This document shows, one piece after another, positions 1 through 64,000 of a stretch of DNA of 64,000 bases. The stretch's first letter is position 1; each line of letters begins with the position of its first letter. This DNA comes from Candidatus Bathyarchaeota archaeon (lineage in GTDB: Archaea > Thermoproteota > Bathyarchaeia > Bathyarchaeales > Bathycorpusculaceae). The position numbers and the translations under genes are program-made. The notes below the pieces were generated by a model. That model did not search any database and was not told the DNA's origin. It saw only the letters and a program-made list of their open reading frames with translations. The stretch spans positions 1 to 64,000 of the forward strand of contig JANXET010000005.1 of NCBI GenBank assembly GCA_025058315.1, read 5' to 3'.

Positions 1-195
1 TGTTTCAGCCAACAACTAAATCCACAAACCAAAAGTTTCCTAACAGATACTCTGGAAAAGCCGAAAAGGGCAACATTTAGGCAATATGCCTTCTTAAAAG
101 ATTACATTTTGTTCCACATGAAAAGGGGCAGTTGCCTAACCTGCGGGCACAACGGCAAAGCTATACGGCTAAACAAGGAGGCTGTTAAGACGTGA
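1..195 (+). CDS. C-terminal fragment of an unidentified protein
   Basis: The first reading frame is open from the window edge to a TGA at 193-195 and gives 64 residues. The segment is basic and holds one CxxC pair followed by Gly-His, which could be half of a zinc site. I do not recognise the family. The start lies outside the window, so length and domain order are unknown. It precedes the HEPN/MNT pair by about 90 bases with no obvious link. It could also be a decayed remnant, as the frame is short. Confidence 0.4.
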   Translation, partial: CFSQQLNPQTKSFLTDTLEKPKRATFRQYAFLKDYILFHMKRGSCLTCGHNGKAIRLNKEAVKT

Positions 196-284
196 ACAAG
201 CGATAGTTACGCCTAAACGGGCTGAAAACAGGAACCATTGAAGAGCACGCTTAAATTGCAGTAAACATAATATTAGAGTTTCTC

Positions 285-680
285 ATGGTGTCTAGGGCTG
301 AAGACTGGTTTAAGCAGGCTTTGAGGGATTATGAGCATGCTAGAAAATCCGCTGAGCTCGGAGATTACGAGTGGGCATGTTTCGCAGCCCATCAGGCGGC
401 GGAGAAGGCTGTTAAAGCGCTATATCAGGTTTTAGGCGTTGAGACATGGGGCCACTCCATAAGCAGGATGCTGGCAAACCTTCCTGAAATCCATGGAGCT
501 CCCAAGGAGCTTGTGGAGGGGGCTAAGGAGTTAGATAGGCATTATATCCCATCAGGATACCTGAACTTCCACCCGGAGGGGGCGCCATTCAACTATTACG
601 CTGAGGCGGATGCTGAAAGGGCCATTAGGCAGGCAGGTGAGATAATTGAGTTCGCCAGAAATAAGATTATTCAGGCTTAA
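285..680 (+). CDS. HEPN domain protein (toxin of a HEPN/MNT pair)
   Basis: This 131-residue all-helical protein has the HEPN layout: an N-terminal helix with DWFKQALRDYEHA, an AAHQAAEKAVKAL helix, and the LDRHYIP segment near residues 85-92. HEPN proteins paired with a minimal nucleotidyltransferase usually act as RNA-cleaving toxins, neutralised or AMPylated by the partner. The usual RYP triplet after YIP reads GYL here, so nuclease activity is uncertain. The partner gene starts inside its 3' end, which fits translational coupling. A TATA-like stretch lies about 30 bases before the ATG. Confidence 0.85.
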   Translation: MVSRAEDWFKQALRDYEHARKSAELGDYEWACFAAHQAAEKAVKALYQVLGVETWGHSISRMLANLPEIHGAPKELVEGAKELDRHYIPSGYLNFHPEGAPFNYYAEADAERAIRQAGEIIEFARNKIIQA

Positions 681-1053
681 CCGCCAAGCAGTAATGAGGG
701 AGCTGGAGGAATACGCTGAAAAAGCCGTTGCAGAAGGGGCCTTAGCAGTCATACTTATTGGATCACTAGCCAGAGGGAACTATACAGCGTACTCGGACGC
801 GGACATCATCATAATAGTCAAAGAGTCGCCTGAAAGGCCCATTGATAGAATAACAAGGCACCTGCAGCCTAAAGCTTCAATAGACATTGAGCCAAGAGTA
901 TACACCATGGGGGAAATTCGCGAGATGATCAGGAACAAAGCTAGAATCATAAGGGAAATAGCCGAGCATGGAATACTGCTGAAGGGCGACGAGGGAATAA
1001 TCAGCGAAATAAAAAAGCGGCACCATGATCGTCATTGCCAAGCTTCACCATAA
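646..1053 (+). CDS. MNT-type nucleotidyltransferase (antitoxin of the pair)
   Basis: A 135-residue minimal nucleotidyltransferase. The GSLARGNYTAYSDAD motif at about residues 38-52 is the family signature, with the two metal-binding aspartates in DAD. Such proteins AMPylate or bind the HEPN toxin. The longest frame begins with TTG at 646, preceded by AGGTGA, and overlaps the HEPN gene by 35 bases; an ATG at 694 would start just after it. I prefer TTG for its ribosome binding site. The last ten residues are basic and His-rich and may be unstructured. Confidence 0.82.
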   Translation: MSSPEIRLFRLNRQAVMRELEEYAEKAVAEGALAVILIGSLARGNYTAYSDADIIIIVKESPERPIDRITRHLQPKASIDIEPRVYTMGEIREMIRNKARIIREIAEHGILLKGDEGIISEIKKRHHDRHCQASP

Positions 1054-1095
1054 CCATACAGGTTATATATGCAGCTTGTTTATTAAGCTGGAAAC

Positions 1096-1788
1096 ATGCA
1101 GCAGCGAGATGGATTGCAGCTTCGCATTAGGCGGGTGGAGTCGCGGCTGGAGGACGCGTGGTTTGACCTCAGCGCCCGCCAGATGAGGAAGGGGCCTGTC
1201 AACTTCTACAGCGTCAAAGACCCCGTTACGGGCGAGTGGCTTTTCAAGGTTTGCCGCGACGCTGAAGCCAAAAAGGTTATAGTTAAAGCCTTGAAGTGCC
1301 CTGGCGGCGTGCGCTACGCCCAGCTTGAGGGAAACAGCATGCTTTTTCAGGAAAGCATCGTTGAAGGCATGATGTACGACGTCATATCCATAACCCAGAT
1401 AGGCGAAGATGAGAAAATCTCGAGAAAAATCCCCTCAACCCTGGAGGAAATCCCCGCCTACATAAAAGAGAACTATCAGGTTAAAACCTATGAGGAAGCC
1501 ACTGGAAGGCAGATTCCCGGAAAGCACATGGTAACCCTCTGCAGGAGCGAAGATGAAGAAGCAATGATAAAGCTGTTCCTGCTTGAAAGGGCATGGCCCA
1601 TAGCGCCTCCGCCGGAAACTAAACCGCCAGAGGCCTTTGAGGAGAAGCCTCTGAAAAGAGAAATAGACACGGGACAAATTCTGAAATGCCCAATATGCAG
1701 CATGGAGCATCGCTTGATCCATATAGAGGCAGGGGAAAAACAGCGTCATACCCTACGCAGGGCAAGCATGCAGGCTGCTGGGCAGTAG
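1096..1788 (+). CDS. hypothetical protein with a C-terminal CPxC
   Basis: This 230-residue protein is of no family I recognise. Residues 1-130 look like a mixed alpha/beta domain. A proline-rich linker follows (about 165-190), then a short basic tail with a single CPIC pair near residue 197. One CxxC is only half a zinc ribbon, so the tail may be truncated or frameshifted. A TATA-like AGGTTATATATG lies 25-35 bases before the ATG. It stands just upstream of the coiled-coil/AAA+ cluster on the same strand as the first of those genes, but about 300 bases separate them. Confidence 0.6.
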   Translation: MQQRDGLQLRIRRVESRLEDAWFDLSARQMRKGPVNFYSVKDPVTGEWLFKVCRDAEAKKVIVKALKCPGGVRYAQLEGNSMLFQESIVEGMMYDVISITQIGEDEKISRKIPSTLEEIPAYIKENYQVKTYEEATGRQIPGKHMVTLCRSEDEEAMIKLFLLERAWPIAPPPETKPPEAFEEKPLKREIDTGQILKCPICSMEHRLIHIEAGEKQRHTLRRASMQAAGQ

Positions 1789-2095
1789 ACGCTGAAAAGC
1801 ACCAGATGCGCAGGGTAACCATTCCAATCTTGCGTAAAGAGAGCCCGCCGCTGTTAGTCCAATCATTTGTTTATGCAAATGTCCCTCAAGGGGCTGAGTG
1901 TGAGCAAGCATTCTCCTCAAGGTCGCCCTTAACATGAACATTAGTTATGGCCAGTATAAACATGTAAATGTAAAATTGAAGGCAGGATCATAAAGCCTCT
2001 GGGCTTTGAATTAATTGCATGAGATATACCTACATGTTAAGAAGGGTTATAGGCTTGATTTAACCAGAAACCCTTTTATGAAGGTGTAATGCTGG
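1789..2095. other. intergenic region before the coiled-coil gene
   Basis: About 300 bases without a convincing gene. Short open frames continue from the preceding gene, but their composition is not protein-like. A TATA-like GATTTAAC at about 2057-2064 is a plausible promoter for the coiled-coil gene at 2096. Nothing else is visible. Confidence 0.4.
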
Positions 2096-2830
2096 ATGAG
2101 CGAGAAGATCAAGGTTACACTTGTAGAAGAACCTGAAAAGGGCGAGGAGAAAGCTGCAGACATGGCGAGGCTTGAGAAGCAGGCTTCTAGGCTTATGGAG
2201 GTGGAGAAGCTCATCGAGGAGTTTAAAGCCAAACTTGCAGACGCTGAGGAGGAACTTAAGCAGTTTAAAAGCAAAAGCCAGCTTGAGAAACGCTTCAGCG
2301 AACTCACAGGCGCCCCCTTCAGGGATCTAACCCCTGAGCTGGAGCAGAAGGTTAAAACCCTTCAGGAGCAGCTTGAAGGGCTGCAGTCTGAGAAAGCTAA
2401 GCTCCGCAACGAAATACTTGCTGGCCTAAGCAGGGTCGTCATGCCAGTTGAGACAGATGGACTTGTTGAAAACGTTGAAGAGGAAGTGTTCTTCAGGTTC
2501 AGAGAAGGCGCCAGATACCCGGCCATAGTATCATTCCTCAAAAGGGAGCTTAAATTCGGCATACCCCCAGTATACGTAACCGTGAACCCTGAAGGCATAA
2601 AAGTCGTAGGGCTCACTGAGAGGACCCTAGCCCTCAAGGAGCTGGTGGCCGCGATAGAAAACCTACACAGCAAAGCCTCAAGCATGCTGAGCCACGCAGC
2701 CCAACCGGCTATTGCAGTACAGAAGCCGGAAGAAACGCCTATGGATAAAATCGAAAAGGAAGAAGAGCTTGAAAGCAATATTGCAGGCCTATTCAAGAAG
2801 GCAAAGAAGCGCTTGCCACCTAAACCCTGA
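2096..2830 (+). CDS. coiled-coil protein of the AAA+ cluster
   Basis: A 244-residue protein. Residues 20-110 form a charged coiled coil rich in Glu, Lys, Leu and Gln heptads. Residues 112-190 look globular (beta-rich, around a YPAIVSFLKRELKFGIPP segment). The tail from 200 on is acidic then basic, ends KKAKKRLPPKP, and is probably disordered. I do not recognise the family. The gene converges on the AAA+ gene with only 15 bases between their stops, and the long coiled-coil gene lies beyond. A scaffold or adaptor role for the ATPase is inference from this neighbourhood. Confidence 0.75.
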   Translation: MSEKIKVTLVEEPEKGEEKAADMARLEKQASRLMEVEKLIEEFKAKLADAEEELKQFKSKSQLEKRFSELTGAPFRDLTPELEQKVKTLQEQLEGLQSEKAKLRNEILAGLSRVVMPVETDGLVENVEEEVFFRFREGARYPAIVSFLKRELKFGIPPVYVTVNPEGIKVVGLTERTLALKELVAAIENLHSKASSMLSHAAQPAIAVQKPEETPMDKIEKEEELESNIAGLFKKAKKRLPPKP

Positions 2831-2845
2831 TCCCTAAACATTGAT

Positions 2846-4594
2846 CTAAACATTGATCCTGTCCAGAACCTCTTCAGGCGTGAACTCCTGTCTAGAGCGT
2901 ACAGAAGCCTCCTCCACATAAAGCTGAACTGCATACTTGAGGGCTTCATCGCTTACTGGAATGTAATCCACGCTGGATCCGAAGTAATTAAGCGTTGAAG
3001 CTGTACATGCGAAGCGAATTGCCCTATCCTCCAGCCTGGCTGAGAAGGCCACGCTTTCCCGCGGTATACATTCCAGAATGGCGTTCCGCGCCCTTTCTAT
3101 AGCCTCATAAACCTTCGGCGTTATCAGTATGGGCTTTATTGGGAAGCGATCCCTAACCAGCGGATGCCCAGTTTCAATAGCATAAACCAGCGTGACATGA
3201 TCCCTTATCTTCCGTGCGCCTTTCTCCGTGTCAATTTCGCCGAAGGCTAAACGCCTCTGGCTCTGCGCAATCTCGACGAAACGCTTCTTGGTAAGCCTAT
3301 GCAGCCTGCAAAGCATACGATCCTCAACGGCGTTGAAGTTCGGATCTGAAACGGTGACTTCGTAGCCTCTTCCATAAGTTGCCACATTATAGTTTACGCT
3401 GAAGAAGCTGTTGAACCGGTATGGGCCTATGACTTCCCTGTGAAGCTCATACTTTATTATGCCTCTTTCCATGGCGAGTTTAAGCGGCTCAACCATGCCC
3501 TTATACTTGAACCAGTCGTTGAATTCGGGAACTATGAAGTTGAAGGTTCTTCCCGCGTAGGCCTGTCCTATCCGGATGAAGCGGGCAGGAGTCATGCCGG
3601 CTGCGTAGCGGTTGCGTCCCGGTATGCCATGTGGATATATTTTCGCGTCGACCTTGCCCAGGATCATGTCCCTTGTGGAGAAGCTTTTACCCGTGCCTGG
3701 CTCGCCGAACAGCGCCAGGTTATATCCGGTTCGCATGCCGGTTTTTCCCTTTTCATGAACTATCTCCACCTCAGCCAGGCCGTACTGCTGGATTATGCTT
3801 AGGAAACTGTCAAAGTACAGCACTGGGCCGAAGAGGTTGATGAGGTAGTCTGCCAGCGCCCTCACGGAGAAGGTCTTTCCAAATTTTACGGTTGCATCTA
3901 AACGGTGCTTCAGCAGATCCGCAAGGTAATCGTTAAGCATATTATCCATTTTAGCTATTTCCTGCCGCTCCAGCTCCACATAGTCCACTTCGCCTTCTCC
4001 AGCGGCTACTTCAGCAGCCTGGGGGGAAACACGTGTTTTCGCCGGTGCGCCAAGCTCAGCCTGGATAAGCGGATAAACCTCGTCAGGTATTTTCCATTCC
4101 AGGTAATTTTCGCCCCTGTAGGATACCTCAACTATTTTTAGCCTTTCAAGATCCGTGATGATCGGCGCAGGGTTCACTGGCTTTTTAAGCTGATCCGCTA
4201 TGTCCTTTAAGCTGCAGCTTCCACCGGATTGAAGAAGAATCTTGAGGACTTCTGCGCCGCTTCGCCCATACTTGTCTTTTACCTCGCGGAGCCCTGCCGC
4301 CATGTTTTCCCATGAGCCCTTAAGCGTGAAGGCTCCATCCTCTAAAGTGTAGTATTTTCCTCTGAAAAAAGCCCATTTCCGAGGCTTATGCTGTGTGAAG
4401 ACTTCTTTAAGCTGAGAGTCGCTTATTGCGGAGGCTATTTCCAGAGCCGCCTGCTCCTCATCCATGCTCCACGGGTCTTCCACACGTGCAAAATATGGGA
4501 TGCCGAGCTGCCTTCCAATCTTGAACAGCTGATGCCGGGGATAGGCCCTTTTTAGTATAAGTTTCCTCTCAATTACCCTGTCGTCCGCTGACAC
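2846..4594 (-). CDS. AAA+ ATPase with N-terminal winged-helix domain (MCM/MoxR-like)
   Basis: A 582-residue protein. Residues about 105-175 resemble a winged helix. A helical linker follows, then an AAA+ module with Walker A GEPGTGKS at 297-304. The Walker B position reads FNFIVPEF at 351-358, so Pro-Glu replaces the usual Asp-Glu. Asn residues at 401-403 suit sensor 1, and a DRMLCRLHRLTKKR stretch (425-438) may hold the arginine finger. The GTG start shares one base with the TAG stop of the upstream coiled-coil gene, so the two are surely co-transcribed. The substrate is unknown. It is not a recognisable MCM helicase, as the zinc finger and hairpin domains are absent. Confidence 0.8.
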   Translation of the reverse strand: MSADDRVIERKLILKRAYPRHQLFKIGRQLGIPYFARVEDPWSMDEEQAALEIASAISDSQLKEVFTQHKPRKWAFFRGKYYTLEDGAFTLKGSWENMAAGLREVKDKYGRSGAEVLKILLQSGGSCSLKDIADQLKKPVNPAPIITDLERLKIVEVSYRGENYLEWKIPDEVYPLIQAELGAPAKTRVSPQAAEVAAGEGEVDYVELERQEIAKMDNMLNDYLADLLKHRLDATVKFGKTFSVRALADYLINLFGPVLYFDSFLSIIQQYGLAEVEIVHEKGKTGMRTGYNLALFGEPGTGKSFSTRDMILGKVDAKIYPHGIPGRNRYAAGMTPARFIRIGQAYAGRTFNFIVPEFNDWFKYKGMVEPLKLAMERGIIKYELHREVIGPYRFNSFFSVNYNVATYGRGYEVTVSDPNFNAVEDRMLCRLHRLTKKRFVEIAQSQRRLAFGEIDTEKGARKIRDHVTLVYAIETGHPLVRDRFPIKPILITPKVYEAIERARNAILECIPRESVAFSARLEDRAIRFACTASTLNYFGSSVDYIPVSDEALKYAVQLYVEEASVRSRQEFTPEEVLDRINV

Positions 4595-6204
4595 TAAGGC
4601 GCCCCCTTGAGGTACCTTTGATGCAGAGTGCTTATCTCTTTCTGTCCAATCCAGCCTAGGGCTTTAAGCTTCTCTAAACCCTTAGAGGCGGCTTCTCTGA
4701 AGCTGCGCAGCCTTAGAAGGTTGTTTGAAGCTGCGGTTCGCATGAGGTTTTCCTCAAATGATTTATCTAATCTGGCCCTTTCCAGGGCGAAGCGCAACAT
4801 ATCGCCTACAGCCTTAGACCTGGGCTGTAGGTGCAGCTTTAGCTTCGAAGCCCTGAAGCCCATTATTTTCTCCTTAAAAGCATACGTGAAGCCCTTCACG
4901 GCCGCAGCCCTCATGGGCTGTATGATTTGGGTTTCAATTTTATCCCCCTCCCGGTGTCCCACGAGGCAGAATGGTAAGCAGGCGAGGGATAACTCATCGA
5001 CATGCCACGGTATAAGCATCTCACTAAGCCTCCGGGTTGTTTCCCGCTTAACCTCCATGAGCTTTCCAATTTGATCTGCAATCTGGCTGACTGCGGCTTT
5101 TAGATTTTCAATCTCCCTCTTTTTATTCCTGGTTTTTTCATCCCGCAGCGATTCCAGCTGCTGAAGTCTGCTTTTCTCCTTTTCAACCATTTCCTCACGG
5201 TTTCTCCGCAGTTTACTGATTTCAGATTCCTTTTGCCGCCTACTCTTTTCAAGGCTGCTCTTCAACGAGTCTATTCTCTTCTTTAGTTCTCCGATTCTGT
5301 CCTCGCACATGCTTAATGCACGTTCCAAAGGGGCTGCGCCTGCTTTACGTCTCAGCTTATCCAGCCTATCGATGATGCTGGCTCTCCGGGTTTCCAGCTG
5401 CTGAAGTCTCTTCTCCAGCTGAGCCATCTGCTTTTCCTTTGCCTCAGCCTCTTTTCCAAACGCTTTCTCTATCTTGGCGATATCAGCCTCCAGTTCCTCC
5501 ATAAGCTGGTTCACCCTGGCCTCCACTTCAGGCTTAAGCTTGGAAAACTCCTTTTCATAGAAATCAACCGTGAACTCGATTTCCTTAATAATCATCTTCT
5601 CATGACGGGCTGCTGTTTCCTTCAGCAGGTTCAGGCAATAAGCAAGAGCGTTCAAGTCCGAGCGGGCCTGCGCATATAAACTGGCGAATTCCTCAGCCCG
5701 CTCCAAGGCAGCCTTAACATCCAATCTTGGAGGCGCTAAAACGACAGAGAATGATTCACCAGGTTGAAACGCGTCCTGAAGATGCTTATGGATTTCTGAT
5801 AATAATTCCTTACCTGATATTAAACAGCCAAATCTGACATCGATTTTCTCAGCAAACCCTGAAAATGTTTTTTTATGGTTTTCCATTGAAGCCCAGAATT
5901 GCCCCCTGTCGAAGGCTCCTTTTTCAACGTCCTCGATGAATAATGTTATGTCGGGCAATTTATGGATGGTGAAGGATGTTGAAAAAGCATCTAAGCCGTC
6001 CAACACCAGGGAAAAACCATCCACAGGGGCAAGCCATAGGGGATAATAAAACTTGGAGAGGAACGCTATTTCACTTCCTGAACTTAACCATGCTCTTTTC
6101 CGCTCAGCTTCAGCGAGAAGCAGGGACACCGCTGACTCCACATCTGAGCCTAAGCTTTTCCCGGCAGCTGAAACTATGAATGGAAGAATTATGCTTTGCG
6201 GCAA
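4594..6204 (-). CDS. long coiled-coil protein coupled to the AAA+ ATPase
   Basis: A 536-residue protein in three parts: a globular N-terminal domain (1-150) with a FYYPLWLAPVDGF segment, a coiled coil of about 240 residues (155-395) dense in Lys, Arg, Glu and Leu, and a globular C-terminal domain (396-536). The coil length suggests a rod of roughly 35 nm (inference). It lacks Walker motifs, so it is not an SMC or Rad50 protein. The stop codon overlaps the GTG of the AAA+ gene by one base, so the pair forms an operon. The start is TTG; the first in-frame ATG lies far inside conserved-looking sequence. Confidence 0.75.
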   Translation of the reverse strand: MPQSIILPFIVSAAGKSLGSDVESAVSLLLAEAERKRAWLSSGSEIAFLSKFYYPLWLAPVDGFSLVLDGLDAFSTSFTIHKLPDITLFIEDVEKGAFDRGQFWASMENHKKTFSGFAEKIDVRFGCLISGKELLSEIHKHLQDAFQPGESFSVVLAPPRLDVKAALERAEEFASLYAQARSDLNALAYCLNLLKETAARHEKMIIKEIEFTVDFYEKEFSKLKPEVEARVNQLMEELEADIAKIEKAFGKEAEAKEKQMAQLEKRLQQLETRRASIIDRLDKLRRKAGAAPLERALSMCEDRIGELKKRIDSLKSSLEKSRRQKESEISKLRRNREEMVEKEKSRLQQLESLRDEKTRNKKREIENLKAAVSQIADQIGKLMEVKRETTRRLSEMLIPWHVDELSLACLPFCLVGHREGDKIETQIIQPMRAAAVKGFTYAFKEKIMGFRASKLKLHLQPRSKAVGDMLRFALERARLDKSFEENLMRTAASNNLLRLRSFREAASKGLEKLKALGWIGQKEISTLHQRYLKGAP

Positions 6205-6290
6205 GGCTTATGCGCTCCGCTATTTAATCTGCACCAGCCCATTTAAAACTAACACTCAGCCGCCTAGCATATGTAAGGGCTATACGGTTA

Positions 6291-7439
6291 ATGATGGGCA
6301 AAACAGAAATAAGCAGGGATAGATGCTTCTACCCAGATACGTTTGAGGTTAACGCTGTGGATGGATACGGCGAATCAATCAGCCAACCGGGCTTCGAAAC
6401 CTTAAGCAGCCTGGTGCAGGAACATTTCCAAGTGGATGAGGCGCTTATAGAGTATGGAGTAGCCACCTTCTACCTTAAACAGCCACAGGAAACGAAGCAG
6501 CCATTTATACGGTTGCTTGACAGGCTTGATGAAATGGGTATGGTTGCCTTCCTGCGAAGAATCAACGGAAAACTGGTTCTCAAGGTTTTCCCTAAACCGC
6601 CTCATAAGCCCAGCAACACTCTAATTAACTGGCTGCTTCTTCTGGCAACGGTGGCGACAACATTCATCACAGGATTCATAATGGCTTCGAACCTGGCAAG
6701 CATAGGCGGATCCATAGATCCCATAATTGGGGGAATTTCATTCACAATGGCTATTATGGCTATTTTCGGCATGCATGAAATGGGACACAAGCTTACTGCA
6801 AACAAAAACAGGATAGAGGCTACAGCACCATACTTTATTCCAGGACCCCCATTGCCCATATGGATTGGAACCTTCGGCGCAGTGATAATTCAAAAATCCC
6901 TTCCACGTAATAGAGATGCACTCTTCGATATCGGGGTAAGCGGGCCTATCATCGGTTTCGCAGCGGCAACCATCGTGTCAATTATAGGATCCATCATCTC
7001 GGTGCCGGCGCTGCCAACTGAGGAAGCTGCCTATCTGCCTGCACCCCCAATTATCGTGCTGATAACATCTGCGTTACACAATTTAGGGGTTGCCCCATCT
7101 CCGCCGCCAGGGTATGTTCTATACATGCATCCCATTGAACTTGCAGGCTGGGTGGGCATGCTGGTTACGGCGATTAACCTTCTGCCGGCTGCAACCTTGG
7201 ACGGCGGCCACATTGCAAGGGCGATGTTTGGAGACCGCGCAAGATCTATTTTGGCGGCGATATCGCTTTTGCTGCTTGCTATAACTGGTTTTTGGCTGAT
7301 GGCCTTTTTTGTACTCTTCTTATCCTTTCAGAAACATCCAGGCGCCCTTGACGACGTATCTGAGATTTCAAAAGGACGCAAAATTATGGCTTTGATGTTG
7401 TGTGTGGTTTTCATACTCTCGTTTCCATTCCTAAGCTGA
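6291..7439 (+). CDS. site-2 protease family (M50) membrane metalloprotease
   Basis: A 382-residue integral membrane protein. A soluble N-terminal domain of about 100 residues is followed by six or more hydrophobic segments. The zinc site is HEMGH (about residues 162-166), and the third ligand is in LDGGH near residue 305, both classic M50 motifs. Such proteases cut membrane-embedded substrates, often anti-sigma-like or signalling proteins; the archaeal substrate is unknown. ATG codons at 6291 and 6294 are both possible. It is divergent from the coiled-coil/AAA+ operon. Confidence 0.92.
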   Translation: MMGKTEISRDRCFYPDTFEVNAVDGYGESISQPGFETLSSLVQEHFQVDEALIEYGVATFYLKQPQETKQPFIRLLDRLDEMGMVAFLRRINGKLVLKVFPKPPHKPSNTLINWLLLLATVATTFITGFIMASNLASIGGSIDPIIGGISFTMAIMAIFGMHEMGHKLTANKNRIEATAPYFIPGPPLPIWIGTFGAVIIQKSLPRNRDALFDIGVSGPIIGFAAATIVSIIGSIISVPALPTEEAAYLPAPPIIVLITSALHNLGVAPSPPPGYVLYMHPIELAGWVGMLVTAINLLPAATLDGGHIARAMFGDRARSILAAISLLLLAITGFWLMAFFVLFLSFQKHPGALDDVSEISKGRKIMALMLCVVFILSFPFLS

Positions 7440-7459
7440 AAATGTAAACCTGAAAACAC

Positions 7460-7702
7460 TTATATAGCGGCCAGAAAGCCTACAAGCCTTATTTTGCTTC
7501 CGCACCTGTTGCATTGCAGAGTCAGTTCAGAAAGCTCCTCACCCACAACCTTTGTTTCCACAATATGGTAGACCTCATCAGATTCATCATCCGGAGATAT
7601 TGTTACCCCGCATTTTGGGCATGGAAAGGAGCCGTCGCCGTCTATCTTAGTTAGGTCAATCGTGTACACCATGCTCTTTTTGGCTACAACCTCATTCATC
7701 AT
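7460..7702 (-). CDS. small zinc-ribbon protein
   Basis: An 80-residue protein with two cysteine pairs, CPKCG and CNRCG, about 37 residues apart, so a zinc ribbon is likely. An acidic DDESDE loop lies between the pairs. I do not recognise a specific family. It lies between the convergent site-2 protease and the asparagine synthetase, on the synthetase strand. Confidence 0.7.
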   Translation of the reverse strand: MMNEVVAKKSMVYTIDLTKIDGDGSFPCPKCGVTISPDDESDEVYHIVETKVVGEELSELTLQCNRCGSKIRLVGFLAAI

Positions 7703-7788
7703 TTAGGTTCGCCTCATCGCCATGTACGCTTCCAACAGTGCCCGTAAATGTAAATTAATATTTATGAATCCGAGATATGGATCCAGAA

Positions 7789-8775
7789 TTAGAGGTCGTA
7801 GACGACGCCCGGAATCTTTGGGAACGGCTGCACTTCGCCTATGTGCTTTGCGCCAACAATCCATTGGATTAACCTTTCAACACCTATACCTGCGCCGGCT
7901 GTGGGCTTCAGCTTTCCTTCCTTTGCAAGCTTGAGAAGTAATGCATAGTCCCTTTCGCTCACCCCGTCCCGCCTCATCTTTCTTACAAGTTTGTCGTATT
8001 CCCACTCCCTTCTTGCGCCTGAAAGCACCTCACCATAACCGGGGAGGATAAGATCGTAGTTGTCCCAGAAGCCGCTTTCAAAATCCTCGAAATCATAGAA
8101 TTCCCGTGGAATGTTGGTTATCCACAAAGGCCTGTTTGAAAGCTTAATCTTGTCTTCCCACTGGTCGCCGTAACTTTTCAACAACGCCGCCCTATCATAA
8201 ACCTCGAAAGGCGGCTCGAACTCGGCTAGATCCTCGTAGCGGCCGAGTTTTAAGAGTTCTTCCCGCATATCCCTTCTGAGGCACCGGATTAGCTCGCATA
8301 TCACCTTCTCCACGAAGCTACGTATGTCTTTTGAAGATGCATCTCTAACCTCAAAATCCAGCTGGGTGAACTCGTACGCATGTACTCCGCTGTATGCCCT
8401 TTCCCTTTTTTCTATTCGGATGTTAGGCGAGTAGGTGAATAGTTTCGGAAAGGCTATGGAGCAGGCTATCATCTTATGGACTATCATGCTTGTCATGGTG
8501 TTGACGACTTCTCCATATATTTCACAGCGAATTCTCTTCTCGATGGATGCTCCCGGATCAGGCCACAGCGGGTCAGTTGATTTTGAGAAAACCACTGGAA
8601 GAAGCCATTCAAATCCCTGCTCAACATACTTGTCGGATAGGAATTTCAGCACGTAAGTGGTTACTCTTCCCATGATCCTTCTAACCGCTACTTCGCTTTC
8701 TGGAGCTTCATAAAGTGGCCTTGGCAGGTTTCTGATGGGAAGCTTGTGAAGCGCCAAATCCTCAACAGTCTCCAA
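7789..8775 (-). CDS. asnA: archaeal-type asparagine synthetase A (AsnRS-related)
   Basis: A 328-residue class II synthetase core without the tRNA anticodon-binding domain. The segments DPLWPDPG, FTYSPNIRIE, YEFTQLDFE, NYDLILPGYGEVLSGA and the motif 3 stretch AGAGIGVERL match the archaeal asparagine synthetase (the Pyrococcus abyssi enzyme), which uses ATP, aspartate and ammonia. The enzyme derives from the AspRS/AsnRS lineage and replaces bacterial AsnA. The start is TTG at 8775. It is divergent from an AsnC/Lrp regulator, which is the likely controller. It could be mistaken for a truncated AsnRS, but the absence of the OB-fold is normal for this family. Confidence 0.9.
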   Translation of the reverse strand: METVEDLALHKLPIRNLPRPLYEAPESEVAVRRIMGRVTTYVLKFLSDKYVEQGFEWLLPVVFSKSTDPLWPDPGASIEKRIRCEIYGEVVNTMTSMIVHKMIACSIAFPKLFTYSPNIRIEKRERAYSGVHAYEFTQLDFEVRDASSKDIRSFVEKVICELIRCLRRDMREELLKLGRYEDLAEFEPPFEVYDRAALLKSYGDQWEDKIKLSNRPLWITNIPREFYDFEDFESGFWDNYDLILPGYGEVLSGARREWEYDKLVRKMRRDGVSERDYALLLKLAKEGKLKPTAGAGIGVERLIQWIVGAKHIGEVQPFPKIPGVVYDL

Positions 8776-8881
8776 TTTTTCAGCTCACCTTCTCTGCAGG
8801 GTTGACTTGTGAGATTATCATGAGCAGGCTACATTATAAATTTTTTATGAAGCATTTCGCATTTTGTCCGAAAAAGCAAAG

Positions 8882-8913
8882 TTTTTAAGTATAAAAATTG
8901 TTATTTTTACAAT
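8882..8913 (+). promoter_or_regulatory. lrp/asnC promoter with an inverted repeat at the start site
   Basis: TTTTTAAG at 8882-8889 is a TATA box whose centre lies about 28 bases before the ATG at 8914, so the mRNA is probably leaderless. ATTGT (8897-8901) and ACAAT (8909-8913) form an inverted repeat with a 7-base spacer that covers the transcription start. This placement suits autorepression by the AsnC/Lrp protein (inference). Confidence 0.5.
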
Positions 8914-9417
8914 ATGTCTCCGAAACTTGATGAAAAAGACATAGCCATCCTGCACATCCTGCAGAGAGACTGCAAACTAACCGCCAGGGAGGTAGCTGAC
9001 AAAGTTGATGCGCCGATAACAACAGTCTTCGCCAAGATAAAGAGGATGGAGCAGCTGGGCATAATCAAGGAGTACCGGGCTGTGTTGGACGCTAAAAAGC
9101 TGGACTTCGGAGTGACAGCATTCATACTTGCATCATTCTCTTACAGAGATGAAAAGGGCGGTGAGGCGCTGTCTCAGAGATTCATAGCTGAGCAGATAGC
9201 GAAGTTCCCAGAGGTCCAAGAGGTCCACATCATATCGGGGGATTGGGACATACTAATTAAGGTTAAGGACAGGAACGTAGACAGCGTCGGAAGGTTCGTT
9301 GTGGATAAGCTTCGAACAGTTAAGGGCATAGAGAAAACATTAACATGCATAGCATTTGACAGCCCAAAAGAAACAACCATTCTGCCGCTTGCTGTGAAGA
9401 AGCCTATTAAAGATTAA
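8914..9417 (+). CDS. Lrp/AsnC family transcriptional regulator
   Basis: A 167-residue regulator of normal family length. The N-terminal helix-turn-helix (residues 5-60, LDEKDIAILHILQRD onward) is followed by a RAM/ACT-like domain with the VQEVHIISGDWDILIKV strand typical of Lrp proteins. Family members form octamers and sense amino acids. It is transcribed away from asnA with 138 bases between them, which parallels the bacterial asnA-asnC pair, so asparagine-responsive control of asnA and of itself is likely. It ends 3 bases before the stop of the HxlR-type gene. Confidence 0.93.
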   Translation: MSPKLDEKDIAILHILQRDCKLTAREVADKVDAPITTVFAKIKRMEQLGIIKEYRAVLDAKKLDFGVTAFILASFSYRDEKGGEALSQRFIAEQIAKFPEVQEVHIISGDWDILIKVKDRNVDSVGRFVVDKLRTVKGIEKTLTCIAFDSPKETTILPLAVKKPIKD

Positions 9418-9420
9418 GCG

Positions 9421-9855
9421 TTACGATGCTAAGCTCAGGTAATATAGCAGCGGAAGCGCCATGAGGGCTGTGTTTCTCCCCTTCTGAGTCAAGGTATACC
9501 TCACGCGCAGAGGCGGCCCAGACTCAACCGTTCTATCGATAAACCCGTGCTTTTTCAGGTTCTTCAGCTTATCAGACAGCGTTCTAGAATTTACCCCAAG
9601 GAGCCTCTTGAGCTCGCTGAAGGAGACAGCATTCCTCAGCAGCAGCGTATAGATTACTTCAAGGTTCCACTTCTGGGAAAGCATGTTGAAACTTTCCTCC
9701 AGACTCTTAAGATCCTTCTTCAGATCCTCAAATGTTAGGTTTTGGTTTGACAAGATGCTTTTCAAAGTGTCCTCTATACCCATTAACGTGTGCTCTATTC
9801 GCCTTTCCACAAGCCTGCGAAGCTCCCCGCTGAGGGGTAACCCGCGGTTTGACAT
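9421..9855 (-). CDS. HxlR-type winged-helix regulator with coiled-coil N-terminus
   Basis: A 144-residue protein. Residues 1-60 are helical and probably form a dimerising coil. Residues 62-140 are a winged helix with the HxlR pattern: WNLEVIYTLLL, FSELKRLLGVNSRTLSDKLKNL, then YTLTQKGR. The inducer is unknown. It is divergent from the geranylgeranyl reductase gene with 82 bases between starts, so it may control that gene and itself. A CACAC-N3-GTGTG dyad lies directly before its start codon. Confidence 0.88.
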   Translation of the reverse strand: MSNRGLPLSGELRRLVERRIEHTLMGIEDTLKSILSNQNLTFEDLKKDLKSLEESFNMLSQKWNLEVIYTLLLRNAVSFSELKRLLGVNSRTLSDKLKNLKKHGFIDRTVESGPPLRVRYTLTQKGRNTALMALPLLYYLSLAS

Positions 9856-9857
9856 GG

Positions 9858-9870
9858 CACACCAAGTGTG
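9858..9870 (-). promoter_or_regulatory. CACAC-N3-GTGTG dyad before the HxlR-type gene
   Basis: A perfect 5-base inverted repeat with a 3-base spacer ends two bases from the start codon of the minus-strand regulator. A minus-strand TATA box (TTATAAAG) lies at about 9890-9897, so the dyad falls at the predicted transcription start. It is a candidate autoregulatory operator. Confidence 0.45.
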
Positions 9871-9937
9871 GAGTAGGATGCTTCAACACTTATAAAGGTT
9901 TATTTATACAACATAGTATGAAAAATACACTGGAGAG

Positions 9938-11305
9938 ATGTCCGTGGAATATGACGTAATCGTGGTCGGCGCCGGAACAGCAGGATGCCTAGCCGCGAAA
10001 ACAACAGCTGAGGCAGGGCTGAAAGTATGTTTAATCGAGAGAAAGAGGCGCGGGGATGTTGGGCGTAAGATATGCGGAGACGCCCTTGGCGAACATCACC
10101 TCAGAAACGTCGGCCTGGAAAAGCCGCAGCACGGCGAGCTGGAGACAAGAATTGAGGGCGTCAGGATTTACTCTCCTGATCTTGAAACAGCCTTCACCGT
10201 GGAGCATGAGGACTTTTCGGGCTATATGCTGAACAGGCATTCTTTTGGACAGTGGCTTCTGAACATGTGCCTTGACAGGGGAGTAGATCTAATGGATTCC
10301 ACACAATGCTTAGAACCCATAATAGATGGCAGCTGCGTGAAAGGCGTCCTAGTGAAGAACATGAAGACTGGGGGGAAATTTCATGTTTATGGGAAAGTCA
10401 TCGTTGACGCCAGCGGCTTCCTAGGCGTAATAAGAAGGAAACTTCCGCCTGAAATGAACATAGAAAACAGCATTTCCAACGGGGATGTGGAAGCCTGCTA
10501 CAGGGAGATTAGACAGCTGAAAGAGGAGAATGATGAGGCTGAGTACTGCGAAATCTACCTAAACCAGAAAGTAACACCAGGCGGGTACACATGGATATTT
10601 CCGAAAAGCGGGGCAAAAGTGAACGTGGGACTTGGAGTTTGCATGCGAGAAGAATTCCCGAATCCGAAAGATCAACTTTACAGGCATGTCCTAACCCGCC
10701 CGGTTTTTGAAGGATCAACATTGGTTGACGGCGGCGCATGGTATGATCCGACCCGTAGACCCCTAGACAACATGGTGGGAAACGGGGTGATCATAGTGGG
10801 GGATGCCGCATGCCTCGTTAATCCAATACATGGCGGCGGGATAGGCCCATCAATGCTGAGCGGCTACCTAGCCGGTAAGACCATAATTGAGGCTGTTGAG
10901 GAGGGAGACGTTAGTCAAAATGCACTTTGGCAATACAACATCAGATACATGGAGCAGTATGGAGCAAAGCAGGCAAGCCTTGACGTTTTCAGGATGCTGC
11001 TTCTAACATGCAAAGATGAGGACTTAAACTATGGGATGAAATATAAGCTTCTAACAGAAGAGGATGTCCTTAAAGCTGGACTCGGCGAGGAATTCCGGCT
11101 GAATATAACTGAAACCACCCGAAGGGTTTTCCGTGGAATCAGGAGGGTGCGCTTCCTAAATAGGCTGAGGGTTGCAGTGAACCTCATGAGGAGGGTTAAA
11201 GCCCACTACAGAAGCTATCCAGCTTCTCCCAGCGAATTTGGAGAATGGCAAATGGGAACCCTGGCGCTGTTCAGAGAGGCCAAGTCAAAGCTTATGGCAG
11301 AGTAA
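9938..11305 (+). CDS. geranylgeranyl reductase family flavoprotein
   Basis: A 455-residue FAD-dependent reductase. The N-terminal VVGAGTAGCLAAK is the dinucleotide-binding glycine motif, CGDALGEHHL is the substrate-site signature of the family, and VGDAACLVNPIHGGGIGPSM is the second FAD-binding motif. These enzymes saturate the isoprenoid chains of archaeal ether lipids at the membrane. The C-terminal extension from about 370 is helical. A TATA-like TTTATTTATA sits 30-40 bases before the ATG. The stop is 3 bases from the dph6 start, so the two are likely co-transcribed. Confidence 0.9.
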   Translation: MSVEYDVIVVGAGTAGCLAAKTTAEAGLKVCLIERKRRGDVGRKICGDALGEHHLRNVGLEKPQHGELETRIEGVRIYSPDLETAFTVEHEDFSGYMLNRHSFGQWLLNMCLDRGVDLMDSTQCLEPIIDGSCVKGVLVKNMKTGGKFHVYGKVIVDASGFLGVIRRKLPPEMNIENSISNGDVEACYREIRQLKEENDEAEYCEIYLNQKVTPGGYTWIFPKSGAKVNVGLGVCMREEFPNPKDQLYRHVLTRPVFEGSTLVDGGAWYDPTRRPLDNMVGNGVIIVGDAACLVNPIHGGGIGPSMLSGYLAGKTIIEAVEEGDVSQNALWQYNIRYMEQYGAKQASLDVFRMLLLTCKDEDLNYGMKYKLLTEEDVLKAGLGEEFRLNITETTRRVFRGIRRVRFLNRLRVAVNLMRRVKAHYRSYPASPSEFGEWQMGTLALFREAKSKLMAE

Positions 11306-11308
11306 GCC

Positions 11309-11986
11309 ATGCGCCTTGCAGTTTTATCCACAGGGGGTAAGGATTCCACCCTCGCCCTCTACAAGGTTCTGATTGAGGGACACGAGGTTAAACACCTCGT
11401 CTCAATGATTCCGCGAAGCGAGAACAGCTGGATGTTCCATTATCCAAACATGCATCTCATGGACATGTACGCTGAGGCTGTAGGAATCCCCCTTGTGAAG
11501 GCCGAAACCTTAGGGCTTAAGGAGGCGGAATTGGAGGATTTAAAACGTTTAATAGCCCCTCTGGATGTTGAGGGTGTTGTCTCCGGCACAATAGCTTCCA
11601 CCTATCAAAAAACAAGGATAGAACGCGTTTGCAGCCAACTCGGGCTTGAATGTCTGATGCCGCTCTGGCAGAATTCACCTATAGGCATACTGAGGGAGAT
11701 CCTAAACCTCAAGTTTAAAGTTATCATAACAGGGGTTTACGCGTATGGCTTCAGCGCGGATTGGCTTGGCAGAAGAGTAGATGAGGAAACCGTTAGCGAC
11801 CTGCAGAGGCTTAACAGCCTATATGGGGTTTCACTGGTAGGGGAGGGCGGAGAATACGAAACCCTCGTTGTTGATGGACCCATATTCAAAAAGAGGATTG
11901 CGATTCTTGAAGCGGAGAAAATTTGGGAGAGGCAAAGGGGCTATTACCGAATTAAGTTGGCGAGACTTGAGGATAAAGATGGTTAA
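11309..11986 (+). CDS. dph6: diphthine--ammonia ligase (Dph6)
   Basis: A 225-residue ATP pyrophosphatase. The PP-loop is STGGKDSTLAL at residues 7-17, and the conserved EGGEYETLV stretch lies near residues 180-190, both typical of Dph6. The enzyme amidates diphthine on elongation factor 2, the last step of diphthamide synthesis. Length and layout are those of the single-domain archaeal form. It follows geranylgeranyl reductase with a 3-base gap. Confidence 0.9.
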   Translation: MRLAVLSTGGKDSTLALYKVLIEGHEVKHLVSMIPRSENSWMFHYPNMHLMDMYAEAVGIPLVKAETLGLKEAELEDLKRLIAPLDVEGVVSGTIASTYQKTRIERVCSQLGLECLMPLWQNSPIGILREILNLKFKVIITGVYAYGFSADWLGRRVDEETVSDLQRLNSLYGVSLVGEGGEYETLVVDGPIFKKRIAILEAEKIWERQRGYYRIKLARLEDKDG

Positions 11987-12018
11987 TGTGTTTTGCTGGC
12001 TTACGGAAAACTTATAAG

Positions 12019-12046
12019 GTAATACTATTCTTTATAAAAGTAATAC
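12019..12046 (+). promoter_or_regulatory. cbiM promoter: near-perfect dyad around the TATA box
   Basis: GTAATACT (12019-12026) and AGTAATAC (12039-12046) form an inverted repeat with one mismatch. They flank TTTATAAA (12031-12038), a TATA box whose centre lies 21-22 bases before the ATG at 12056, so the message is nearly or fully leaderless. A protein bound here would block TBP. A metal-sensing repressor such as NikR is a reasonable guess from the transporter downstream, but the half-sites are not the classic NikR sequence. Confidence 0.5.
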
Positions 12047-12055
12047 GGGATCTGG

Positions 12056-12730
12056 ATGCATATACCTGACGGGTTCCTAAGCTTCGAAATCACCGCGTTA
12101 ATGTGGATAATATCCATAATGTTCCTTGCAGTGGCGTGGAGAAAAGCCAAGTCCACATATAACCAATCTTTAACGCCTACGCTGGCGGTCTCAAGCGCCT
12201 TCATATTTGTAGCGCAGATGTTGAACTTCCCCATAGCGTATGGAACAAGCGGGCATCTTGTCGGCGGCACCTTCCTGGCGGTTGTTTTAGGCCCGTATGC
12301 GGCAATTTTAAGCATGACAATTGTGCTTCTAATGCAGGCGCTGTTCTTTGCGGATGGGGGAATATTGGCCATGGGGGCAAACATCTTCAACATGGCAATT
12401 ATCGGCGGACTAAGCTTTTTCATCTTCAAACTGATATCCGGCGGAAATGAAAGAGGCGTGAAATTCTATTTCGGTTTATCTGCAGCCTCATGGCTTTCTG
12501 TGGTGCTGGGGGCTCTTGCATGCGGCTTGGAGATAGGGCTTTCTCCAGTCTTCTCCAGTGCAGGAGGTGTAGCTGTAACTGTTCCAGCGATGCTTTTCTG
12601 GCATGCACTGATAGGGCTCGGCGAAGCAGCCATAACAACAACCATCTTAACGCAGCTTTACAGGTTGAAACCTACGGTTTTAGGCGGCCTAGCCTATATG
12701 AGGAGGGGATTACATGCAGGAAGCAGCTAA
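12056..12730 (+). CDS. cbiM: CbiM-type substrate-binding subunit of a Co/Ni ECF transporter
   Basis: A 224-residue membrane protein with about seven hydrophobic segments. The mature N-terminus MHIPDGFL is diagnostic: His2 is a metal ligand in the CbiM/NikM family. Such proteins bind cobalt or nickel and deliver it with the CbiQ and CbiO subunits. Neither partner is in this window. It overlaps the PDGLE protein gene by 17 bases, so the two are translated together. Confidence 0.92.
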   Translation: MHIPDGFLSFEITALMWIISIMFLAVAWRKAKSTYNQSLTPTLAVSSAFIFVAQMLNFPIAYGTSGHLVGGTFLAVVLGPYAAILSMTIVLLMQALFFADGGILAMGANIFNMAIIGGLSFFIFKLISGGNERGVKFYFGLSAASWLSVVLGALACGLEIGLSPVFSSAGGVAVTVPAMLFWHALIGLGEAAITTTILTQLYRLKPTVLGGLAYMRRGLHAGSS

Positions 12731-12989
12731 GGCTCTGATGCTTGTGCTTTTGAGCTTTGCGGTTCTCACACCCTTTGCCTCTACATATCCAGACGGGTTA
12801 GAGAGAGTTGCCGAGACCATAGGGGTTGAGGAGCCTGAACCTGTTTGGGGCGGGCTGATGCCGGACTATACGTTACCAATAATTGAGAACCCCTACGCCT
12901 CAACGGTGCTTGCCGGATTCATCGGTGCAGTAATGGTTGCAGCCGCCTCATTTGCTTTGGGAAAAACTCTAAATATGAAAAAGCGGTAA
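12714..12989 (+). CDS. PDGLE domain protein (CbiN-like accessory subunit)
   Basis: A 91-residue protein with an N-terminal hydrophobic helix, the signature PDGLERVAE at about residues 26-34, and a second membrane helix near the C-terminus (about 63-85). PDGLE domains serve as the small CbiN-like component of Co/Ni transporters and are often fused to CbiM. Here they are separate but overlapping genes. Confidence 0.85.
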   Translation: MQEAAKALMLVLLSFAVLTPFASTYPDGLERVAETIGVEEPEPVWGGLMPDYTLPIIENPYASTVLAGFIGAVMVAAASFALGKTLNMKKR

Positions 12990-12993
12990 CTTT

Positions 12994-13677
12994 TTACTCT
13001 CTGCTTGAAAGGATCACTATGTAATCAGCTGTGTCAGCGCACATGTCGGCAGCATGTTCAATGAATTCCACGAGATTGTTGAATATGACTAGAGCGCCGC
13101 TGTTAACTTCGCCACCGTACTTTATGAAAAGTTTTTTAGCGTTCAGATATTCATCGTCAAGTTTCTTCTCCACATCCTCAACTCTCTTTGCGCCTTTTAT
13201 GGCTCCGGCAGGGTCATCAGCAATTTTTTCAATGCTTTCGCGTAGGGCTTGAGCACAGTCGACGAGAACCAAGGTCATAAATGCAACTTTTTCCCAGAGC
13301 GCTTCAGGAATATTTGCCTCTTCAAGCATCATAATGCATCTGCCAGCGTCCTTTACGTGATCCGCGAAGGTGTCAAGCCTCTTAACAAGGTGCATAAGAT
13401 CCTCACGATACTCTGCGAAAAGCGCTACTCCCTTGGAAAGCTCCTTGAAAACCTCTGTTCGAAGGGTGTCAACTTCCTTCTCAACCTTAAAAATATTTTC
13501 AACCTGACGCATAGCCTCCTTCTTGTCGCCTTCAACAAGCTCCCGCGCCGCATTTTTCAGGAAGTTCACCGTGTCAAGGGCCTTGCTTATCTGCTCCTGG
13601 GCAAGCTCTAAAGCTCTAGTTCTTCTTCGCCTCTCAAACCATATGTAGCTTCGCTTCTCCAACTTCTCCATCTCCAA
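12994..13677 (-). CDS. DUF47/PhoU-like helical protein
   Basis: A 227-residue all-helical protein of the TIGR00153/DUF47 family. The E(x)3D repeats DTFADHVKDAGRCIMM and FIEHAADMCADTADYIVIL give the PhoU-type metal-binding pattern. Members often accompany Pit phosphate transporters and may regulate phosphate uptake; no Pit gene is in this window. It converges on the PDGLE gene with a 4-base gap. Confidence 0.85.
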   Translation of the reverse strand: MEMEKLEKRSYIWFERRRRTRALELAQEQISKALDTVNFLKNAARELVEGDKKEAMRQVENIFKVEKEVDTLRTEVFKELSKGVALFAEYREDLMHLVKRLDTFADHVKDAGRCIMMLEEANIPEALWEKVAFMTLVLVDCAQALRESIEKIADDPAGAIKGAKRVEDVEKKLDDEYLNAKKLFIKYGGEVNSGALVIFNNLVEFIEHAADMCADTADYIVILSSRE

Positions 13678-13725
13678 ATTATAGATTCAGTTGTTGCTTA
13701 ATAATACTTTGCAGCATAATAAGGA

Positions 13726-14178
13726 TTAGCTTTCCTTCTCCGCGACCCATACGCCTCTAACCTGGCCATTTTCGCCTACTGTGAGCTCCTTTTTAAAAAG
13801 CGGAGCCTCTTTCTTGTACCTTTCAACAGCCTCCGCCAGGACGGGGAAGACGTTCTCACGATGAGAGCCTGCAACTACAACATACACCAGATCCTCACCC
13901 ACGTTGAAGTCGCCGACAAAGTGGTGGATTTGAACGTCAACTATGCCCTCTCGCTTCTTAAGGTCGCTGCATATTCTTGAAAGCATCTCGTTAGCTTTCT
14001 CTTCGTAGGCTTCTATTTCCAGCCCTTGCACTTTCTCACCTGCTGATGTTTCCCCGCGGACTACACCTATAAAAATAGCCAAAGCCCCAGCCTTTTCGAA
14101 GCCTTCACTTTTCTTAACTAAATCGACGAGTTTCTGGATGTTGAAGGCGCCCTTAATGTGCACGTGGCCATGAATCAT
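13726..14178 (-). CDS. moaE: molybdopterin synthase catalytic subunit MoaE
   Basis: A 150-residue protein of normal length. FIGVVRGET near residues 36-44, the EAYEE segment, and YKKEAPLFKKE at about 120-130 with the catalytic lysines identify MoaE. It transfers sulfur from MoaD thiocarboxylate onto precursor Z. The MoaD-like gene lies far away at 29.7 kb. No other molybdenum cofactor gene is near. Confidence 0.9.
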   Translation of the reverse strand: MIHGHVHIKGAFNIQKLVDLVKKSEGFEKAGALAIFIGVVRGETSAGEKVQGLEIEAYEEKANEMLSRICSDLKKREGIVDVQIHHFVGDFNVGEDLVYVVVAGSHRENVFPVLAEAVERYKKEAPLFKKELTVGENGQVRGVWVAEKES

Positions 14179-14224
14179 GTGTTAGCCTCACATGGCAAGA
14201 TCAGCCATTCCATGCCTAAATACT

Positions 14225-15289
14225 TTAACGTGCAGTTACACGAACACTAGGCGATAGGCATTCACGGAGGTTCTCAGGTGTGGCTGACGGGATCGGAATG
14301 TCCTTCATCGACAACAACCCGGCAGGCGCATACAGCACCCGCGGTATAAGGTTTGTGATTATACCTACTGTGCCTAAGTCTCCATTTATACAGGGCTGTA
14401 TTCTCTGCTGAATTGCAGGAACCCCGCGGATGGTTACCGCATCATACTCCTCTGCTCCAACGTACGCTTGGAAAATCAGGGATATCACCTCCTCTCCATT
14501 AATTATGGCTGAGGCCCGCTGGCTTATCCCAGCAACCCTCCCAGCCTTAACCCTGACGCCTCCGCTTCCCAAGTCCTCCTCAGCCACCACCGGCTTAACT
14601 TCATCAGCTACAACACTCTCAATACTCCAACATAGAGCATCAGCAATCATGGTTAAAGACTGCACGAGGCCCACGTGTCCGGTGATGTGTCCACTGGCAA
14701 TCTTCGATTTAAACTCATCTACGGTTAAGCCAACTCCCACCTTTCTCTGAAATGACAACCTCCGCTTTGCCGGATCTACAACCCTTACAGCTTCTATGTG
14801 CTCTATTCTCTGGCATACTGCAGTTAAGGCTATGATAAGGGTGTCCATGAGAAATCCGGGATTTATGCCTGCGCCGAGAACTGTAACGTCACATTTTCTG
14901 GCGAGCGCGTCAAGCTTTTCCGACAGCTCCGGCTCCACGTAATATGGATAGACAAGCTCTTCACATGTGGATATCACATTCACGTGGTTCTCCACAAGCT
15001 TGCATAGTTGCGGGTATGCATCTCTGAGATAGGACGTGGTTGAGTGAATAGCCACATCCGCCTCGGCTTCGGATAAAACTGACTCCATATCCTTTTGAAC
15101 CGCAACGCCTATTCTGCCATCCAAATTCAAAATCTCGCCGAGATCTTTGCCAACTTTTTCCCTTGCAACATCAACAGCGCCTACGATTGCTAAACCTTTT
15201 TTATTAAGAATATGTTTGGCTATGGCGCTTCCAATATCGCCAACACCGCATAGAATAACCCTAATTTCGTCCACACAATGCACCTCCAC
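14225..15289 (-). CDS. dihydrodipicolinate reductase-like / diaminopentanoate dehydrogenase family
   Basis: A 354-residue NAD(P)-dependent dehydrogenase. The N-terminal VILCGVGDIGSAIAKHIL is the Rossmann motif. A central AINPGF-type segment (LGAGINPGFLMDTL, about 140-153) and the overall length match the 2,4-diaminopentanoate dehydrogenase group, which deaminates an ornithine degradation product. The real substrate in archaea is unknown. An ATG a few codons inside (MEV or later) could be the start. It sits alone upstream of moaE. Confidence 0.7.
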   Translation of the reverse strand: MEVHCVDEIRVILCGVGDIGSAIAKHILNKKGLAIVGAVDVAREKVGKDLGEILNLDGRIGVAVQKDMESVLSEAEADVAIHSTTSYLRDAYPQLCKLVENHVNVISTCEELVYPYYVEPELSEKLDALARKCDVTVLGAGINPGFLMDTLIIALTAVCQRIEHIEAVRVVDPAKRRLSFQRKVGVGLTVDEFKSKIASGHITGHVGLVQSLTMIADALCWSIESVVADEVKPVVAEEDLGSGGVRVKAGRVAGISQRASAIINGEEVISLIFQAYVGAEEYDAVTIRGVPAIQQRIQPCINGDLGTVGIITNLIPRVLYAPAGLLSMKDIPIPSATPENLRECLSPSVRVTAR

Positions 15290-15369
15290 ATGCCTGACGC
15301 GCTTAACGCTGAATCGAAATGGCTAAACTAATACATGGAAAAATAAATTATTAAGGAAATCTAGCGTGT

Positions 15370-15975
15370 TCAGCTGGTTACCTGTTGAACCTGCAGCTTC
15401 GCCAATTCTGTTAGAAGCTTGGATTTTCTGACGCCGACATGGCGCAGCGGAACTATCTTCTTCGCCTCATTATAAATGTCTGAGGCTATCTTGCCCAGCA
15501 CCATTTCCTGCACGAACTGATCCATGGTTAACGTCGCACTTTTTTCAGCTATTATTTTCTCCATTATTTTCCTAACGATTTTTTCCTGTGAAGTTTTGAT
15601 CCTTGAAAGGGTGAAGGCCACGACTGAAAGCCTGAATCGGTATCCATCCTTCACCGTGGTGTTGAAGATTCCTTCGATTTTCGTTGTTCTTCTTCGCACA
15701 AGGCTTCTAAGGTAGTCTCTTGAATACTCGTGGCCTTTGAACATGGTGTAGGCTGTTTTGCCTTCGACGCGCACTATTTGAAAGAGCAATTTCATGTACT
15801 GATGAGTGAAGTCGCCAGTAATATCATACAGTGTTACCTCGATAACTCGGCCTATGAGTTTTTCAGCTTCTTCTGATGGCATGGTACCCAGCTCCACGTT
15901 TCCAAAGTATGGTGGAGCAAACACAGTGTACCATTGCTTACTACGCCACTTGTCCCTTATCTTCTTAGATGACAC
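15370..15975 (-). CDS. rps3ae: 30S ribosomal protein eS1 (S3Ae)
   Basis: A 201-residue basic protein. KWRSKQWYTVFAPPYFGN near the N-terminus and FKGHEYSRDYLRSLVRRR are hallmark eS1 sequences. It binds the small-subunit platform near the mRNA exit. It is the last gene of a minus-strand block with serS and KEOPS genes, separated from serS by 45 bases. Confidence 0.95.
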   Translation of the reverse strand: MSSKKIRDKWRSKQWYTVFAPPYFGNVELGTMPSEEAEKLIGRVIEVTLYDITGDFTHQYMKLLFQIVRVEGKTAYTMFKGHEYSRDYLRSLVRRRTTKIEGIFNTTVKDGYRFRLSVVAFTLSRIKTSQEKIVRKIMEKIIAEKSATLTMDQFVQEMVLGKIASDIYNEAKKIVPLRHVGVRKSKLLTELAKLQVQQVTS

Positions 15976-16020
15976 GTGAACCCTCCATCTGGATAGCGAA
16001 GAAAACTAGCATGAGGAATA

Positions 16021-17316
16021 TTAAGCTTTACCTTTCGGTTCAATTTTTTCTATGCCGCCCATGTATTTTCTGAGAACTTCAGGGATTACAACTGACCCGT
16101 CTTCCTGCTGGTAATTCTCAAGTATGGCGACGATCGTCCTGCCGGTGGCTACGGCTGTGGAGTTCAATGTATGTACATAACCTTTCGGCGGTTTTCCCTC
16201 CATTTCGCGATACTTTATGTTAAGTCGCCTCGCCTGGAAATCCGTGCAGTTACTGCATGAAACAACCTCCCGATAGGCGCATTGAGCAGGCATCCAAACT
16301 TCAATGTCATATTTCTTGGCGGCTACGGTGCCGATCTCGCTGGAGCAAATGTTCACGACGCGATAGGGCAGGCCGAGCTTCCGGAAGATTTCCTCAGCAT
16401 TACTTAATAATTCCTCATGTAGGCTCCAGGATTCCTCAGGTTTGCAGAATATGAACTGTTCAACTTTGTTGAATTGATGTGTGCGGAATATCCCCCTAGT
16501 GTCTCTGCCATGCACACCAGCCTCCTTCCTGAAGTTAGTGCTTACACCGACGAATTTCAGTGGAAGATCGCTCTCGCCTAAAACCTCATCCATGAACATT
16601 GCTGCTATCGGATGCTCGGAGGTTGCTATTAGATAGAGATCTTCTCCCTCTACCTTATAGAGCATCTCCTCAAAATCGCTGAGGGCTATAACGCCCTCGT
16701 ATGGTTTACGCCTCATTAGAAGCGGGGGTTCTATTGGAATGTAACCCTTTTTGGCAAGGATGTCAACTGCGAAGTTAATCAGCGCCATGTCAAGGAGGAC
16801 GCCGACACTCTTCAGGTAGAAGAATCTTGCGCCGGCAACCTTTCCAGCCCTTTCCAAGTCCATGATGCCTAGGCTTATCCCCAGCTCAATATGGTCTCTA
16901 ACTCTGAAGTTGAATTTTCTAATCTCGCCCCATGTCCTCACGGTTACGTTGTCCAGCTCGCTTTTTCCCATGGGGACAGATTCGTGAAGAAGATTCGGAA
17001 GAATCATCAGGCAATTGCGAACCTTTTCTTCGTATTCGCTTACTTCTCTCTCCAGCCTTGTGATTTCTTCATCTATATTCTGCGCTTCTAAGAGCGGGGC
17101 ATCTACGCTTTCGCCTCTCTTTTTCAACTTGGCTATTTCCGCAGTTACCCGGTTTCTTTCCTTACGCAAATTATTCAAATTTGTTAGCTTTTGTCTCCAA
17201 ACGCGATCATACTCCAGGAGCAAGTCAAGCGTCCTCAAAATTTCAGGGTTACCTCGCTTCTCCATGTTCCTCCTTACGAGTTCAGGGTTGTCACGGATCA
17301 ATTTGATATCTAACAT
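16021..17316 (-). CDS. serS: seryl-tRNA synthetase (class II, common type)
   Basis: A 431-residue enzyme. MLDIKLIRDNPELVRRNMEKRG is the usual SerRS N-terminus, so I place the start at the ATG at 17316 rather than an ATG 11 codons upstream. A helical tRNA-binding arm spans about 30-110. Motif 2 includes FRKEAGVHGRDTRGIFRTHQF, and motif 3 is TAVATGRTIVAILEN. It charges tRNA-Ser. It is the common bacterial/eukaryal-like type, not the rare methanogen type. Pcc1 lies immediately upstream. Confidence 0.96.
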   Translation of the reverse strand: MLDIKLIRDNPELVRRNMEKRGNPEILRTLDLLLEYDRVWRQKLTNLNNLRKERNRVTAEIAKLKKRGESVDAPLLEAQNIDEEITRLEREVSEYEEKVRNCLMILPNLLHESVPMGKSELDNVTVRTWGEIRKFNFRVRDHIELGISLGIMDLERAGKVAGARFFYLKSVGVLLDMALINFAVDILAKKGYIPIEPPLLMRRKPYEGVIALSDFEEMLYKVEGEDLYLIATSEHPIAAMFMDEVLGESDLPLKFVGVSTNFRKEAGVHGRDTRGIFRTHQFNKVEQFIFCKPEESWSLHEELLSNAEEIFRKLGLPYRVVNICSSEIGTVAAKKYDIEVWMPAQCAYREVVSCSNCTDFQARRLNIKYREMEGKPPKGYVHTLNSTAVATGRTIVAILENYQQEDGSVVIPEVLRKYMGGIEKIEPKGKA

Positions 17317-17352
17317 TGACCTCACAATTGGGCAGATTGATTCCAGCAAAAA

Positions 17353-17625
17353 CTAGAAGACAGAAGCTCTATTTAACTTTCTCAGCGTCCTCAAGGTTTT
17401 TTCAGCTAGAGATATGGAGAAAAGCAGGTCATCTATGGTTGCTATAAAAGTCTTAAAGCTTCTATTACACTTTATAACGGTTAAAACTTCATTGTTTCTT
17501 CTTGCAGTGTTCACTGTGAGGCCAGGAGGCACGTTAAGGTTGTCTGGGGAGGCCGCCTTAAAAGCGCATTCAGCGCTTTGGTCATCATTGTAGGTTATCA
17601 GTATTTCAGCTTTCATAATCTTCAA
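17353..17625 (-). CDS. pcc1: KEOPS complex subunit Pcc1
   Basis: A 90-residue protein with the Pcc1 pattern: an N-terminal strand, the SPDN segment (AASPDNLNVPPGL), and a C-terminal amphipathic helix ending in a run of leucines. Pcc1 dimerises the KEOPS complex and helps bind tRNA for t6A synthesis. Bud32 and Kae1 lie 3 kb away on the same strand. The start overlaps the RecJ-like gene stop by 4 bases. Confidence 0.88.
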   Translation of the reverse strand: MKIMKAEILITYNDDQSAECAFKAASPDNLNVPPGLTVNTARRNNEVLTVIKCNRSFKTFIATIDDLLFSISLAEKTLRTLRKLNRASVF

Positions 17626-19085
17626 AATGTTTCACCGGCCAAGGCTTTGCCCACAAGCTCGTTTACAAGTTTTATAAACGCGTCGACGTTTTCCACGGGA
17701 ACCTGAGCTCCGGCTGCAACATCATGGCCTCCGCCTTTTCCGAGGCATTTTCCAGCGGCGATCTGCATTATTTTGCCAAGGTTGACGCCTCTACTTGCCA
17801 CTGCATCCGTGGTTCTTGCTGAGAATTTTAAAATTTCGCCATCTTTAGCTTTGGCGTATGCTATTAGAGGTTTTTCAGGGTTCGGAAGGTTTGTTGAAAG
17901 TATGGATGAAACGGCGCCGATTATCTTCTCATCTATGAAATCCTCGCCGTAAACTAGATAGATGTTCTCCAGCTCCTTCAGCCGTTCAGGTTTCTCCGTG
18001 ATCCATCCGAGGTACTTGTTTATTGTCCATCGGTACTCTTCAAGGATGCTGATGGCGTCCTCCAGAGCTGAACCTCTATCGCCTGTGCATATTGCTATGC
18101 CAAGTCCAGGTTTACCCATACGCCCAGCGGCATTAAGCAGCACCGCAAACTCCCTTCCGTCCCGTGTAGGAGTCCACGGTTCCTCGCGGGTTAAAGTGTA
18201 GACGTGTCCTATTAGGTTGGATATTTCATAATGTAGCCCTCTAGCAAGCATATGATTTGCTAACGCGGAACAGAGCTTCTTTTTCTCATCCTCTGAAAGG
18301 TCTCTGAGGGCCCGCCATTTATCATCCTCCTTGGGTTTAATTCCCAGGCTGGCGAGGAAAGCTAAGCTTTTGTCCTCTGCGCCGCTTATTTCAGGGATAT
18401 AAGGGCTGGTTGTAGAGGCAAGTGCCTTATGTATGGGGCGTGTTTCCCTGCCGAAGAAGATTAAATCCTTTTCCACCGTGAGTAGACCCGCGTCAACAGC
18501 ATCATCAACTATTTTTCGGTTTAACCCGCCTAGCATTCTTTGGTCATATTTATCCTGTAGGTCTCCCAGAGCACCAACAATGGCTATGGGAGCAAGGTCA
18601 ACATTAACAGGATCCATAGATTTAGCCACGAAGTAGACGACGCCGGAGCCGCTGATATCCCTTGAACCGTCTATGCTGAATAGGTGAGGATTAACATATA
18701 TTGACCCATCAGACACTTCAGCAGGTCTTTCCTCAACTTGATGATGATCAAGTGCAATAACTTTTATTTCAGGGGCTTTCCGCCTCAGCTGGGCAACATA
18801 CTCAGTTCCGAGGTCTGTGAATATCACTGTATGAGGCTTTTCTGCGATTATTTCATCTAAAGACTTCTCGTCAAGCCATTGGGTTATTCTTATGCGGAAC
18901 CTGGCATCGAGCCTATTTAATGCCTTAGCGATAATTCCAGCTGCAGCTATGCCGTCTGCGTCAAGATGTGAGTAAACATGTATAAGTTCATCCTTTCTAG
19001 CAGAATCTAATATTGCCTCAGAAGCCATGGAGACTGAATTAAAAAAGCCTCGAGTATGCTCGTCATCTAAAGTCATATCTATCAC
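17622..19085 (-). CDS. archaeal RecJ-like DHH phosphoesterase (GINS-associated nuclease type)
   Basis: A 487-residue DHH-family nuclease. Motif I is SHLDADGIAAAG near residues 40-51, the DHH motif is ALDHHQ near 115-120, and the C-terminal DHHA1 domain has GGGHDVAAGA near 450-459. Archaeal members (GAN and relatives) degrade single-stranded DNA or RNA 5'-3' and associate with the replisome. It is co-transcribed with pcc1 by a 4-base overlap. Which archaeal RecJ subgroup it belongs to cannot be settled by eye. Confidence 0.88.
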   Translation of the reverse strand: MIDMTLDDEHTRGFFNSVSMASEAILDSARKDELIHVYSHLDADGIAAAGIIAKALNRLDARFRIRITQWLDEKSLDEIIAEKPHTVIFTDLGTEYVAQLRRKAPEIKVIALDHHQVEERPAEVSDGSIYVNPHLFSIDGSRDISGSGVVYFVAKSMDPVNVDLAPIAIVGALGDLQDKYDQRMLGGLNRKIVDDAVDAGLLTVEKDLIFFGRETRPIHKALASTTSPYIPEISGAEDKSLAFLASLGIKPKEDDKWRALRDLSEDEKKKLCSALANHMLARGLHYEISNLIGHVYTLTREEPWTPTRDGREFAVLLNAAGRMGKPGLGIAICTGDRGSALEDAISILEEYRWTINKYLGWITEKPERLKELENIYLVYGEDFIDEKIIGAVSSILSTNLPNPEKPLIAYAKAKDGEILKFSARTTDAVASRGVNLGKIMQIAAGKCLGKGGGHDVAAGAQVPVENVDAFIKLVNELVGKALAGETF

Positions 19086-19140
19086 AAATGACTGCTGGCC
19101 TTTAATAATTTTAGGGTTTCCCAGGAATCGTGGATGGAAG

Positions 19141-19581
19141 CTATTTTATTGAGGCCAGCTTAGGCTCATACTTCCAATTGGGCGGTAGGACACCTTCATT
19201 CTTGTAGTACTCGGTTAGACGGTGAATTTTCGCTTCTACAAGCTGTAACGCCCGGTGATTGTGTATGTCCTTCTTATGCTTTTCAAGGTGCGCCGTCAGC
19301 CTCTCAGCCTTCTTGAGGAGGTTTCCCAGATCCTCAGGTATTGAAGGCGCAAGCCCTGCATCCTTTAGTATTCGTGTTATGGTCTTACCAGTTATAGGCT
19401 TGACTAATGGGATTGCGTATTGATCCCTAAGAATTGCGCCTATACGACTTGGAGGATGCCCTTCTCTTGCCAATTTTATAACGAGCGCTTCAACCTCTTC
19501 AGGCTGGTACTTGCACCAGCCTGGAGGCCGCTTGCTTACTGGCCTTGTTGAGTGAGATTTCCCCTTTTCCTGTTTAGGCAT
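19141..19581 (-). CDS. rps15: 30S ribosomal protein uS15
   Basis: A 146-residue protein with the archaeal/eukaryal N-terminal extension (KGKSHSTRPVSKRPPGW) and the conserved core ending LTEYYKNEGVLPPNWKYEP. It binds helix 22 of the 16S rRNA early in assembly. It lies between the RecJ-like gene and the dITPase gene on the same strand, an arrangement seen in other TACK archaea. Confidence 0.96.
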   Translation of the reverse strand: MPKQEKGKSHSTRPVSKRPPGWCKYQPEEVEALVIKLAREGHPPSRIGAILRDQYAIPLVKPITGKTITRILKDAGLAPSIPEDLGNLLKKAERLTAHLEKHKKDIHNHRALQLVEAKIHRLTEYYKNEGVLPPNWKYEPKLASIK

Positions 19582-19642
19582 ACGTACCCCATTTCAGATT
19601 TTAAGAGCGATGGCAGACACATATTTAAGATGTTCGATAAAC

Positions 19643-20236
19643 TTAAACGATTCGCTTATGGGCTATGTACCATTTGGCGAATTCCCGGAGAGCCTTTGCC
19701 CTGTGTGAGCACATGTTCTTTTCTTTAATGTCCATTTCAGCGAAGGTTTTATCGCTTCGCTCAGGCCTAAAGATAGGGTCAAACCCAAACCCGGAGCTTC
19801 CAGCCCGAACCTCTTCAGTTATTTCTCCGGCAACTTCTCCTTTGAAGCATATTGGAGCAGCTAGTTCCGCTGAAAAATATGCCACTACTGATCGAAAATT
19901 GGCTTTTCTAAGCTTCACGTTCTCCATAAGTTTGAGCAGCCCTTCATTACCTATTGTCCTGTACACATAGGATGCATAGGGTCCTGGAAATCCGTTCAGC
20001 GCCTCTATAAATAGGCCTGCATCCTCGACAATGATGGGTATGCAGCACTTTTCAAACGCATTTAAAACGCTGAATTTGGCTATTTCCTCCAGGTTTTCAC
20101 TTTGAATTTCTAAAGATTTAATTCTAAGCATGCCCATGGCCAGGTTGAATTCTCTCATTACCATGCAGGCTTCCCGGAACTTGTTAAGGTTGTTTGTGGC
20201 GAAGAAGACAACTCTGCCTCCGGTTTGAAAGTTCAT
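19643..20236 (-). CDS. XTP/dITP pyrophosphatase (HAM1/RdgB family)
   Basis: A 197-residue protein with the family signature ATNNLNKFREA at residues 13-23, the EDAGLFIEALNGFPGPYASY stretch in the middle, and FGFDPIF near 150. It hydrolyses deaminated purine triphosphates and keeps them out of nucleic acids. It sits in the translation/KEOPS block, a frequent archaeal context. Confidence 0.93.
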   Translation of the reverse strand: MNFQTGGRVVFFATNNLNKFREACMVMREFNLAMGMLRIKSLEIQSENLEEIAKFSVLNAFEKCCIPIIVEDAGLFIEALNGFPGPYASYVYRTIGNEGLLKLMENVKLRKANFRSVVAYFSAELAAPICFKGEVAGEITEEVRAGSSGFGFDPIFRPERSDKTFAEMDIKEKNMCSHRAKALREFAKWYIAHKRIV

Positions 20237-20315
20237 TACGTGCTCGCCTTTTAGGCTTCAATTCAAATACCTAATGTTTAAAACCTTTTCTGAACGCTTA
20301 GAATGTGAGAAACTA

Positions 20316-20996
20316 TTATGCTTGGTTTTTGCTTTTTCTCTCCGTGACATATCGTCCCCTCCGCTCGATCTCCTTGATCTTCTCCATAACCTCCCCTGCT
20401 GCAGCATCTCCTAAAACGTTAGAGTATCCCTTTATGATTGCATCGAAACATTCTTTGGCGTAGCTGAAGTGGGAACTGTTTAGAGCCCGCCTCATCAGGT
20501 GCAAATCTACACCTCTAGCCTCAACCTCATGAGTTTTTTCGCCAAGTCCAAAATCTATGAAGAATATTTTGCCGTATAAATTCTGAATCATGTTAGATGT
20601 GGTTAAATCTCCGTGAATTATTCCGTTCCTGTGAAGTTTACCGATCAACATGCCGATTTCATAACAAATTTTCAGTTTTTCCTCATCAGGAATCAAATCT
20701 AGAAGCAGCTTAACCTGTTCACCTTCAACCCGCTCCATGATTATTGTCGCTTCTTTTACATCTACGAAGTATATCGTGGGTGTTGGAACCCCTGCTTTTT
20801 TGGCTTCATGCATAAGCTGCGGCTCTCGTATTGTTCTGTGGATTCGTATCTGCTCGTCTAATTCAGGTATTCTGTAGCTCTTTGGTAGACGTCTCTTAAT
20901 AACCACTTCCCGTCCATGCCATTCTGCAAGGTATATCCAAGCCTCAGCTCCCTTCTTGATCAGCTTCAAATTTACTGCGTCATACGTCCTACCCAT
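20316..20996 (-). CDS. bud32: KEOPS kinase/ATPase Bud32
   Basis: A 226-residue atypical small kinase. VVIKRRLPKSYR near residues 30-41 includes the ATP-binding lysine, HGDLTTSNMI is the catalytic loop and IDFGLGEKT the DFG-like motif. It regulates Kae1 in the KEOPS t6A complex. Its start lies 25 bases inside the end of the kae1 gene. In many Euryarchaeota the two are fused, but here they remain overlapping separate genes. Confidence 0.94.
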   Translation of the reverse strand: MGRTYDAVNLKLIKKGAEAWIYLAEWHGREVVIKRRLPKSYRIPELDEQIRIHRTIREPQLMHEAKKAGVPTPTIYFVDVKEATIIMERVEGEQVKLLLDLIPDEEKLKICYEIGMLIGKLHRNGIIHGDLTTSNMIQNLYGKIFFIDFGLGEKTHEVEARGVDLHLMRRALNSSHFSYAKECFDAIIKGYSNVLGDAAAGEVMEKIKEIERRGRYVTERKSKNQA

Positions 20997-22006
20997 GGCA
21001 CCTCGACCTCTTCAAGCCTCCACCTTAATTTCACATAGCTTTCCTCGATGGGAGTGGTTAAACCATGATTGAAGGCAAGCGTTCCAGTCCAAGCTATCAT
21101 GGCACCGTTATCGATAGCGAAAGCGCTTGGTACAGCACAGAATCTTGCTTCATGCTCTTTAGCTATACACTCAACCATCTCCTGGAGCCTTCTGTTGGCA
21201 GCTACTCCTCCAGTAAGCAGAACTTCCCGCTTTTCCGTGTGGGCTAAAGCTCTCTCCGTAACCTCTGTAACCATGGCGAAGGCTGTCTCCTGAAGGCTAT
21301 AGCAGATGTCTTCAACATGGTACTTGCCGCTTTTTAGCAAGCTTACAGCAGCCGTCAGCAATCCACTGAAGGATAAATCCATGCCCTTGACGGTGTAAGG
21401 TAACGGTATGAAAATTTTGGCTTTGGCTGCGAGCTTCTCCACCAGCGCACCTAAAGGCTCGCCGGGTTTTGGCCTAAGGCCAGCTTCTCTTGCGAACACG
21501 TCTAAACAGTTTCCCAGGGCAATATCAAGAGTTTCACCGAAAACCCTGTACCGTCCAGAGTTGAACGCCGAGACTATAGTGTTTCCTCCGGATACATAGA
21601 GCGTTAAAGGATCCTTAGCGCCGGTTTTAAGCTTCCCAATTTCGATATGGGCCACGCAATGGTTAACTCCAACAAGAGGCACCCTTAGGTATGATGCTAG
21701 TGCCCGGGCTACAGTGGCGCCTGTTCTGAGGCATGGTCCAAGTCCAGGCCCCTGTGCAAAAGCCACCACCATGAGGTCTTGAGGCTTAATTCCGGCTTTT
21801 TCGAAAGCTTCCTTTAGAACCGCGTCCGCCACTTCTGCATGATGCCTTGCCGCCTCTCTTGGGTGTATGCCGCCCTCAGGCGGCACATATGCGCTTATGA
21901 TGTTTGCCAATATCTCACCGTTGAAGCTCACTATTCCAACGCTGAAATCGTCAGCTGTGCTTTCAATTCCGAGGCAGTATCCCTCATTTTTAATCCTCTG
22001 CTTCAT
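20972..22006 (-). CDS. kae1: KEOPS tRNA threonylcarbamoyltransferase Kae1
   Basis: A 344-residue ASKHA-fold enzyme. CLGIESTADDFSVGIV opens the protein, GIHPREAARHHAEVA and VNHCVAHIEIG carry the metal-binding histidines, and LTGGVAANRRL lies near the C-terminus. It transfers the threonylcarbamoyl group to A37 of ANN-decoding tRNAs. I use the ATG at 22006, since MKQRIKNEGYCLGIES is the natural N-terminus; the open frame extends 19 codons further. It overlaps bud32 and is divergent from the TFE-beta-like gene. Confidence 0.95.
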   Translation of the reverse strand: MKQRIKNEGYCLGIESTADDFSVGIVSFNGEILANIISAYVPPEGGIHPREAARHHAEVADAVLKEAFEKAGIKPQDLMVVAFAQGPGLGPCLRTGATVARALASYLRVPLVGVNHCVAHIEIGKLKTGAKDPLTLYVSGGNTIVSAFNSGRYRVFGETLDIALGNCLDVFAREAGLRPKPGEPLGALVEKLAAKAKIFIPLPYTVKGMDLSFSGLLTAAVSLLKSGKYHVEDICYSLQETAFAMVTEVTERALAHTEKREVLLTGGVAANRRLQEMVECIAKEHEARFCAVPSAFAIDNGAMIAWTGTLAFNHGLTTPIEESYVKLRWRLEEVEVPWVGRMTQ

Positions 22007-22107
22007 CACAATTCTCCATGGCGTAAGTTGCTTTGCTTCTCGATAAACATTATTTATCCGCATGCTCTATTAAATGATAGAAGCTACTGCACGGAAAAGA
22101 GTACACC

Positions 22108-22470
22108 ATGCCTAAGCACAATGATCTGGAACAGAAGGCACTGCAAATAATAATCAGCTACGGAAGCAAGGGTCTACTGCAGTCAGAGCTATGGAGGAAA
22201 CTTGGTGCAAGCAGCAGAGAAGGCTCCAGGATAGCTTTGAAGCTTGAGAGCAAGGGGCTGATAAGACGGGAAAAGGAACTATGCGATGGAAGATGGACCT
22301 ATAGGCTTTATCCCAAGAGGCTTCCAGCCACGATAAGCACCATAGAGGACTGTCCATGCATACTTTGTCCAGACAGTCAGAGATGTGGACCTGTGGGCGC
22401 GGTAACTCCTCAATCATGCAGTAAACTTACTGAATGGCTTATGCGTGAAGTTGAGGGCGATAAGGGCTAA
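22108..22470 (+). CDS. TFE-beta / RPC34-RPC39-like factor (wHTH + Fe-S cysteine motif)
   Basis: A 120-residue protein. Residues 5-70 are a winged helix. Residues 80-115 contain four cysteines in CPCILCPDSQRCGP and TPQSC, followed by KLTEWL. The C-x2-C-x5-C spacing with a later SC and a TEWL end closely resembles the C-terminus of human RPC39 and archaeal TFE-beta as I remember them. In Sulfolobus TFE-beta pairs with TFE-alpha to open promoters and binds a 4Fe-4S cluster. It overlaps or abuts rlmE. Confidence 0.7.
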   Translation: MPKHNDLEQKALQIIISYGSKGLLQSELWRKLGASSREGSRIALKLESKGLIRREKELCDGRWTYRLYPKRLPATISTIEDCPCILCPDSQRCGPVGAVTPQSCSKLTEWLMREVEGDKG

Positions 22471-22489
22471 CGTTGGGTGGAAAACAGTT

Positions 22490-23110
22490 TTGACTAAAAA
22501 CTGGATTCAGGAGAGAAAGCGAGATTACTATTATAGGAAAGCCAGAGCGGAGAATTACCGGTCAAGAGCAGCCTACAAGCTACTGCAGGCTGTGGAAAAA
22601 TACCAGTTTATTAAAGAGGGCGATGTTATTGTTGATTTGGGAGCTGCACCAGGCGGATGGATCCAGGCGGCAAGGAAAATCATTGGAGAAAAGGGCTTCG
22701 TGCTTGGGGTTGACATAAGGCCAATAGAGCCTTTCTACGAACACAACATAAAAACAATAATGGGAGACATAACAGATCAACAAACAATACAGGCAATTCT
22801 GGAAATGCTTCCGGGAAGGGCTGATGTTGTAATTTCAGATGTATCCCCAAATATTTCAGGAATATGGGAAGTTGATCATGCAAGGCAGATTGACTGCGCC
22901 CAGGCAGCATTGGATATAGCTCTTGAAATTCTAAAGCCTCAGGGCAACATTTTCTTTAAGGTTTTTCAAGGCGACATGCTGGAGGACTTCATACTTAAAG
23001 TTAAAAAGTACTTTGAGGACGTGAAAGTTATAAAGCCAAAGGCAAGCAGGGCAAAAAGCTCGGAGATATTTATTCTTGGTTTACGACTTAGAGGAGAACA
23101 TTGCATATAA
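22490..23110 (+). CDS. rlmE: RlmE/FtsJ-type rRNA 2'-O-methyltransferase
   Basis: A SAM-dependent methyltransferase of about 206 residues. VDLGAAPGGWIQAA is the SAM motif, and the K-D-K-E catalytic set is visible in AAYKLLQ, VISDVSPN, IFFKVFQG and SSEIFI. It methylates a uridine 2'-OH in the A-loop of 23S rRNA. I prefer the TTG at 22490 (MTKNWIQERKRDYYY), with GGTGG upstream; a GTG at 22445 would overlap the preceding gene by 26 bases. Confidence 0.9.
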   Translation: MTKNWIQERKRDYYYRKARAENYRSRAAYKLLQAVEKYQFIKEGDVIVDLGAAPGGWIQAARKIIGEKGFVLGVDIRPIEPFYEHNIKTIMGDITDQQTIQAILEMLPGRADVVISDVSPNISGIWEVDHARQIDCAQAALDIALEILKPQGNIFFKVFQGDMLEDFILKVKKYFEDVKVIKPKASRAKSSEIFILGLRLRGEHCI

Positions 23111-23435
23111 GTTCAGGGTTAAATGTGGAAACTTTTCGCCGCTGATTTTCCAGCAATTCTAACGATAATTTTAAGTCATTGGTTGCAGCTGTTTTTAGTG
23201 ATCCCTTCATATAGGCATCAAGGCAGGTGCCTGGCAACATCATATTTGAAAATAGCCATAATCTGACACGCTGAGAGGCTGATTTTTGCAGAAGAATGCT
23301 AGAGAGGGTTAGGGCAGATGCGCGCATAACTGCTGGCGCGTATCCATTGAGGAACTGATATTTCGAAAATTTCAAGCAAATAAGCGAAATACTGAAAGTC
23401 CTGCCCAAATTGCTGGCGAGATAAGGCAGCATCAT
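23088..23435 (-). CDS. doubtful open reading frame
   Basis: A 115-residue open frame converging on rlmE with a 23-base overlap. Part of it (GTCLDAYMKGSLKTAATNDLKLSLELLENQRRK) has plausible protein composition, but I recognise no family, and the first half is rich in Leu and Ser in a way that may be chance. It may be real, decayed or noncoding. Confidence 0.25.
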   Translation of the reverse strand: MMLPYLASNLGRTFSISLICLKFSKYQFLNGYAPAVMRASALTLSSILLQKSASQRVRLWLFSNMMLPGTCLDAYMKGSLKTAATNDLKLSLELLENQRRKVSTFNPELICNVLL

Positions 23436-23756
23436 GGCGTTGATTTGTTAACAATAGGTAAATCATTTCTGTTGGAAATGCGGAGTTTACCTCCTGCAGC
23501 TTACGCCTTCCCCCTAAGCGTCTGAAAAAGGCGGCAAAAGGAAAAAATGGAGCCGCCGGTTTGATTACCCTCTGAAAGCCGTTTGAGAGTAAAAGTTACA
23601 CATCGCCAGGTTCACTCACCCGAGGCAGAGGAGCAGGATATAATGGGATACGCATAGTATGAAAAAGGTGCACTTAGAAACGTGGAAAGAGATGCTGAAT
23701 CCGATCACCATGAGGCTTCAGAGCTCTCCAAATAACCAAGGCATTATATGAATAAT
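23436..23756. other. intergenic region with a run of small hairpins
   Basis: There is no convincing protein gene between the convergent ends of rlmE and nadC. Four short inverted repeats follow one another: CATTTC/GAAATG (23464-23480), GGAG/CTCC (23482-23494), GGCGGC/GCCGCC (23530-23557) and CTCT/AGAG (23570-23589). Read on the minus strand, the third is followed by a T run, like an intrinsic terminator. A small structured RNA is possible. Confidence 0.35.
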
Positions 23757-24614
23757 TTACTGTTTAATTATTTCCAAGCTTACATCGAATGCCTTGACGC
23801 TGTGAGTTATCTCGCCTAGGCTGATTATATCGACACCTCTTGACGCGAAATCAATAACATTTTCAGCAGTTATTCTTCCGCTAACTTCAACAAGAACCTT
23901 GCCTAGAAAACCCTCCTTCCGCAGAAGATTGATGGCTTCGTCAACCATGTTGGGTGAGAAGTTGTCTAACATTATTATGTCAGCTCCAGCCTTAGCTGCA
24001 GCTAAGACATCTCCAAGATTAGACACTTCAACCTCAATCTTCTTGCTAAAAGAAGCTTTTTCCCTTGCAATCTTAACAGCGTTCTCAACACCTCCAGCGA
24101 ACACTACATGGTTGTCTTTTATCAACAGCATATCATCTAAGTGTAGCCTGTGAGGGTCGCCTCCTCCGACGAGCACAGCCTTTTTATCAAAGTACATAAG
24201 CCCTGGTGCGGTTTTCCGCGTACAGGCAACCCGCGCCTTATAACCTGAACTTTTAATCTTTTCAACAATTCTTCGCGTAGCTGTGGCTATGCCGCTCATT
24301 CGGGATATCAGGTTCAGGAGTGTGCGTTCAACTGAGAGAATTGTCCTAGCATCTCCGCTTATTTCTAAAAGCGTCTGCCAAGGCATTACGTCAGCGCCGT
24401 CTCCCACATAGGCTTTAAATCCCAGTTCTAGAGCATCAAGCAAAACTTCTGCCTCTTCGATTCCAGCCGCAACCCCTGCTTCTTTCGCTATGACCCTCGC
24501 CTCCGCTTTAGCTCTTGACGGAACCACTAGGGCTGTAGTGACATCTCCCTGACCAAGATCCTCAGCGAGAACCCAAAGAAGCTTTTCAGCTAAAATTCCA
24601 CGCGGTAGGAACAT
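23757..24614 (-). CDS. nadC: nicotinate-nucleotide pyrophosphorylase (NadC)
   Basis: A 285-residue quinolinate phosphoribosyltransferase. EDLGQGDVTTALV opens the protein, CTRKTAPGLMYFDKKAVLVGGGDPHR is the active-site stretch, and IMLDNFSP lies in the barrel. It makes nicotinate mononucleotide from quinolinate and PRPP in de novo NAD synthesis. NadA and NadB are not here; NadM lies at 27.9 kb. Confidence 0.95.
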   Translation of the reverse strand: MFLPRGILAEKLLWVLAEDLGQGDVTTALVVPSRAKAEARVIAKEAGVAAGIEEAEVLLDALELGFKAYVGDGADVMPWQTLLEISGDARTILSVERTLLNLISRMSGIATATRRIVEKIKSSGYKARVACTRKTAPGLMYFDKKAVLVGGGDPHRLHLDDMLLIKDNHVVFAGGVENAVKIAREKASFSKKIEVEVSNLGDVLAAAKAGADIIMLDNFSPNMVDEAINLLRKEGFLGKVLVEVSGRITAENVIDFASRGVDIISLGEITHSVKAFDVSLEIIKQ

Positions 24615-24684
24615 ACTTTTTACTATTCTAGCCCATGGTTAAAAGGATAACTGAAATAAGTCTGGGATGCAAAATTTTTGAAGC

Positions 24685-25824
24685 ATGCGGTTAATGCTTA
24701 GTTGTTCTGAGCTTGGGCTGGGACATGTTACCAGAATTACGCTCCTCGGAAGGGAGCTTGAAAGAAGGGGGCATGAATTGTTTCTCTATTCTGGAGGCGG
24801 AGCCTATGAGCTTTTAATGAGAGAATTTAAAAGCGTCTTCCATTGTACACCCGTGTCTTGGTATGAGAATGCTTATGGCATAATAACCTCAGCGTCAATC
24901 CTCAATATTCTATTTCCTATGCCCTACATCGATTATGAGAAAGAAAAATTTGCAATAAAAAAGCCAAGCAGTATAGAAACAGTTCATCGGTATTATGATC
25001 TTCGAAGGAGAATCCTGCAGATCAAGCCTGACCTGATTATTTCAGATGGCGACCTGCATTCACTGCGTTTAGCAAGCAGATGGAAGATCCCATCCATATA
25101 CGTGACAAACCTCATAAGACCAAGTGTGGGACTTTTACCCTTACTTATACCTGGTGAAAGATTCACTGAACGCTATGTGAAGAACTGCTCTAAAATAGTA
25201 GTTCCAGACAACCCGATGCCCTACACGATATGCGAATACAACTTAGGTAACTTGGAACACATAGGAATTGAAGATAGTGTCGAGTTTGTAGGAAGCTTTT
25301 TCGACATGACTCCAGTGGAAGGAGAAGATAAACATATTTTCGCCTCAATAAGCGGTCCTGTAGGCACAAGAGTCAGGCTTATGAAGACGGTTATTCCAGT
25401 TTTGAGCGAAATGAAAATGCAGAGCATAGTGAGCCTCGGAGAGACTGGAAAGAAGGTTAAGATAAAAGTTGGTAACTGCACCATTTACAGTTGGCTAACG
25501 CCGAAAGAAAGACGCGATTTTATTGCTAACTCCAAGGTTGTTATTTTCAGCGGCGGGCATAATACTTGCTTTGAAGTGATAAAGTATATGAAGCCAAGTA
25601 TTTGTATCCCCACGCAGCCGGAGCAGCTGGCAAACGCTAGAAAACTACAGGAGTTAAACTGCGCGATAATTGCCGCAAATAAGAAACAGCTTGCGCACGC
25701 GATACAGGAAATGATGAATAAAGGGGACTTCTATAGGAGAAACGTGCGGATGCTTAATAAAATTTCGGAAAAGTTTAGAGGCCTAGACGGCGCTTTGAGA
25801 GTAATTGAAAGCATTAGCGGTTAG
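24685..25824 (+). CDS. GT-B fold glycosyltransferase (MurG/GT28-like)
   Basis: A 379-residue protein. The N-terminal [26 protein letters not shown] is the donor-independent glycine-rich motif of GT1/GT28 enzymes, and the C-terminal [22 protein letters not shown] with [11 protein letters not shown] is the nucleotide-sugar binding site. Archaeal members probably glycosylate lipids or polyprenyl carriers, but the substrate is not readable. It overlaps the stop of the convergent AMMECR1 gene by 4 bases. Confidence 0.82.
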
Positions 25825-26450
25825 GTTTTTACATCTAGAACTCTGCGCTTTACCTTGCCCTTTGGAGATTCCTCCTCGAAGATGATAGCTTGAAAGGTGT
25901 ATACTTTTGTCCCTTTCATAAGCCAGCAGTCCGGCGGAAGCCCGGCTTTAAGGCAGCATTGGCAAAGGAACTCCTCCTCGTTCCAGCCCCACTCAACGGG
26001 AACCTGAGGAAGCAGCAGCCCTTTATAGAAGCCTCTTTCAATGATTAAGCCGTCTCTTCCAACCCTGATTTTAGACGGATAATCCGTGGGCTTCTCTACT
26101 TCCACCATCATAGGCGGGGTTAGGACGCTTACTTCAAAAACTATGCTGTCAAGCTCTTTCTTTGAAAGCGGCGGGAAGCGCGGGTCTCCTGTCGCTGAAC
26201 TTATTGCGGAGTCGATAACAGCCTCAATTAATGGTGACGAAGGGTATGGATAGCCAATACATCCCCGTAACTCTTTCCCATCATCTACAACTTTATTTAT
26301 AGTTACAAAAACTCCGCAGGGTTGCAGCAGCTTTTCAGGAGTTTCATCAGGGGCTTTTATCCGTTTTCCATTTTTTAAGTACTCTTCCACCGCTGATCTG
26401 GCGAGTTTAACTAGTAAAATGCCTTCCTCAAGGCTTAAATCGAAGGACAA
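25821..26450 (-). CDS. AMMECR1 domain protein
   Basis: A 209-residue protein. [14 protein letters not shown] is the family signature; [28 protein letters not shown] and [16 protein letters not shown] complete the pattern. The biochemical function is unknown, though AMMECR1 often co-occurs with MEMO and radical SAM proteins. It follows the proteasome gene on the same strand by 30 bases. Confidence 0.93.
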
Positions 26451-26480
26451 GGACTCTTTCTCCGGAAATTATGGAATACG

Positions 26481-27110
26481 CTAAAATTTTATTGATTCCT
26501 CTCGAGTTCCATCCTTGGTTATTATTAGGAAATCTATGCCGTCGCCGCTCATTATATCCCTACTAATTGCGGATTTTATTGCCCGAGTAACCAAATTCCG
26601 GCCTTCTTCAAGACTCATGCCATTCCTGTATCCCTCTTCAAGCACACCCATGGCTATCTCGGTTCCAGAGCCTACAGCAGCGTATTTGTCAGGTATAACT
26701 GAACCCAGCAAATCAAGCACATACAGCGATGCACCCTCGTCATCCATTCCACCTACTATTGTCTGAGTTATTAGCGGCGTGAGCCTATTGGCGAAAAGCA
26801 AGTTTGACATTAGCTTAGCGGCTGACCTCACCGAGATTGATCTGCCAACGTCTAGATTATATAGATTCACGTAGGCTTCCACTTCTCTTAACAGGATCTG
26901 CATGTCAGAAACAAGTCCTGCGCAGGCTGCTCCAATATGATCAGTTATCTTGAAAACTTTCTTGCCGCCGCGGCTGACAACGAGGTAACCATAGGAAATA
27001 CGCTTCTCAGAGGCTAGAATCACACCATCCCCGCAAACTAGCCCAACTGTTGTTGCTCCAGGGATCCACAAGTATTGTGACATTTGGCTTTCCTTTTCCA
27101 AGAATTTCAC
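26481..27110 (-). CDS. psmB: proteasome beta subunit lacking the catalytic threonine
   Basis: A 209-residue Ntn-hydrolase subunit. In active subunits the propeptide ends Gly-Thr-Thr-Thr-Val-Gly; here it reads GATTVGL, so Thr1 is Ala (GCA at 27054-27056, minus strand). Counting from that alanine, Glu17 and Lys33 are kept. The rest (AAVGSGTEIAMGVLEEGY, VTRAIKSAISRD, GDGIDFLIITK) is typical. Without Thr1 it cannot self-cleave its propeptide or cut peptides. Two-beta-subunit proteasomes with one inactive type are known in Crenarchaeota, so it is likely structural. Start is ATG at 27110, or the ATG nine codons later. Confidence 0.9.
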   Translation of the reverse strand: MKFLEKESQMSQYLWIPGATTVGLVCGDGVILASEKRISYGYLVVSRGGKKVFKITDHIGAACAGLVSDMQILLREVEAYVNLYNLDVGRSISVRSAAKLMSNLLFANRLTPLITQTIVGGMDDEGASLYVLDLLGSVIPDKYAAVGSGTEIAMGVLEEGYRNGMSLEEGRNLVTRAIKSAISRDIMSGDGIDFLIITKDGTREESIKF

Positions 27111-27233
27111 CCTTCTTTTCAGATGATATATTTAGCCAAACTATTAAACTTAATGTTCTTCATCATTATTCACTAAATAATAAATAACTGTTAGTAAAAA
27201 CTCTTTAAGCGTACGCAAAACGGAGGGGGCAAG

Positions 27234-27836
27234 CTGATTACATTATATGCTGAACAGCTGGGCGGCTTATGGTTCGGAGTTGCATGCGACGAGAAGAAAG
27301 TTTTCGCTGCTTCATTCGCAAAAGAGGAAAATGATGTGTTGCGTAAGCTGATTGCGAAGATTCCCTTTAACGTCTCCTTCCATCACTCAAGAGAAACATC
27401 AAGCTTAGCACGTCAAGTGATAAACGCGCTTAACAACATTTATTATGGCATAGAAGATGCAAGTCTATTCCCTCTTGCAATGAAGCATCTTCGCAGCCAT
27501 GTTAAAAAGGCGCTTGAAGCGGTCATGCAGGTTCCCATTGGCTATATAACAACATACGGCTCAGTGGCTAGGGCTGTTGAAGCATCCCCGAGAACTGTTG
27601 GAAGAGCTATGGCGCTTAACCCTTTCATACTCATTGTCCCATGCCACAGAGTTGTATATTCAGATCTCAGTTTAGGCGGGTATGGTGAGGGCTTAAATGT
27701 TAAAATGGAAATTTTAACCCGTGAATGCAGAAGCCGCAAAACTGAATTGGAGATCCAATTTAATGGGAAAAACATTCATGCTTTCCCAGTAGAATCACTT
27801 TTAAGCAAATATACAAGGAAGAACTGTAATAGTTGA
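27234..27836 (+). CDS. ogt: methylated-DNA--protein-cysteine methyltransferase, CTG start
   Basis: A suicide DNA repair protein of about 200 residues. PCHRVV carries the acceptor Cys (about 137), and SPRTVGRAMALNPF includes the arginine-finger helix. The first standard start is GTG at 27336, but the frame upstream encodes LYAEQLGGLWFGVACDEKK, which has the look of the normal N-terminal domain. There is no ATG, GTG or TTG between that and the stop at 27195. GGAGGGGG at 27222-27229 lies 5-7 bases before CTG 27234, the most likely start. The last codons overlap the NadM frame. Confidence 0.85.
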   Translation: MITLYAEQLGGLWFGVACDEKKVFAASFAKEENDVLRKLIAKIPFNVSFHHSRETSSLARQVINALNNIYYGIEDASLFPLAMKHLRSHVKKALEAVMQVPIGYITTYGSVARAVEASPRTVGRAMALNPFILIVPCHRVVYSDLSLGGYGEGLNVKMEILTRECRSRKTELEIQFNGKNIHAFPVESLLSKYTRKNCNS

Positions 27837-27856
27837 AAATAAATGAAGGAATAGGA

Positions 27857-28381
27857 ATGGTTAAACGTGGGCTTTATGTAGGAAGGTTCCAGCCATTCCA
27901 TCTTGGACACCTTAACGTTATAAAGGATATATTAGGGGAAGTTGATGAACTCGTGATAGTTGTAGGCAGTTCTCAGTACAGTCATCGTATCGAGAATCCA
28001 TTCACGACTGGTGAAAGAATCGTGATGATACGCAGCGCCCTAGAGGAAGCTGGGATAGATTTGAGGCGAATATGGATTGTGCCTGTTCCGGATATTCACA
28101 TTCACATGGTTTGGGTTTCTGTTGTGGAGGGGTATACCCCGCAATTTGATGCGGTATACTCTAACGAACCGTTGACGCGAAGACTCTTCGCAGAAGCAGG
28201 ATACGACGTTAGGTCTGTTCAATATCATAAACGGGAAGTATACTCAGCGACGGAGATTCGGAAGCGTATGCTGAACGATGGAAATTGGGAGGAACTTGTG
28301 CCTAAAAGTGTGGCTGAGTTCATTAAGGAAATAGGCGGTGTCGATAGGTTGAAGAGCCTTGCAAGAAGCGATAAAGTGTAA
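27857..28381 (+). CDS. nadM: nicotinamide-nucleotide adenylyltransferase (NadM)
   Basis: A 174-residue archaeal NMN adenylyltransferase. MVKRGLYVGRFQPFHLGHL holds the nucleotidyltransferase HxGH-type motif, and YSATEIRKRM is the ISSTxIR-like motif. It adenylates NMN to give NAD, acting downstream of NadC. I start at the ATG at 27857 with GGAATAGG upstream; an earlier TTG adds eight residues without homology. Its 3' end overlaps the convergent SAM hydrolase gene by 59 bases. Confidence 0.94.
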   Translation: MVKRGLYVGRFQPFHLGHLNVIKDILGEVDELVIVVGSSQYSHRIENPFTTGERIVMIRSALEEAGIDLRRIWIVPVPDIHIHMVWVSVVEGYTPQFDAVYSNEPLTRRLFAEAGYDVRSVQYHKREVYSATEIRKRMLNDGNWEELVPKSVAEFIKEIGGVDRLKSLARSDKV

Positions 28382-29156
28382 CCTTATCTCCGACTTTTAC
28401 ATTAAAAAATTTGGCGGCATTCGCCCTGTTTATGGAGATCTCAAGGAAGTCATGGCTTCCAATTATAGCCAGAGGTTTAAGCGGCTCAACTTCAGCATAG
28501 GTTTTACGAACATTCAGTGAAAGCTCGGTTTCTCCAAGCTTAACATGGATTTTTCCGTTGGCGATAAATTTGTTGAGCTCCTTATCTGTGAAGTTTGTGA
28601 TTATGTTACCGAAATCATCAATGTGGATAACTTCGCCCACAAGGGTTTCTCCACTTTCAATGATTCCTGCAAATGTAGGGGTAGAGATTTCATGCAGTTC
28701 AAGTCCGAACTCAGAAGGCGGAACCCCCATTGACAGATAAGCTGCTGCTGGAGCGAAAACGTCTCTGCCATGGAACGTTGTGGAAATTTTTGGAAGCATG
28801 AATTTTGGATTTGATATTTCGTATACATGCTTAATGCCCTGCTTCTTAGCCGCTAAAGTCAAGAGGCCATTATCGGGACCTATGAAAAATGCGCTTTCAG
28901 CTTCTATAAGTATGGGTTTACGCTCCGTCCCCACACCGGGATCTACAACTGCTATGTGAATCGTGCCCTCAGGGAAAAATGGAGCCGCTGAAGCTAGGAT
29001 AAAAGCTCCCATTTTTATATTGAATTTCTCTATTTGATGGGTTATGTCCACGATTGTTACATTAGGGTTTATTCTTAAAATAACGGCTTTCATCTCGGCA
29101 ACGTATGGATCTGCAAGCCCGAAATCAGTGGTCAAAGTTATTATCTGGCTAGACAT
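28323..29156 (-). CDS. SAM hydroxide adenosyltransferase (DUF62 family)
   Basis: A 277-residue protein. ITLTTDFGLADPYVAEMKAVI at the N-terminus, VVDPGVGTERKPI, FIGPDNGLL and the C-terminal IDDFGNIITN are hallmarks of the fluorinase/chlorinase-like family, whose archaeal members hydrolyse SAM to adenosine and methionine. I start at ATG 29156 (MSSQIITL). The last 20 codons lie opposite the end of nadM, an unusually long convergent overlap. Confidence 0.9.
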   Translation of the reverse strand: MSSQIITLTTDFGLADPYVAEMKAVILRINPNVTIVDITHQIEKFNIKMGAFILASAAPFFPEGTIHIAVVDPGVGTERKPILIEAESAFFIGPDNGLLTLAAKKQGIKHVYEISNPKFMLPKISTTFHGRDVFAPAAAYLSMGVPPSEFGLELHEISTPTFAGIIESGETLVGEVIHIDDFGNIITNFTDKELNKFIANGKIHVKLGETELSLNVRKTYAEVEPLKPLAIIGSHDFLEISINRANAAKFFNVKVGDKVTLYRFLQGSSTYRHRLFP

Positions 29157-29280
29157 TTCAATTATTCCCAAAATAAACTAAAGGCTTTAGGCATTTCTAT
29201 CTGGCGGTAAATTATACGGCATGTAAAATTTTGCCGTTGCCTCCGGCTCTCTCTTTTTACGCATTTTCTTAGCGCGAATA

Positions 29281-29583
29281 TCAATTATAACCATGATAAT
29301 GTAAGGCGGAGAAAGATACAGCAAAGCAGGTAAAGGTTTTTTGAGCCAAACTGAGCACGCGATCTAAAGATAAACCAATATGGGCTTCCAAGATGTCACG
29401 CGCTATAGAAGCCATAAATGTTAGGATCAGGCAAATCAAAAACTGTACGAGAACACCCCTCTCTTTCCCAATTATAAAGGTCGGGATTGCTGATGAAAGA
29501 ACAAAAACCCATGAAAAAGCTGATACAGAAATGATCATGTCCACCCGTGACAGCGGCCAAAAACCGACAAATGGCCATAGCAC
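29281..29583 (-). CDS. small membrane protein, unknown
   Basis: A 100-residue hydrophobic protein with two clear membrane segments (about 14-38 and 44-66) and a weaker third near 80-93. No family is recognised. The N-terminus is rich in Trp, Phe and Pro. It lies between the SAM hydrolase and MoaD-like genes on the same strand. A chance hydrophobic frame cannot be excluded. Confidence 0.45.
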   Translation of the reverse strand: MLWPFVGFWPLSRVDMIISVSAFSWVFVLSSAIPTFIIGKERGVLVQFLICLILTFMASIARDILEAHIGLSLDRVLSLAQKTFTCFAVSFSALHYHGYN

Positions 29584-29713
29584 ATTAATGGGGTCCTATA
29601 ACAGCAGTTACTGCTTTTGAGTGAACATTTGGTAACTAATCATCAAAATCCATGCTATCGAAAGGTATAATGTAGCTTCGCGACCGCTGCTTTTCCCAAT
29701 CTAAAGTTTTCCT

Positions 29714-30040
29714 TCAGCACGTTTTAAGTTTTATGAAACTTGCCTCTAAATTTGAGGCGCCGCCATGCAGGATAGGAATTAAAACAACCTCGTCGCCGTC
29801 ATTCAAGACTGTATCCAAACCATTAAGCACGCTTACTTCACACCCATTCACAAGGATTAGACTATTAGGTCTCGGATCATCCAGTTCGGGATCGAAAAGC
29901 ACACTTTTCAATACAGGCAATTCCTCAGCAATTTTTTTAAGAGCCGCTCTAAGGGACATAGGGCCAGAAATGATCAGCTGCATTATGTCTCTTCCGGAAA
30001 TGCTTCGGAAACCTCCGATGAACTTGAAAGTCACAGGCAT
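29714..30040 (-). CDS. MoaD/SAMP-like ubiquitin-fold protein with a tail after GG
   Basis: A 108-residue beta-grasp protein. MPVTFKFIGGFRSISG opens the fold and LNDGDEVVLIPILHGG is the MoaD/ThiS ending. Working MoaD, ThiS and SAMP proteins end exactly at Gly-Gly. Here the GG is followed by 14 residues (ASNLEASFIKLKTC), so it cannot be adenylated by an E1-like enzyme unless the tail is removed. The nucleotide frame is clean through the tail. It is 95% likely to be a member of the fold; its role in molybdopterin synthesis or protein tagging is open. Confidence 0.85.
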   Translation of the reverse strand: MPVTFKFIGGFRSISGRDIMQLIISGPMSLRAALKKIAEELPVLKSVLFDPELDDPRPNSLILVNGCEVSVLNGLDTVLNDGDEVVLIPILHGGASNLEASFIKLKTC

Positions 30041-30068
30041 TATATATAACCGGTTACTAAAAGGTGAA

Positions 30069-30227
30069 GTGGTAAAAGATATTGTTTATCCCTTTAATTT
30101 TAAGCAGGAAATGAACCTCTTCATTAACATGATGGATCCAACCAGAACCTTTTATAATAAAGTAATTGGGCTCAGGTTGCCTCTTAAAGCGGCATTATGC
30201 ATAGCCAAGTTAAACCCGAGGTTATAA
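30069..30227 (+). CDS. possible small protein behind a TATA box
   Basis: A 52-residue frame begins with GTG at 30069, with AAGGTGA just upstream, and ends at TAA 30225-30227. TTATATATAA at 30040-30049 sits about 25 bases before the GTG on the same strand and is too close to the divergent moaD-like start to serve that gene. The product is mildly basic with no recognised motif. It could be noncoding. Confidence 0.35.
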   Translation: MVKDIVYPFNFKQEMNLFINMMDPTRTFYNKVIGLRLPLKAALCIAKLNPRL

Positions 30228-30329
30228 AGCCGGTGACTTAGTCAGTTAGTTTGAATTCGGTTTACAGGTGTAACAGTTAAATATCACATTTTTAACATAA
30301 AGTAGGCCTTTAGACCCTGGTGATTCGCG

Positions 30330-31502
30330 GTGGTCTACACGTTCGCTGACAGAATGAAGCACCTAGGAACCGAAGCATCTTTCGAAACACTTGCTAAGGC
30401 AAAGGCCCTGGAAAGACAGGGCAAAAACATAATTCATCTGGAAATAGGTGATCCGGATTTTGACACGCCGATAAACATTAAGGAGGCCGCTGTAAGGGCC
30501 ATATATGATGGAAACACGCATTATGTTCCAGCGGAGGGCATCTACGAGCTTAGAGAAGCCATAGCCAATTATGTATCCAAAACCAGAATGATTGACGTTA
30601 AACCAGAAGAGGTCGTAGTGGGTCCCGGCTGCAAACAACTGCTTTTCCTGACTATGTTGGCGCTGATAAACCCTGGCGAGGAGGTGCTTTACCCGAGTCC
30701 AGCGTACCCAGCTTACGAGTCTCTAATAAACTTTGTAGGCGCAAAACCCGTGCCCATCCCACTCATGGAGGAATATGACTTTAGAATGGATCATGAGCAT
30801 ATAAAGGAAAAACTAACGAGAAAAACCAAGGTGGTGATCTTAAACAGCCCTGAAAACCCAACAGGCGGCATTCTAACGAAAGAAGATTTAAAGCTAATAG
30901 CCGATTGCATCGCCGAAAGGGACGATGTTATAGTAGTATCCGATGAAATCTACAGCCGTATAGTATACGAGAGAGAACATGAAAGCATAGCTTCACTTCC
31001 AGGAATGAAGGAAAAAACCATAATATTGGATGGATTTTCGAAAGCATACGCAATGACGGGATGGAGACTAGGGTACGCGGTCATGAATGAGGAAATAGCT
31101 CAGAAACTCACACAGCTAGTAATAAACAGCCACGCGTGTACATGCGCCTTTGTGCAGATAGCAGGAATAGAGGCGCTGAATGGACCGCAGGACAGTGTTA
31201 AAGAGATGGTTGAAGAGTTCAAGAAACGCAGGGAAATAATTGTTTCCGGATTGAATAAGCTGAAAGGTTTCAATTGTAGAAAACCAGCAGGAACTTTTTA
31301 CGTTTTCCCTAACATAAAAGGAACCGGATTTAAATCTAAAGAGCTCGCCGATTATCTGCTCAGAGAAGCAGATGTAGCGGTTCTCCCTGGAACAGCATTC
31401 GGAGCCTCCGGTGAAGGTTATCTGCGCTTGTCCTTCGCCAGCTCCATCGAAAACATAGAGAAAGCCCTAGAAAAAATGGCTGAAGCCTTAGAAAAACTGT
31501 AG
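30330..31502 (+). CDS. class I PLP aminotransferase (aspartate/alanine type)
   Basis: A 390-residue fold-type I aminotransferase. NSPENPTGG, VSDEIYSRIVYE and DGFSKAYAMTGWRLGY, with the PLP-binding lysine in FSKAY, are class I signatures, and the C-terminal YLRLSFASS holds the substrate-carboxylate arginine. Aspartate, alanine or aromatic amino acids are possible substrates. The start is GTG at 30330. Its stop directly abuts the stop of the convergent helical protein. Confidence 0.92.
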   Translation: MVYTFADRMKHLGTEASFETLAKAKALERQGKNIIHLEIGDPDFDTPINIKEAAVRAIYDGNTHYVPAEGIYELREAIANYVSKTRMIDVKPEEVVVGPGCKQLLFLTMLALINPGEEVLYPSPAYPAYESLINFVGAKPVPIPLMEEYDFRMDHEHIKEKLTRKTKVVILNSPENPTGGILTKEDLKLIADCIAERDDVIVVSDEIYSRIVYEREHESIASLPGMKEKTIILDGFSKAYAMTGWRLGYAVMNEEIAQKLTQLVINSHACTCAFVQIAGIEALNGPQDSVKEMVEEFKKRREIIVSGLNKLKGFNCRKPAGTFYVFPNIKGTGFKSKELADYLLREADVAVLPGTAFGASGEGYLRLSFASSIENIEKALEKMAEALEKL

Positions 31503-31892
31503 TTAGCCTGTCACCTTTTCGCCCATCACAGTTTCAACAATTTCTGAAGCCAATTGGATTAAGCTGTCAGCTTGCCTTATTGCTTTTTCCTTATCAAGCT
31601 CTTCAATGTATGAAAACTGCTGAAGCAATCCCTCAATTTCTACTAGACGTTTCAGGATAGGATCACGTTCATTTCCAATGTTTTCTGCGGCTTCACGTAC
31701 AATGGCTTCTATAAAGGCCGGTTCACCTAGACTATAATATATGGCGTTTCTAGCTTTCCTAATAGCCTCCAGAATTAGTCCATGCGCCATGTAAGGCATC
31801 TGTTTTGCAGCTTCAAGCTCAGCTCTCGCCTCTCTAATATAACGTAGTGCCCAACCACGCCGATACTGGTCAACCATAGCTTCCGCCCACAC
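31503..31892 (-). CDS. alpha-helical protein, HEPN-like
   Basis: A 129-residue all-helical protein. AREARAELEAAKQ-type helix, an ARNAIYYSLGEPAF segment and a C-terminal LASEIVETVMG helix recall the HEPN fold, but no RxxxxH motif is seen. The start may be the ATG at 31877 (MVDQYRRG). It lies 34 bases downstream of the eS17 gene on the same strand and is probably co-transcribed with it. Function unknown. Confidence 0.6.
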   Translation of the reverse strand: MWAEAMVDQYRRGWALRYIREARAELEAAKQMPYMAHGLILEAIRKARNAIYYSLGEPAFIEAIVREAAENIGNERDPILKRLVEIEGLLQQFSYIEELDKEKAIRQADSLIQLASEIVETVMGEKVTG

Positions 31893-31926
31893 TCATAAAT
31901 AAAAGATTTCTCAATTCTTAATAAGG

Positions 31927-32148
31927 TTACCCGCTTTCCTCAGCAGAAACCTCTTCTTGAGGTTGCACCCCGGAGTAAATGCGAGTTATGTAACCGGCAA
32001 TCTGGTTTCGAACTTTTAAGGTGGCGCCTTGAACAAGCTGAGAAACTAAACGTTTATTCTCATCAAAATTCCCGGAAAACTTGTTGGGATAACGTCTGAT
32101 AAGCTCTCTGGCTACACGTTTAATATGATCTGTCCGGACATTTCCCAA
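31927..32148 (-). CDS. rps17e: 30S ribosomal protein eS17
   Basis: A 73-residue protein. MGNVRTDHIKRVARELIRRYPNKFS is the diagnostic N-terminal segment, and NKRLVSQLVQGATLKVRNQIAGYITR is the core. The acidic tail is lineage-variable. It belongs to the small-subunit head. Confidence 0.95.
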   Translation of the reverse strand: MGNVRTDHIKRVARELIRRYPNKFSGNFDENKRLVSQLVQGATLKVRNQIAGYITRIYSGVQPQEEVSAEESG

Positions 32149-32273
32149 ATTCCAGCGGCCTCCAAAGTTTCAGCTTCACAGCCCCTAACCGACCACTATG
32201 ATGAACAATTCATAGGAGAGCAGGTTCAATTTAACCTTACCGCCTGATTTAATGAAAATGTATAAAAGCTAGA

Positions 32274-33062
32274 CTACCCTTTTGGCGCAGCTCCGAAGAA
32301 GTTCTCAAAGTTTCTCGCTATTTGATCGGCAGCGTCAACTTCATTCATCTTCTTAATTGCAGCCACAGCCCTAACAACATGGGGAAGAAAAGCTGGTGTC
32401 GTCAGCTTACCGTTAAATGGAGGTTTAAAATAGCGCACAGGACCATCGGTTTCCGTGAGGATGTTTTCTATAGGCATGTTCTGGACAACCGCCTGTATTC
32501 CACTTGAGTATACAACAGGAGGCCCCTCGCTGACATAGTAGCCTCGTTCAACAATCTTTGAAATCAAGCTTATAGGGTAACTGAACCAATGCAGCAGAAC
32601 CATCTTAACATTGTAAGAAGGGAGTAACTCGACAATTTTCTCCGAAGTTCCACGGGAGTGAAGTATAACGGGTAAATTAAGCAACTCAGCCAAGTGGAGC
32701 ATTTCATCAAAAACCTTAAGCTGCCTGTCCCAAACATCCTTATACTTATAGTCCAAGCCCACCTCGCCTATAGCCAAGACTTCGCCGGCTCTTCCGTTTT
32801 CAAGGATAAACTCTGAGGTTCTTTGAAGATCATCCTCGCTTAAGTTATTCACACTCCAAGGATGAACACCTAAAGCGGCAAAAACGAGGCCGCGGTATTT
32901 TCTAGCCAATTGCAGGCTGTTAATACACGTTGCATAGTCCATTGAATTGGAAACCATCGCCGTGACTTTGAAGTTTGCAGCCTCAGAAATTATTTCATCC
33001 ACTTTATCAGAGTATTCCTCGTCTGAAAGGTGAATGTGAGCGTCAACATAACGGATAGGCAT
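32274..33062 (-). CDS. TatD family metal-dependent hydrolase
   Basis: A 262-residue TIM-barrel hydrolase. VDAHIHL near the N-terminus, LGVHPWS, IGEVGLDYKYKD, ILHSRG and LTETDGPVR carry the metal ligands of the TatD family, which includes 3'-5' DNA exonucleases and deacylases. I start at the ATG at 33062 (MPIRYVDAHIHL); the frame extends 33 codons upstream without homology and would run toward the divergent histone promoter. Confidence 0.9.
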   Translation of the reverse strand: MPIRYVDAHIHLSDEEYSDKVDEIISEAANFKVTAMVSNSMDYATCINSLQLARKYRGLVFAALGVHPWSVNNLSEDDLQRTSEFILENGRAGEVLAIGEVGLDYKYKDVWDRQLKVFDEMLHLAELLNLPVILHSRGTSEKIVELLPSYNVKMVLLHWFSYPISLISKIVERGYYVSEGPPVVYSSGIQAVVQNMPIENILTETDGPVRYFKPPFNGKLTTPAFLPHVVRAVAAIKKMNEVDAADQIARNFENFFGAAPKG

Positions 33063-33180
33063 CGCTAGATCCTCTTTGAAAGAGCATGGACACTCATTGT
33101 TTTTAACAATTCCGCTTCTTACAGGCATTTCTAGAACGTCGAATTTTTGAAGATAAAACACAATAAACGTTAAATACAGC

Positions 33181-33190
33181 CTTAAATATT
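33181..33190 (+). promoter_or_regulatory. histone gene TATA box
   Basis: CTTAAATATT lies about 29 bases before the histone ATG at 33215, so transcription should start within a few bases of the start codon. GGAGGA at 33203-33208 would be mostly outside or at the very 5' end of the message. Confidence 0.5.
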
Positions 33191-33214
33191 AAAAGAAGCC
33201 GCGGAGGACTCTTT

Positions 33215-33436
33215 ATGGCTGATTTGGAGTTAGCAATTGCTCCCATGCACAGGTTATGTAAGAAAGCTGGTGCCGAGAGGGTGAGTGAAGCAGCTGCCAG
33301 AGAACTTGCGAAGGCATTAGAAGAAATAGGGATAAAAATAGCTAAAGAAGCCCTGGATTTCGCCATGCACACGGGCAGGAAGACGCTAAAAGCCGAAGAC
33401 ATTGAAATTGCAGCTAAAAAGGTTATGGGCAGGTAA
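33215..33436 (+). CDS. archaeal histone
   Basis: A 73-residue histone-fold protein. The three helices are visible: [20 protein letters not shown], the long central helix [26 protein letters not shown], and [19 protein letters not shown]. The Arg-Thr-like pair in GRKTLK contacts DNA. There is no tail, as in most archaeal histones. The presence of a cysteine in helix 1 is slightly unusual. It wraps and compacts chromosomal DNA. Confidence 0.95.
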
Positions 33437-33452
33437 CCTTACAGGAAAACCC

Positions 33453-33467
33453 ATCTTTTCTTTTTCA
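33453..33467 (+). terminator. T-rich terminator after the histone gene
   Basis: TCTTTTCTTTTT follows the histone stop by about 20 bases. Archaeal RNA polymerase stops at such T runs without a hairpin. Confidence 0.4.
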
Positions 33468-33545
33468 TTCAGGTTCAGCCTTCTCGTAACGAATATAAGT
33501 ATGACCCAAAATAGTAGGTCTGTACCGAAACGGAGATGACTAGTC

Positions 33546-33866
33546 TTGGGTGGAAAGAAAAAGCTATCTTTGAAGCAAATGGAGAAAATGCAGGCGAGGG
33601 AGGAAGAGAGAAAGAAGAAAGAAAAAGAGAAGGAGAAAGGAGCGGAAAAGGAGAAGAAACCTGCAGGAATATTCGCAGATGTAGGTGATGAGAAAAAGCT
33701 TATCGAAGAGTTAAGGAAGATGCGTGTTTTAACACCATACGTAGTGGCTTCACGCTTTAACATTAGGATAAGCGCTGCGAAGGATCTTCTCGAACAGCTT
33801 GAGCATAAGGGGCTAGTACAGTTTGTTTCAGGAAACCATGATTTGAAAATATATCGAGCAGCTTAA
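33546..33866 (+). CDS. rps25e: 30S ribosomal protein eS25
   Basis: A 106-residue protein. The first 45 residues are a highly charged Lys/Glu tail, followed by a winged-helix domain with LTPYVVASRFNIRISAAKDLLEQLEHKGLV, the eS25 core. The start is TTG at 33546. eS25 is present in TACK archaea and eukaryotes but missing from most Euryarchaeota, so it helps to place the organism. Confidence 0.93.
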   Translation: MGGKKKLSLKQMEKMQAREEERKKKEKEKEKGAEKEKKPAGIFADVGDEKKLIEELRKMRVLTPYVVASRFNIRISAAKDLLEQLEHKGLVQFVSGNHDLKIYRAA

Positions 33867-33931
33867 TTGACAATTTCAAATTTATTTTAATTCATTTTTA
33901 AGCACGCTTCCTAAAGGCCATTAAGGGTGGT

Positions 33932-34414
33932 TTGATTTTGAAATTTCCAGAAAGGCTTGTTACAGACGAGGAAATCCAAAAAGCTGGAGAGTTCCTGAAG
34001 CGCGGTTATAGACACCGTTTAAGGGTTAGCGGAAGCGAAGAATTTAAGGGAAAAGTAGGAGATGCCCTCAAACTCATCAAAGAGGCAGGTTTCTATGAGT
34101 ACCTTACCGCATATATCAAGGAGATAGTGGAGATCGATGGTTTCACTCAACTTCGTGAGGCTGAGGCCAAGATCTGGGCTAACAAGTATGCAGTGCAGAA
34201 TCCGGTGGACGCAGCCAGCTTGTTTATACAAAAGGCGCATCATATGAAAGAGTACCTTGAGGGCAAGCTTTATTACGGCGGCGACGCTGAGAGACGCTCA
34301 GTAGAAAAGCGCATTGAATTTCTTAAAGCCTTGAAAAATAAGAGTCGAAATGGAAAAGTGATTGAGGAGTGTGAAAGGCTCTTGAAAAGCTGGGATGAAA
34401 GCGTTTATTTATAA
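33932..34414 (+). CDS. conserved archaeal helical protein, unknown
   Basis: A 160-residue helical protein; no family recognised. It has a VTDEEIQKAGEFLKRGYRHRLRV opening, a central AEAKIWANKYAVQNPVDAASLF segment and a basic C-terminus. The start is TTG at 33932 behind GGTGG, or the TTG two codons later. It follows eS25 on the same strand after a T-rich gap and converges on the cyclophilin-like gene with a 10-base overlap. Confidence 0.65.
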   Translation: MILKFPERLVTDEEIQKAGEFLKRGYRHRLRVSGSEEFKGKVGDALKLIKEAGFYEYLTAYIKEIVEIDGFTQLREAEAKIWANKYAVQNPVDAASLFIQKAHHMKEYLEGKLYYGGDAERRSVEKRIEFLKALKNKSRNGKVIEECERLLKSWDESVYL

Positions 34415-34794
34415 TCTCTTTCCACCCTAATTACCATTCCGCTCTTTACTTTACCGAAGAGATCAAGGTTTCCAGTAATTTTACCAACAACGTTAACCGG
34501 GCTGTAAGGCTGCGAATCACCAAAGAATATGCAGAGGGCGCTTCCCATAGGCCAGAATGCTATTGTACCCTTCTCCACGGTGTTCTTAGCTTTCTCTTCA
34601 CCCATACGCATGGGAACCTCAAAATAAACTTCCTCCTTCCACAGGGCTGCTCTACCCTCTATAGGAAGCTTTCGGAGAATCATATCTACAGTTCTCGGCG
34701 CCAAGTGACGGACAAGCTCACCTTCAGCCTCCCCTAAACCTTCCACTATAAACTTTATCTTCACCCTAGAAATTGGTTCCTCTGTTCCCATCAA
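34405..34794 (-). CDS. cyclophilin-like fold protein (DUF369 group)
   Basis: A 129-residue beta-rich protein. IEGRAALWKEEVYFEVP and GTIAFWPMGSALCIFFGDSQPYSPVNVVGKI are the pattern of archaeal cyclophilin-like proteins. They lack the known catalytic arginine set of true peptidyl-prolyl isomerases, so the activity is unknown. Confidence 0.8.
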   Translation of the reverse strand: MMGTEEPISRVKIKFIVEGLGEAEGELVRHLAPRTVDMILRKLPIEGRAALWKEEVYFEVPMRMGEEKAKNTVEKGTIAFWPMGSALCIFFGDSQPYSPVNVVGKITGNLDLFGKVKSGMVIRVERDYK

Positions 34795-34894
34795 TTCAGC
34801 TCCTTAATCAATAAATCAGCGGATCATTGATTGAAAAGCCTATTAATGCTGAGCACATATTTTACTGTTGCTGCACATGTAAAAGCATGTTAGG

Positions 34895-36001
34895 TTATAT
34901 GGTCTCGCGGATCTTATGGCTTATGAAATCTATCTGTTCAGGCGTTACTCCGGGGTGAACAGGCAGGGAGAAGACCTGCTCTGAAGCCTTCTCCGTTTCT
35001 GAAAGTCTAAACACGCCGAATTTTCTGTAGTAGGGCATGAGGTGTATGGGATATGCATAGTAGATTTCAGCGCCTATACCCTCACTCCTTAATCTTTCAA
35101 CTAAAGCGTTTCGCCTGGCCGCATCTGCCTCTTTAAGTCTAACAGTATATAGGTACCAGCTGCTTTTGCGGTTTTCAGGCTCGATGGGAAGCTGCAAGAT
35201 GCTTTCAAGATCTGTTAGGTTTCCAGTAAGCCTTTCAGCGTTCTCCCTTCTCCTCGCCAGGAATTTTGGTAATTTTTCCAGCTGCACCAGTCCTATGGCG
35301 GCCTGTATTTCAGGCATACGGTAATTATGCCCTAAAACCACTGATTTGTACTTTTCCATCTCTCCATGGCACCTGAAAAGTCTCAGCTTTTCAGCGAATT
35401 CCTTATTGTTAGTCGTCACCATCCCGCCTTCGCCGGTCGTCATATTTTTGCTTGCGTAGAAACTCCAGCATGCCATGTCAGCATATGCGCCAGCAGGTTT
35501 TCCATTATAAACTGCACCATGAGCTTGAGCCGCATCCTCAATAACAGTCAGCCCATATCTATCAGCTATTTCCTTAATCGGCTTTAAATCGGCTGGTAAG
35601 CCGTATAGGTCAACAGCGATTATCGCCCTCGTTTTCTTTGTTATGGCTTCTTCAACTTTTTCTGGAGAAATATTGTATGTTACAGGGTCTATGTCTACGA
35701 AGATCGGTTTGGCTCCAGCCAGCACTACAACCTCAGCCGTAGCTACGAAGGTGAAGCTTGGGAGAATCACCTCATCTCCAAAGCTTACTCCAGCTGCAAG
35801 AACGGCTGCATGTAAAGCTGCGGTTCCGCTGTTAACCGCCAGCGCATATTTTGCGTCAACCAACTTTGCATATTCTTCTTCAAAACGTTTGACCATTGGC
35901 CCGGACCCCAGTGCGTGAGTGAGAATACCGCTTTTTAGAACCTTTACAGCGGCTTCAATTTCCTCTTCACCTATCTGTGGAACGTTTATAGGGATCAACA
36001 T
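34895..36001 (-). CDS. DegT/DnrJ/EryC1 family aminotransferase
   Basis: A 368-residue sugar aminotransferase. NSGTAALHAAVLAAGV, DAAQAHGA and SFYASKNMTTGEGGM, with the PLP lysine in SKN, are family hallmarks. These enzymes aminate keto-sugars linked to nucleotides for glycans or surface polymers. No other nucleotide-sugar genes are adjacent, so the specific product is unknown. Confidence 0.92.
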   Translation of the reverse strand: MLIPINVPQIGEEEIEAAVKVLKSGILTHALGSGPMVKRFEEEYAKLVDAKYALAVNSGTAALHAAVLAAGVSFGDEVILPSFTFVATAEVVVLAGAKPIFVDIDPVTYNISPEKVEEAITKKTRAIIAVDLYGLPADLKPIKEIADRYGLTVIEDAAQAHGAVYNGKPAGAYADMACWSFYASKNMTTGEGGMVTTNNKEFAEKLRLFRCHGEMEKYKSVVLGHNYRMPEIQAAIGLVQLEKLPKFLARRRENAERLTGNLTDLESILQLPIEPENRKSSWYLYTVRLKEADAARRNALVERLRSEGIGAEIYYAYPIHLMPYYRKFGVFRLSETEKASEQVFSLPVHPGVTPEQIDFISHKIRETI

Positions 36002-36046
36002 CCATCACTTACTTAACTAAAATGTTTACAGCCCTTAATAGGGTTG

Positions 36047-37204
36047 CTATTCAACAGGCATAAGCTGCTCCATTTTATAGTCAACTATAACCTTGATTTT
36101 GCGTCTTCGGAATTCATCATCGAGATTTGAATCGCCTGTATCCACCCTTAAACTCCTTAATTTTTCAATCTTGCTCTTTGTCGCGATCACTGTTATGTTG
36201 CCTAAGCCTACATGACGAATTACTCTGGGGCTTATCTGCTGGTTTCCCCTTCCGAATATGAAACCTTGCCCACCTATTGGAGTTACTATAATATGGGCTT
36301 TCTTGCCACGAATAGTCTCAAGTATTTGACTTTCATTCGCATCCTTTACAATCATTTTCTTATTAAGAAAAAGGTCAACCCCCAAGAGAGTTTTACGGGC
36401 ATCAAGAAGATCTGCGATTGTTCGGGTTGTCGTACCGGGTCCTATAATGTAAACTACATCAGGTTCCATGTTTTCTATCATGTATATGGCTATAGCCGCC
36501 ATGTTCCGAAGCTCGCTTTCAGCCACCGGTGTTGCAATTTTTACTCCCTGGATAAGTAAGGGCTCATATGGCACAAGCATATATCCATAAAGCTCAGCTG
36601 ACACCCATCCACTTCTGAAGGCTTCCTCATCAATGTCCATAACCTCCGCTTCCCTCAACGGTAACCCTTCAAAAAGGAACCTAACAGCTATCTTAGCTGC
36701 CGCTGCAGGGGTCACCCCGAAGACGGCGCTGTGCATCTTAACCCCCGTGGGAACACCTAAAACTGGAATGCTTAGATTAACGGCCTTTAATACATCACGC
36801 GCTGTCCCATCTCCGCCACAGAATACTAAAAGGTCTGCTCCCATTTTCTTGATTTCCCCTGCAATATGTACAGTATCCTCAGCGCTGGTCAGCTCCTTTC
36901 TTTCACCGATAACCACACATGGAAAATTACAGTTTTTAGCTACGTCTTCCCCCATGGCTCCAGCTCCTACAAACAGCCTAATTTTATCTTTATAAGGCAT
37001 AAGCTCTGACAGAAAGGTTTCAGCTCTCAAGGGGGCAATTGGCTTGGCCCCCATGCCTATGGCCTTCATTAGAACCTCAATTCCATCTGTTCCCTTTAAC
37101 CCTACAGCACCACCCATCCCAGCTATAGGATTAACTATGAATCCCATTTTTCTTGCAGAACTACTTTCAAACAAAGTCTCACTTACATCATATGGCATGG
37201 ACAA
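36047..37204 (-). CDS. ATP-NAD kinase family protein
   Basis: A 385-residue protein. GFIVNPIAGMGGAVGLKGTDG at the N-terminus and VFCGGDGTARDVL are the NAD kinase/AcoX family motifs. IGPGTTTRTIADLLDARKTLLGVD and ITVIATKSKIEKL complete the COG3199-like pattern. NAD phosphorylation is possible, but members of this group are not all proven NAD kinases. Confidence 0.85.
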   Translation of the reverse strand: MSMPYDVSETLFESSSARKMGFIVNPIAGMGGAVGLKGTDGIEVLMKAIGMGAKPIAPLRAETFLSELMPYKDKIRLFVGAGAMGEDVAKNCNFPCVVIGERKELTSAEDTVHIAGEIKKMGADLLVFCGGDGTARDVLKAVNLSIPVLGVPTGVKMHSAVFGVTPAAAAKIAVRFLFEGLPLREAEVMDIDEEAFRSGWVSAELYGYMLVPYEPLLIQGVKIATPVAESELRNMAAIAIYMIENMEPDVVYIIGPGTTTRTIADLLDARKTLLGVDLFLNKKMIVKDANESQILETIRGKKAHIIVTPIGGQGFIFGRGNQQISPRVIRHVGLGNITVIATKSKIEKLRSLRVDTGDSNLDDEFRRRKIKVIVDYKMEQLMPVE

Positions 37205-37225
37205 CTAGATAAAAAATGAGTAAGA

Positions 37226-38623
37226 TTATCCGATATACTTCTTTTTAACTTCGTCGAGCCAAGGATACAGTTTCCTGAGTCGCTGCATGGCTTCTTCAAC
37301 TTTTTTAGCCGGGTACTCGTAAGGCTGCAGTTTGCCGCTTAGAAAGTCGGCGTAAGCCTGCATATCAAAGTGTCCATGTCCGCATAAATTAAACAGGATA
37401 ACTTTCTTCTCCCCGGTTTTTTTGCACTTTAATGCTTCGTCTACGGCGGCCTTTATGGCATGCGCTGGTTCCGGAGCTGGAATAATGCCTTCTGTTTGGA
37501 TGAATAGCTTCGCAGCTTCGAATACTTCCACTTGATTATAGGCAACTGTTCTTAAATGCCCTGTTGAAGCGAGGAGACTTATGGTTGGCGCTATCCCGTG
37601 GTAGCGCAGTCCCCCTGCATGTATGGGCGGAGGTATATAATCATGCCCGAGCGTATGCATTGGGACAAGAGGTGTTATCCGCGCCGTATCCCCATGGTCG
37701 AACGTGTATTCGCCCTTTGTAACCGATGGACAGGCGGTGGGCTCCACCGCGAGGAAGTTGACATCTTTAGGAGCCTTCTTAGAAACCTTGTCGTGATAGA
37801 AAGGCCAGAATAGCCCTGAGAAGCTGCTTCCGCCGCCGATGCACCCTATAACCAGATCGGGATAGTCTCCAGCTACCTCCATCTGTTTTTTAGATTCAAG
37901 ACCTATTACTGTTTGATGAAGAAGTACATGGTTGAAGACGCTTCCTATCCCGTAATTAGTATCCTCATGGACCAGAGCATCTTCAACTGCTTCACTGATA
38001 GCTATGCCGAGGCTGCCAGGGTTATCCGGGTCTTCTTTGAGTATTTTTCTTCCAGCTTCTGTTTTGTCGCTTGGGCTCGGGTATACCTCAGCCCCAAATG
38101 ATTCCATCATGATCCTTCGGTAGGGCTTCTGCTGGTAACTGACCTTAACCATATAGACTGTGCATTTAAGGCCAAACATCATACAGCCGAAGGACAATGC
38201 TGAACCCCATTGGCCAGCTCCAGTCTCCGTGGCAAGCCTCTTGATGCCTTCCTTCATGTTGTAGTAAGCCTGAGCCACTGCCGTGTTCGGCTTGTGGCTT
38301 CCAGTTGGGCTGACACCCTCATACTTGTAGTATATTTTAGCCGGTGTGCCGAGAGCCTTCTCAAGTCGTACAGCCCGGATCAGTGGAGTGGGACGCCACA
38401 TCTGATATACATCCCGCACTTCACCCGGGATGTCTATCCACCTTTCTTGGCTGAATTCTTGCGCCAGGATTTGCTTTGGAAAGATCTTAGGAGCCACCCC
38501 TCCTCCAGGCTCCTTTGTTTGAGGATCTATGAATGGTGGAAGCGGCTTTGGCAGGTCGGGAAGGATGCAGTACCACTGTTTTGGCACTTCATCCTCGTCC
38601 AGAATTATTCTTTTGGAAGGCAT
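37226..38623 (-). CDS. trpB: tryptophan synthase beta chain, type 2 (TrpB2)
   Basis: A 465-residue PLP enzyme. [30 protein letters not shown] with the PLP lysine, [12 protein letters not shown] and [17 protein letters not shown] identify the TrpB2 group, which makes tryptophan from indole or phosphoserine and often acts without TrpA. I start at the ATG at 38623 ([18 protein letters not shown]), since the upstream 60 codons of open frame run through the promoter. No other trp genes are here. The ACT-domain regulator is divergent. Confidence 0.93.
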
Positions 38624-38655
38624 AGCTTCACGCCCATTATTGCTAAAATCGAGCA

Positions 38656-38699
38656 TAAATGCAATATTTAAGTCTTTTGAGTATAATTTAGTGCATTTA
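38656..38699. promoter_or_regulatory. trpB2 / regulator intergenic inverted repeats
   Basis: TAAATGCA (38656-38663) and TGCATTTA (38692-38699) are perfect 8-base inverted repeats with a 28-base spacer. The spacer holds a minus-strand TATA box (CTTAAATA, about 38665-38672) that suits trpB2. This layout suits a dimeric or tetrameric repressor covering the promoter, with the divergent ACT-domain protein the obvious candidate (inference). Confidence 0.5.
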
Positions 38700-38779
38700 A
38701 GATCAGCGTCACACATAAGTGGATTAAAAACAAGCTTAATTAAACTCGATGAAGAAGGGATACTTGAAGGAGAATTGGA

Positions 38780-39283
38780 ATGTGGAGCACCATTAAGAAG
38801 CATCTTGAAGGTTACCCTGAAAGGCTTAAGGTTGCTCGCGTTCTGGTGGAGAATGGGCTCAGCGTCAGGGATGGAAAAATCTTCTTAAATGATATTGAAA
38901 TTCCGCCTGTGCGCATCGCAAGAGTGGCATGTGTTGATAGGCGGACGGTGACCGAAACCGTAGCCACGATACTGAGGATACAAGAGCTGCGACTGATCTT
39001 CGAGAGTCTAAGATCCGCGGGGCACTCGCTTAAGGAGGTTGCACGGCACTTAAATTTCGGTGTTGTGGAAATAACACCAGAGGACGCGAGGACACCTGGA
39101 ATCTTAGCTAAGGCCGCCACCATATTGGCCAACAACGGACTGAGTATAAGACAAGCTATAGTTGACGATCCTGAGCTTTCTCCAGAGCCAAAACTAACCT
39201 TAATAGTGGAAAGGAAAATTCCAGGAGAGCTTATTCCAGAGTTTCTGAAGGTGAAGGGCGTCGCAAAAGTTTCAGTTTATTAG
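38780..39283 (+). CDS. regulator of amino acid metabolism with ACT domain
   Basis: A 167-residue protein of the COG2150 type. The N-terminal part (residues 1-85) includes a helix-turn-helix with [19 protein letters not shown], and residues 95-167 form an ACT domain ([24 protein letters not shown]). ACT domains bind amino acids. It is divergent from trpB2, so tryptophan or serine sensing is plausible. GAAGGAG lies 7 bases before the ATG. Its 3' end abuts the etfA pseudogene. Confidence 0.88.
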
Positions 39284-39340
39284 CAGTTTCAAATCTATAG
39301 TTGACAAAGTATGCTATCATCCATTTCTCCGCATTTTTCA

Positions 39341-40125
39341 ATGTACATTTTAACCTTGTCGCCGCAACTTTATCGCAACTACGACTTTCGAGTTGCAAGC
39401 GCTTTAACGGAATTAGCTTCTAAACAGCCCTCTGAAGTAATTCTGATAGGCTCCACTAAAAAAGGGTAGAGAGCTCGCCGCGAGACTTGCAACGAGACTA
39501 AAGGCAGGGCTTGTGCAAGATGTTTTCAGGTTGAATATAAATGAGGAGGGAAAAATAACTGCGGCTAGAATCGTGTATGGCGGCAGCGGTATAGCCCTAA
39601 TCACCTATGAGATTAAGCCGCATATTGCAACAATACCCACCTAGAACCTTTGAGAAGCCTAAGCCCTCGGAGAAGAAAGCAGAAATTGTGTATGAAAACC
39701 TTGAGGAACCGAAAACTGAGGTTGTCAAGGTTGGAACTGCAGAAGCCTGCATTGAAGAGGCCAGTGTTGTAATCTGCGGTGGACGCGGAGTCGCTAAGAA
39801 GGATGATTTTAAGATGCTTGAGGAGTTGGCTAACATCCTCGGCTGGCAAGTTGGCGTAACAAGACCCTTAGCTGAAGATAGAAAATGGTTCCATGAGTAG
39901 GGTGGACTCTCAGGGAAAAGAATTAAACCTGAAATATATATTGGCTGCGGAATATCTGGAATGATACAGCACATAGCTGGAATTAGAGACTCGAAAGTCA
40001 TAGTTGAGATAAACAACGACCCTAACGCACCCATATTTGAAATGGCGGACTACATAATCGTAGGCGACATATACCAGATAGTACCTGCTCTAATAGAATC
40101 GCTAAGAACCATTTTGAGGAAATAG
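39341..40125 (+). pseudogene. etfA: decayed electron transfer flavoprotein alpha subunit
   Basis: About 260 codons of EtfA are readable across three frames. Frame 2 from 39341 gives PSEVILIGSTKKG and then TAG at 39467. The next frame gives RELAARLATRLKAGLVQDV and IVYGGSGIALITYEIKPHIATIP up to TAG at 39642. The third gives PRTFEKPKPSEKK, VICGGRGVAKKDDF and, after a TAG at 39898, [17 protein letters not shown] and [25 protein letters not shown], the FAD-binding end. So there are two frameshifts, one nonsense codon and a missing N-terminus. No etfB is nearby. Confidence 0.88.
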
Positions 40126-40208
40126 TCCGGAAAAATCTGAACAAAAACAGCGGAAAATGAGAAAATGGAAAGCCATAATCATCGAACTCAATTATCAGAA
40201 ACGATAAA

Positions 40209-40216
40209 TTTATATT
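40209..40216 (+). promoter_or_regulatory. thermosome TATA box
   Basis: TTTATATT preceded by an A-rich stretch lies 45-52 bases before the TTG start, giving a leader of about 20 bases that includes GGGAGAGTGAT as ribosome binding site. Confidence 0.5.
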
Positions 40217-40260
40217 GTAATGCCGTTTTTGTTTGAGACGCATTTAGGGAGAGTGATAGT

Positions 40261-41901
40261 TTGTCATCACCGTCAACGGGAATTCCAGTTTTGATATTAA
40301 AAGAAGGATCAAGCCGCACGAAGGGCAGGGAAGCTCAGCATGCAAACATCATGGCTGCGAGGGTGATAGCTGAGGCTGTGAAGAGTTCCCTTGGGCCGAA
40401 GGGCATGGATAAAATGCTCGTGGACAGCTTTGGAGACGTGACGATAACAAGTGACGGACGCACAATCCTAGATGAAATGGACGTACAGCATCCGGCAGCA
40501 AAAATGATGGTTGAAGTGGCGAAGACGCAGGATAACGAGGCGGGAGACGGAACAACAACCTCGGTGATTTTCGCTGGGGAACTGCTTGGAAAAGCTGAGG
40601 ATTTAATTGCAAAGAACATACATCCAACAGTGATAATTGACGGCTACAAGAAGGCCATGGAGAAAGTTCTTGAAACCCTTGAGAAGATAGCGATTCCGGT
40701 TAACTTAAGCTCTAAAGAACAGCTGAAAAAGGCTGCGATGACTTCAATGGCAAGCAAGCTAGTAGCTGAACATAAGGAATATCTGGCGGAGATAGCTGTG
40801 GAAGCCGTTTTGCAGGTTGCAGAAAAGAAAGACGGCGGATATAAAGTCGATATAGACGACGTTAAGGTTGAGAAGAAGCCGGGTGAATCATTAAGGGATA
40901 CAAGGCTGATTAATGGTATAGTGTTGGACAAGGAAGTGGTACATCCTGGAATGCCGAAGCGTGTTGAAAACGCTAAGATAGCTCTTCTTGACACCTCCTT
41001 GGAGATTGAGAAAACCGAGTTTGACGCCAAGCTAAACATTGAAACACCAGAGCAGATGGAGGCCTTCTTGAAGCAGGAAGAGGAAATGCTGAGGGAGATG
41101 GTTGAGAAGATCGCCTCGATAGGCGCTAATGTGGTTCTATGCCAGAAAGGCATAGATGACGTGGCCCAGCATTTCTTGGCAAAGAAGGGAATTCTCGCCG
41201 TTAGGAGAATCAAAAAGTCAGACATGGAAAAACTCTCAAAGGCTACTGGGGGAAAGATTATAACAAACCTTGATGATGCAACACCCGTGGATCTCGGCTA
41301 CGCAAGCCTCGTGGAAGAGCGCAAAATCGGCGACGACAAGATGACCTTCGTGGAGGGGTGCAAGAACCCACGCTCAGTAACAATTCTGATTAGGGGTGGA
41401 ACAGAACGCATAGTAGATGAGGCTGAACGTTCAATACATGACGCCCTATGCGTGGTCAAGGATATACTTGAAGAACCGAAAGTTTTAGCTGGCGGAGGAG
41501 CACCGGAACTTGAAGCAGCCAGAATACTCAAAAAGTATGCAGAGTCCTTCCCCGGTAAAGAACAGCTTGCAATTAAAAGCTTCGCTGAAGCCTTGGAGGT
41601 CATCCCGACGACTCTAACGGAGAATGCTGGACTGGATCCCATAGACATATTATCCGAATTGAGAGCAAGACATGAAAAAGGCGAGATATGGGCTGGAATA
41701 GAAGTTATCGAAGGAAAAGTTGAAGACATGGCTAAGGTTGGAGTCTTTGAACCATTATCTGTAAAGAAACAGGTTATAAAGTCCGCAACCGAAGCAGCGA
41801 CGATGATACTGAAAATTGATGATATAATAGCAGCGGGAAAAGCCAAAACTCCCTCAGTGCCTCCTAAAGGTCCTGAAGGCGAATATGGTGCTGGGGAGTA
41901 G
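40261..41901 (+). CDS. thsA: thermosome subunit (group II chaperonin)
   Basis: A 546-residue chaperonin. [42 protein letters not shown] with the ATPase Asp, and [14 protein letters not shown] are group II signatures. It folds proteins in a double ring with a built-in lid. The TTG start has a good ribosome binding site. The acidic, Gly-rich tail (PEGEYGAGE) is shorter than in many archaeal subunits. Only one thermosome gene is in this window. rpoK follows in the same frame directly after the TAG. Confidence 0.97.
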
Positions 41902-42162
41902 CGGCATACGTCCAAAGAGAAGAAAATCTTTGTAGGTCCCCCGAAGCTCACCCGATTCGAAAAGGCAAGAATAGTAGGGGCTAGAGCCTTACAGATATCA
42001 ATGGGGGCACCAATACTTATCGATGTCCCGGAAGGGTCAACGCTAAGCCCAATCGACATTGCCTTGAATGAACTTGAGGCGGGTGTGCTGCCGATAACTA
42101 TTAGAAGGACACTGCCAGACGGCACCTACCAGGACATACCCATCAAATGGCTTCTCGAATAG
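41902..42162 (+). CDS. rpoK: RNA polymerase subunit K (RPB6/omega), start unresolved
   Basis: The frame directly after the thermosome TAG encodes [29 protein letters not shown] and [15 protein letters not shown], the complete conserved core of archaeal RpoK, ending at TAG 42160-42162. No ATG, GTG or TTG lies between the thermosome stop and the core. Candidate non-standard starts are ACG 41908 and ATC 41926. Alternatively, ATG 41885 ([14 protein letters not shown]) would join the frame if one base were missing from the A-rich run at 41918-41926. The coordinates given are the open frame, not a proven start. Confidence 0.85.
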
Positions 42163-42191
42163 GAAAGGTTAATCCAGACTTTTTTATTGTT

Positions 42192-42680
42192 TCACCGTCT
42201 TTCGTTTCTGTTATTTTGAATTTCTCTTGCTTCTTCAAGCGTTTTTCTTATTCTAATCCAGTGGGCGCCTTGCCAGTAAATTTGCTCGCATTTCGGACAT
42301 TCCCAGAACTCGCTGTAACGGGAAAACGTGGATCTTTCAACTCTGCCCGCAACCTTCTCCTTCTGGATGGGACGCACTCTAGCGTTGCATTTCGGACACC
42401 TCGATATGGCCATATCTACTTCCAAGCTTATTCCAAATCTCTTGGACAATTTAGCCAAGTTCTCAGCTTCAGTCTGCCCGTTAACATAAAAAGTCTTAAT
42501 TCCGCGAGCTACGGCACGCTGATAAAGCTCCAGATCCCTAGTAAGCAGAACCCTCCTTTCTTTCTTGGCTATCATGAGAAGCTGCGCGTCATCTAGACTG
42601 TTTGAATATTTAACGTTATAGCCCAGTATGCGAAGCCACCTTGTAAGTTTTCCAAGCATCCCATCAGCGATAAACTTCAC
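42192..42680 (-). CDS. Mut7-C RNase domain protein (PIN-like fold, zinc ribbon)
   Basis: A 162-residue protein. KFIADGMLGKLTRWLRILGY with the first Asp, LLTRDLELY with the second Asp, and two cysteine pairs (CPKC at about 95 and CPKC at about 128) match the Mut7-C family: a PIN-like nuclease followed by a zinc ribbon. It is thought to act on RNA. Its start overlaps the pyrC stop by 4 bases. Confidence 0.93.
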   Translation of the reverse strand: MKFIADGMLGKLTRWLRILGYNVKYSNSLDDAQLLMIAKKERRVLLTRDLELYQRAVARGIKTFYVNGQTEAENLAKLSKRFGISLEVDMAISRCPKCNARVRPIQKEKVAGRVERSTFSRYSEFWECPKCEQIYWQGAHWIRIRKTLEEAREIQNNRNERR

Positions 42681-44020
42681 AGTGTTGTCCCCCTAATTAT
42701 TTCGCCGCATCCGGGGTTGCCTACAATCTCACCTTCATCCATCACGAGGTAGCCGTTAACAAAGGTCTTCATCGGCTTACCTTTAATTTCCCAGCCGTCG
42801 AAAGGTGAATACTTGGCTTTTGAGTTGAATCCGGAAGCGTCGACACGGCACTCCTTACTCAAATCCACAGCCACAAGATCAGCCCTGTATCCTTTTCTAA
42901 CATGACCCCTATCCTTTAGCCTAAATATCCTGGCGGGGTTTTCAGCCATAAGCCGGACAACATCGGCTATTGCCATGAATCCCTTGTTAACTTGTGTAAG
43001 AAGAAGCGGAAGTGTTGTTTCAAGTCCGGGAATACCTGCCTTAACATTCCATACGCTTCCGGCGCGCTTCTCCTCAACCGTATGTGGAGCGTGATCTGAT
43101 GCCACTACGTCGACAAGCCCTGAAAGGACACCTAACCAAACTGCATCCATATGGCTTTTTCCACGCAGAGGAGGCAAAGTTAAGGCTATAGAGCCCATTT
43201 GCAGAAGGGCTTCAACAGATAAGAACATGTGATGTGGAGTTGCCTCGCAGGTTACTGGTAAACCAGCCCTCTTGGCCTCAGCGATTAATTCTAAGGCTTC
43301 ACTGGAGCTTATGTGGCAAAAATGCACGTGAACGCCCGTTAGCTTAGAAATTTTGATGACCCGTTGAACAGCTTTAATTTCAGCTTCTTCCGAATGCGCG
43401 ATGAGGAAGGCCTCTATGTCGTTGCGGTTCATTTCTTTAAGCTTTTTAATAGACTTCTCCAAGGTCTCATTGTCCTCAGCGTGAACTGAAACGGGAACCT
43501 TTCCGCCGATTCTTCTAAAAGCCTCAGCAACAGCCTCATCATCGTTTATATCGAGCCCTCCAACCTGATCGCCTAGAAACAGTTTAAAAGCCACGCAGCC
43601 CTCACGGATTACAGCCTCAATCTCATCCAGGGTTTTAGGAAATTCTGAGTAGAACCCTACATTTGTAAGAATCTTTCCTGCGGCGACGCTTATCCTATTC
43701 TTCAAGGTTTCGACACTCATCGTGACAGGATTATTGTTAGGCATATCCAGTACTGTCGTTATTCCACCTGTAGCCGCCGCAGCTGTGCCGCTGTAGAAGT
43801 CTTCCTTGTAGGCTTTACCCTCATCCCTCAGGTGCACGTGGACATCTATCATTCCAGGCAGGACTAGAAGCCCGCGTAGACTTGTATAAGATGCAGCTCT
43901 GGGCATAATAGGCTCCTTTCCTATCTTAAAAATTCTTCCGTTGTCGATTGCGATGCAGCACTCGATTATCCGCCCATCTACATAGGCTTTTAGATCTTTC
44001 AGGAGTAGGTCAACGCTCAA
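42677..44020 (-). CDS. pyrC: dihydroorotase (PyrC)
   Basis: A 447-residue amidohydrolase. IDVHVHLRDEG gives the first metal histidines, VHVHFCHISSSEALE and ASDHAPHT the later ligands. FKLFLGDQVGG contains the region that holds the carbamylated residue in related enzymes. It closes the dihydroorotate ring in pyrimidine synthesis; PyrF lies 7 kb away. An allantoinase function is less likely in this setting. Confidence 0.93.
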   Translation of the reverse strand: MSVDLLLKDLKAYVDGRIIECCIAIDNGRIFKIGKEPIMPRAASYTSLRGLLVLPGMIDVHVHLRDEGKAYKEDFYSGTAAAATGGITTVLDMPNNNPVTMSVETLKNRISVAAGKILTNVGFYSEFPKTLDEIEAVIREGCVAFKLFLGDQVGGLDINDDEAVAEAFRRIGGKVPVSVHAEDNETLEKSIKKLKEMNRNDIEAFLIAHSEEAEIKAVQRVIKISKLTGVHVHFCHISSSEALELIAEAKRAGLPVTCEATPHHMFLSVEALLQMGSIALTLPPLRGKSHMDAVWLGVLSGLVDVVASDHAPHTVEEKRAGSVWNVKAGIPGLETTLPLLLTQVNKGFMAIADVVRLMAENPARIFRLKDRGHVRKGYRADLVAVDLSKECRVDASGFNSKAKYSPFDGWEIKGKPMKTFVNGYLVMDEGEIVGNPGCGEIIRGTTL

Positions 44021-44060
44021 TTTCGTTCTCTCGTTTTGTTAGGAAGTTAAGTCTACAATC

Positions 44061-45515
44061 CTAAATAAATTTAGCCAGCAACTTCTGGATATAATCCCTG
44101 CTGGTAACCGTGTTAAGGGTTTCCTTAATCCTTCCGATAAGCTTATCACCTATTATTCCCCTGCTGTAGGCTTTATCCAGCTTCTCCATATCTAAAACCG
44201 TAACATCACCGTCTGGTCGTACGCAAACGTCAACCTCCAAATCAACGTAACGTATAGCTTTCGGGTACAGCTCAACAGGAGTGTTTATGTTTACGTACGC
44301 TCCCTTCCACATGCCTTCACTTGAAAAATAGCTCGTAATAAGGTACCATTCGCCGAACTTCGCCTCGCTGACGGCTCTATCACCTTTCTTCTTCTCCACA
44401 CCTAGACCGTCGTAAACTCCGTCAGTTCTTATTGTTCTCGAGTACCGTATTCCTTCAGCGTTCAAGGCTTCAATTGTGGCTTGTCCAAGGTTAAAAACAG
44501 CTCCGCCCGGCTTAACATGCTCCACATTAACGGTGAAACCCACAGTTGGGAACTCGCTTTCGATATATCTTCTGAAAAGCCCTTGAACCTCATTCTTGCC
44601 TTTCTCAAGCAGCTTCTCAGCCATCTCTAACGCAGCTGAAACTTGGCCGCCGCAGCTCTTATAGAAGTGATGACCATCCATGGTTATAGTCACAGTTGAC
44701 CTAAGCCTATCCAAGGCATATTTTGATGAAGCGGGAAACTCTATATCAGCAAATCTTAAGCCATCGACAAGCAAAGTCGGAGCAGACGCTGATGAAGTTC
44801 TATCGCTCAAGATCTTAGATTTTTCAGCAAGTCTTGAAACTTCCAGCTCTAGAGCCTCTCTAGGCTTTAGAGCTGCAGTTCCACGCCAAATTATCCCCCA
44901 ATCATCAATCTGGAGGGATTTACCGAGAGCTATGAGCTCCGTCCGCTTGTTTACGTCTCTAATTTTCAAGCTAACTCCAATCTTTCCCCCTGGAACTAGG
45001 ATGGCGTATTCTCCGATGAATTTGATTTTAGTGGTTAAAATAGGGATTTTTCCACCGATTCCTCTTCGCTTAACCTGCACAACTACTTCCCTTTGATCTA
45101 CCCCGGGATCCTCATGTTTAGGGAGAGCGCCAACAGTTCCACCCAGATCCACGTAAATGTTATTTTTATCCCTATTTACAATGCGGCCCTTATATATTCC
45201 GTCTACGCTTACACTCCACTCGCGGATCAGTACATCCTCAAGGGTGCTTTGAAGAGCTGACTTGAAGCGGAGCATCGCGTCCGGCGTGCCTAATGCAACA
45301 ACCCCTTGGAGGCCACGGCGATCCCTTATGTTTATGTCTGGCGGTTCATTATTCTCCTGAATGGAAAAACGCGTCTTAATAGACTGTGAAGGCTGAACTA
45401 TCTGGAAACCCTTTTCTAGAAGCAACTTGGTTAGGGCAGTTGTGTATATTCCCCTAATTCGGGCCCTCAAGCTAATCCTCCTTTTCAACCCTGTAAAGTT
45501 CATTCTTCCTCTCAA
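44061..45515 (-). CDS. FAU-1 type RNase E/G-like RNA-binding protein (DUF402)
   Basis: A 484-residue protein. The N-terminal half includes an S1-like strand region (VDGIYKGRIVNRDKNNIYVDLGGTVGALPK, about 100-130) and the C-terminal half a DUF402 domain (KKGDRAVSEAKFGEWYLITSYF, DLEVDVCVRPDGDVTVLDMEKL). This is the archaeal FAU-1 arrangement, an AU-rich RNA-binding RNase E/G relative involved in rRNA processing. The start at 45515 overlaps rtcA by 44 bases; an ATG at 45503 is an alternative. Confidence 0.88.
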   Translation of the reverse strand: MRGRMNFTGLKRRISLRARIRGIYTTALTKLLLEKGFQIVQPSQSIKTRFSIQENNEPPDINIRDRRGLQGVVALGTPDAMLRFKSALQSTLEDVLIREWSVSVDGIYKGRIVNRDKNNIYVDLGGTVGALPKHEDPGVDQREVVVQVKRRGIGGKIPILTTKIKFIGEYAILVPGGKIGVSLKIRDVNKRTELIALGKSLQIDDWGIIWRGTAALKPREALELEVSRLAEKSKILSDRTSSASAPTLLVDGLRFADIEFPASSKYALDRLRSTVTITMDGHHFYKSCGGQVSAALEMAEKLLEKGKNEVQGLFRRYIESEFPTVGFTVNVEHVKPGGAVFNLGQATIEALNAEGIRYSRTIRTDGVYDGLGVEKKKGDRAVSEAKFGEWYLITSYFSSEGMWKGAYVNINTPVELYPKAIRYVDLEVDVCVRPDGDVTVLDMEKLDKAYSRGIIGDKLIGRIKETLNTVTSRDYIQKLLAKFI

Positions 45516-46509
45516 CTTTGAATTTGACGTTCAGAAACTTCTCGGCAAGCCATATGTTCGTCTCCAGATGATCTGAGAAGTTTCTCGTTAAATATGCGGA
45601 TTTTCCCTCTGCCAAGGCAATGTAGGGTACAAGCATATCAGCCAGATGCGTATCAACAGTTGCTTTCGAGGAAAGTTCAGCTAAAAGTTTTTCAGCTGCT
45701 TCCATTCCAACTGCCTCGCTGGTCTTATTGATCTCGCCAATTGCATCAGCTCCTAAGATGGCGCCGCTGTCAGTTTCAGCCCAAAGAACTATGGAGCTGC
45801 CTTTCTGCAGCGGATTAGACATGTCGTTCACCGTTTGGATATCCACAGTGTAACCGTTCTCCCTGAGGTGTTTTTTAGCGGCAGCAGCTTGACGCTCTGC
45901 AACTCTCCTATCAGCTAGGAAAGTGCATAGGGATACACCTTGAATCGCCTTTATATTTCCAAAATTCTCCAGAAGCAAATGCTTCAGCTCTTTACAGGGC
46001 TGAACCGTTAATATTACCTCACCCATGCCTTTCGGGTAATAGCCGTACCTTTGAACAATGATGTTGGCGTTGACTCCCATACGCCTCAAAACTGGCAGAA
46101 AAACATGCCGCATGTAGTTTATTGTTGGCGCTCCTGAAACGTCAGTGCCGCCTTTTGATATCCGCATATACACGGGGTCCTCCGCGAAGAGGCATATCGG
46201 CAGCACTGTCATTATTAACATGGATATGCTTCCAGCGGTGCCGATCTCAGCCTCGAAGGATCCGCCGCGTATATTCCCTGGCTTAAATATTATCTCTCGA
46301 GAATTTAGAGCAGCGCCCTCCACATGTGCATTACAGAGCTTAGCCGCGGTTAGCACCGCCTCAAGATGCTGCGGCCTGAGTCCAGGGTTAGGGCGGTTAT
46401 GGCGAATGTTATATATGTGGAGAGGCTGCCCTGAAATTGCCGCAAATGCAACTGAAAGCCTCAGTATTGTGCCGCTTCCGCTTTTCTGACCTCCATCAAC
46501 CTCTATCAT
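45472..46509 (-). CDS. rtcA: RNA 3'-terminal phosphate cyclase (RtcA)
   Basis: A 345-residue cyclase. IEVDGGQKSGSGTILRLSVAF at the N-terminus, HNRPNPGLRPQHLEAVLTAA, GGTDVSGAPTINYM and VDTHLADMLVPYIALAEG with the catalytic histidine identify RtcA. It converts RNA 3'-phosphates to 2',3'-cyclic phosphates through AMP. It is co-directional and overlapping with the FAU-1 gene, so the two may share RNA processing work. Confidence 0.95.
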   Translation of the reverse strand: MIEVDGGQKSGSGTILRLSVAFAAISGQPLHIYNIRHNRPNPGLRPQHLEAVLTAAKLCNAHVEGAALNSREIIFKPGNIRGGSFEAEIGTAGSISMLIMTVLPICLFAEDPVYMRISKGGTDVSGAPTINYMRHVFLPVLRRMGVNANIIVQRYGYYPKGMGEVILTVQPCKELKHLLLENFGNIKAIQGVSLCTFLADRRVAERQAAAAKKHLRENGYTVDIQTVNDMSNPLQKGSSIVLWAETDSGAILGADAIGEINKTSEAVGMEAAEKLLAELSSKATVDTHLADMLVPYIALAEGKSAYLTRNFSDHLETNIWLAEKFLNVKFKVERKNELYRVEKED

Positions 46510-46608
46510 TTCGGCGTTACACCTTCAATAACACGTGCTTTAGATGCTCGGACAATAATTAAATACGATGGAAATGGTATAAAGCATTTGAAGAGAGGCT
46601 GTTTAGGT

Positions 46609-47013
46609 ATGAGTTTGGAGAGGGAGAGGCTTGAAAAACTAATTGAAAAAATTGACGATTTGCTGGTGGTTTTAAACAGCGTTGCAGAAGATCTAAGAAC
46701 CGTTTCAACATCGCTTAAGTCCATTGCAGTTTCTCAAATTGCACCCACACCTATATCCGCACTGCCAGCCCCTGCACGCGAAGTTGAGGCGGGAAAGGAA
46801 GTTAGTGTAGGCGACGTCAAGAAAGTGTTCCCAGAAGATTTAGAACCCCTCCTCAACTTCGAGGATAAAGGCGAGTACATCATGATAAAGCCCCGCCAGT
46901 TTCTGGGCTCAGAAAACTTCGCAAGGATAGCTTCAATAATAAGGGAGGTTGGAGGCGAATACATAAGCGCAGGGAAAGAATCTCACTTTAGGATACCGAA
47001 AAAGAAATTCTAG
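46609..47013 (+). CDS. conserved archaeal hypothetical protein (coiled coil + small C-terminal domain)
   Basis: A 134-residue protein. Residues 1-45 form a coiled coil, a Pro/Ala linker follows, and residues 75-134 form a small domain with LLNFEDKGEYIMIKPRQFLGSENFARIASII and a GGEYISAGKESHFRIP end. No known family is certain. I start at ATG 46609, with AGGT just before it, rather than a TTG seven codons upstream. Confidence 0.65.
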   Translation: MSLERERLEKLIEKIDDLLVVLNSVAEDLRTVSTSLKSIAVSQIAPTPISALPAPAREVEAGKEVSVGDVKKVFPEDLEPLLNFEDKGEYIMIKPRQFLGSENFARIASIIREVGGEYISAGKESHFRIPKKKF

Positions 47014-47025
47014 AATGAGCATCCT

Positions 47026-47301
47026 CTAATATCTTATTTCGAAGCTTTCAAACTCGCCTTTATAGTCTGTCCACTTAACCTCGACGCTCTTTACTATAGC
47101 GCCCGTAGGGCCATGCTTACAGAATTCCACAAGGTTCTTGACAGCTGCCTCCTCTCCCTCGAATACAGCCTCAACCCTACCGTCGGGGAGATTACGCACC
47201 CAGCCCGTCACTCCATGTTTTCTAGCTTCTCGTCTAGTTGCTGACCTGAAGAATACGCCTTGAACCAGACCGCTTATATAAACATGCGCCCTAACCTTCA
47301 A
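47026..47301 (-). CDS. acyP: acylphosphatase
   Basis: A 91-residue enzyme of normal length. VHVYISGLVQGVFFRSATRREARKHGVTGWVRN-like segments include the catalytic Arg of GVFFR and the Asn in GWVRNLPDG. It hydrolyses acyl phosphates. Confidence 0.94.
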   Translation of the reverse strand: MKVRAHVYISGLVQGVFFRSATRREARKHGVTGWVRNLPDGRVEAVFEGEEAAVKNLVEFCKHGPTGAIVKSVEVKWTDYKGEFESFEIRY

Positions 47302-47432
47302 CGTTTAAGCACCCTCTCAATGGAAACTTATGCGGTGCTTCACTTTAATTTAACTCTCTCCACGATGCCTGTTTTTGTTTAACCGTCTGCTTTAAAAGCA
47401 ATGCAAGGAAAGCAGATTCAGCGGGAAATCTG

Positions 47433-47768
47433 ATGGAGAAAAACCGTGGAAGGCTTATGGTTTATTTCTCTAGGCCCATATGTGGAAGTAGAAGGTTTAG
47501 AACTGTAAGCGCCGCTGTAGAGAAGACAGCTAAGGATTTGAACTTAGATGTTGAATTCATAACTCTAAAAGGAAAGAACGCGCCTATTTACGTTTACTAT
47601 CAGAATGGAAACGAAGAGCCTGTTCCACTTTACTGCGACAAGAACCAGAACGACAGCGCTGAACGTATTTACGGAGCCCTTCGTGGCATGATGTTTGTAT
47701 TATCCTTCCATCCCAGATATAGAACATCGCTAAATATGGCCAGAGAGAGAATTATGGGGTTTTCTTGA
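47433..47768 (+). CDS. small hypothetical protein
   Basis: A 111-residue protein with an N-terminal MVYFSRPICGSRRF segment, a central strand-rich LDVEFITLKGKNAPIYVYY stretch and a C-terminal YGALRGMMFVLSFHP helix. Family unknown. It converges with the following gene with a 17-base overlap. Its composition is protein-like throughout. Confidence 0.6.
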   Translation: MEKNRGRLMVYFSRPICGSRRFRTVSAAVEKTAKDLNLDVEFITLKGKNAPIYVYYQNGNEEPVPLYCDKNQNDSAERIYGALRGMMFVLSFHPRYRTSLNMARERIMGFS

Positions 47769-48084
47769 ATTTTATACACTGCCCCTCTAATATTATGTCA
47801 TATACTTGGTTGACGTCAAAGTCTATTCCCAGCTCCTCATACTCCTGCTCAGTCAGGAAAAGAATTATCTTTGGAATAGCGAATTGCGCCCTTGCCGGGA
47901 ATATGGGTAACTGCTGCTGAAGCGCTTGAAAAACCTCCTGGATAACTCTGGCTTCCTCGCTTTGAGGTCTGATTATGAACTGGGATGCAGGACGCTCCTC
48001 TACAAGTTCGATTCGCTTCCCAAGGTTACCGTCAACGTCATAAATGGATTCTATCTTGTTAACTCGGACCCGGAACATAACCAC
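47752..48084 (-). CDS. small conserved archaeal protein, possibly arcadin-1-like
   Basis: A 110-residue protein that opens FRVRVNKIESIYDVDGNLGKRIELVEE, has ARVIQEVFQALQQQLP in the middle and PKIILFLTEQEYEELGIDFDVNQVYDI near the end. Length and layout recall arcadin-1, a partner of crenactin in some TACK archaea, but I am not certain of the match. No crenactin gene is in the window. It precedes guaA on the same strand. Confidence 0.6.
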   Translation of the reverse strand: MVMFRVRVNKIESIYDVDGNLGKRIELVEERPASQFIIRPQSEEARVIQEVFQALQQQLPIFPARAQFAIPKIILFLTEQEYEELGIDFDVNQVYDIILEGQCIKFKKTP

Positions 48085-48129
48085 CCAGCATAGAAATGCA
48101 GAGCACCATATTTTAGGTTTTAGCCGCTT

Positions 48130-49329
48130 CTACTCCATTTCTATCGTAGCCGGTGGCTTCGGGGTTACATCATAGAACACGGTGGATACTGAGGGGCATT
48201 TTTCAATTATTCCCGCCGCAACCCTCTCCAGGGTTTCCCAGGGTATTTCAGAGACCTGCGCCGTAAGGAAGTCCTCCGTCTGCACAGCTCGTACAGCTAT
48301 CACGTAGGGGTTATTCTGCTGTAGACCCTTCACAGCATAAAGAACCCGAGTTATCTCCGGGTTTTCATTAGTTATTATTGACTGGAGTGAAACAAGCCTT
48401 TGAACGGCCACTTTATAAACTTCGCCACCTGCAGTCTGAGCTTTTATGCCTACAATTTTCCCGTAATGCCTTTTCCCGCACCTTATGCCGGTGGCTCTAT
48501 CCTTGAAGAATCCAACCTGAATGCTCCTTGATGGAATATTCAGGAATCTAGCTGCAGTTTCACGTACATGAGCTGCCGAAGGTTCAGGGAACTGCTCATT
48601 GTCGATTATCGCTGCGAAATATTGGCTTGGTTTGTGACGTGCTAGTTCCTCCTCAACAATCACTGTTGCTTTCCTCAGCGTATCCAGCTTGTCTGGATTA
48701 ATTTCCCCGACAACACGCACTGATAAACCAGGCCCTGGGAAAGGTTGACGCTCAGAAATCTCAGCAGGTAATCCCAAATGTCTTGCGACGATTCTCACTT
48801 GCCACTTGTACAAGTTTATGAGCGGTTCGACGACTTTGAATCCGAATTTTTCCATGGGGTTTATGCCCATCTGCTCAAGCACGTTATGCTGCGTTTTCAC
48901 ACCCCCTACAGTCTCCACAATATCGGCTTTAATTGTCCCCTGAACTAGGACTCGGCAGCCCTCTTTTTTAGCCGTCTCGCCTAGAACACTATAGAAGGTT
49001 TCTCGAAATTTCTTCCGCTTTTCCTCAGCGTCTCTTAAGCCTTTCATCGCCGATAGAAAACGTTCACGAACATCAATTATTTTAACGGGAACGTTAAAGG
49101 GTTCCTTGGAGAGGATTTCTGCAACACGTTCAGGCTCGTCCTCTCTCATGAAGGCATCATCGAGGATGACGCAGATCAAGTTTTCATCTATTGCCATGCG
49201 GGTTAGAATAGCGCATGTAGTGCTGTCCACTCCACCGGAAACAGCTACAAGGGCTCTTTCACCGCCGATTTTCTCGCGTATCTCACGAATCTTCTCATCC
49301 ACAAATTTTTCAGGGTTAAATTTTTTCAT
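48130..49329 (-). CDS. guaA: GMP synthetase ATP-pyrophosphatase subunit with an insertion
   Basis: A 399-residue subunit B of the archaeal two-subunit GMP synthetase. The PP-loop is AVSGGVDSTTCA near 29-40, FPGPGLSVRVVGE lies in the middle and SKPPATIE-like PKPPATIEME ends the protein. No glutaminase domain is attached. Single-domain archaeal forms are about 310 residues; the excess of 80-90 residues lies at about 235-320 (PEPSAAHVRETAARFLN to AVQRLVSLQ). The glutaminase subunit is not in this window. Confidence 0.93.
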   Translation of the reverse strand: MKKFNPEKFVDEKIREIREKIGGERALVAVSGGVDSTTCAILTRMAIDENLICVILDDAFMREDEPERVAEILSKEPFNVPVKIIDVRERFLSAMKGLRDAEEKRKKFRETFYSVLGETAKKEGCRVLVQGTIKADIVETVGGVKTQHNVLEQMGINPMEKFGFKVVEPLINLYKWQVRIVARHLGLPAEISERQPFPGPGLSVRVVGEINPDKLDTLRKATVIVEEELARHKPSQYFAAIIDNEQFPEPSAAHVRETAARFLNIPSRSIQVGFFKDRATGIRCGKRHYGKIVGIKAQTAGGEVYKVAVQRLVSLQSIITNENPEITRVLYAVKGLQQNNPYVIAVRAVQTEDFLTAQVSEIPWETLERVAAGIIEKCPSVSTVFYDVTPKPPATIEME

Positions 49330-49372
49330 TCATAATCCCTATTAAACGGTTAACTGATTCACAATCCGAAGT

Positions 49373-49718
49373 TTATATATTTGCCGCCCTGAGCAGAACT
49401 GAAAACCCTATTTGTAATATCAAGTGGAGCTCATGGAGGTTGCTGAAAAGTATAAACGTTGTTTGCTCTTTTCCACTGAGAAAAGCCGCGTACTTATTGA
49501 AATTCTTTGGGCATGTATAGGCTTCATATCTGTACCAGCGTTCCTTCACGTAGCCTACTATGTGCTCCACGAAACTGCCACACCACAACCTGCTTAATCG
49601 GATGCTTAACATGGAATAGAGGTTTATTTGTTGCAGCTGAACCTCTACACATGAATGCTTGAGTGCAACTTACGTTTCGATCACGTGGTCTACTACGCCA
49701 TTTCTCATCCAGAATCAA
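49373..49718 (-). pseudogene. possible transposase remnant
   Basis: A region of broken frames. One minus-strand frame gives LWCGSFVEHIVGYVKERWYRYEAYTCPKN, which resembles the end of archaeal DDE transposases (an E-x5-Y-[IV]-K-[DE]-R pattern followed by aromatic and acidic residues). Upstream frames contain stops. No terminal inverted repeats were found. The assignment rests on a short match from memory. Confidence 0.3.
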
Positions 49719-49997
49719 CAGGAAACCTATGCCTGTTCCTACTTAACAATGAGGCTTCCAGCTCGTACAGCAAAATGGTGGGCTGAATCGAAAAATAACA
49801 TTTTTGGCTGGATTCAACTCAAAATCCTAGCGGCATTTTAAAGTTAGAAGCAAAAATGGAGAGGACATGCACCTTAGGTTTTGGCGAAGCTGATTAAAAA
49901 ACACAATTGGCATACGCGAAGAACCGCGAAGCAAGGAAAAAACTCTGTTAAAGTTTTTCTAATCAGTCAGCAAAATCGGTATAGAAGGGGCAGCCTA
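49719..49997. other. gene-poor stretch before a membrane-associated protein
   Basis: Together with the remnant to its left this makes about 670 bases without an intact gene. Only short frames with stops are seen on both strands. The last part is A-rich, probably the promoter of the next gene. Confidence 0.35.
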
Positions 49998-50354
49998 ATG
50001 ATTAACGAGCGTAAAGAAGCTGTGAAGTACACTGTTAAAGCTGCAGGTGAATTATGCGACATATACGCAGATTTCTCAAAATCTATGATGGAAATGGCTA
50101 GGGAGATGAAGGCTACAAAAGGGTACATATTGAGAAGTGAAAGGAAACCTTGGCTTGTCAGACTGGGATTAGCTTTAATAGCTTTCCCAGAGCCTTTCGT
50201 GAGCGATTTCATCGGCACGCTTATGGTTGCAGCGGGAACCGTTCAGGCAGGTCTCCAACGTCGCGCTCTATACGTTGATGACGTGCCAAAGGCTCTCAAG
50301 AATTTAATTAAGGACCTTCGGGTTATTGAGGAGAATGTCCGTAACCTTCGTTAA
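49998..50354 (+). CDS. hypothetical protein with one membrane-prone segment
   Basis: A 118-residue protein from the ATG at 49998 (MINERKEAVKYT). Residues 1-50 are helical and charged, followed by a hydrophobic stretch (WLVRLGLALIAFPEPFVSDFIGTLMVAAGT, about 54-84) and a charged C-terminal helix. The frame extends 39 codons upstream with odd composition. An RHH gene follows 50 bases later. Function unknown. Confidence 0.55.
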   Translation: MINERKEAVKYTVKAAGELCDIYADFSKSMMEMAREMKATKGYILRSERKPWLVRLGLALIAFPEPFVSDFIGTLMVAAGTVQAGLQRRALYVDDVPKALKNLIKDLRVIEENVRNLR

Positions 50355-50404
50355 ATTTTATATTTACGGCATGTTAAGAGCATATTATACTAGGAGGAGA
50401 GAGG

Positions 50405-50557
50405 ATGAAGCTTGTAACCGTGCTGCTTCCTGAGGCTTACCTTGACGGGCTGGATGAGCTGGTAAGGGCTAACATGTATCCCAGCAGAAGCGCTGCAATA
50501 AGGTCTGCTGTAAGAGATCTTCTGAAGAAGGAACTCTGGGAGAGAAGAGAAAGATAG
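50405..50557 (+). CDS. short ribbon-helix-helix (CopG-type) protein
   Basis: A 50-residue protein: MKLVTVLLPEAYLDGLDEL then RANMYPSRSAAIRSAVRDLL, the strand-helix-turn-helix layout of RHH DNA-binding proteins. The strand residues (KLVTVLLP) should contact the DNA major groove as a dimer. AGGAGGAGAGG directly before the ATG is a strong ribosome binding site. The stop is 9 bases from the end of the convergent pyrF. No toxin partner is evident. Confidence 0.85.
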   Translation: MKLVTVLLPEAYLDGLDELVRANMYPSRSAAIRSAVRDLLKKELWERRER

Positions 50558-50565
50558 CTTTGTGC

Positions 50566-51360
50566 TCACAGCTTAACCATGGCGTTTACAGCGCGTTTGA
50601 TTCTTTCAGCCGACTCAGCAGGGTTATCGGAGAGCGTTATTGCACGTCCAACAATAAGGTAAGTGGCGCCTGATTCCAATGCAGATTTTATATCGCCTCC
50701 TTGAACACCCACTCCAGGCGAGTATATGGGAACCCTTCCATTGAGAACATTTGAAACCTCTCTTATTCTTTCGGGATATGTGGCTCCAACCACAACGCCA
50801 TCAGCGTTCCATTTAAGAGCCTTCCTTGCAAAAAGCAGATACTGTGGGATTTGCCCTCCGAACTCGGGATCTATTACTGTTTGTCCGTAACCTTCCTCGG
50901 CGCCTTTGTGGCTCATGTAAACAAGGAGTATTACACCTCTACCGAGTTTTCTCGCAGTTTCAAATATGGGTTGAAGCCCCTCGTCCCAGCCTACAAAGGG
51001 ATTCGCTATCAAAGCGTCAAAACCCGAAGCGAAGTAATAATCTGCAATCACCTGGTTTGTGGAGCCTACATCATTAACTTTGCAGTCCATTATCGCAAGT
51101 AGACCCCTATCATGCGCTAAATCTACAAGATTTTTAACGCTGGGGAATATTCCTAAAGGAAGCACCAGATGATGATTAATTTTCACAGCGCATACATGTG
51201 GATGTACAGCTTCCAGCACCCGCTCTGCCCTACGATAAAGGATGCCGCGGTTTTCCGGCTTCTCATAGGGGAAATCCAAGGCCAGAACAATGTTGGAACC
51301 TTTAGCCTTCGCATTTTCCGCCATTTTATCCTTAAAGTTCAGCTCTGAAGCCTCCAACAT
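50566..51360 (-). CDS. pyrF: orotidine 5'-phosphate decarboxylase (PyrF)
   Basis: A 264-residue TIM-barrel enzyme. VLALDFPYE, MDCKVNDVGSTN with the catalytic Asp-Lys-Asp pattern, and VGRAITLSDNPAESAERI fix the family. It makes UMP in the last step of pyrimidine synthesis. An internal ATG at 51324 could be the start; the first dozen residues are not conserved-looking. PyrC lies on the same strand 7 kb away. Confidence 0.93.
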   Translation of the reverse strand: MLEASELNFKDKMAENAKAKGSNIVLALDFPYEKPENRGILYRRAERVLEAVHPHVCAVKINHHLVLPLGIFPSVKNLVDLAHDRGLLAIMDCKVNDVGSTNQVIADYYFASGFDALIANPFVGWDEGLQPIFETARKLGRGVILLVYMSHKGAEEGYGQTVIDPEFGGQIPQYLLFARKALKWNADGVVVGATYPERIREVSNVLNGRVPIYSPGVGVQGGDIKSALESGATYLIVGRAITLSDNPAESAERIKRAVNAMVKL

Positions 51361-51370
51361 ATTGGTATTC

Positions 51371-52057
51371 TTATGGACTGAAAACCTTTATCATATCCCA
51401 TTTCCCGCCTGAAACGGTTTTAATGTACGTTAAAGCCATTTCTACAGATTCAACCACGTTCTGCCTCTCAATTCCAGGAGCTCCGTATCCCACGATGAGA
51501 ATATTACGCGTGTTCTCAGTTATCTTGGTATAATCGGAGTCTCTGTAGGGGTAGATGCATACAATCCCCGTCATGTCCGCCAAGACAAGCATCTTATGGT
51601 TCAAGACTACAGGTTTATCCATTCCTATACCAAGAAATGTCTCACCGTTCTGGGCGAAACGCACTTTCAACGGCGGATTTATCCTGTCAAGATCGAAGCC
51701 GCTTATGGGGATCATCGTCTTCATTGAAGCCAAATTGTAAGCATCTGCAGCGGTGTTAATTGTTGGAAGTTCATTTCCACGCAGCACCCTCCTAAGCAAA
51801 GCCTCACCAGACGGCCTTATCTTAGTCGGGTCTATGTCAAGCTTCCAGTAGAAATCTCTATACGCTCTTATGACTGGATTATCCTTCAGCGCTTCAATCT
51901 CATGTTTGGCCCTAGCTTCCTCGTAGGCGGTCCTCTTCAGTTCAGAGATTTTCAAGTTCTCCCTTTCAATCTGTACACCTCTAATTATCCCAGCCACCAG
52001 ATATATCTCTGGAAAACTTCTTGAAACCTCCGCACTCCAGTGAACGGTAATCTGCAT
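51371..52057 (-). CDS. B3/B4 domain protein (PheT-like tRNA editing fold)
   Basis: A 228-residue protein. IRAYRDFYWKLDIDPTKIRPSGEALLRR and LPTINTAADAYNLASMKTMIPISGFDLDRI are the B3/B4 domain signature, otherwise found in the beta subunit of PheRS where it edits mischarged tRNA. Free-standing forms probably bind or deacylate aminoacyl-tRNA (inference). It precedes pyrF by 10 bases. Confidence 0.88.
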   Translation of the reverse strand: MQITVHWSAEVSRSFPEIYLVAGIIRGVQIERENLKISELKRTAYEEARAKHEIEALKDNPVIRAYRDFYWKLDIDPTKIRPSGEALLRRVLRGNELPTINTAADAYNLASMKTMIPISGFDLDRINPPLKVRFAQNGETFLGIGMDKPVVLNHKMLVLADMTGIVCIYPYRDSDYTKITENTRNILIVGYGAPGIERQNVVESVEMALTYIKTVSGGKWDMIKVFSP

Positions 52058-52147
52058 ATTAGACAGCCAAGCAACAAATGTAAAGTATTAAATATTTAAC
52101 AGCTTTTAGCATACCCCTCTGCAGGGGTATATGATGGGAAATGCATC

Positions 52148-53041
52148 ATGATCGGCGAGTTAGCGGCTGTTGGAGCTGCTCTCTGCTGGACAATCTCTGC
52201 AGCGCTGTACAAAAGCGCCTTGGCTAGAACAAGCCCTATTCCCGCGAATACCGTTCGATGCCTAGGCACAAGCATTATCATGCTCTTATGCTTGACCATA
52301 GCTGGCCAAATTTGGACCTTAACGAGCTTATCGCTATATGTAGTTTTGCTGGCTTCAGCCAGCGGACTTATAGGTTTAGGGCTCGGCGACACCCTTTACC
52401 TTCAGAGCTTAAGGATTCTAGGGGTTTCCCGCGCAGTCCCGTTAACATGCACTTACCCGCTTTTCAGCCTCATATGGGCTTTAATGTTGGCTGGAGAGGA
52501 GATTACGCTGCAGATTATTTTGGCGGCGATTGCTATCGTAGCGGGGATTTGGCTTCTAAGTTGGGAAAACAATTCAAAAATTGCTGAAACAGATGGAAAA
52601 ATGCTTGCTAAAGGCGTTACTTTCGCCCTGCTGACGGCAGCTATATGGTCCATAAGCATTTCAATGGTCAACCTAGCGCTTAGAGAAAAACCTGATTTGG
52701 AGCATGCTTTCGCAATTAACACTTTAAGGGTTGCGGCGCTTGCTGTTGTCCTGCTGGCCTTCACATTTATGGCCAATAGAAAGGCAGGATTCTACGGAAT
52801 TGACAGGAAAACAGCGGCCACACTTGTATCAGGCGGCATCATCGCCATCGGTCTAGGATGGTTTCTGCTGACGCTTAGCTTCACCTATATCCCTGAATCG
52901 CAGGCAGTACCAATATCATCAACAACACCTCTCTTTTCAACATTTTTCAGCATTATTTTCCTCCGGGAGAAAATCACTCTGAAGGTTGTATTCGGCTCAA
53001 TACTTGTCGTAGCAGGGACCGTTATGATCTTCGTAATCTAA
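52148..53041 (+). CDS. EamA/DMT family transporter
   Basis: A 297-residue membrane protein of about ten helices with two EamA repeats (about 1-140 and 155-297). GLGLGDTLYLQSLRILGVSRAVPL and the second-repeat PESQAVPISSTTPLFSTFFSIIFLREKIT are the matching conserved ends. Substrate unknown; metabolite efflux is usual for the family. Confidence 0.9.
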   Translation: MIGELAAVGAALCWTISAALYKSALARTSPIPANTVRCLGTSIIMLLCLTIAGQIWTLTSLSLYVVLLASASGLIGLGLGDTLYLQSLRILGVSRAVPLTCTYPLFSLIWALMLAGEEITLQIILAAIAIVAGIWLLSWENNSKIAETDGKMLAKGVTFALLTAAIWSISISMVNLALREKPDLEHAFAINTLRVAALAVVLLAFTFMANRKAGFYGIDRKTAATLVSGGIIAIGLGWFLLTLSFTYIPESQAVPISSTTPLFSTFFSIIFLREKITLKVVFGSILVVAGTVMIFVI

Positions 53042-53118
53042 GCAATCATTCCGTTTTGCGGTACAGTTTTATATGGCTTTTCATAGGGAGAGAAGTGGCG
53101 GGTGAGGGGTAGCGCCTT

Positions 53119-53886
53119 ATGTCAGTATCACACAGCGTCCGCGAGGTTTTAGCGAGGAGAATTGCCGGCGAAATAATACTATCTAGTAAGCCAGGAGCAG
53201 CCATGCGTAAATGGAGAGAACTATTCGCTATTTCGCAGTTAACGCTCTCTGAAAGGATGCTTCTATCACCGTCGGTGATAAGTGACTATGAAAGCGGTAG
53301 AAGGAAAAGTCCGGGAACAAAATTCGTCAGGAAGTTTGTCTGGGCGCTCCTACGAATAGATGAGGAAAGAGGGGGACGCTTCATACGGGAGTTCGCGGCG
53401 CTAACAAGTTCTCCGAGCATGGCGGTCATAGACCTACGGGAGTTCCCCATACCAGTACGTGTGGAGTATTTGTGTAAGGCTATTGGAGGGGAAATTATCG
53501 CATGCAGCAGCACGGATGTCCGTGATGTCCGAGGATATACAATCGTGGATAGTGAAAAAGCTGTGGAAACCCTTTCGGGTTACGAGTATGCACAGCTCTT
53601 CGGTGCCACAACGGAAAGAGCGCTTGCCTTCACGAATATTCAGGATGGAATTTCACCCATGATGCTTGTGAGGATGAGCAGCTTGAAGCCAAAGGTAGTT
53701 ATTTTCCACGGAGCCAGACCTGACGATAACTCCGTTAGACTCGCAGAATATGACAACATACCTTTACTATATTCATCCCTGCCAAGCGTTGAGCAGCTTA
53801 TAAAGTCGCTTAGAAAGCTTTACCGCGTAGCCTTACGCATGAAGCTTGGGAAATCCTTGCACCCACCTCCAAAAGTGAGCACGTAG
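53119..53886 (+). CDS. archaeal XRE-type transcriptional regulator (COG1709 group)
   Basis: A 255-residue protein. A Cro/CI-type helix-turn-helix spans about 28-85 (MRKWRELFAISQLTLSERMLLSPSVISDYESGRRKSPG in part), followed by a domain with GSYEYAQLFGAT-like and PKVVIFHGARPD segments that may bind a ligand. Archaeal COG1709 proteins are uncharacterised. It is 11 bases upstream of the DUF72 gene and is likely co-transcribed. Confidence 0.85.
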   Translation: MSVSHSVREVLARRIAGEIILSSKPGAAMRKWRELFAISQLTLSERMLLSPSVISDYESGRRKSPGTKFVRKFVWALLRIDEERGGRFIREFAALTSSPSMAVIDLREFPIPVRVEYLCKAIGGEIIACSSTDVRDVRGYTIVDSEKAVETLSGYEYAQLFGATTERALAFTNIQDGISPMMLVRMSSLKPKVVIFHGARPDDNSVRLAEYDNIPLLYSSLPSVEQLIKSLRKLYRVALRMKLGKSLHPPPKVST

Positions 53887-53897
53887 GGTGATCTAAC

Positions 53898-54818
53898 ATG
53901 ATTAAGGTTGGATGCTGCGGCTTTCCTACCTCAATGAAACGCTACTTCGAAAACTATGGACTTGTGGAAATTAACAGTACATTTTATGAATATCCTAAAT
54001 TGGAGACTGTTGAGAGATGGCGGAGAAATGCCCCGGAAAACTTCGAGTTCACAGTTAAAGCTCACCAGGACATTAGTCATAGGCTTAAAATGAAGCTTAA
54101 CGAGGCATGTCTTCAAGCTTTTGAGTATATGAAGCAGATCTGTAAAATCCTAAACTCGAAAGTTCTGCTCATCCAAACGCCAGGCTCATTTAGGCCGGAC
54201 AGGCTGGAAGACGCGGAGAAATTTTTTATAAACGTAAGCCGGGAAGACTTGGCACTTGCCTGGGAAACTCGTGGGCCAGAATGGTGTAGACCTGATGTTT
54301 ATGATAGAATGCGAAAGGTGCTTGGCAAGCTTGAGGTGGTGCATGTTACAGATCCATTGGTTGCCATGCCGGCGTTCACCGGCAAGATTACCTATTTTAG
54401 GCTTCACGGGCTTGGAGAGAAGTTATATTACTATCAATATAGCGATGAGGAGCTTACTAGGCTATGGAAGCTCATAGAACCACTACACGAAGCTGGCAAA
54501 AAGGTTTACCTGCTTTTTAATAACCTGTCCATGTTTGAGGATGGAGTGCGTTTTATGCATTACATTAGAAGCGGTGTTTTTCCGAAGGTTACTGGATCTG
54601 CAGGATTGGATTCCGTCAGGAGGGTTGTGGAGAAAACACGCTATCCAATTCCAAAAAGTACACTCATCAGGAAGGTTGGGTGGAGGCTTGTGGAAATCGA
54701 GGAAGGCAAGCAGATTAGGTTGGTTGAACTGCTGGAAAAGCTTCCATCTAAGTCCTTCAAAACTCCTGATGAACTAGTAGAGGAAATTGCAAAGCAGATT
54801 GAAGCTTTTCCTAGATGA
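53898..54818 (+). CDS. DUF72 family protein
   Basis: A 306-residue TIM-barrel-like protein. GCCGFPTSMKRYFENYGLVEINSTFYEYP, FTVKAHQDISHRLK and ITYFRLHGLG are the DUF72 pattern. The function is unknown; a repair or nucleic acid role has been guessed from its frequent association with repair genes. It converges with the family-4 UDG gene with an 8-base overlap. Confidence 0.9.
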   Translation: MIKVGCCGFPTSMKRYFENYGLVEINSTFYEYPKLETVERWRRNAPENFEFTVKAHQDISHRLKMKLNEACLQAFEYMKQICKILNSKVLLIQTPGSFRPDRLEDAEKFFINVSREDLALAWETRGPEWCRPDVYDRMRKVLGKLEVVHVTDPLVAMPAFTGKITYFRLHGLGEKLYYYQYSDEELTRLWKLIEPLHEAGKKVYLLFNNLSMFEDGVRFMHYIRSGVFPKVTGSAGLDSVRRVVEKTRYPIPKSTLIRKVGWRLVEIEEGKQIRLVELLEKLPSKSFKTPDELVEEIAKQIEAFPR

Positions 54819-55404
54819 GCCCTTCCACGGTGAGCCATTCTTTAAGACGCTTAAAGTCCTCAATAATCACCTGCCTGTATCTGGTGCTGTATAGCCCCGC
54901 TGCTGGATGTAGAGTTGGGAAAACAGTGACTTCCAAGTTCAGCAATTTGATCTTATAGAATTTACCTCTCAGGCTAGATATGCCGTTAAACTTTAATTCA
55001 GCCTTTGAAAACAGATAGGCTGTAGAGTAGTTTCCAAGTGTTACTATGATTTTAGGTTTTATGGCCTGTATCTGCTTATCCAAGTATGGCGTGCAAGCAA
55101 TCAGCTCACTTGGAAGGGGATCGCGATTTCCAGGCGGGCGACATTTAAGAACATTGCCGATGAATATGCGGTCTCGAGAGAGACAGGCTTCAGTCAGAAG
55201 GCGGTCTAAAAGCTTACCAGCAGCTCCGACAAATGGCTTGCCTTGAATGTCCTCCCAGTATCCTGGAGCCTCGCCGATGAACATGATCTTTGCATCTGAA
55301 CCGCCTTCACCTGGCACGGTGCTCCTGCGGGTTTTCCATAACTCACATTTCTTGCAGGTTTTAATTTCTGATGCAACCTCCTCGAGAACCCCGAGCTTAA
55401 ACAA
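54811..55404 (-). CDS. family 4 uracil-DNA glycosylase (Fe-S)
   Basis: A 197-residue enzyme. CKKCELWKTR gives the first two Fe-S cysteines, and NVLKCRPPGNRDP with the ACTPYLD cysteine the others. GEAPGYWEDIQGKPFVGAAGKLLD is the uracil pocket, and HPAA supplies the catalytic loop. I use the TTG at 55404, with AGGTGGTG before it; the ATG at 55512 would overlap the upstream gene and adds unrelated residues. It removes uracil from deaminated DNA. Confidence 0.93.
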   Translation of the reverse strand: MFKLGVLEEVASEIKTCKKCELWKTRRSTVPGEGGSDAKIMFIGEAPGYWEDIQGKPFVGAAGKLLDRLLTEACLSRDRIFIGNVLKCRPPGNRDPLPSELIACTPYLDKQIQAIKPKIIVTLGNYSTAYLFSKAELKFNGISSLRGKFYKIKLLNLEVTVFPTLHPAAGLYSTRYRQVIIEDFKRLKEWLTVEGLI

Positions 55405-55454
55405 GCCTTCACACCACCTGTAAGTAGATGATGCTTTCAAGGTTAATGAAACGC

Positions 55455-55748
55455 CTAAAGCATCAGCCGCAGAGCATCTGAAACAAGCATTCCGGGTTTT
55501 ACACCAAAGCATTCAGCCTTAGAGGTTACAGCCTTAATCTCAGCGTTCAAAACATCCTCGAAGCTTCGCACTCCAGTAACCACTGCCGCTGCGATGTTCA
55601 GCCGCTCAGCAACCTCCAGATTCAGGAAACCGCACATAACAAAACCCTTTTCGGCCACAACCACTAAAAGAGGGGGGCTTTCTGGAAGCTCAACCTTAAC
55701 GCCGAGACAAAATTTATCACTAACCTTCACTGCGTCCACACTTATCAA
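55455..55748 (-). CDS. DUF1805 (YunC-like) protein
   Basis: A 97-residue protein. VVVAEKGFVMCGFLNLEVAERLNIAAAVVTGV and the AEIKAVTSKAECFGVKPGM end match DUF1805. The function is unknown. It is upstream of the UDG gene on the same strand and divergent from the CDP-alcohol phosphotransferase. Confidence 0.85.
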   Translation of the reverse strand: MISVDAVKVSDKFCLGVKVELPESPPLLVVVAEKGFVMCGFLNLEVAERLNIAAAVVTGVRSFEDVLNAEIKAVTSKAECFGVKPGMLVSDALRLML

Positions 55749-55813
55749 ACTTGCGCCTCTCCAATTAGAGAGATTTCACGTTAACTCTTAAATAAGAATT
55801 GCCGATACAGAAG

Positions 55814-56431
55814 ATGCGGAAACACATGCTTACAAAACTTAAGGCTAAAGTGCAGTCAGCTATAAAAGCTCAAGCGAGTATAGCTCATAAAGTAGGATTA
55901 ACACCTAACATGGTAAGCTTCACAGGTGCAGCCCAAGCTTTTCTAGCAGCTTTTGCATATACACTAGGACGTGAACAACTCCCATGGGCCGTTTTGCTGC
56001 TACTTTTATCCGGTTACTGCGATATGCTTGACGGAGCCATAGCGCGGCTGCATCATAAAGTAACATTATTCGGAGGTTTTTTAGACTCGTTACTTGACAG
56101 GTATGCAGACTCAGCCATCTACACAGGCATAATTTTAGGCGGATTCTGCACGATCCCATGGGGGCTCATGGCACTTATAGGCTCGCTGCTAGTGAGCTAT
56201 GCAAGGGCAAGGGGTGAAGCCGCAAACATAAAAATGGAATCCGTCGGCTTGGCGGAGAGGCCTGAACGAATAATTATACTTGCAGCTGCAAGCATCGCGG
56301 AAATTTATCTGATGAACGCCATCGAAACCGCAATTATAGCAATCGCGATACTTACACACATCACTGTGCTTCAGAGAAGCTTACACGTACGCGGGACGCT
56401 GAAAGGGGGAAAAACCAAGGATAATTTATAG
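55814..56431 (+). CDS. archaetidylinositol-phosphate synthase-like CDP-alcohol phosphotransferase
   Basis: A 205-residue membrane enzyme of about six helices. The CDP-alcohol motif DGAIARLHHKVTLFGGFLDSLLD supplies the metal-binding aspartates (shown in two parts: DGAIAR and GGFLDSLLD). Archaeal members make archaetidylinositol phosphate or related polar lipids. I place the start at ATG 55814, since CTTAAATA at 55787-55794 lies 24 bases before it and would make a leaderless message; a TTG at 55799 is the longer option. Confidence 0.88.
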   Translation: MRKHMLTKLKAKVQSAIKAQASIAHKVGLTPNMVSFTGAAQAFLAAFAYTLGREQLPWAVLLLLLSGYCDMLDGAIARLHHKVTLFGGFLDSLLDRYADSAIYTGIILGGFCTIPWGLMALIGSLLVSYARARGEAANIKMESVGLAERPERIIILAAASIAEIYLMNAIETAIIAIAILTHITVLQRSLHVRGTLKGGKTKDNL

Positions 56432-56719
56432 GGGCTTCCTGCCGGGGCGAAATTTACGCTCCTCTCTAGCTCTTACCTTAACAATCCCATAATGAACAGC
56501 GCAGGAAACACAGTAATATTTTGTATCAACAGGCGCGGAAATGTAGGCGCCCTTCTGCTTAAGCTCCCTTGCTAGAACCGGGTCTACAAGAGAAAAACGC
56601 CTAGTGACTTTCTTAGCCTTGTCCCGTGGAACAAGCTCTCCACAGTTGGCGCACTGAACGAAGCCACTTCTGCCCTTACCGCCTTTAGATCTCCCACGGC
56701 TCTTCCTCTTGTATGGCAT
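56426..56719 (-). CDS. rps26e: 30S ribosomal protein eS26
   Basis: A 97-residue basic protein. KSRGRSKGGKGRSGFVQCANCG and YCVSCAVHYGIVKVRAREERK hold the two zinc cysteine pairs of eS26. Among archaea eS26 is found in TACK lineages, which supports the placement of this genome. It overlaps the stop of the convergent phospholipid synthase gene by 6 bases. Confidence 0.94.
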   Translation of the reverse strand: MPYKRKSRGRSKGGKGRSGFVQCANCGELVPRDKAKKVTRRFSLVDPVLARELKQKGAYISAPVDTKYYCVSCAVHYGIVKVRAREERKFRPGRKPL

Positions 56720-56768
56720 AATCTTAACATCTCACTGAATATTCTACACAGAGATAGCAAACTCTTAC

Positions 56769-57674
56769 TTATATATCTGTCCTTAGCTTGAGCAGATAAG
56801 CAATGTTGGCCTTAGAATCAATTCTTGGAATAATCTTGCCGGTTGATGAGGTAAACATAGTTGTAACCCCTGGACCGTGACCAGAAGTGACGCAGTCCGT
56901 GTGAACTACAATCCCAACTGTGACAGCGCCCTTCTTATAAATACGTCCGTAGGAGTGATCAGCATCTATTATGGCTACGAGGTCACCAAGCTTTAAGTCG
57001 TCAAGGCCGTATTCTTCTCTGGTTGGCTCGTCGAAAAGCTGGATATCATAATCGCCAGAATACGTTTGATTTGCACCTAGCCCGGAGCCCATTATCGAAG
57101 CTGGAATGACATGTGTAACTGGAATCTCAAGCTTGTCCTCTAAGGGTTTCACATCTAAAGCCTTGAGGAATAATGGATCCATATTCATAACTTTAATGTC
57201 AGGATAATCCAGCAGCTTCAAGCCTACGCCGAAGGCCTTCACAAGCACCTTATCACCGATTATTAGTTTCTCAAGGATTACAGGCTGGAAATCTACAAGC
57301 ACATGCTCTATGCCGCCATGTTTACCTATTACAACTCCTCTTGCACCCTTCGCTTCTCCTGAAACCACTATGGCCTCGTTACCGATGCATGAAAGCACGT
57401 TTAAGGCAGTGTTGGCTCCCTGGCCGTATCGCGGATCATTCTCCTTGTTCTCTATGCTCACGCCGGGCTCGACATGATCAGCTTCCCAGCCGCAAGCAGG
57501 ATCACCAACACGTACATTGTATGTTATCCCGCCGACTCCAGGCAAAACCATGGGGACGCCGTGAGCGGAAATATTATAGATGCTTCTACCGTATACAGGA
57601 CTTGCTACTTCACCCATAACCGAGATCTTTACAAGCCTATCCACATTCGTCCTGATCATCAAGGTCCCCCTCAT
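56769..57674 (-). CDS. DUF4438 protein
   Basis: A 301-residue protein. GVPMVLPGVGGITYNVRVGD, WEADHVEPGVS, GEAKGARGVVIGKHGG and DADHSYGRIYKKGAV are the DUF4438 pattern. The function is unknown. I use the ATG at 57674; a minus-strand TATA box (ATTTATAA, about 57699-57706) lies about 28 bases upstream, which fits a leaderless start. Confidence 0.85.
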   Translation of the reverse strand: MRGTLMIRTNVDRLVKISVMGEVASPVYGRSIYNISAHGVPMVLPGVGGITYNVRVGDPACGWEADHVEPGVSIENKENDPRYGQGANTALNVLSCIGNEAIVVSGEAKGARGVVIGKHGGIEHVLVDFQPVILEKLIIGDKVLVKAFGVGLKLLDYPDIKVMNMDPLFLKALDVKPLEDKLEIPVTHVIPASIMGSGLGANQTYSGDYDIQLFDEPTREEYGLDDLKLGDLVAIIDADHSYGRIYKKGAVTVGIVVHTDCVTSGHGPGVTTMFTSSTGKIIPRIDSKANIAYLLKLRTDI

Positions 57675-57818
57675 AGCTGAAGACAACAAAACGCATCCTT
57701 ATAAATGATCTCCACAGAACCGTCTGTAGAGGGAAATTAATAATAAGAAGTTTTAAATGCATGTTCCCAATCTGATTAAAATCAGAGGGAGATATCATAA
57801 GCTAGTTGGCGGAGAAGA

Positions 57819-58394
57819 ATGGCTGAAATTGGCATAAGACCAAGACTGCTTGTTAAGGATGTCATGAGTAACCCGGTTATAACAGTTGATGAAGAAGCTG
57901 CGATAAGCCATATCGCGGAGCTTATGGATAAGCATGAGCTTGGCTGCGTGATAGTGACGAAGAAAGATGGAAAACCCATTGGGATAATAACTGAAAGGGA
58001 TCTTGTAACAAGGGTTCTGGCTAAAAACGTTAATCCGGAATCTGTGAAAGCAAAGGATGTTATGACAAGCCCGTTGATAACAATAGAGCCGGATGCAACC
58101 ATAAACGAAGCTGCTAGGAAAATGAGCCGCCTGAATATCAGAAGGCTTGGTGTGGTTTATAAGGGGCAACTTGTAGGATTGATATCAAGCAAGGATATTC
58201 TAAGCGTTATGCCGGAGCTAATAGAGGCTATACAGGAGAAGGCCCTTATAGAAGGCGAGCACATCGCGCAGACAGCAACAGAGGAAGGCATGGGACTGGC
58301 AGGGTACTGCGACAGATGCGGAGGGTGGTCAGATAACCTGAAAGAGGCAAATGGAGAGTACCTCTGCGAGGACTGCATGACAGAGGTTGGGTAA
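57819..58394 (+). CDS. CBS domain pair with C-terminal zinc ribbon
   Basis: A 191-residue protein. Two CBS motifs occupy residues 10-125 (VKDVMSNPVITVDEEA and AKDVMTSPLITIEPDATI), followed by a linker and two cysteine pairs (CDRCG at about 162 and CEDCM at about 183) that suit a zinc ribbon. CBS domains sense adenine nucleotides or SAM; the target is unknown. It is divergent from the DUF4438 gene. Confidence 0.9.
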   Translation: MAEIGIRPRLLVKDVMSNPVITVDEEAAISHIAELMDKHELGCVIVTKKDGKPIGIITERDLVTRVLAKNVNPESVKAKDVMTSPLITIEPDATINEAARKMSRLNIRRLGVVYKGQLVGLISSKDILSVMPELIEAIQEKALIEGEHIAQTATEEGMGLAGYCDRCGGWSDNLKEANGEYLCEDCMTEVG

Positions 58395-58445
58395 ATCCTC
58401 TCAAACATAATATTAAGAAGAACCTAGCTTATTTGTAGAGGCGAT

Positions 58446-59513
58446 ATGCCGAGAAATTCTATTTGTATTAAAGTGCCGAAAAGGAAAGGAGAGAAGACAC
58501 TTGCAATAGCCCATAGGCTGAAAATAATCAACAGAGATTTAGAAATACAGAGAGACAACAGCTACATCTACATACCGATAGAGCGCGAGCCAACATGGGA
58601 AGAACTGGAAATCATGAAAAGGGAAATTTCAGACATAGAGATTTCAGTTAAGCCCTTTCATGAAAGGAAAAAACAGAAAACCCTCGTTGAGGCTCTTGAG
58701 GACAGGCTTCCACTACACCTGCTTGCAAGCCTCCCGAGGGCTATGGACGTTATAGGCGACATAGCGGTAATAGAAGTTCCAGCAGAGCTGGAACCATATA
58801 GGAAAGAGCTGGGTGAAGCAATCCTGCAGATGCATAAGGGAGTAAAAACGGTGCTGACTAAGGAAAGCGCCGTAGACGGGGTTTATCGTCTCAGGAAATA
58901 CAGCCTATTAGCTGGCGAAAACAGGACTATAACCGTTCATAAGGAATACGGATGCAGATATTATGTAGATCTGGCTAAGGCTTACTTCTCGCCACGTCTA
59001 TCATATGAGCACAGCCGCGTTGCATCTCAAGTGAATGAAAACGAAACAGTTGTAGATATGTTTGCAGGGGTTGGGCCCTTCTCAGTATTAATAGCTAAGA
59101 GACATGAGAAGGTTAAGGTATATGCCATAGACATAAACCCAGATGCCATTGAACTTCTGAGAAATAACATTAAACTTAACAGGGTGATGGATAAAGTGTA
59201 CCCGATCGCTGGGGATGCAAGACAAATCATAAAGGAAAAGCTGAGGGGTCTGGCAGATCGGGTGGTGATGAACCTCCCTGAAAAGTCTATGGAGTTCATA
59301 GATGCTGCATGCTTGGCGCTGAAGCCCGATGGAGGGATAGTGCACTTTTACAGTTTCATAAAAACCTCAGAGTCAATTGAGGATCTGCAGAAGCGTTTCA
59401 GAGAAGAAGTTGATAGAGCCGGCAGACATGTGAAGGATGTTTTGTTCTCAAGGGTTGTACGTGAAACCGCCCCTTACAAACGGCAAGTTGTCATAGATTT
59501 TGAAATACGCTAA
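58446..59513 (+). CDS. trm5: tRNA (guanine37-N1)-methyltransferase Trm5
   Basis: A 355-residue SAM-dependent methyltransferase. An N-terminal D1-like domain (1-75) precedes the RNA-recognition and Rossmann domains: AKAYFSPRLSYEHSRVA, VVDMFAGVGPFSVLIA and the NLPEKS motif. It makes m1G37 in tRNA and prevents frameshifting. The D1 domain suggests the Trm5b type. It converges with the DUF371 gene with a 4-base overlap. Confidence 0.93.
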   Translation: MPRNSICIKVPKRKGEKTLAIAHRLKIINRDLEIQRDNSYIYIPIEREPTWEELEIMKREISDIEISVKPFHERKKQKTLVEALEDRLPLHLLASLPRAMDVIGDIAVIEVPAELEPYRKELGEAILQMHKGVKTVLTKESAVDGVYRLRKYSLLAGENRTITVHKEYGCRYYVDLAKAYFSPRLSYEHSRVASQVNENETVVDMFAGVGPFSVLIAKRHEKVKVYAIDINPDAIELLRNNIKLNRVMDKVYPIAGDARQIIKEKLRGLADRVVMNLPEKSMEFIDAACLALKPDGGIVHFYSFIKTSESIEDLQKRFREEVDRAGRHVKDVLFSRVVRETAPYKRQVVIDFEIR

Positions 59514-59974
59514 AATCTAACAGTCAAAGTGATATTAACTTCCTTACCTGGAACCCTCAGCTGCGCAACAAGCCTTCTGGACAAGTCCGCTGCGGCCTTA
59601 TCTGAATAAATCGCTAATGTGCGCCTACACACATAACTGCTTTTCCGAACAACCATATCTTCTGGATGATCAAGTATGAGATTGGGGCATCCATAGGCAT
59701 TTACAACATCCACGATGCCTCCGGCCTCGATCAGAATGGTCAAATGCGCATTACTAGAGCGTAAAGCATCCTTGAATCTCCTGCTCAGATCAGAACAGCC
59801 CTTATCAGCATCAACTGCAATTATACAGTCACCCCTTTTTGTTAACCAGGGTTCTTTAGTTATCTCAAATGTTGATGGATGAGTTGCCAGTATGTTCTCG
59901 TGACCCTTAGCTTTGATGGTCTCTGAGATCTCCAAAAAGGATTCCCTTGACGATTGCCACATCAGCCTACTCAA
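59510..59974 (-). CDS. DUF371 protein
   Basis: A 154-residue protein. KGHENILATHPSTFEITKEPWLTKRGDCIIAVDADKG, read across its parts KGHENILATHPSTFEITK and RGDCIIAVDADKG, is the DUF371 hallmark. The function is unknown. It overlaps the start codon region of the wHTH/S-layer-like gene by 8 bases; the two are probably one operon. Confidence 0.88.
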   Translation of the reverse strand: MSRLMWQSSRESFLEISETIKAKGHENILATHPSTFEITKEPWLTKRGDCIIAVDADKGCSDLSRRFKDALRSSNAHLTILIEAGGIVDVVNAYGCPNLILDHPEDMVVRKSSYVCRRTLAIYSDKAAADLSRRLVAQLRVPGKEVNITLTVRF

Positions 59975-60929
59975 TTATCTCGACGGAATCCACTTTGCCA
60001 TCACCATTTAGGTCTAGGCCCTGCACTACCCTCACAAATGACTCCCTGCAGTCATATCCCTCTAAGATTTTTTCCCAGAAACCGGTTAAGGCTAGAACGC
60101 ATGCCTTTGTGCCTACTGCCTTGTTTCCAGCTAATACAATGATCCGTTTTCCAGAATCCCATGGATTAACAACCTTCGCTATGATACCGACGGTGTCAGC
60201 CGTGTAAACCTGACCGGTTTTCGGGGATGCAAGGCCTCCCAGGAGGAAGCCTTGATCTGAGGGCATTATGTTGAATCTTACTGGAAGATAGTTGTTAATC
60301 TCCTGTGTTAAGAGGTTTGTTCCAGGGCCGCCGACAAGCACAAGATTATTCTTTTCCTCCTTTTCAGCTTTTACATCCACATCAAGCTTTATCGCGAATT
60401 CCCTGGGCATTCTACAGAATTGACCAATGAAGAAAGTTAAATGGCTAGCGTAGTGCCCATCTCTTGCGCTGGTTCTGAAGGGCCCGTGGGGTAATGGACT
60501 GCCCACGACAATTTTTCCACTAAAGCAGCCGTTTTCATCGATAAATTCGGCAAAGAAGCTTTTCACCAAATCATAACCAAGCAGAGGAAACCTATCAACA
60601 CTTCTATATCCATAGGGAAGCTCCAAACCGAAAGCGGGAAAAGCCGTCCGGTAATACTTGGCTATAGCACCTTTCCGTTCCTCCCGCCTGACAACAGTCA
60701 CCACACCGGCCTTGACAAGCTTCTTAATGTGATAATAGACCTTCTGCTCATGCACACCCAAAGTTTTAGCTATTTCCAGCGGATAGAGCTCCTTTTCGTA
60801 AAGCATGCAGAGGATTTTCCAGCTTAAATCATCCAGGATCAGCTTAAGTCCATGCGGGTTATCGAAGATTTTGATTTCCTTCAGCCTTAACCTTTCCCCG
60901 TCATCGCGTAAAATAAACGTTCCAGCCAT
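59967..60929 (-). CDS. wHTH protein with S-layer-like domain and EF-hand
   Basis: A 320-residue protein. Residues 25-90 are an ArsR-like winged helix (LDDLSWKILCMLYEKELYPLEIAKTLGVHEQKVYYHIKKL in part). Residues 120-300 resemble the C-terminal domain of archaeal S-layer proteins, with VLVGGPGTNLLTQEIN. The end has DLNGDGKVDSVE, an EF-hand/dockerin calcium loop. No signal peptide or membrane segment is seen, so a domain of extracellular origin appears to be used inside the cell. A regulator of the surface layer is a guess. Confidence 0.75.
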   Translation of the reverse strand: MAGTFILRDDGERLRLKEIKIFDNPHGLKLILDDLSWKILCMLYEKELYPLEIAKTLGVHEQKVYYHIKKLVKAGVVTVVRREERKGAIAKYYRTAFPAFGLELPYGYRSVDRFPLLGYDLVKSFFAEFIDENGCFSGKIVVGSPLPHGPFRTSARDGHYASHLTFFIGQFCRMPREFAIKLDVDVKAEKEEKNNLVLVGGPGTNLLTQEINNYLPVRFNIMPSDQGFLLGGLASPKTGQVYTADTVGIIAKVVNPWDSGKRIIVLAGNKAVGTKACVLALTGFWEKILEGYDCRESFVRVVQGLDLNGDGKVDSVEIIE

Positions 60930-61072
60930 AGGCGCACCGAGATTATACTCAGCATTTATTATTAAAATTTTTACTATATTAAAAAATAAAATAAACCATT
61001 ATAAAAAACAGAACAATAAATTGCTACGGCTGCAGTACATAAATCTCCAACATCAGATGAGACGCATCAAGT

Positions 61073-61106
61073 AAGGAGTATAATGGAAAAAGGAGTATAA
61101 TGGAAA
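61073..61106 (+). repeat. 17-bp tandem duplication with two mini-ORFs in the glmS leader
   Basis: AAGGAGTATAATGGAAA occurs twice in perfect tandem (61073-61089, 61090-61106). Each copy holds GGAG four bases before an ATG. The first ATG (61083) encodes MEKGV and its TAA overlaps the second ATG (61100) as TAATG; the second encodes MEI and stops at 61109-61111. They lie 75-95 bases before the glmS start in an AT-rich 250-base leader. Confidence 0.7.
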
Positions 61107-61179
61107 TTTGAATAATTGGAAATTTTGTTTAAAAAATGTTTTAACGGAGATCCGTGGAATAAAAGTGAAGGAGAACAGT

Positions 61180-63009
61180 ATGTGCGGGATTTTTGGCTGC
61201 ATTTTGAAAACTGGAACTGCAGCGCCGATCATACATCAGGCTTTGAAGAGGCTAGAGTACCGCGGATATGACTCGGTTGGCGAGGCCACCATACATGAAG
61301 GAAAACTTTTCATAAAAAAGGATAGTGGAAAAATAGATGAAGTACACAAACTTCACAATTTAGACGATATGCCTGGAAGCATAGGCATAGGGCACACCAG
61401 ATGGGCTACACACGGGGCTCCGCTAAAGGAAAACGCACACCCCCATGTGGACTGCGGTGGCCAAATAGCAATAGTACATAACGGAGTGATTGAAAATTTT
61501 TCACAGATAAAACTTGAATTGGAAAATAAGGGCCACACTTTCCAGTCTAAGACGGATACGGAAGTGATTGCCCACCTTATCGAAGAAGCGTTTAAGAAGA
61601 ATTCGTCTCTAAGGCTTGCAGATGCTGTTCTTGAAGCTGTTAAGAGACTTGAAGGGTCATATGCAATTGCAGTGATCTCCACCAATGAGCCAGATAAGAT
61701 AGTGTGCGCAAGAAATGAGAGCCCACTGATCCTTGGACTTGCGGAGGAAGGCTTGTACTGCGCTTCAGATATCCCAGCGATTCTACCCATTACAAGAAGG
61801 ATCATAAACGTTGACGATGGAGAACTCGTGATTCTGACCGCTGAAGAATTTGAGATTAGAAAAATTGCGGACTTAAGCATAGTTACTCGGGAGATAAAGA
61901 TCATCGATTGGACCCCTGAAATGGCCGTCAAGCAGGGGTATCCGCACTTTATGCTGAAAGAGATACGTGAACAAGCTGCATGCCTAAGAAACACGCTGAG
62001 GCTTCAGGAGCATTACCTGGACCTCATGTCAACATTTCTCGACCGCTCAAAAGAAGTCTTCTTGGTAGCCTGCGGCACATCTTATCATGCATGCCTAGCA
62101 GCATCTTACATGTTTTCTAAACTGGCATACTTAGCAACTTACCCGGTGATAGCCTCAGAATTCGTTGAACAGCATGGAAAGTCAGTGAACATTGACAGCA
62201 CAGTGCTTGCGGTAAGCCAGTCTGGAGAAACAGCGGATACAATTGCAGCTGTAAATGCAGCCCGCTTAAGAGCAGCCACAATCCTCGGTCTTACAAACGT
62301 CATTGGCTCTACGCTGACAAGAATATCGAGGGTTTACATATGCCAGCAATCTGGACCTGAAATAGGAGTGGCTGCAACAAAAACTTTCACATCCCAACTT
62401 TCGGTTCTAGCTCAGCTTGCCCTACGACTGGCAAAGAAGAGGGGCAAAATCTCCCAGGATGAGATGGACTATATAGAAGCTAAACTGAAGAAAATACCGG
62501 AAGTTGTAGATTTAGTTATAAATACGCAGGAAGAGAAGGTTAGACTGTTAGCCAGAAAGTACAGGGATGCTAAACTATTCTTTTTCCTCGGCAGAGGAAT
62601 AAGCACAGCCACAGCCTATGAGGGCAGACTTAAGCTTATGGAAATAGCTTATGTACCCGCGTTAGCCTTTCCTGCAGGTGAAAGCAAACATGGCCCAATA
62701 AGCCTCATAGAGAAGGGAGTTCCGGCGATATTCATATGTCCAAAAGATGATACGCGGAAGGCAATTCTGGGCAACATCATGGAGATGAAGGCGCGGGGAG
62801 CCACCATAATAACACTGGTAGAGGAAGGAGATAATGAAATCAAAAGTTTTGCAGATGATTATATTGAGTTACCTAAGGGCATCCCAGATGTGCTTTCACC
62901 GATACCCTACGTGATTCCGCTGCAGCTTTTCGCGTACTACATGGCTGTGGAGAAAGGATACGACCCTGACAAGCCGAGAAACCTCGCGAAATCCGTAACT
63001 GTACAATAG
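61180..63009 (+). CDS. glmS: glutamine--fructose-6-phosphate aminotransferase (GlmS)
   Basis: A 609-residue enzyme. MCGIFG opens the glutaminase domain, whose Cys2 is the nucleophile after Met removal, so I place the start at ATG 61180 rather than the TTG at 61108. GHTRWATHG and HNGVIENF follow in the domain; two SIS domains have CGTSYHACLA, SQSGETADT and the C-terminal NLAKSVTVQ. It makes glucosamine-6-phosphate for UDP-GlcNAc and surface glycans. The leader carries tandem mini-ORFs. Confidence 0.96.
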   Translation: MCGIFGCILKTGTAAPIIHQALKRLEYRGYDSVGEATIHEGKLFIKKDSGKIDEVHKLHNLDDMPGSIGIGHTRWATHGAPLKENAHPHVDCGGQIAIVHNGVIENFSQIKLELENKGHTFQSKTDTEVIAHLIEEAFKKNSSLRLADAVLEAVKRLEGSYAIAVISTNEPDKIVCARNESPLILGLAEEGLYCASDIPAILPITRRIINVDDGELVILTAEEFEIRKIADLSIVTREIKIIDWTPEMAVKQGYPHFMLKEIREQAACLRNTLRLQEHYLDLMSTFLDRSKEVFLVACGTSYHACLAASYMFSKLAYLATYPVIASEFVEQHGKSVNIDSTVLAVSQSGETADTIAAVNAARLRAATILGLTNVIGSTLTRISRVYICQQSGPEIGVAATKTFTSQLSVLAQLALRLAKKRGKISQDEMDYIEAKLKKIPEVVDLVINTQEEKVRLLARKYRDAKLFFFLGRGISTATAYEGRLKLMEIAYVPALAFPAGESKHGPISLIEKGVPAIFICPKDDTRKAILGNIMEMKARGATIITLVEEGDNEIKSFADDYIELPKGIPDVLSPIPYVIPLQLFAYYMAVEKGYDPDKPRNLAKSVTVQ

Positions 63010-63071
63010 ACTGAGTTATAAGGAACATGTTAAATTTCTCTTTCCAAATTATATTTAGTTGGTGAAAGGTC

Positions 63072-63778
63072 TTGGAGAAAGAATGGGAAAAGCTCATTGA
63101 CAACTTAATAAGCGAGGGAATACTTTGCTCACCAAAGGTAATTAGAGCAATGCGCATGGTGCCACGTTCAAAGTTCCTTCCAGACCACCTGCAAGCCTAC
63201 AGCGCAGCGGACATCCCGCTTCCAATCGGGTTTGGGCAGACAATATCCGCGCCACATAGACCCAGTCTAAGCCAGGGTCTAGGCGAAACATGGTGGCAAT
63301 AATGAATGAAGCCCTCCAGTTGGAGGTGGGAAATAAGGTGCTTGAGGTTGGTGCAGGTTCAGGATGGCACGCTGCTACGGTGGCGGAAATCGTAGCTCCG
63401 ACAGAAGGCTCAAGAAGCGAATGGGGCCACGTGTACACTATAGAAATCATCGAGGAGCTTGCTGAATTTGCTAAAAAGAACATAATTAAAGCAGGATACG
63501 CCGACAGGGTTACAATTATCTGCAGAGACGGTTCCACGGGTTATCCGGAGGAAGCCCCATATGACAGGATTCTTGTTACGGCCGCCGCTCCAGAGGTCCC
63601 ATCACCTCTGCTGGAGCAGCTTAAAACAGGCGGGACCATGGTTATACCAATTGGAGGCGTTGACCTATTTCAGAGCCTCATAAGAGTTAGGAAGAGCAAA
63701 GACAGGGGAATTATCAGGGAGAACCTTGGAGGAGTAGCTTTTGTTCCGCTGACCGGCAAATACGGACACAAGATCTAG
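63072..63778 (+). pseudogene. pcm: protein-L-isoaspartate O-methyltransferase interrupted by a 32-nt insertion
   Basis: The first frame (TTG 63072) gives KVIRAMRMVPRSKFLP and PIGFGQTISAPH, then leaves the family at RPSLSQGL and stops at 63300. The second frame resumes with MVAIMNEALQLEVGNKVLEVGAGSGWHAATV, the normal continuation, and runs to TAG 63776-63778. Deleting 63258-63289 would join APH directly to MVAIM, exactly as in intact PCMT. The rest of the SAM fold (TIEIIEEL, RILVTAAAPEVP) is undamaged, so the event is recent or the segment is removed at the RNA level. Confidence 0.88.
63258..63289 (+). other. 32-nt palindromic insertion in pcm
   Basis: The inserted segment has AGACCC at 63258-63263 and GGGTCT at 63275-63280, extended to seven base pairs by the flanking T and A. 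ACAT flanks it on the left (63254-63257) and recurs at its right end (63288-63291). Neighbouring GCCAC and GTGGC are also complementary. Confidence 0.7.
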
Positions 63779-64000
63779 CCGAACCATCTCTCCAGTGTTG
63801 TTTTACCCTTGAATTTAGTTATGCCTCTATGCATCCTCTCTATAGCCTTACGAACACGATCCTCTGAAAAATCATGCTCTCCACAGATGAAATCCACCAC
63901 GCCCTCGATGTCCGGCTCACACCATTCTATCTTGTAGTCATCTGTAACTCTTGGGTTTGTAAATAGCTCTCTTATCTTTAAAGGGTCAACTGGAAACTCT
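63775..64000 (-). CDS. fen: flap endonuclease 1, C-terminal part
   Basis: Seventy-five codons run from the window edge to the TAG at 63775-63777, sharing CTAG with the pcm stop. DDYKIEWCEPDIEGVVDFICGEHDFSEDRV, read as EPDIEGVVDFICGEHDFSEDRV in parts, is the FEN1 C-terminal region, and the final TTLERWFG is the PCNA-binding (PIP) motif. FEN1 removes flaps in Okazaki fragment processing and repair. The nuclease domain is outside the window. Confidence 0.92.
   Translation of the reverse strand, partial: EFPVDPLKIRELFTNPRVTDDYKIEWCEPDIEGVVDFICGEHDFSEDRVRKAIERMHRGITKFKGKTTLERWFG

Follow-up and report, generated by a model that had tools for sequence, protein, structure and literature searches.

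A conserved Bathyarchaeial gene pair for a winged-helix AAA+ ATPase and a predicted hairpin coiled-coil protein

A coiled-coil protein (g3) and a winged-helix AAA+ ATPase (g2) are encoded in Bathyarchaeia by a conserved gene pair that, to judge from sequence and genomic context, probably remodels DNA, since in other archaea the relatives of g2 adjoin enzymes that cut or methylate DNA. The reading that we prefer, at a rough probability of 0.45, is that g2 would be an ATP-driven, DNA-encircling ring motor with lineage-specific partners, working here with the rod-like g3A in chromosome maintenance or recombination.

Gene arrangement and neighborhood

The DNA analyzed is from Candidatus Bathyarchaeota archaeon (assembly GCA_025058315.1, contig JANXET010000005.1, positions 1 to 64,000 of the forward strand); this whole stretch of 64,000 nucleotides is referred to as the window. 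Coordinates and translations returned the three open reading frames of the original prediction with the same positions and sizes (244, 582, and 536 residues). They are listed here with a neighboring pair.

285 to 1053: HEPN/MNT toxin-antitoxin-like pair (Pfam HEPN, 1e-34; NTP_transf_2, 1.6e-8)
2096 to 2830, plus strand: g1, 244 amino acids, convergent with g2
2846 to 4594, minus strand: g2, 582-amino-acid wHTH-AAA+ ATPase, GTG start
4594 to 6204, minus strand: g3, 536-amino-acid protein with a predicted coiled-coil hairpin, TTG start, upstream gene of the pair

The genes g3 and g2 have the same direction and, as originally predicted, share one base, in the sequence TAGTG (TAG stop of g3, GTG start of g2; plus-strand positions 4590 to 4600). 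Their start codons are consistent with those of homologues in the alignments, and on this sequence arrangement the two genes are translationally coupled.

A cluster of three genes, as initially proposed, was not recovered. The gene g1 is on the opposite strand and had a match in only 2 of the 61 genomes searched, the genome of the window included. In the second genome (G006), g1 is located on contig C24, where it adjoins a sugar-phosphate mutase-like gene, and g2 and g3 are on contig C57. Among the other Bathyarchaeial loci examined, only this locus had a further g1 match, and viral contigs had none. Because of its presence in 2 of 61 genomes and the unlinked second copy, g1 was rejected as a component of the system. 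The HEPN/MNT pair, from which a defense or mobile context had been considered possible, is real according to Pfam, but no homologue was found beside the g3-g2 pair at the other Bathyarchaeial loci examined, and it provided no evidence for defense here. One locus (L086) has a HEPN/MNT-like pair upstream of g3 that does not match that of the window. As a defense context, the HEPN/MNT pair was rejected because no conserved neighbor was found; no other defense gene was noticed beside the Bathyarchaeial pair. The neighborhood survey that had been proposed as a check thus returned g3-g2 as a conserved pair in Bathyarchaeia, but neither g1 nor HEPN/MNT. Since these latter genes lack conserved linkage at other Bathyarchaeial loci, the conserved unit is g3-g2, and g1 is a bystander.

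The window also encodes, at 1096 to 1788 on the plus strand, a 230-amino-acid protein that carries a C-terminal CxxC and matched no Pfam family; its homologues are convergent with g2 at loci L004 to L007.

The g2 protein: a predicted AAA+ core behind a winged helix

The features of g2, all on the minus strand, are as follows.

4052 to 4312: winged helix, residues about 95 to 181 (MarR profile match, E of 0.003; helix/wing pattern in the model)
3683 to 3706: Walker A GEPGTGKS, residues 297 to 304 (alignment)
3521 to 3538: variant Walker B FIVPEF, residues 353 to 358 (Asp replaced by Pro, Glu kept)
3416 to 3469: pre-sensor-1 beta-hairpin, residues 376 to 393 (alignment, model, and profile comparison)
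3317 to 3319: candidate arginine finger R426 in EDRM (111 of 111 homologues)
3032 to 3046: candidate sensor 2 FSARL, residues 517 to 521 (110 of 111 homologues)

All 111 homologues contain the Walker A motif G.PG[TS]GK[ST], which was the condition for keeping them. EDRM is present in 111, FSxRL in 110, and the sensor-1 pattern in 95 of these proteins. Read from the alignment, this set of motifs (Walker A, catalytic Glu, sensor 1, Arg finger, and sensor 2) is that of an ATPase. At the position of the Walker B Asp, 89 homologues have Pro and 20 have Thr (2 were not readable), and the Glu is retained; with the Asp lost in practically the whole family, ATP hydrolysis cannot be taken for granted. 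We infer that g2 forms a hexamer or ring, binds DNA, and hydrolyzes ATP.

The AlphaFold2 model of g2 has a pLDDT of 85.3, with a weaker region at residues 360 to 420, and MCM chains account for all of its top 50 fold matches in the PDB (E of 1e-9 to 6e-8). Profile-profile comparison was weak with all groups, MCM being no better than MoxR-like proteins, and the segment LKLAMERGxIKYE of g2 aligned with the corresponding MoxR segment. No meaningful family match was found in Pfam, NCBIfam, PHROG, or PADLOC. The profile searches and single-protein structure predictions that had been suggested as checks therefore left g2 without an assigned family and predicted an MCM-like fold. The core of g2 is predicted to be an AAA+ of the pre-sensor-1-hairpin kind behind an N-terminal winged helix.

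The g3 protein: a predicted hairpin rod

The features of g3, again on the minus strand, are as follows.

5719 to 6204: N-lobe, residues 1 to 162, conserved YPxWxxP...DG motif, no Pfam match
5356 to 5718: coil arm 1, residues 163 to 283 (AlphaFold2 model)
5338 to 5355: coil turn, residues 284 to 289 (model and mid-coil Pro/Gly maximum)
5020 to 5337: coil arm 2, residues 290 to 395 (AlphaFold2 model; best Foldseek match an SMC arm segment)
4597 to 5019: C-lobe, residues 396 to 536, conserved PFYxxxY motif, no useful Pfam match

The long coil between two globular domains that had been predicted for g3 reappears in the AlphaFold2 model (pLDDT of 88.9), with predicted helices at residues 163 to 283 and 290 to 395 on either side of a turn and lobes at both ends. 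When 29 sequences are compared, the Pro/Gly content in the middle of the coil also peaks at this turn. The best fold match was an SMC arm segment (Foldseek, E of 3.6e-4); since the other matches were generic long coils, this match signals a coiled coil rather than kinship with SMC. The lobes alone had no useful Pfam match and no recognized DNA-binding motif, and no P-loop was seen in the g3 alignment. We thus describe g3 as two unmatched lobes with a predicted coiled-coil hairpin between them, similar to an SMC arm without its ATPase. SMC, Rad50, Zorya, and Wadjet were rejected as identities for g3, as database matches fell essentially in the coiled coil and the lobes alone gave nothing useful. 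An internal duplication of the lobes was not supported.

Distribution and phylogeny of g2 and g3

A strong g2 match was found in 25 of 128 Bathyarchaeial genomes, with weak matches in two more, and a g3 match in 92 of the 128, a few of them weak. According to coordinates, 19 of the 25 g2-bearing genomes have g2 downstream of g3 at a distance of at most 1 kb, a count that includes G081 (887 bp away, g3 match partial) and G120 (adjoining g3 match only partial); the g3-g2 gap is mostly -30 to +160. In the remaining six genomes (G014, G040, G056, G121, G123, and G125), g2 is not adjacent to g3. In G014 it has a methyltransferase neighbor, in G040 g2 and its candidate partner are near contig ends, and the last four belong to one genus, of which another genome (G456) has the g3-g2 pair.

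Other g2 relatives are found in Thermoplasmata, Thermofilum, Nitrosocaldus, Desulfurococcales, Methanodesulfokora, Marsarchaeota, Helarchaeota, Micrarchaeota, and a few metagenome-assembled genomes labeled bacterial; across archaeal phyla, homologues are about 40 to 55% identical. A mobile element was rejected, as searches of plasmids, phages, and viral contigs returned no g2. Many other Thermoproteota encode g3 relatives of about 440 to 560 amino acids, with scores that are weak for the more distant proteins. These distant relatives without g2 (L209 to L227) form an uncharacterized coiled-coil family with similar lobe motifs.

Trees of g2 and g3 were computed by quick searches and midpoint rooted. 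The g2 tree has a Bathyarchaeial branch (support of 100) that is g3-linked almost throughout, and the methyltransferase-linked, Thermofilum, Nitrosocaldus, and Thermoplasmata copies are in other branches. Two rows labeled solo (L113 and L138) have g3 directly upstream in their genomes, the start calls of the open reading frames overrunning g3. In the g3 tree, a branch (support of 98) separates 17 rows, all unlinked, from the side that contains all 25 g2-linked rows. That side also holds two rows at contig edges and three labeled unlinked, of which L092 is a start-call artifact according to coordinates. As g2-linked g3 proteins are all on one side of their tree and the Bathyarchaeial g2 branch is g3-linked almost throughout, the pairing looks like one old event followed by losses.

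Genomic contexts of g2 relatives outside the pair

(i) Of the 48 Thermoplasmata loci found by similarity to the g2 protein of the window, 46 have an Hjc-like nuclease gene 54 to 208 bp upstream of the g2 relative, divergent where read, and 40 encode a Zn-ribbon protein overlapping with or close downstream of it. The motif GxDxxA...ExK, as searched, is kept in 43 of 44 aligned Hjc-like proteins. The conserved trio of Hjc-like nuclease, g2-family AAA+, and Zn-ribbon protein is exemplified by L037 (positions 7028 to 9532), with others among L033 to L081, and is a candidate Holliday-junction module. (ii) Tandem methyltransferase genes accompany g2 relatives in Methanodesulfokora, Desulfurococcales, Stahlbacteria, and Bathyarchaeia. 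A large methyltransferase-like gene is directly upstream of the g2 relative at L019, L028, L020, L203, and L204 (the last assigned by likeness to that of L201); at L201 one small gene lies between the two, and at L017 the methyltransferase-like gene is convergent. An EVE or EVE-like gene is near the g2 relative at L017 and L203, and a DndB-like gene at L203 (genome G080). Some g2 relatives have adjacent PglX-like or Eco57I/type IIG-like enzymes, and the g2-family ATPases accompanied by Eco57I/type IIG-like or other methyltransferases possibly represent an undescribed restriction-like system. (iii) The g2 of Thermofilum and that of Nitrosocaldus lack an obvious partner. The role in DNA transactions that had been proposed for the window genes gains support from the Hjc-like nuclease, DNA methyltransferase, EVE, and DndB contexts.

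Function of the g3-g2 pair

An antiviral defense function, in which g3-g2 would resemble BREX (BrxL) or a McrBC-like restriction ring and g3 would be a sensing or bridging subunit, appears rather unlikely to us. It would account for the patchy presence of g2 in Bathyarchaeia (25 of 128) and for relatives in tandem with Eco57I/type IIG-like methyltransferases and with EVE and DndB-like genes, and it has a precedent in BrxL, described as an MCM-like AAA+ with a DNA-binding N terminus (PMC10164562, PMC12839542). However, the methyltransferase-linked copies belong to other branches of the g2 tree, and neither methyltransferases nor restriction nucleases were noticed next to g3A-g2, which in several genomes is located inside a conserved run of genes (S-adenosylhomocysteinase-like, small membrane protein, and nucleotidyltransferase). 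In addition, g2 had no PADLOC match, and HEPN/MNT is not conserved.

The profile comparison, in which MoxR-like AAA_5/AAA_3 equals or beats MCM, and the aligned LKLAMERGxIKYE segment would fit a MoxR-like protein-remodeling chaperone with g3 as adaptor or client and no direct role on DNA. We consider this unlikely, because the neighbors tested include no von Willebrand A partner, the listed structural matches are all MCM, and the contexts in Thermoplasmata and at methyltransferase loci are DNA related. Simple cotranscription of g2 and g3, with no common machine and with the winged helix serving g2 to regulate its own neighbors, would agree with the many g3 relatives without g2 and with g2 standing alone in Thermofilum, Nitrosocaldus, and some members of one Bathyarchaeial genus. 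It is nevertheless very improbable, since the two genes are coupled in several families and g2-linked g3 is confined to one tree side.

According to the ring motor reading that we prefer, g2 would form a ring of the MCM/BrxL type of AAA+ that encircles DNA and then moves or remodels it, the N-terminal winged helix being the putative DNA-contacting part. The use of this ring would be set by a lineage-specific partner. In the window, the partner g3A would be a hairpin rod whose two lobes meet at the base, as in an SMC arm without its ATPase head, and may act as a bridge or tether between the ring and another site, on DNA or on a protein; the tethered ring would serve in chromosome maintenance or recombination. 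DNA as the substrate of g2, physical contact between g2 and g3, and the pathway are all inferred. The motor with rod-like partners of the original prediction survives as g2 plus g3, on the basis of coupling, the g3 tree side, and the predicted folds, but not as a three-gene unit. A broader proposal, which we regard as somewhat doubtful, is that g2 founds an undescribed archaea-wide family of DNA-encircling AAA+ motors that can do without the Walker B Asp and swaps partners: an Hjc-like resolvase in Thermoplasmata, with g2 in a RuvB-like role; methyltransferases in islands of restriction-like character; and, in Bathyarchaeia, a rod similar to an SMC arm, so that g2-g3A would be a new two-part chromosome machine.

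The conservation of g2 across phyla, in the absence of the family from the four libraries searched, represents a gap in our knowledge of archaeal AAA+ proteins. Should g2 prove to be a ring motor on DNA, the Hjc-like nuclease paired with it in Thermoplasmata would bear directly on the movement of Holliday junctions in archaea, and the SMC-arm-like rod that accompanies it in Bathyarchaeia would suggest a chromosome machine that is not based on an ABC ATPase. The absent Walker B Asp is a mechanistic oddity that can be tested.

Comparison with known systems

A literature search of titles and abstracts found no published description of the g2 or g3 family. The core of g2 is similar, weakly, to MoxR/RavA/NorQ by profile comparison, but g2 differs in its N-terminal winged helix and DNA-related contexts; it had no AAA_3 or AAA_5 Pfam match at E up to 1, and no vWA partner was present among the window neighbors tested. 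McrB GTPases and CoCoNuTs combine a ring AAA+ with coiled-coil partners, as proposed for g2 and g3, and an EVE gene is near some g2 relatives. McrB-like GTPases are described as carrying an NxD/NxxD signature (PMC11090510), whereas the sensor 1 of g2, SFFSVNYN, has no conserved Asp at that spacing and g3 has no nuclease domain match. Set against SMC, Rad50, and the archaea-specific SMC-related protein, the predicted g3 hairpin resembles SMC arms, but its lobes are unmatched and lack Walker A/B and the ABC signature.

The Thermoplasmata g2-family genes, which adjoin an Hjc-like resolvase gene, recall RuvAB-RuvC and the archaeal Hjm/PINA-Hjc systems, in which Hjm and PINA are described as branch-migration helicases (PMC8775617). 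In contrast, g2 had no RuvB match, and no Hjc-like gene was noticed near the window pair. BrxL, reported together with methyltransferases (PMC10164562, PMC12839542), resembles the g2 relatives in tandem with such enzymes and is a precedent for an MCM-like AAA+ outside replication (PMC10164562). No BrxL match was obtained for g2 in Pfam, NCBIfam, or PADLOC, nor for two relatives in PADLOC. No BREX genes were noticed beside g2 of the window; PglZ and PglX were absent from the five neighboring window genes scanned, those at 7702 to 14000 being read only.

A separate MCM is encoded on contig C53 of the genome to which the window belongs. In g2, FIVPEFNDW (F[IV][IV][PT]E in relatives) replaces the IDEFDKM of MCM, the Pfam MCM profile (PF00493) gave no match at E up to 1, and the MCM helix-2 insert may be absent, helix 336 to 346 being uninterrupted in the model and the region 8 columns shorter than in MCM in the profile alignment. 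The likeness lies in the fold matches, in the predicted pre-sensor-1 hairpin (strands 379 to 384 and 387 to 393), and in a GR...GxT stretch before Walker B that aligns with MCM. The earlier statement that g2 does not fit MCM thus holds for family membership, although among solved folds that of MCM is the nearest to g2.

Follow-up and report, generated by a model that had tools for sequence, protein, structure and literature searches.

What is a proteasome β subunit for when the threonine with which it should cut is missing? The window analysed here, a stretch of 64,000 nucleotides from a Candidatus Bathyarchaeota genome, holds a β subunit gene whose position 1 is read as alanine, and the reading admits several explanations, from an error in the assembly to a shifted active site or a subunit that serves the particle without cutting. 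We consider it very probable that the gene encodes a conserved, dead 20S β subunit, an orthologue of Saci0662 of Sulfolobus acidocaldarius, that it goes back to a single duplication before the Thermoproteota radiated and that its product is the majority subunit of a mixed ring.

The gene and its active-site register

The argument draws on the following features.

26481 to 27110, minus strand: open reading frame of a proteasome β subunit in the window, from direct reading and translation
26481 to 27101, minus strand: inert proteasome β gene (psmB-like), 206 amino acids, with a probable TTG start at 27101
27057 to 27101, minus strand: N-terminal extension of 15 residues, MEKESQMSQYLWIPG, from the translation
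27054 to 27056, minus strand: GCA codon, Ala replacing the catalytic Thr1, from direct reading
27006 to 27008, minus strand: Glu17 codon; all 81 Bathyarchaeia genes have Glu (the best 80 of 139 relatives plus the window)
26958 to 26960, minus strand: Lys33 codon; Lys in 81 of 81 genes of the same set (best 80 of 139 plus the window)
26547 to 26558, minus strand: Asp166/Ser169 motif DIMS, kept despite the missing nucleophile at the site
25821 to 26450, minus strand: AMMECR1-family gene (Pfam PF01871, 195.7 bits), 30 bp downstream of the β stop codon

The start is probably the TTG at 27101 rather than the GTG at 27110, because ATG, GTG or TTG occupy that column in relatives. The frame translates to ...SQYLWIPG-ATTVGLVCGDGVILASEKRISYGYLVVSRGGKKVF, and the product scores 234.7 bits against TIGR03634, the profile of archaeal 20S proteasome β subunits (cut-off 224), and 179.5 bits against PF00227 (cut-off 22.4). 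The AlphaFold model (pLDDT 83.6 and pTM 0.82, with residues 1–17 of low confidence) has the Ntn-hydrolase β fold, with Z scores of 24.5–25.8 against solved β subunits among the 50 matches listed.

An earlier note on this DNA had read the cleavage-site motif as Gly-Ala-Thr-Thr-Val-Gly, with Ala for Thr1 and with Glu17 and Lys33 in register. Both readings hold: the residues are P-G-A-T-T-V-G, with the codon GCA at 27056–27054, and the register is correct when counted from Ala as position 1. Were the first Thr instead position 1, Glu17 and Lys33 would slip by one, and the structural alignment also sets Ala there, as residue 19 of the model (Ala) superposes on residue 1 of active β subunits, for example 8g6e_I and 1ryp_I. 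An alignment with the first Thr at position 1, which the earlier note had named as counter-evidence, is not what is seen. The subunit keeps Glu17, Lys33, Ser129, Asp166 and Ser169 (the last two in Thermoplasma numbering). Judged as a catalytic β subunit, it thus has the acidic residue 17 and Lys33 and lacks the N-terminal nucleophile Thr1.

The substitution and the predicted fold were obtained directly; their consequences we infer. With the nucleophile missing, the subunit would neither cleave itself nor act as a peptidase. The 15-residue extension of the Bathyarchaeia protein probably stays on, without autolytic removal, because the Thr1 needed to cleave it is absent; its residue −1 is Gly in 81 of 81 and its residue −2 Pro in 80 of 81 Bathyarchaeia genes (again the best 80 of 139 plus the window). 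The catalytic residues other than Thr1 are perhaps kept since they also hold the fold or a neighbor's site.

Saci0662 and the composition of the β ring

The closest PDB match of the window β subunit is 6z46_H, which we take to be Saci0662 of S. acidocaldarius. The inert β subunit of one genome of family f28 (G132) agrees with 6z46_H at 189 of 189 residues. As encoded in that genome, the N-terminus runs ...LEELPA and then TAIG, and the 6z46_H match begins only at that Thr; thus, native Saci0662 carries Ala1, and the crystallised chain begins at Thr2. Common descent with the window gene is indicated by another f28 sequence (L215), which lies inside the inert clade of the tree described below (100/99). 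The two proteins share that clade, Ala1, Glu17, Lys33, Asp166 and Ser169, and the company of an active β and an α subunit. They differ in that Saci0662 is 46% identical to the window protein, has an extension of about 5 residues rather than 15 and carries Pro rather than Gly at residue −1. In addition, assembly with α and lack of peptidase activity are reported for Saci0662, whereas the Bathyarchaeia protein is known from its sequence.

Those reports come from Anjum et al. 2015 (PMC4569737), of which we draw on parts. There, both S. acidocaldarius β subunits were termed catalytic homologues with the equivalent threonine in both, and the propeptide of Saci0662 was cut at that threonine, which by the present alignment is Thr2. 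The α subunit with truncated Saci0662 gave a 28-mer, a complete barrel, with no activity; Saci0909 did not co-purify or assemble with α in the absence of Saci0662; and all three together gave an active particle in which Saci0909 was present at a lower ratio. The discussion of that paper calls the first β subunit "seemingly catalytically inert," which is explained by Ala at position 1, the Thr taken for catalytic being Thr2. Taking off the N-terminal extension of Saci0662 stabilised the particle, so that an extension that stays in place cannot simply be assumed to do no harm. Inert archaeal β subunits are therefore already known from Sulfolobus, and the window gene adds another of that sort.

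By orthology with Saci0662, and from this reconstitution, the most likely role of the window subunit is that of a non-cutting scaffold of a mixed β ring. The dead subunit would form most of the ring and contact the α ring, an active subunit with the motif GTTTVG would occupy fewer positions, and with fewer active subunits the particle would have fewer than 14 cutting sites. Another two-β archaeal proteasome has β1 of Pyrococcus furiosus as its stability subunit. The mixed proteasome with fewer active sites that the earlier note had envisaged thus finds support in the experimental precedent of the orthologue, as far as the consulted parts of PMC4569737 go. Two reviews (PMC13022661 and PMC12650242), in the parts consulted, describe archaeal β rings as typically built from a single subunit, with 14 active sites.

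Two other arrangements deserve consideration. First, the dead subunits could build separate all-inert barrels that exist next to active ones and act as chambers for holding or unfolding, as might be suggested by the complete 28-mer that formed from α and truncated Saci0662 alone. This seems improbable because, in the same parts of PMC4569737, Saci0909 needed Saci0662 to assemble with α, and active particles would then need the inert subunit. Second, the subunit could still be a protease whose register has shifted so that Thr2 is the nucleophile; the inert copies read retain Thr2, and in the S. acidocaldarius study the equivalent Thr was regarded as catalytic. Against this, the spacing to Glu17 and Lys33 and the structural alignment give Ala as position 1, active β subunits keep Thr2 equally, and a Saci0662 chain that starts at Thr2 assembled without activity (PMC4569737, in part), so that we reject the shift as very improbable.

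Conservation and origin within the Thermoproteota

When named genomes were scanned, 139 relatives of the window gene were confirmed; the best 80 of these were analysed, their titles being Bathyarchaeota or related groups (Bathyarchaeum, Bathycorpusculum, MCG, Hecatellales) with one "uncultured archaeon." Ala1, Glu17, Lys33, Asp166 and Ser169 are present in 80 of these best 80, and position 129 is Ser except for Thr in 6. Counting the window as well, Ala1 is encoded by GCA in 35 genes, GCC in 28, GCT in 9 and GCG in 9, and this use of all four GCN codons fits selection keeping Ala itself. The dN/dS ratio against the window is 0.027 and 0.039 in two of seven comparisons, dS being saturated in the other five. 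GCA and ACA are one base apart, and the earlier note had allowed for an assembly error, but the chance that assembly or sequencing turned ACA into GCA is negligible in view of Ala in all of the best 80 relatives, by four codons, and of an Ala1 clade that stays separate in a tree built without positions 1–3. Nor is there any appreciable likelihood that the gene, its nucleophile gone, is a decaying pseudogene or a neutral relic of a duplicated β gene, as Lys33 and Asp166 are kept in every distinct inert copy read, dN/dS is about 0.03, the TIGR03634 score lies above the cut-off and just a few among the best matches listed have an internal stop. One Bathyarchaeota assembly (DRTY-6_2_bin_115) has two Ala1 β genes, L037 and L045, on separate contigs, from a duplication or a mixed bin.

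If the window subunit is dead, another must cut, as the earlier note had argued. A PF00227 search of the source genome (1.3 Mb, 94% complete; G000) found three genes: the inert β gene, one α gene (L002, contig C3) and a second β gene (P0002, L001, contig C44) with GTTTVG, Asp17 and Lys33. This active β subunit and the euryarchaeal ones have their fold, length, Lys33 and Asp166/Ser169 in common with the window protein. Compared with active archaeal β subunits, the window protein lacks Thr1, has Glu17 rather than Asp17, as do nearly all inert copies, and falls in a separate clade.

The same pairing recurs well beyond the Bathyarchaeia. Each β query matched 200 of 200 Thermoproteota genomes, with α genes counted among the matches, and β genes were read from a subset of these genomes picked to span families. 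Position 1 of the 153 distinct inert copies is Ala in 146, Gly in 6 and Ser in 1, although the inert and active labels were set by the motif itself, so that the absence of Thr is partly definitional. Lys33 and Asp166 are present in 153 of 153, and residue 17 is acidic in 152, mostly Glu; all 103 distinct active copies have Thr1, Asp17 and Lys33. Among the 31 sampled families outside the window's class (f14–f44), an inert β gene was found in 29 and an active one in 31. The inert gene was not found in f29 and f33, with one genome each (G104 and G117, 82 and 77% complete), where there was an active β gene and a weak α-like match only; conversely, the active gene was not found in G073 and G153 (93 and 96% complete), which had an inert β gene and a weak α-like match only. 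With these exceptions, the pair is not proven universal in the phylum. Nevertheless, the sequences support a dead β subunit with Ala1, beside an active one, as a trait that recurs throughout the Thermoproteota. The interpretation in the earlier note is supported, and this spread goes beyond what that note could see.

Conservation and the paralogue pair are observed directly in the genes, as is the single origin of the inert copies in the trees. The labels are checked independently by trees built without positions 1–3, which divide the same rows. In a 37-row tree of this kind (18 inert and 17 active copies with two euryarchaeal β subunits, α excluded), the inert clade has support of 100/99 and the active clade 97/91. 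A quick 107-row tree splits 48 active and two euryarchaeal rows from 56 inert ones at 99, and in a FastTree with extra rows the inert copies remain one group at 89. Rows more than 56% identical to a kept row were dropped from the 37-row tree, and gappy rows or those more than 72% identical from another row set; α (L002), L274, L264 and L240 were left out of some trees as long or odd. Rooting the β tree on α was discarded, as the α branch has 5 changes per column and is placed among the inert rows; with α there, the inert label needs 2 changes in the 107-row tree. That the inert β subunits form one clade points to one duplication before the radiation of the Thermoproteota, after which one copy would have lost Thr1 and stayed so.

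Several further β genes stand apart. L264 (G092, f28), a member of the inert clade, has Ser1 and Val17; Ser can serve as a nucleophile, and this copy may have kept or regained some activity. Five genomes in three Thermoproteota families (G139, G074, G079, G105 and G221; loci L319, L320, L321, L322 and L323) carry a second pair, a TTIVG β gene with Asp17 and Lys33 intact and a divergent α-like gene, which together may possibly make a second proteasome. In family f9, of the same order as the source genome, the active β subunits L307, L310 and L312 form a divergent, well-supported group with KATTTLAL or KLKGTTTVAF, and are about 50% identical to the active β subunit of the source genome, unlike the near relatives of the latter. 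The active β subunits L267, L269, L270 and L271 of f22 and L282 of f36 have Met immediately before TTT and seem, to judge from this, to be made without a propeptide.

The AMMECR1-family gene is a candidate lineage-specific partner of the inert β gene, outside the core argument. Of 108 Bathyarchaeia loci with enough flanking sequence, 86 have it as the next gene downstream of the inert one, in the same orientation. In the further loci, it follows the inert gene in 16 of 16 from the same family, 7 of 15 from the same order, 0 of 4 from the class and 0 of 29 from the phylum, and it was not found beside the active β gene in any of 85 loci, these further and active-β counts being of loci, some of which repeat a gene.

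Relation to the inactive β subunits of eukaryotes

The human β ring also has inactive subunits, β3, β4, β6 and β7, and in our best trees they join the archaeal inert clade. The reviews cited above (PMC13022661 and PMC12650242), in the parts consulted, place the inactive eukaryotic subunits as duplications within eukaryotes. An alternative is that the duplication of the β gene and the loss of Thr1 from one copy go back to an ancestor that Thermoproteota and eukaryotes share, so that β3, β4, β6 and β7 would derive from the dead archaeal subunit and β1, β2 and β5 from its active sister. We put this forward tentatively, as a supported reading that is somewhat less likely than not.

In a 43-row tree, in which long branches meet, the four inactive human subunits group with the inert copies of archaea (97/92), whereas β1, β2 and β5 fall on the active side. 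The grouping persists without β4 and β7 (94/86), with β6 and β2 only (96/81) and when the positions of the active site and pocket are masked, leaving 156 columns (94/75). Column log-odds favor the inert side for β3 (+56 bits), β6 (+41) and β7 (+13), and the active side for β4 (−6), β1 (−52), β2 (−32) and β5 (−32). With profiles that omit positions 1–3, the inert profile is preferred by β3 (+28 bits), β6 (+9) and β7 (+5), with β4 at −3, and for β1, β2 and β5 the active profile scores higher, by 19–29 bits. In phmmer searches, the best match among higher eukaryote chains is PSMB1 (β6, inactive) for the inert β subunit, with a plant "beta" chain slightly higher, and PSMB7 (β2, active) for the active one.

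Other results weigh, in whole or in part, against the link. AU tests do not reject a tree with all human β subunits together (p = 0.244, 0.106 and 0.282). In quartet analysis under LG+F+G4, 57% favor the link to the inert clade, 29% all human subunits together and 14% another arrangement, with 41% unresolved; the resolved quartets number 1422 for the inert link versus 534 and 173, and those with β7 lean slightly toward all human subunits together. Moreover, human β subunits all have Asp17, as do active archaeal ones, and the inactive human subunits are more diverged than the archaeal inert copies.

In the literature searched, consulted in part, we found no statement of the phylum-wide breadth, the Ala1 signature or the eukaryotic link, although Gille et al. 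2003 or Tarrason Risa et al. 2020 may already report some of it.

The retention of a dead β subunit across a phylum implies that mixed rings, with fewer cutting sites, are probably present in many archaeal proteasomes. If the older split were true, the eukaryotic heteromeric ring would have inherited, rather than invented, its division of labor. The Ala1 β subunits make the origin of the inactive eukaryotic β subunits directly testable using Asgard sequences.
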